Source: Acholeplasmataceae bacterium
GTDB lineage: Bacteria; Bacillota_I; Bacilli_A; ML615J-28; CAG-698
Length of the DNA: 5,082 bases
Reading direction: 5' to 3'
Assembly: GCA_012840905.1 (NCBI GenBank)
Contig: DUVT01000208.1
Span: forward strand, 1 to 5,082
In this document: in pieces, positions 1-5,082 of the stretch
How the letters are laid out: every line of letters starts with the position of its first letter
Numbering within the stretch: the first letter of the stretch is position 1
Position numbers and translations under genes: made by a program
Notes under the pieces: model-generated
What the model was told of the DNA's origin: nothing
What the model saw: only the letters and a program-made list of their open reading frames with translations
Databases searched by the model: none

Positions 1-169
1 AAAAATCTAGTAGCTCAGGTTCTAAATCTCTTCTTCTTAAAGGAGAAGCATCCCACCCGTTAAATAGTTCTGCATAATTATCTAAAGATATTTCAATCAT
101 ATATGCATTAGTATCTTTATTTTGATTATAATTAGCTGCTTCAAATTTTTGCTTTCTTTTTCTTAACAT
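1..169 (-). CDS. Unrecognised protein, N-terminal fragment (56 codons, runs off left edge)
   Basis: The frame is open from an ATG at 169-167 to the window edge, giving 56 residues that begin MLRKRKQKFE. An AGGAGA Shine-Dalgarno site (180-175) lies 5 nt before the ATG, which supports this start. The first ten residues are very basic (K/R-rich). A more ordered, acidic/aromatic stretch follows (from about residue 24), with the pattern FNGWDASPLRRRDLEPELLDF at residues 36-56. No signal peptide or membrane segment is visible in the part present. I do not recognise a named family. The 'F-N-x-W-D-x-S-P ... R-D-L' pattern feels like a conserved uncharacterised domain, but that is an impression from memory. 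Codon use matches the neighbours. It is likely a real gene because of the Shine-Dalgarno site and the length of the open frame; its function is unknown. Confidence 0.72.
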   Translation of the reverse strand, partial: MLRKRKQKFEAANYNQNKDTNAYMIEISLDNYAELFNGWDASPLRRRDLEPELLDF

Positions 170-186
170 AATAATCTCCTATACAA

Positions 187-195
187 ATCATACCA
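187..195 (-). promoter_or_regulatory. Possible extended -10 element for the left-edge gene
   Basis: On the minus strand, TGG-TATGAT (195-187) looks like an extended -10 box (TGnTATnAT). No convincing -35 is found 16-18 bp upstream, because that position falls inside the hairpin at 207-233. Transcription would start near 180, on top of the Shine-Dalgarno site, leaving an unusually short leader. This is weak. The alternative is read-through from the upstream gene past the hairpin. Confidence 0.3.
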
Positions 196-201
196 TAAAT
201 C

Positions 202-233
202 AAAGAAAAAGAGTATATATTTTATACTCTTTT
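202..233 (-). terminator. Hairpin terminator downstream of the YjdM/PhnA gene
   Basis: AAAAGAGTATA (207-217) and TATACTCTTTT (223-233) form a perfect 11-bp stem around a 5-nt loop (TATTT). Read on the minus strand, the stem ends in TTTT and continues TCTTT (206-202), a usable U-rich tail. It lies 35 nt past the stop codon of the gene at 269-592. The stem is A/T-rich and so not very stable. Its arms end in A4 and T4, so it could work in both directions. Confidence 0.65.
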
Positions 234-268
234 AATACTTTATATTATGATTACCATTTTTTTAGTAA

Positions 269-592
269 TTATATTTTTTTCACAAAATCACTCTTTAAAC
301 TCATATTCCCAAATCCAGGAATTTTACAATCAATATCATGATCTGCATCTACAAGTCTAATATTTGTTACTTTAGTACCTTGTTTTAATGTATCTTTTGA
401 GCCTTTAACTTTTAAATTTTTAATAACCATTACAGTATCGCCATCTTGTAAGATATTACCATATGCATCTTTATATACTCTTTCTTCACCTGTTTTTACG
501 TCTTCATCTTTCCATTTGAATTGACATGACGAACAAACATTGAATCCGTCTTCTTCATAATGATATTCAAATCCACAACTTGGACAAACCAT
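269..592 (-). CDS. yjdM: YjdM/PhnA-family zinc-ribbon protein
   Basis: The complete 107-residue protein is close to the usual length of the family (E. coli YjdM, formerly PhnA, is about 111). Residues 1-27 form a zinc ribbon with two CxxC pairs: C3/C6 (CPSC) and C20/C23 (CSSC). Residues 38-107 form the small beta-rich PhnA domain, with family signatures KDAYGN, DGDTV, LKVKGS, GTKV-NIRLV, D-DIDCKI and a C-terminal FVKK. The start is supported by AAAGGAGA (608-601) 8 nt before the ATG; the stop is TAA. The family sits in the phn locus of some proteobacteria, but the old label 'phosphonoacetate hydrolase' does not apply to it and its biochemical role is unsettled. No phosphonate genes are nearby. 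The gene is monocistronic, with its own promoter and a hairpin after it. Family assignment is firm; function is not. Confidence 0.95.
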   Translation of the reverse strand: MVCPSCGFEYHYEEDGFNVCSSCQFKWKDEDVKTGEERVYKDAYGNILQDGDTVMVIKNLKVKGSKDTLKQGTKVTNIRLVDADHDIDCKIPGFGNMSLKSDFVKKI

Positions 593-622
593 TTATACCT
601 TCTCCTTTCAAAACACTTATAT

Positions 623-650
623 ATTATACCATAATTTCATTACTTTTCAA
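623..650 (-). promoter_or_regulatory. Sigma-A-type promoter of the yjdM gene
   Basis: On the minus strand, a -35 box TTGAAA (650-645, 5 of 6 to TTGACA) and a perfect -10 box TATAAT (628-623) are separated by 16 bp. TGG directly before the -10 makes it an extended -10. The expected start, near 616, leaves a leader of roughly 24 nt containing the AAAGGAGA site. The promoter lies downstream of the nqr terminator, so the two units are insulated. Confidence 0.75.
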
Positions 651-679
651 AGGACCAAAAAAGTTCTATAATCACCAAT

Positions 680-709
680 AAAAAAGTCACCTCACAAAGT
701 TGGGGTGAC
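680..709 (-). terminator. Rho-independent terminator of the nqr operon
   Basis: GTCACCTCA (686-694) pairs with TGGGGTGAC (701-709) in a 9-bp stem with one G-T wobble and a 6-nt loop (CAAAGT). On the minus strand the stem is followed immediately by six Ts (685-680). It begins 22 nt after the nqrF stop codon. On the plus strand there is no comparable T-run after the stem, so it is oriented for the nqr transcript. Confidence 0.88.
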
Positions 710-731
710 CTTAATTTATCATAGTAATATA

Positions 732-1811
732 TTAGAACTTATCATAGAAGATATTTTCATCTTTGATGTTGTGTTTACCTAATACCTTTAAACAAGCATT
801 AATCATACCAGGAGATCCACAAAGATATGCTTCTGCATCACTTAAATCTCCAGTAAACCTATCTACAACATCAGTAATTAATCCTACTTCTCCATCCCAT
901 TCATCTTCAGGTAATGGTTCAGATAATGCAGGAATATATTCAAAGTTAGGAAATTCTTCTTGAAGTTTCTTAAACTCTTCAGTATAGTATAAGTCTTTTT
1001 TAGTTCTAGCACCAAAGAAGTACTTAACTTTACGCTTCATTCCTCTATCTTTTAAATACATAAGAATAGAACGAATTGGTGCTTTACCAGACCCACCAGC
1101 GATACAAATCATTTCACGATTAGTTTCTTCTCTTAAGTAGAAGTCACCAAATGGTCCAGTAATATAAACTTTATCTCCAACTTCTAAAGCTCTATGTACA
1201 AATGTTGTTGCTTCGCCATGAGGAACCATACGAACGATTAATTCGATTATATTCTTATCCTTTGGATTTGATGCAATAGAATATGCACGTTCAATTTCAA
1301 TTCCAGGAACTTTAAGCTGTACATATTGTCCTGGTTTGAAATCAATTGTATCAGGATCTAATAATTGTAAACGAATTAATTTTATATCATAAGTTAAATC
1401 TTCAATATGCGTAACAAGTGTCTTATATTCTTTAATATGTAGTAAGCTTGTAGGAAGTTTCACTTTAATGTTCTCTCTTACTTTTACTTGACATGCTAAG
1501 CGATAATTTTGCGCACGTTCTTCCTTGGAAATAAATGGTTCCTCTGTTGGTTTTAAACTACCACCACCTTCGTACAATCTAACCTTACATGCACCACAAG
1601 TTGCTTTACCACCACATGCAGATGGAACAAAAATATTATGTTTTGCAAGGTTAGACAATACTGATTCATCCCCATCAGCAGGAATTACAGTATCTTCATT
1701 TATTGTGATAGTTCTTTCACCAGAACTTCCTAATAATTTATCTATAACTATTAATATTAAAGTAATTAATAGTAATATACCGACCATTATTATAATTACA
1801 TAAAAGTTCAT
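732..1811 (-). CDS. nqrF: NQR-type NADH dehydrogenase subunit F (NADH:acceptor oxidoreductase, FAD and [2Fe-2S])
   Basis: This is the electron-input subunit: it oxidises NADH at the cytoplasmic face and passes electrons through FAD and a [2Fe-2S] cluster into the membrane complex. It has 359 residues. A single N-terminal membrane anchor (about 3-24) is followed by a plant-type ferredoxin domain (about 33-120) with C66, C72, C75 and C107. The C-x5-C-x2-C-x31-C spacing is that of Vibrio NqrF. The FAD domain carries RAYS (175-178) and GPFGDF (219-224). The NAD domain carries GGSGKAP (239-245), FFGAR (265-269) and CGSPG (331-335). The protein is about 50 residues shorter than Vibrio NqrF (about 408): segments before RAYS and after it are missing. 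The usual GGAGMAP and CGPP signatures read GGSGKAP and CGSPG. AGGAG (1825-1821) lies 9 nt before the ATG and overlaps the nqrE stop codon, suggesting translational coupling. It is the last gene of the operon, and a terminator follows. A related FAD/[2Fe-2S] reductase of another class is less likely given the neighbours. Confidence 0.93.
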   Translation of the reverse strand: MNFYVIIIMVGILLLITLILIVIDKLLGSSGERTITINEDTVIPADGDESVLSNLAKHNIFVPSACGGKATCGACKVRLYEGGGSLKPTEEPFISKEERAQNYRLACQVKVRENIKVKLPTSLLHIKEYKTLVTHIEDLTYDIKLIRLQLLDPDTIDFKPGQYVQLKVPGIEIERAYSIASNPKDKNIIELIVRMVPHGEATTFVHRALEVGDKVYITGPFGDFYLREETNREMICIAGGSGKAPIRSILMYLKDRGMKRKVKYFFGARTKKDLYYTEEFKKLQEEFPNFEYIPALSEPLPEDEWDGEVGLITDVVDRFTGDLSDAEAYLCGSPGMINACLKVLGKHNIKDENIFYDKF

Positions 1812-1823
1812 ATCTTCACACTC

Positions 1824-2405
1824 CTATATATTAGCTAAACCGGTAAATCCGATAAATGCTAATGATAAAATTCCTAAGATAATAAACACAATTCCTCTAC
1901 CTGCTAATCCTTTAGGTAAGTCTTGATTTTTAGCCATTTTTTCTCTAATACCTGCAACAAGTATAATAGCTAAAGCCCAACCTATACTTGAACCGAATGA
2001 AAATGCTGCTGTTTCAGTAAACGTATATTCACGGTTTACAAAGAATAATGATACAGCTAAAACAATACAGTTAACAGTTATCAGCGGTAAGAATATTCCA
2101 AATGCATTATAAAGTTTAGGGAAATACTTATCTACTACGATTTCTAAAATTTGCACAGTAGCAGCAATCGTAATAATAAAGATAAGTAAAGCTAGATAAG
2201 ATGTTCCTGTACTCTTTAATAGCATATAAATTGGATAATTAATGATTGCTGTTAGGGTAACTACAAAGATAACAGCAACACCCATTCCTTTTGCATTTTT
2301 TACGTTTGTAGAAATTGCAATTAAAGGACACATACCTAAAATATAAGCTAAAGCTATATTATGATTAGTAATCGTTGCAATTAATATTTCTATAATTCTA
2401 TCCAT
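1824..2405 (-). CDS. nqrE: NQR-type Na+-translocating NADH dehydrogenase subunit E
   Basis: This integral membrane subunit of the NQR/RNF core is homologous to RnfA and pairs with NqrD. Its 193 residues are near the usual length (Vibrio NqrE about 198), with about six hydrophobic segments. C26, in GMCPLIA, and C113, in the conserved PLITVNC motif (107-113), correspond to the two NqrE cysteines that share an intramembrane [2Fe-2S] cluster with NqrD. E88 in QILE (85-88) aligns with the acidic residue (Vibrio E95) implicated in Na+ uptake. The C-terminal part, GIREKM (152-157) then LPKGLAGRGI (163-172), resembles NqrE more than RnfA. AGAGGA (2420-2415) lies 9 nt before the ATG; the stop is TAG. 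It sits 20 nt after nqrD and 12 nt before nqrF. Confidence 0.95.
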   Translation of the reverse strand: MDRIIEILIATITNHNIALAYILGMCPLIAISTNVKNAKGMGVAVIFVVTLTAIINYPIYMLLKSTGTSYLALLIFIITIAATVQILEIVVDKYFPKLYNAFGIFLPLITVNCIVLAVSLFFVNREYTFTETAAFSFGSSIGWALAIILVAGIREKMAKNQDLPKGLAGRGIVFIILGILSLAFIGFTGLANI

Positions 2406-2425
2406 ATACTTTTATCCTCTCTTTT

Positions 2426-3067
2426 CTATGCTTCTGCTTCTATTGCTTCTGTATCGAAGTTCTTAGATGCGTGTCTGATTATCCATGCAATAACTGCAAG
2501 TACAAAGAACCCACCTGGAGCCATAGCCATTACTACCCATTTTGGAAAACTATCAGGCATTACTTGGAAGTTTAAAATAGTTCCAAATGCTAATAGTTCA
2601 CGAATAATCGAAACTAACACTAGGATATAAGTATATCCCATACCACTAGCAAATCCATCCACTAGTGTATATTTTACAGGGTTTTTAACTGCAAATGCTT
2701 CAGCTCTACCCATAACGATACAGTTTGTAATAATTAGGCCAACATATGCACCTAATGCTTTTGCAATATTAAAGAAATAAGCCTCTAAGAACATTTGTAC
2801 AACAATAACAAATGTTGAGATAACAACCATATATGTTACCATTCTTAGTTTAGAAGGTATAAAGTTTCGAATGAGTGAGATTAGTGCAGAACTTGCCATA
2901 ACAACAAATGTTACTCCAAGCCCCATCGCAATTGCATTTTCAACTTTATTTGTGATTGCTAAAGATGAACAAATACCTAATACAGCAACTACAACTTGGT
3001 TGTTTGTTAATAGTCCGCTTTTTAAAACATTAAACCATTTTTTATAACGTAAACGAATCCATTTCAT
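2426..3067 (-). CDS. nqrD: NQR-type Na+-translocating NADH dehydrogenase subunit D
   Basis: This membrane subunit is homologous to RnfE and shares inverted topology and an intramembrane iron-sulfur cluster with NqrE. It has 213 residues (typical 205-215) and about six membrane segments. C33 in GICSSLA and C116 in the signature LIITNCIVMGRAEAFA (111-126) correspond to Vibrio C29 and C112. D137 in the VDG motif aligns with Vibrio D133, one of the acidic residues implicated in Na+ movement. The GRAEAFAVK motif and the IRELL segment (155-159) are typical of NqrD. The N-terminus is basic (KWIRLRYKKW), and the C-terminus ends in a short acidic tail (EAIEAEA) made by a GCA/GAA-rich repeat near 2429-2449. 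AGGTG (3078-3074) lies 6 nt before the ATG and overlaps the end of nqrC, whose stop is 9 nt upstream. The stop is TAG. Confidence 0.95.
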   Translation of the reverse strand: MKWIRLRYKKWFNVLKSGLLTNNQVVVAVLGICSSLAITNKVENAIAMGLGVTFVVMASSALISLIRNFIPSKLRMVTYMVVISTFVIVVQMFLEAYFFNIAKALGAYVGLIITNCIVMGRAEAFAVKNPVKYTLVDGFASGMGYTYILVLVSIIRELLAFGTILNFQVMPDSFPKWVVMAMAPGGFFVLAVIAWIIRHASKNFDTEAIEAEA

Positions 3068-3076
3068 ACTCTACAC

Positions 3077-3655
3077 CTACCCTCTAGTGTCCCATGCTTC
3101 TTTTGCAGTTGCATAGTTTGTATTTAATATATTTGCGAATGCGTTTGAAGTTCTCGTTGCACCTGAAATTGCTCTAACTTCATTTTCTGGATTTGTTGGG
3201 TTTTTAGTAATTACTATTTCAGGAGTCATTTTCTTTCCAACAAAATTCTCTAAATATTGCCTTTCAGCAACAACTGCACCTAAACCAGGTGTTTCTTCTT
3301 GTTGGAGAATTGTAATGCTGGAAATAGTTTCAAAATCACTTTCCAATGTAATTACTCCAATAATCGGACCCCAAACTCCATTGCCCTCAAATACATAACT
3401 AATTTTACCAGTTGTTTTATCAACATAGAATGTAAAATCGTTGTTTTCAACTTCTTCAACAGAGTTGTCATATACATTATGAATATTTGTAAAAGTGTAA
3501 TCTATATCATAAGCTCTTAGAAGTGTTGCTTTTAATTCAGCTTCCTGATTTTCGGCAATTCTGTCTTTTGTTAAAGCATCCATTCCACCAAGAAGCACTG
3601 ATGTTACTAAACCAAGAATTAGGATGAAAATTATCATTTTCACGTAATCTTTCAT
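3077..3655 (-). CDS. nqrC: NQR/RNF-type subunit C (RnfG-like), extracytoplasmic covalent-FMN protein
   Basis: It carries a covalently bound FMN outside the membrane and relays electrons from the NqrD/E cluster toward NqrB. It has 192 residues: one N-terminal membrane anchor (about 5-23), a charged linker, and an FMN-binding domain (about 90-180). The flavinylation motif is intact: SGAT at 164-167, with T167 the expected FMN-phosphoester site for an ApbE-type flavin transferase. GVWGPIIG (93-100) and EETPGLGA (120-127) are further family signatures. The length matches RnfG or short NqrC proteins and is well below Vibrio NqrC (about 257). No apbE gene is in the window, so the transferase must be encoded elsewhere. 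The ATG overlaps the nqrB stop in an ATGA arrangement, which implies translational coupling; AGAGGTG (3667-3661) lies 5 nt upstream inside nqrB. The stop is TAG. Confidence 0.94.
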   Translation of the reverse strand: MKDYVKMIIFILILGLVTSVLLGGMDALTKDRIAENQEAELKATLLRAYDIDYTFTNIHNVYDNSVEEVENNDFTFYVDKTTGKISYVFEGNGVWGPIIGVITLESDFETISSITILQQEETPGLGAVVAERQYLENFVGKKMTPEIVITKNPTNPENEVRAISGATRTSNAFANILNTNYATAKEAWDTRG

Positions 3656-4584
3656 GCTTCCACCTCTTTTTGTTCAGATTCAACTTCTTTTGGTTGTCTC
3701 CAGTTATCTATTAAGCCACTAGTTGCATTCATAATAATAACAGCAAAGATTACCCCTTCATAGAATGCAGAATAATGACGAATAATTACTGTTAAAAGAC
3801 CTAAACCAATCCCAAACACAACTCTACCCCATGGTTTTACAGGTGCTGCAACCGGATCTGTTGCAACAAAGAATGCACTGAATAATAAACCGCCAGTAAA
3901 GATTGCATAATGTGCAGCATAGAATGAATCTGCATCAATTAATCCACCAACAAAAGTTGCAACAAATACAGTAACTACAAATGTTAATGGAATACGCCAA
4001 TCTATAATCTTAAGAGCTATTAATACTAAGCCCAATACAATTATGGCAGCACTAATTGTTTCACCAACTGCACCTGGCACATTACCAATTAATAGATCGG
4101 TAAACTTATAATTAAATAAATTAAGTTTTAAGTCAAGAATTGGAGTTCTTGTGATTATATCACCCGTTTGCGGATTAAGCCATTGTGTTAACATTTCATT
4201 CGGGAATGATATCATTAAAAATAGTACACCCACTGCTGCAGGATTAAAGATATACTTCCCAGTTCCCCCAAACACTGCTTTTCCAAAGAAAACACCAAAA
4301 AATGAACCAATTAATACTAACCACCATGGTGATGTAGGTGGCATTAGTAATGTAAACACCATTGGTGTTACAAACCAGGCTTTATCAAGCGGTCGCTTTC
4401 TCACTTTTGAAAATGCATGCTCAACAACTAAGGCAACAGCATAACTAACTGCCCCCATGAGCAACACATTTAAGCCGAAGATTATTATTCCTCCTATGAA
4501 TAACAACCCCAAAGCACCAGTGAAAATGAGAAGATTTTTTTGAGTTAGTACATCTAAATGACTAGATGTTTTTGTTTCTACCAT
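3652..4584 (-). CDS. nqrB: NQR/RNF-type subunit B (RnfD-like), main membrane subunit with a degenerate flavinylation motif
   Basis: This is the large polytopic subunit, thought to form the Na+ path and hold FMN and riboflavin near the output end. Its 310 residues contain about 10 hydrophobic segments, the length of RnfD rather than Vibrio NqrB (about 415). Conserved blocks include PMVFTLLMPP (74-83), GKAVFGGTGKYIFNPAA (101-117), LIGNVPGAVGET (165-176) and ATDPVAAPV (241-249). D293 near the C-terminus aligns with Vibrio D397, implicated in Na+ uptake. The loop that normally carries DxxSGAT reads GDIITRTPI (141-149). T147 keeps the Thr-Pro context of RnfD-type sites, but the Gly-Ala before it is gone, so covalent FMN here is uncertain. 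The reading frame is clean on both sides, so a frameshift is unlikely. The ATG has AAAGGTG (4598-4592) 7 nt upstream. It is the first gene of the operon, and no nqrA precedes it. The TGA stop overlaps the nqrC start. Confidence 0.93.
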   Translation of the reverse strand: MVETKTSSHLDVLTQKNLLIFTGALGLLFIGGIIIFGLNVLLMGAVSYAVALVVEHAFSKVRKRPLDKAWFVTPMVFTLLMPPTSPWWLVLIGSFFGVFFGKAVFGGTGKYIFNPAAVGVLFLMISFPNEMLTQWLNPQTGDIITRTPILDLKLNLFNYKFTDLLIGNVPGAVGETISAAIIVLGLVLIALKIIDWRIPLTFVVTVFVATFVGGLIDADSFYAAHYAIFTGGLLFSAFFVATDPVAAPVKPWGRVVFGIGLGLLTVIIRHYSAFYEGVIFAVIIMNATSGLIDNWRQPKEVESEQKEVEA

Positions 4585-4595
4585 AACTTCACACC

Positions 4596-4615
4596 TTTCG
4601 CATATTTTTTTCGCA
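4596..4615 (-). repeat. Direct repeat TGCGAAA in the nqrB leader, abutting the ribosome binding site
   Basis: On the minus strand TGCGAAA occurs twice (4615-4609 and 4602-4596), 13 bp apart, separated by an A/T spacer. The second copy runs directly into the GGTG of the ribosome binding site. Upstream in the same predicted leader are runs of nine and seven Ts (about 4622-4640). A regulatory role is possible but rests only on position and repetition. Confidence 0.3.
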
Positions 4616-4654
4616 ATGATTTAAAAAAAAATCAAAAAAATCACTGATATCATA

Positions 4655-4683
4655 ATTTTAGCATATTTAAAATAATGTGTCTT
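4655..4683 (-). promoter_or_regulatory. Predicted promoter of the nqrBCDEF operon
   Basis: On the minus strand, AAGACA (4683-4678, 4 of 6 to TTGACA) is followed after 17 bp by TAAAAT (4660-4655). TGC directly before it gives an extended -10 (TGnTAAAAT). The expected start, near 4648, leaves a leader of about 64 nt before nqrB. This is the only well-spaced candidate I found upstream of nqrB, and it supports nqrB as the true first gene of the unit. Confidence 0.6.
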
Positions 4684-4792
4684 GTAATATACATACCAAA
4701 ATAAAACCTTTTCATTTGATGTTCAAAATAATATAAAATGCAATAAAAAACACATAAAAGAATCTCTAATAGAGTTAAAATTAACATAAATA

Positions 4793-4817
4793 GGAAAATG
4801 TTTCCATGTTGGAAAAT
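4793..4817. promoter_or_regulatory. Operator-like palindromic cluster over the -35 of the permease promoter
   Basis: TTTCCA (4801-4806) and TGGAAA (4810-4815) form a perfect 6-bp inverted repeat with a 3-nt centre. Just upstream GGAAA (4793-4797) pairs with the same TTTCC around ATG. The result is two direct GGAAAAT copies (4793-4799 and 4811-4817) 18 bp apart, flanking one inverted copy. The cluster covers the predicted -35 box, where a bound regulator would block or alter transcription. I do not recognise the site as that of a known regulator. Confidence 0.4.
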
Positions 4818-4830
4818 TATTTGTTATAAT
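4801..4830 (+). promoter_or_regulatory. Promoter of the SLC13-type permease gene
   Basis: A perfect TATAAT (4825-4830) is preceded by TG-T (4822-4824), a strong extended -10. TTTCCA (4801-4806) is a moderate -35 (4 of 6) at 18-bp spacing. The expected start, near 4837, gives a leader of about 25 nt that includes the AGAAAGAGAG ribosome binding site (4846-4855) ahead of the ATG at 4862. Confidence 0.75.
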
Positions 4831-4861
4831 TTATTTCTGTGAACTAGAAAGAGAGAACTTT

Positions 4862-5082
4862 ATGAAGAGTATAGTAGATTCAGAATTAGAAGGATCAATT
4901 AAACCAATAACTAGAAACTATCCTTTAACTAAAATTAACGAATTTATAAAAAAGCAAATAGTCTTAACTATTGCAATAATTATAATGTTAATTACGATTA
5001 TCTTTGTACCAATAGATAAAACATATTTAACATATTTTAATTTACCTACACTTGCAACGTTATTTTGCACTTTAGCTGTAGT
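4862..5082 (+). CDS. SLC13-family (CitT/ArsB-like) anion permease, N-terminal fragment
   Basis: An ATG at 4862 opens a frame of 73 complete codons that runs off the right edge. The start is supported by AGAAAGAGAG 6 nt upstream and an extended -10 promoter. The protein begins with a hydrophilic tail (about 1-33) ending in the basic stretch IKKQ. A hydrophobic membrane segment follows (about 34-51). Residues 48-73 read FVPIDK, then TYLTYFNLPTL, then LFCTLAVV. 'Membrane helix, FVP-x-DK, Y-F/D-x-x-T-L, LFC-x-x-AVV' is the pattern I know from the beginning of bacterial SLC13-type permeases of the ion transporter superfamily, which move dicarboxylates, citrate, sulfate, arsenite or similar anions, often with Na+. 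The substrate cannot be told from the fragment. It is divergent from the nqr operon and shares its control region. Confidence 0.72.
   Translation, partial: MKSIVDSELEGSIKPITRNYPLTKINEFIKKQIVLTIAIIIMLITIIFVPIDKTYLTYFNLPTLATLFCTLAV

Follow-up and report, generated by a model that had tools for sequence, protein, structure and literature searches.

An nqrBCDEF operon lacking nqrA and rnfC in a Mollicutes-like bacterium and its possible link to a non-quinone electron acceptor

The nqrBCDEF locus

The window analyzed here is a stretch of 5,082 bases that comprises the complete contig C128 of the draft genome of an Acholeplasmataceae bacterium (G000). In profile searches, five minus-strand open reading frames showed matches to NqrB/RnfD, NqrC/RnfG, NqrD, NqrE and NqrF; the resulting nqrBCDEF operon runs from position 4584 down to 732 and is flanked by yjdM and by a divergent gene for a CitMHS-type transporter. 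The spacing inside the operon is 9 to 20 bases, and nqrB and nqrC overlap by 4 bases. The nqrB gene (3652..4584; PF03116, 271.6 bits) encodes an NqrB/RnfD-type membrane subunit of 310 aa with a short N-terminus; according to the alignments, T147 is kept within a degenerate flavinylation motif. It is followed by nqrC (3077..3655; PF04205, 59 bits), which encodes an extracytosolic FMN-binding subunit of 192 aa that carries the flavinylation motif SGAT. The next two genes, nqrD (2426..3067, 213 aa; 218.6 and 220.3 bits with the nqrD models, below their cut-offs) and nqrE (1824..2405, 193 aa; 196.0 bits with the nqrE model, below its cut-off), each encode both cluster cysteines, as judged from the Cys motifs. 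The last gene, nqrF (732..1811; 295.1 bits with the nqrF model), encodes the NADH/FAD/[2Fe-2S] entry subunit of 359 aa with all three cofactor motifs.

The intergenic region between nqrB and the transporter gene (4585..4861) includes the leader and promoter region. The 5' end of the transporter gene (4862..5082, plus strand) was identified by similarity to a relative (G004) and by the PF03600 match of a full-length relative, which bears out the divergent upstream neighbor proposed in the sequence-only reading. Because this neighbor is divergent, there is no nqrA or rnfC ahead of nqrB in the operon. The promoter of its own that was also claimed is less firm, the promoter-like sites in the window being at chance level (33 versus a mean of 29.3, sd 5.9, in shuffled sequences). 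At the other end, a terminator-like hairpin followed by a six-T run lies 3' of nqrF on the minus strand (680..709; GTCACC...GGTGAC at 686-709 and six T on the minus strand at 685-680), in agreement with the proposed terminator, whereas the scan reported the 686-709 hairpin on the plus strand only. An Rfam search of the window yielded no families at threshold.

Affinities of the subunits

The subunits differ in the models that they match best. Among the NCBIfam models, NqrB (310 aa) scores best with RnfD (212.2 bits, above the cut-off), whereas the top model is NqrC for NqrC (84.5 bits versus a cut-off of 144), NqrD for NqrD (220 bits versus 235) and NqrE for NqrE (196.0 bits versus 247.6, with rnfA at 179.7 bits likewise below its cut-off). 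NqrD additionally exceeds the RsxE cut-off (187.8 versus 184). NqrF reaches 295.1 bits with the NqrF model (cut-off 295), and its top PDB match is NqrF of Na+-NQR. RnfB and RnfC are missing from the operon, with NqrF in the place of RnfB. The earlier suggestion that the subunits mix types holds for the RNF-like lengths of NqrB (310 aa) and NqrC (192 aa) but not in the sense of a chimera: NqrB, NqrD and NqrE belong to one NQR-side lineage in a tree that was built on the three proteins jointly and hence gives one result for all three genes.

NqrA and RnfC in the host genome and its relatives

The host draft (1.25 Mb, 308 contigs, 82% complete, 2% contamination) contains no match to NqrA (PF05896). 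In a whole-genome search of 20 genomes, 15, including the host, showed no match to this family, and the remaining five yielded weak matches of 20-25 bits (one of them 0.1 bit above the cut-off), four of which fall on the RnfC gene and one in a 533-aa frame; a convincing NqrA was found in none of the 19 relatives. The RnfC gene, in contrast to NqrA, is present in all 20 genomes. The host RnfC is encoded on contig C220, in a separate and apparently complete operon that consists of rnfC, rnfD, rnfG, rnfE and rnfA together with a short RnfB-like ORF, the latter named by inspection only. Thus, a peripheral subunit A or C is indeed missing at the locus, and the search for such subunits elsewhere in the genome, which the sequence-only reading had called for, revealed no NqrA but did reveal an rnfC. 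Since this rnfC is located in its own rnf operon, nqrBCDEF is not a split operon, and the possibility of a split operon with a distant nqrA was rejected on the same grounds, given also that NqrA is unmatched in the host. With the draft 82% complete, nqrA, ubiA or cydA could nevertheless sit in the missing part.

Conservation and phylogeny of the operon

Operons of the same composition are conserved in related genomes. Across 80 loci, which were found with NqrB so that the constant presence of this subunit is uninformative, 42 contain nqrF within five ORFs after nqrB and no RnfC-like ORF before nqrB. Such A-less, C-less nqrBCDEF operons recur in Acholeplasma-, Izimaplasma- and Erysipelotrichaceae-type genomes. 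The A-less label was assigned by phmmer with the host RnfC, a query of low sensitivity for NqrA (15 and 19 bits in L099 and L100). The ORF caller reported no NqrB ORF in six of the 80 loci (L078, L089, L091, L095, L097 and L102), and in L034 an antisense ORF masked D and E.

In the midpoint-rooted tree of B+D+E, the A-less loci form a single clade with 100/100 support; conservation without nqrA in related genomes was one of the checks that the sequence-only reading had asked for. The tree includes only loci with B, D and E all called and leaves out 10 near-identical A-less rows; the rows labeled A-less include L030 and L052, whose contigs end before nqrF, and those labeled RNF include L085, L086, L088 and L098, with no RnfC beside L085 and L088. 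Sister to the A-less clade are operons in which nqrBCDEF is accompanied by a gene for an RnfC-type subunit. Under the same rooting, the window operon lies outside the NQR-with-NqrA clade, its nearest rows being RnfC hybrids rather than the six NQR rows with NqrA (assigned by Pfam in L099 only, by similarity in L100 and by record annotation in four). Because the A-less clade adjoins RnfC + nqrBCDEF operons, the lost subunit is most likely RnfC, and the tree suggests that RnfC probably disappeared from a branch that had at no time possessed NqrA. A classical NQR that dropped its NqrA was rejected as less likely given this placement.

A neighbor gene common to most A-less loci was sought but none was found. 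The most common neighbors are ABC ATPase-like (14 loci) and RidA-like (9 loci) genes, named by inspection only. A lipoprotein-like gene is located 3' of nqrF in five loci, and the one that was tested showed no Pfam match.

Origin of the operon in the host

Horizontal transfer is the likely source of the operon in the host lineage. Among 43 genomes examined of the order, NqrF was detected in the host alone (E <= 1e-30), and the closest named relatives of the window NqrB are of the Acholeplasmataceae type, so that a mis-binned contig from an Acholeplasma-like organism has to be considered. We find this very unlikely in view of the flanking genes. YjdM is 84% identical to homologs in the host family versus 68% in Acholeplasmataceae, although G006, the source of the closest YjdM, carries 6% contamination of its own. 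The transporter start shows 76% identity over 49 residues to G004, a member of the host family in which the transporter is divergent from an rnf operon, and 52-60% identity to three more members, versus at most 43% in Acholeplasmataceae. The nucleotide composition points in the same direction: the tetranucleotide distance between the window and the host genome is 0.22 (0.24 for the nqr part) and falls inside the span of 0.15-0.42 obtained for 12 stretches of the host's own DNA, whereas all 38 stretches of nine chosen Acholeplasma-/Izimaplasma-type loci are at 0.23-0.75 from the host.

Cofactor sites and the route of electrons

The sites that would carry electrons outward are intact. The window NqrF contains the [2Fe-2S], FAD and NADH motifs, NqrD and NqrE contain the four cluster cysteines, which are kept in each A-less locus with both ORFs called, and NqrC has the SGAT covalent-FMN motif, with the acceptor Thr present in all 34 A-less rows checked. 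In contrast, the return path through NqrB is eroding. The NqrB FMN motif in the window is ITRTP instead of [S/T]GA[S/T], with the Thr kept, and the FMN-Thr is lost in 10 of the 37 A-less rows, in five changes on the tree, compared to none of the 25 comparators. This position is Thr or Ser in 115 of the 120 nearest homologs of the window NqrB, so that the NqrB of close relatives probably retains its attached flavin. The equivalent of Glu157, in the inhibitor pocket of NqrB, is found in 2/37 A-less rows versus 12/12 NQR and hybrid rows; it is absent from the RNF rows too. In V. cholerae, the N-terminus of NqrB is described as braiding with NqrA (PMC9325719). The window NqrB has 72 residues ahead of the Thr162 equivalent (a position that is variable in RNF and NQR rows as well), compared to 133-154 in NQR with NqrA; the RNF proteins likewise have a short N-terminus (65-114 residues), and the A-less proteins range from 34 to 135 (median 73).

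The combination of conserved NqrF-to-NqrC motifs with an eroding NqrB return path suggests that electrons likely exit at NqrC, on the outer face. The pattern fits the earlier proposal of electron export to a non-quinone acceptor. By analogy with the solved V. cholerae enzyme, electrons would pass from NADH to FAD and the [2Fe-2S] cluster of NqrF, then to the [2Fe-2S] cluster of NqrD/E and on to the FMN of NqrC, from which, at the outer face of the membrane, they would leave to a non-quinone acceptor. Na+ pumping, a property extrapolated from the family, would accompany this transfer. We give an even chance to the overall interpretation that nqrBCDEF is an A-less, C-less branch of the NQR/RNF family that oxidizes NADH, pumps Na+ and delivers electrons to a non-quinone acceptor, likely via the FMN of NqrC.

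The riboflavin ligands of NqrB are lost only in part (the Asn203 equivalent is kept in 30/37 A-less rows, and Asp346 is Asp or Glu in 37/37), so NqrB may still offer electrons a way back. They might then be taken up on the cytoplasmic side by an unrelated or shared docking subunit, such as the host RnfC or a soluble redox protein. Apart from the mostly retained riboflavin site, such a scheme draws on the presence of RnfC in every genome tested and on the RnfC-type subunit of L075 and the remaining hybrid operons, which are the nearest relatives. Yet the host RnfC belongs to an rnf operon of the type found in its family, whereas the nqr operon is foreign to that family; NADH electrons delivered to RnfC would presumably go back to NAD+ and drive nothing; and the loss of the NqrB FMN-Thr is confined to the A-less clade among the compared rows. 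We consider a cytoplasmic return of this kind rather unlikely.

Quinones, flavinylation and the candidate acceptor

The preferred route, with exit at NqrC, gains from the apparent lack of quinone synthesis in the hosts. A UbiA-type prenyltransferase was found neither in the host draft, 82% complete, nor in 18 of its 19 relatives, including the two closed chromosomes of zrk7 and zrk2, whereas all 14 control genomes were positive; the exception is G046, an A-less genome with one UbiA-family match. The lack of UbiA in 19 of the 20 genomes argues against quinones. Given that neither NqrA nor a quinone-making prenyltransferase was found in the draft, the acceptor is likely not a quinone and possibly lies on the outer side. 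An enzyme that reduces quinone through NqrB alone, with quinones taken up from the surroundings or made by genes that the incomplete draft does not cover, is more doubtful still than the cytoplasmic return. In a 2025 review, NqrA is described as devoid of cofactors and membrane ubiquinone as the direct recipient of the electrons (PMC12174285), and the incompleteness of the draft and the match in G046 leave room for a quinone source. The distribution of UbiA, however, runs counter to this scenario, as do the shortened N-terminal pocket segment and the loss of Glu157 in 35 of the 37 A-less rows.

ApbE was found in all 20 genomes, so flavinylation is available. The secreted flavoprotein that had been put forward as acceptor was not found in the host, where FMN_bind matches beyond NqrC are confined to the rnf operon; in the closed chromosome of G028, the single FMN_bind match is its NqrC. 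A different lead comes from the gene order cydA-cydB-rnfD*(FMN)-rnfE*-rnfA*-nqrBCDEF, which is present in four related genomes and, divided between two contigs, in a fifth, and which is a candidate for a quinone-free chain to oxygen. The CydA of one of these loci (L062) is missing most of its quinol loop (Q-loop). In this sister branch, the acceptor would likely be a cytochrome bd without most of the quinol loop, connected by flavin domains whose genes belong to the same ten-gene operon. No CydA match was detected in the host draft (82% complete). More tentatively, and possible rather than probable in our estimate, NqrBCDEF might form the Na+-pumping entry module of a respiratory chain that is wired by flavins and does without quinones, with one branch leading from NqrC via FMN domains to a cytochrome bd devoid of its quinol loop and the window representing a horizontally moved copy of this module. 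If this is the case, protein-bound flavins would replace the quinone pool in a respiratory chain, wall-less bacteria of the fermentation type would possess ion-pumping respiration, and the annotations NADH:ubiquinone oxidoreductase and ubiquinol oxidase would be wrong descriptions. The apparently quinone-free hosts, the eroding NqrB path and the bd-linked operons in five genomes make the acceptor question testable.

Comparison with known systems

Earlier papers have described NqrBCDEF without NqrA. Such gene sets are reported in Thermotoga (Pseudothermotoga) thermarum and T. lettingae, where the NADH partner was called unknown in 2014 (PMC4148951), and in Clostridium ultunense, for which an acceptor more negative in potential than quinone was suggested (PMC5924567). 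As described in these reports, they agree with the window in the five genes, in the gene order and in the lack of NqrA, and the window, with its nqrBCDEF order and no nqrA found in the draft genome, conforms to this pattern. The present set differs in coming from Mollicutes-like Bacilli and in that the sister group and the erosion of NqrB have been measured. Within the same organism group, NqrBCDEF of 'Ca. Izimaplasma' ZiA1, likely the same system, was named Na+-transporting NADH:ubiquinone oxidoreductase, with no discussion of the missing NqrA or of quinones, and the same name was used for Acholeplasma palmae (PMC6256511).

The Na+-NQR of Vibrio cholerae has the NqrF, NqrD/E and NqrC cofactor motifs and the B-to-F gene order in common with the window, which differs from it in the lack of NqrA, the short NqrB N-terminus, the degenerate NqrB FMN motif, a host without a UbiA match and the placement in a clade apart from NQR with NqrA. 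The similarity to RNF (RnfABCDGE) lies in the best score of NqrB with the RnfD model and in the rnf operon of the host; unlike RNF, the window operon has NqrF, for NADH entry, where RNF has RnfB; it is devoid of RnfC and falls in a separate clade. The hybrid operons that combine RnfC with nqrBCDEF (L059, L066, L068, L071, L072 and L075), which lie closest in the tree, have NqrF and the BCDEF order in common with the window but, unlike it, keep the RnfC-type subunit, whose RnfC, FMN-site and Fe-S domains were identified by Pfam in L066 and L075, the other hybrids being assigned by phmmer score only. Finally, the two-subunit 'NQR/RNF-like' flavinylation systems, for which a one-way flow from NAD(P)H to extracytosolic flavins has been proposed, are described as consisting of an NqrB/RnfD-like domain fused to a NAD-binding domain plus one more subunit, the NqrB-like part lacking the flavinylation site (PMC8238504, PMC11334425); the window instead keeps the NqrF-NqrD/E-NqrC route.

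Genomic context of the operon

The five nqr genes of the window are encoded on the minus strand in the order nqrB (3652-4584), nqrC (3077-3655), nqrD (2426-3067), nqrE (1824-2405) and nqrF (732-1811). Among the NCBIfam models, the best match of NqrB is RnfD (212 bits, above the cut-off), and the other four proteins match the respective NQR models best, with the cut-off reached by NqrF alone; NqrD also passes the RsxE cut-off. A G+C-rich hairpin followed by six T is located 3' of nqrF on the same strand. Promoter-like sites in the window are not above chance, and the Rfam scan of the window revealed no family at or over the threshold.

The operon is flanked by yjdM (269-592) on the left and, on the right, by the start of a divergent transporter gene (from 4862), for which a full-length relative gives a CitMHS match. 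YjdM (matched in 3 of 55 genomes) is 84% identical to the protein of a member of the host family, G006 (itself 6% contaminated), vs 68% in Haploplasma, and the transporter start (matched in 8 of 55 genomes) shows 76% identity over 49 residues to family member G004 and 52-60% to three more, compared to at most 43% for three Acholeplasmataceae. The tetranucleotide distance to the mean of the host draft genome (G000; 1.25 Mb, 308 contigs, completeness 82%, contamination 2%; the window is its entire contig C128) is 0.22 for the window, inside the range of 12 host stretches (0.15-0.42), and 0.24 for the nqr part; 38 stretches from nine hand-picked Acholeplasma- or Izimaplasma-type loci are 0.23-0.75 away from this mean. 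At E <= 1e-30, NqrF is found in one of 43 genomes of the host order, namely the host itself, and in none of the 24 good-quality ones. The operon is best read as a horizontal acquisition set between resident genes. In G004 (L230:4027-11346), the same CitMHS transporter gene, which reads there as two overlapping ORFs, is divergent from the rnf operon where the window has nqrBCDEF, so that either kind of redox pump can occupy this place.

The arrangement without nqrA is conserved in related genomes, with nqrB followed by nqrF within five ORFs and no RnfC-like ORF before nqrB in 42 of the 80 loci retrieved by searching the genome collection; three further loci (L030, L048, L052) stop before nqrF. 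These A-less loci carry the names Acholeplasmataceae, Izimaplasma, Mollicutes, Tenericutes, Erysipelotrichaceae and Bacillota, and the hosts include Paracholeplasma vituli, Haploplasma modicum, Peloplasma aerotolerans and the closed chromosomes zrk7 and zrk2. No neighbor gene is general across them. A small lipoprotein-like ORF (149-157 aa) is present downstream of nqrF in L027, L028, L037, L039 and L046, the last of which has no Pfam match.

The missing subunit

PF05896 (NqrA) has no match anywhere in the 82% complete host draft, and the host RnfC is encoded on another contig, C220, followed by rnfD, rnfG, rnfE, rnfA and a short ORF (106 aa only) that looks like RnfB. The absence of both subunits from the locus, proposed in the sequence-only reading, is thus borne out; across the draft genome, it holds for NqrA but not for RnfC. 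All 19 related genomes with an nqr operon of the same type encode RnfC, and none yields a convincing NqrA match: weak PF05896 matches in five of them (20-25 bits, with one exceeding the cut-off by 0.1 bit) are the RnfC gene itself in four cases and a 533-aa frame elsewhere in the fifth (G028). Because NqrA has no convincing match in these 20 genomes and the host rnfC heads its own rnf series, a split NQR operon is rejected, within the limits of drafts. The host RnfD (735 aa; L236:1412-3619, on C220) contains FMN_bind matches in its C-terminal half, and the best 47 of 120 listed homologs share both domains.

Descent of the A-less operons

Hybrid operons (L059, L066, L068, L071, L072 and L075), which combine an RnfC-type subunit with nqrBCDEF, NqrF taking the place of RnfB, are found in Planctomycetota, Lentisphaerota, Armatimonadota, a Firmicutes and two other hosts. 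Pfam identifies RnfC, FMN-site and Fe-S domains in the C subunits of L066 and L075, and all three NqrA domains in L099. The midpoint-rooted tree of NqrB/RnfD, NqrD/RnfE and NqrE/RnfA (62 rows, 707 columns, 10 near copies omitted, some row labels based on cut loci) includes 13 RNF, 6 NQR with NqrA, 6 hybrid and 37 A-less, C-less rows. The last form a single clade (support 100/100) set apart from NQR with NqrA, which is a clade of its own (100/100). The row nearest to the A-less clade is the hybrid L075 (100/97), and the other five hybrids come next; the hybrids are apparent intermediates between RNF and A-less NQR. The simplest history suggested by these sequences would be that an Rnf-like core gained NqrF and afterwards lost RnfC, NqrA never having been present.

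Cofactor sites

In the window, NqrF contains the [2Fe-2S], FAD and NADH motifs, NqrD and NqrE the four cysteines, and NqrC the SGAT site. The acceptor Thr of NqrC is kept in all 34 A-less rows checked; the NqrC of Haploplasma modicum (L063:10882-13425; 847 aa) combines a single FMN_bind domain with a long additional region that no Pfam family matches. The FMN-bearing Thr of NqrB is lost in 10 of the 37 A-less rows (5 changes on the tree) vs none of the 25 others, two RNF rows having Ser at this position. The preceding Ala is kept in 14/37 vs 24/25, Asn200 of the riboflavin site in 20/37 vs 24/25, Asn203 in 30/37 vs 25/25, and Glu157 of the inhibitor pocket in 2/37 A-less vs 12/12 NQR and hybrid rows and none in RNF; position 346 is Asp or Glu in every row, and Thr162 is variable in all groups except hybrids (residue roles follow the available text of PMC9325719). 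The window NqrB retains the Thr, preceded by Arg; its residues at the Asn200 and Glu157 positions are Tyr and Lys, respectively. As a counterweight to over-reading, 115 of the 120 proteins listed as closest to the window NqrB have Thr or Ser at the Thr site.

In V. cholerae, the NqrB N-terminus wraps NqrA and builds the inhibitor pocket (accessible part of PMC9325719). This N-terminus is short in the window, where 72 residues precede the Thr162 equivalent; their number is 133-154 in NQR with NqrA, 65-114 in RNF and 34-135 (median 73) in A-less rows.

Quinones, flavins and the electron acceptor

A UbiA-family prenyltransferase is required in every known quinone route. Of 20 genomes searched for this family (PF01040), G046 alone yields a match (one); the other 19, the host among them, yield none, and all 14 control genomes are positive. 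ApbE is present in one copy in each of the 20. Small stand-alone FMN_bind frames occur in 8 of the 20 (G032, G035, G038, G039, G043-G046) and not in the host, where NqrC accounts for one of the four FMN_bind matches and the rnf operon for the other three; in the closed chromosome G028, the single match is NqrC. Thus, a dedicated flavoprotein acceptor is not a general feature. Electron export, raised in the sequence-only reading as a possibility, appears the likeliest mechanism, with electrons predicted to leave at NqrC, because quinones have apparently been lost and the outward path is kept while the NqrB return path is eroding.

A candidate acceptor is encoded in one branch. In L060 and L062, cydA, cydB, an RnfD-like gene and an RnfE/RnfA-like pair are located directly upstream of nqrBCDEF on one strand, with one FMN_bind domain in the RnfD-like gene of L060 and four in that of L062. 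The search for this RnfD-like protein in 160 genomes of that order returned five strong matches (186-706 bits); the remaining ones are at most 52 bits, with any match in 69 of the 160. The ten-gene operon (L270:3002-13108 in G039, L060, L267, L269 and L268+L271) is on one contig in G039, G062, G103 and G144 (the contig end cuts cydA in G144) and divided between two contigs in G146. The extra RnfE/RnfA-like pair is cysteine-free in all five genomes (one RnfE-like ORF is cut), and four of the five have lost the NqrB Thr.

The complete CydA proteins of this operon are 389-404 aa long. The relatives of the L062 CydA (120 listed, P0121-P0240) are all 304-409 aa, two resembling fragments, and include those named Izimaplasma HR1 and Xianfuyuplasma. 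In the L062 CydA, about 129 residues of E. coli bd-II (254-382), including the Q-loop, correspond to 15 residues, and the CydA proteins of G039, G062 and G033 align to the Pfam profile as two segments, leaving out approximately positions 249-309. Judged by the lengths of the L062 CydA relatives, the short loop may be general in this group. The Q-loop bears conserved Glu and Lys required for quinol oxidation (available text of PMC8951039). UbiA has no match in G039 and G033. In G033 (L198:7830-11657), cydAB is followed by genes of RnfD-like and FMN_bind-like type, well away from nqrBCDEF; two rnf operons (L199, L200) are present in this genome as well. The ten-gene operon points to a candidate quinone-free respiratory chain, in which electrons would pass from NADH via NqrBCDEF, flavin domains and cytochrome bd to O2. 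Of 28 genomes searched for CydA, 3 score above the cut-off and 1 gives a weak match, and the other 24, including the host, give none; thus, a cytochrome bd acceptor would be the solution of one branch, not a general one.

Comparison with known systems

The operon without nqrA or rnfC is real, and gene sets of its kind have been published before. In particular, NqrBCDEF without NqrA has been reported in Thermotoga thermarum and T. lettingae (accessible part of PMC4148951), and NqrBCDEF is listed for 'Ca. Izimaplasma' ZiA1 and a Na+-transporting NADH:ubiquinone oxidoreductase for A. palmae (PMC6256511). For an Izemoplasma isolate, complex I and cytochrome bd are stated to interact with the quinone pool (available portion of PMC8397711). 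No description of the cyd-rnf-nqr operon was found among the papers listed in a search that drew mainly on openly accessible literature. The one-way system described in the available text of the flavinylation surveys (PMC8238504, PMC11334425) differs from the nqrBCDEF operon considered here.
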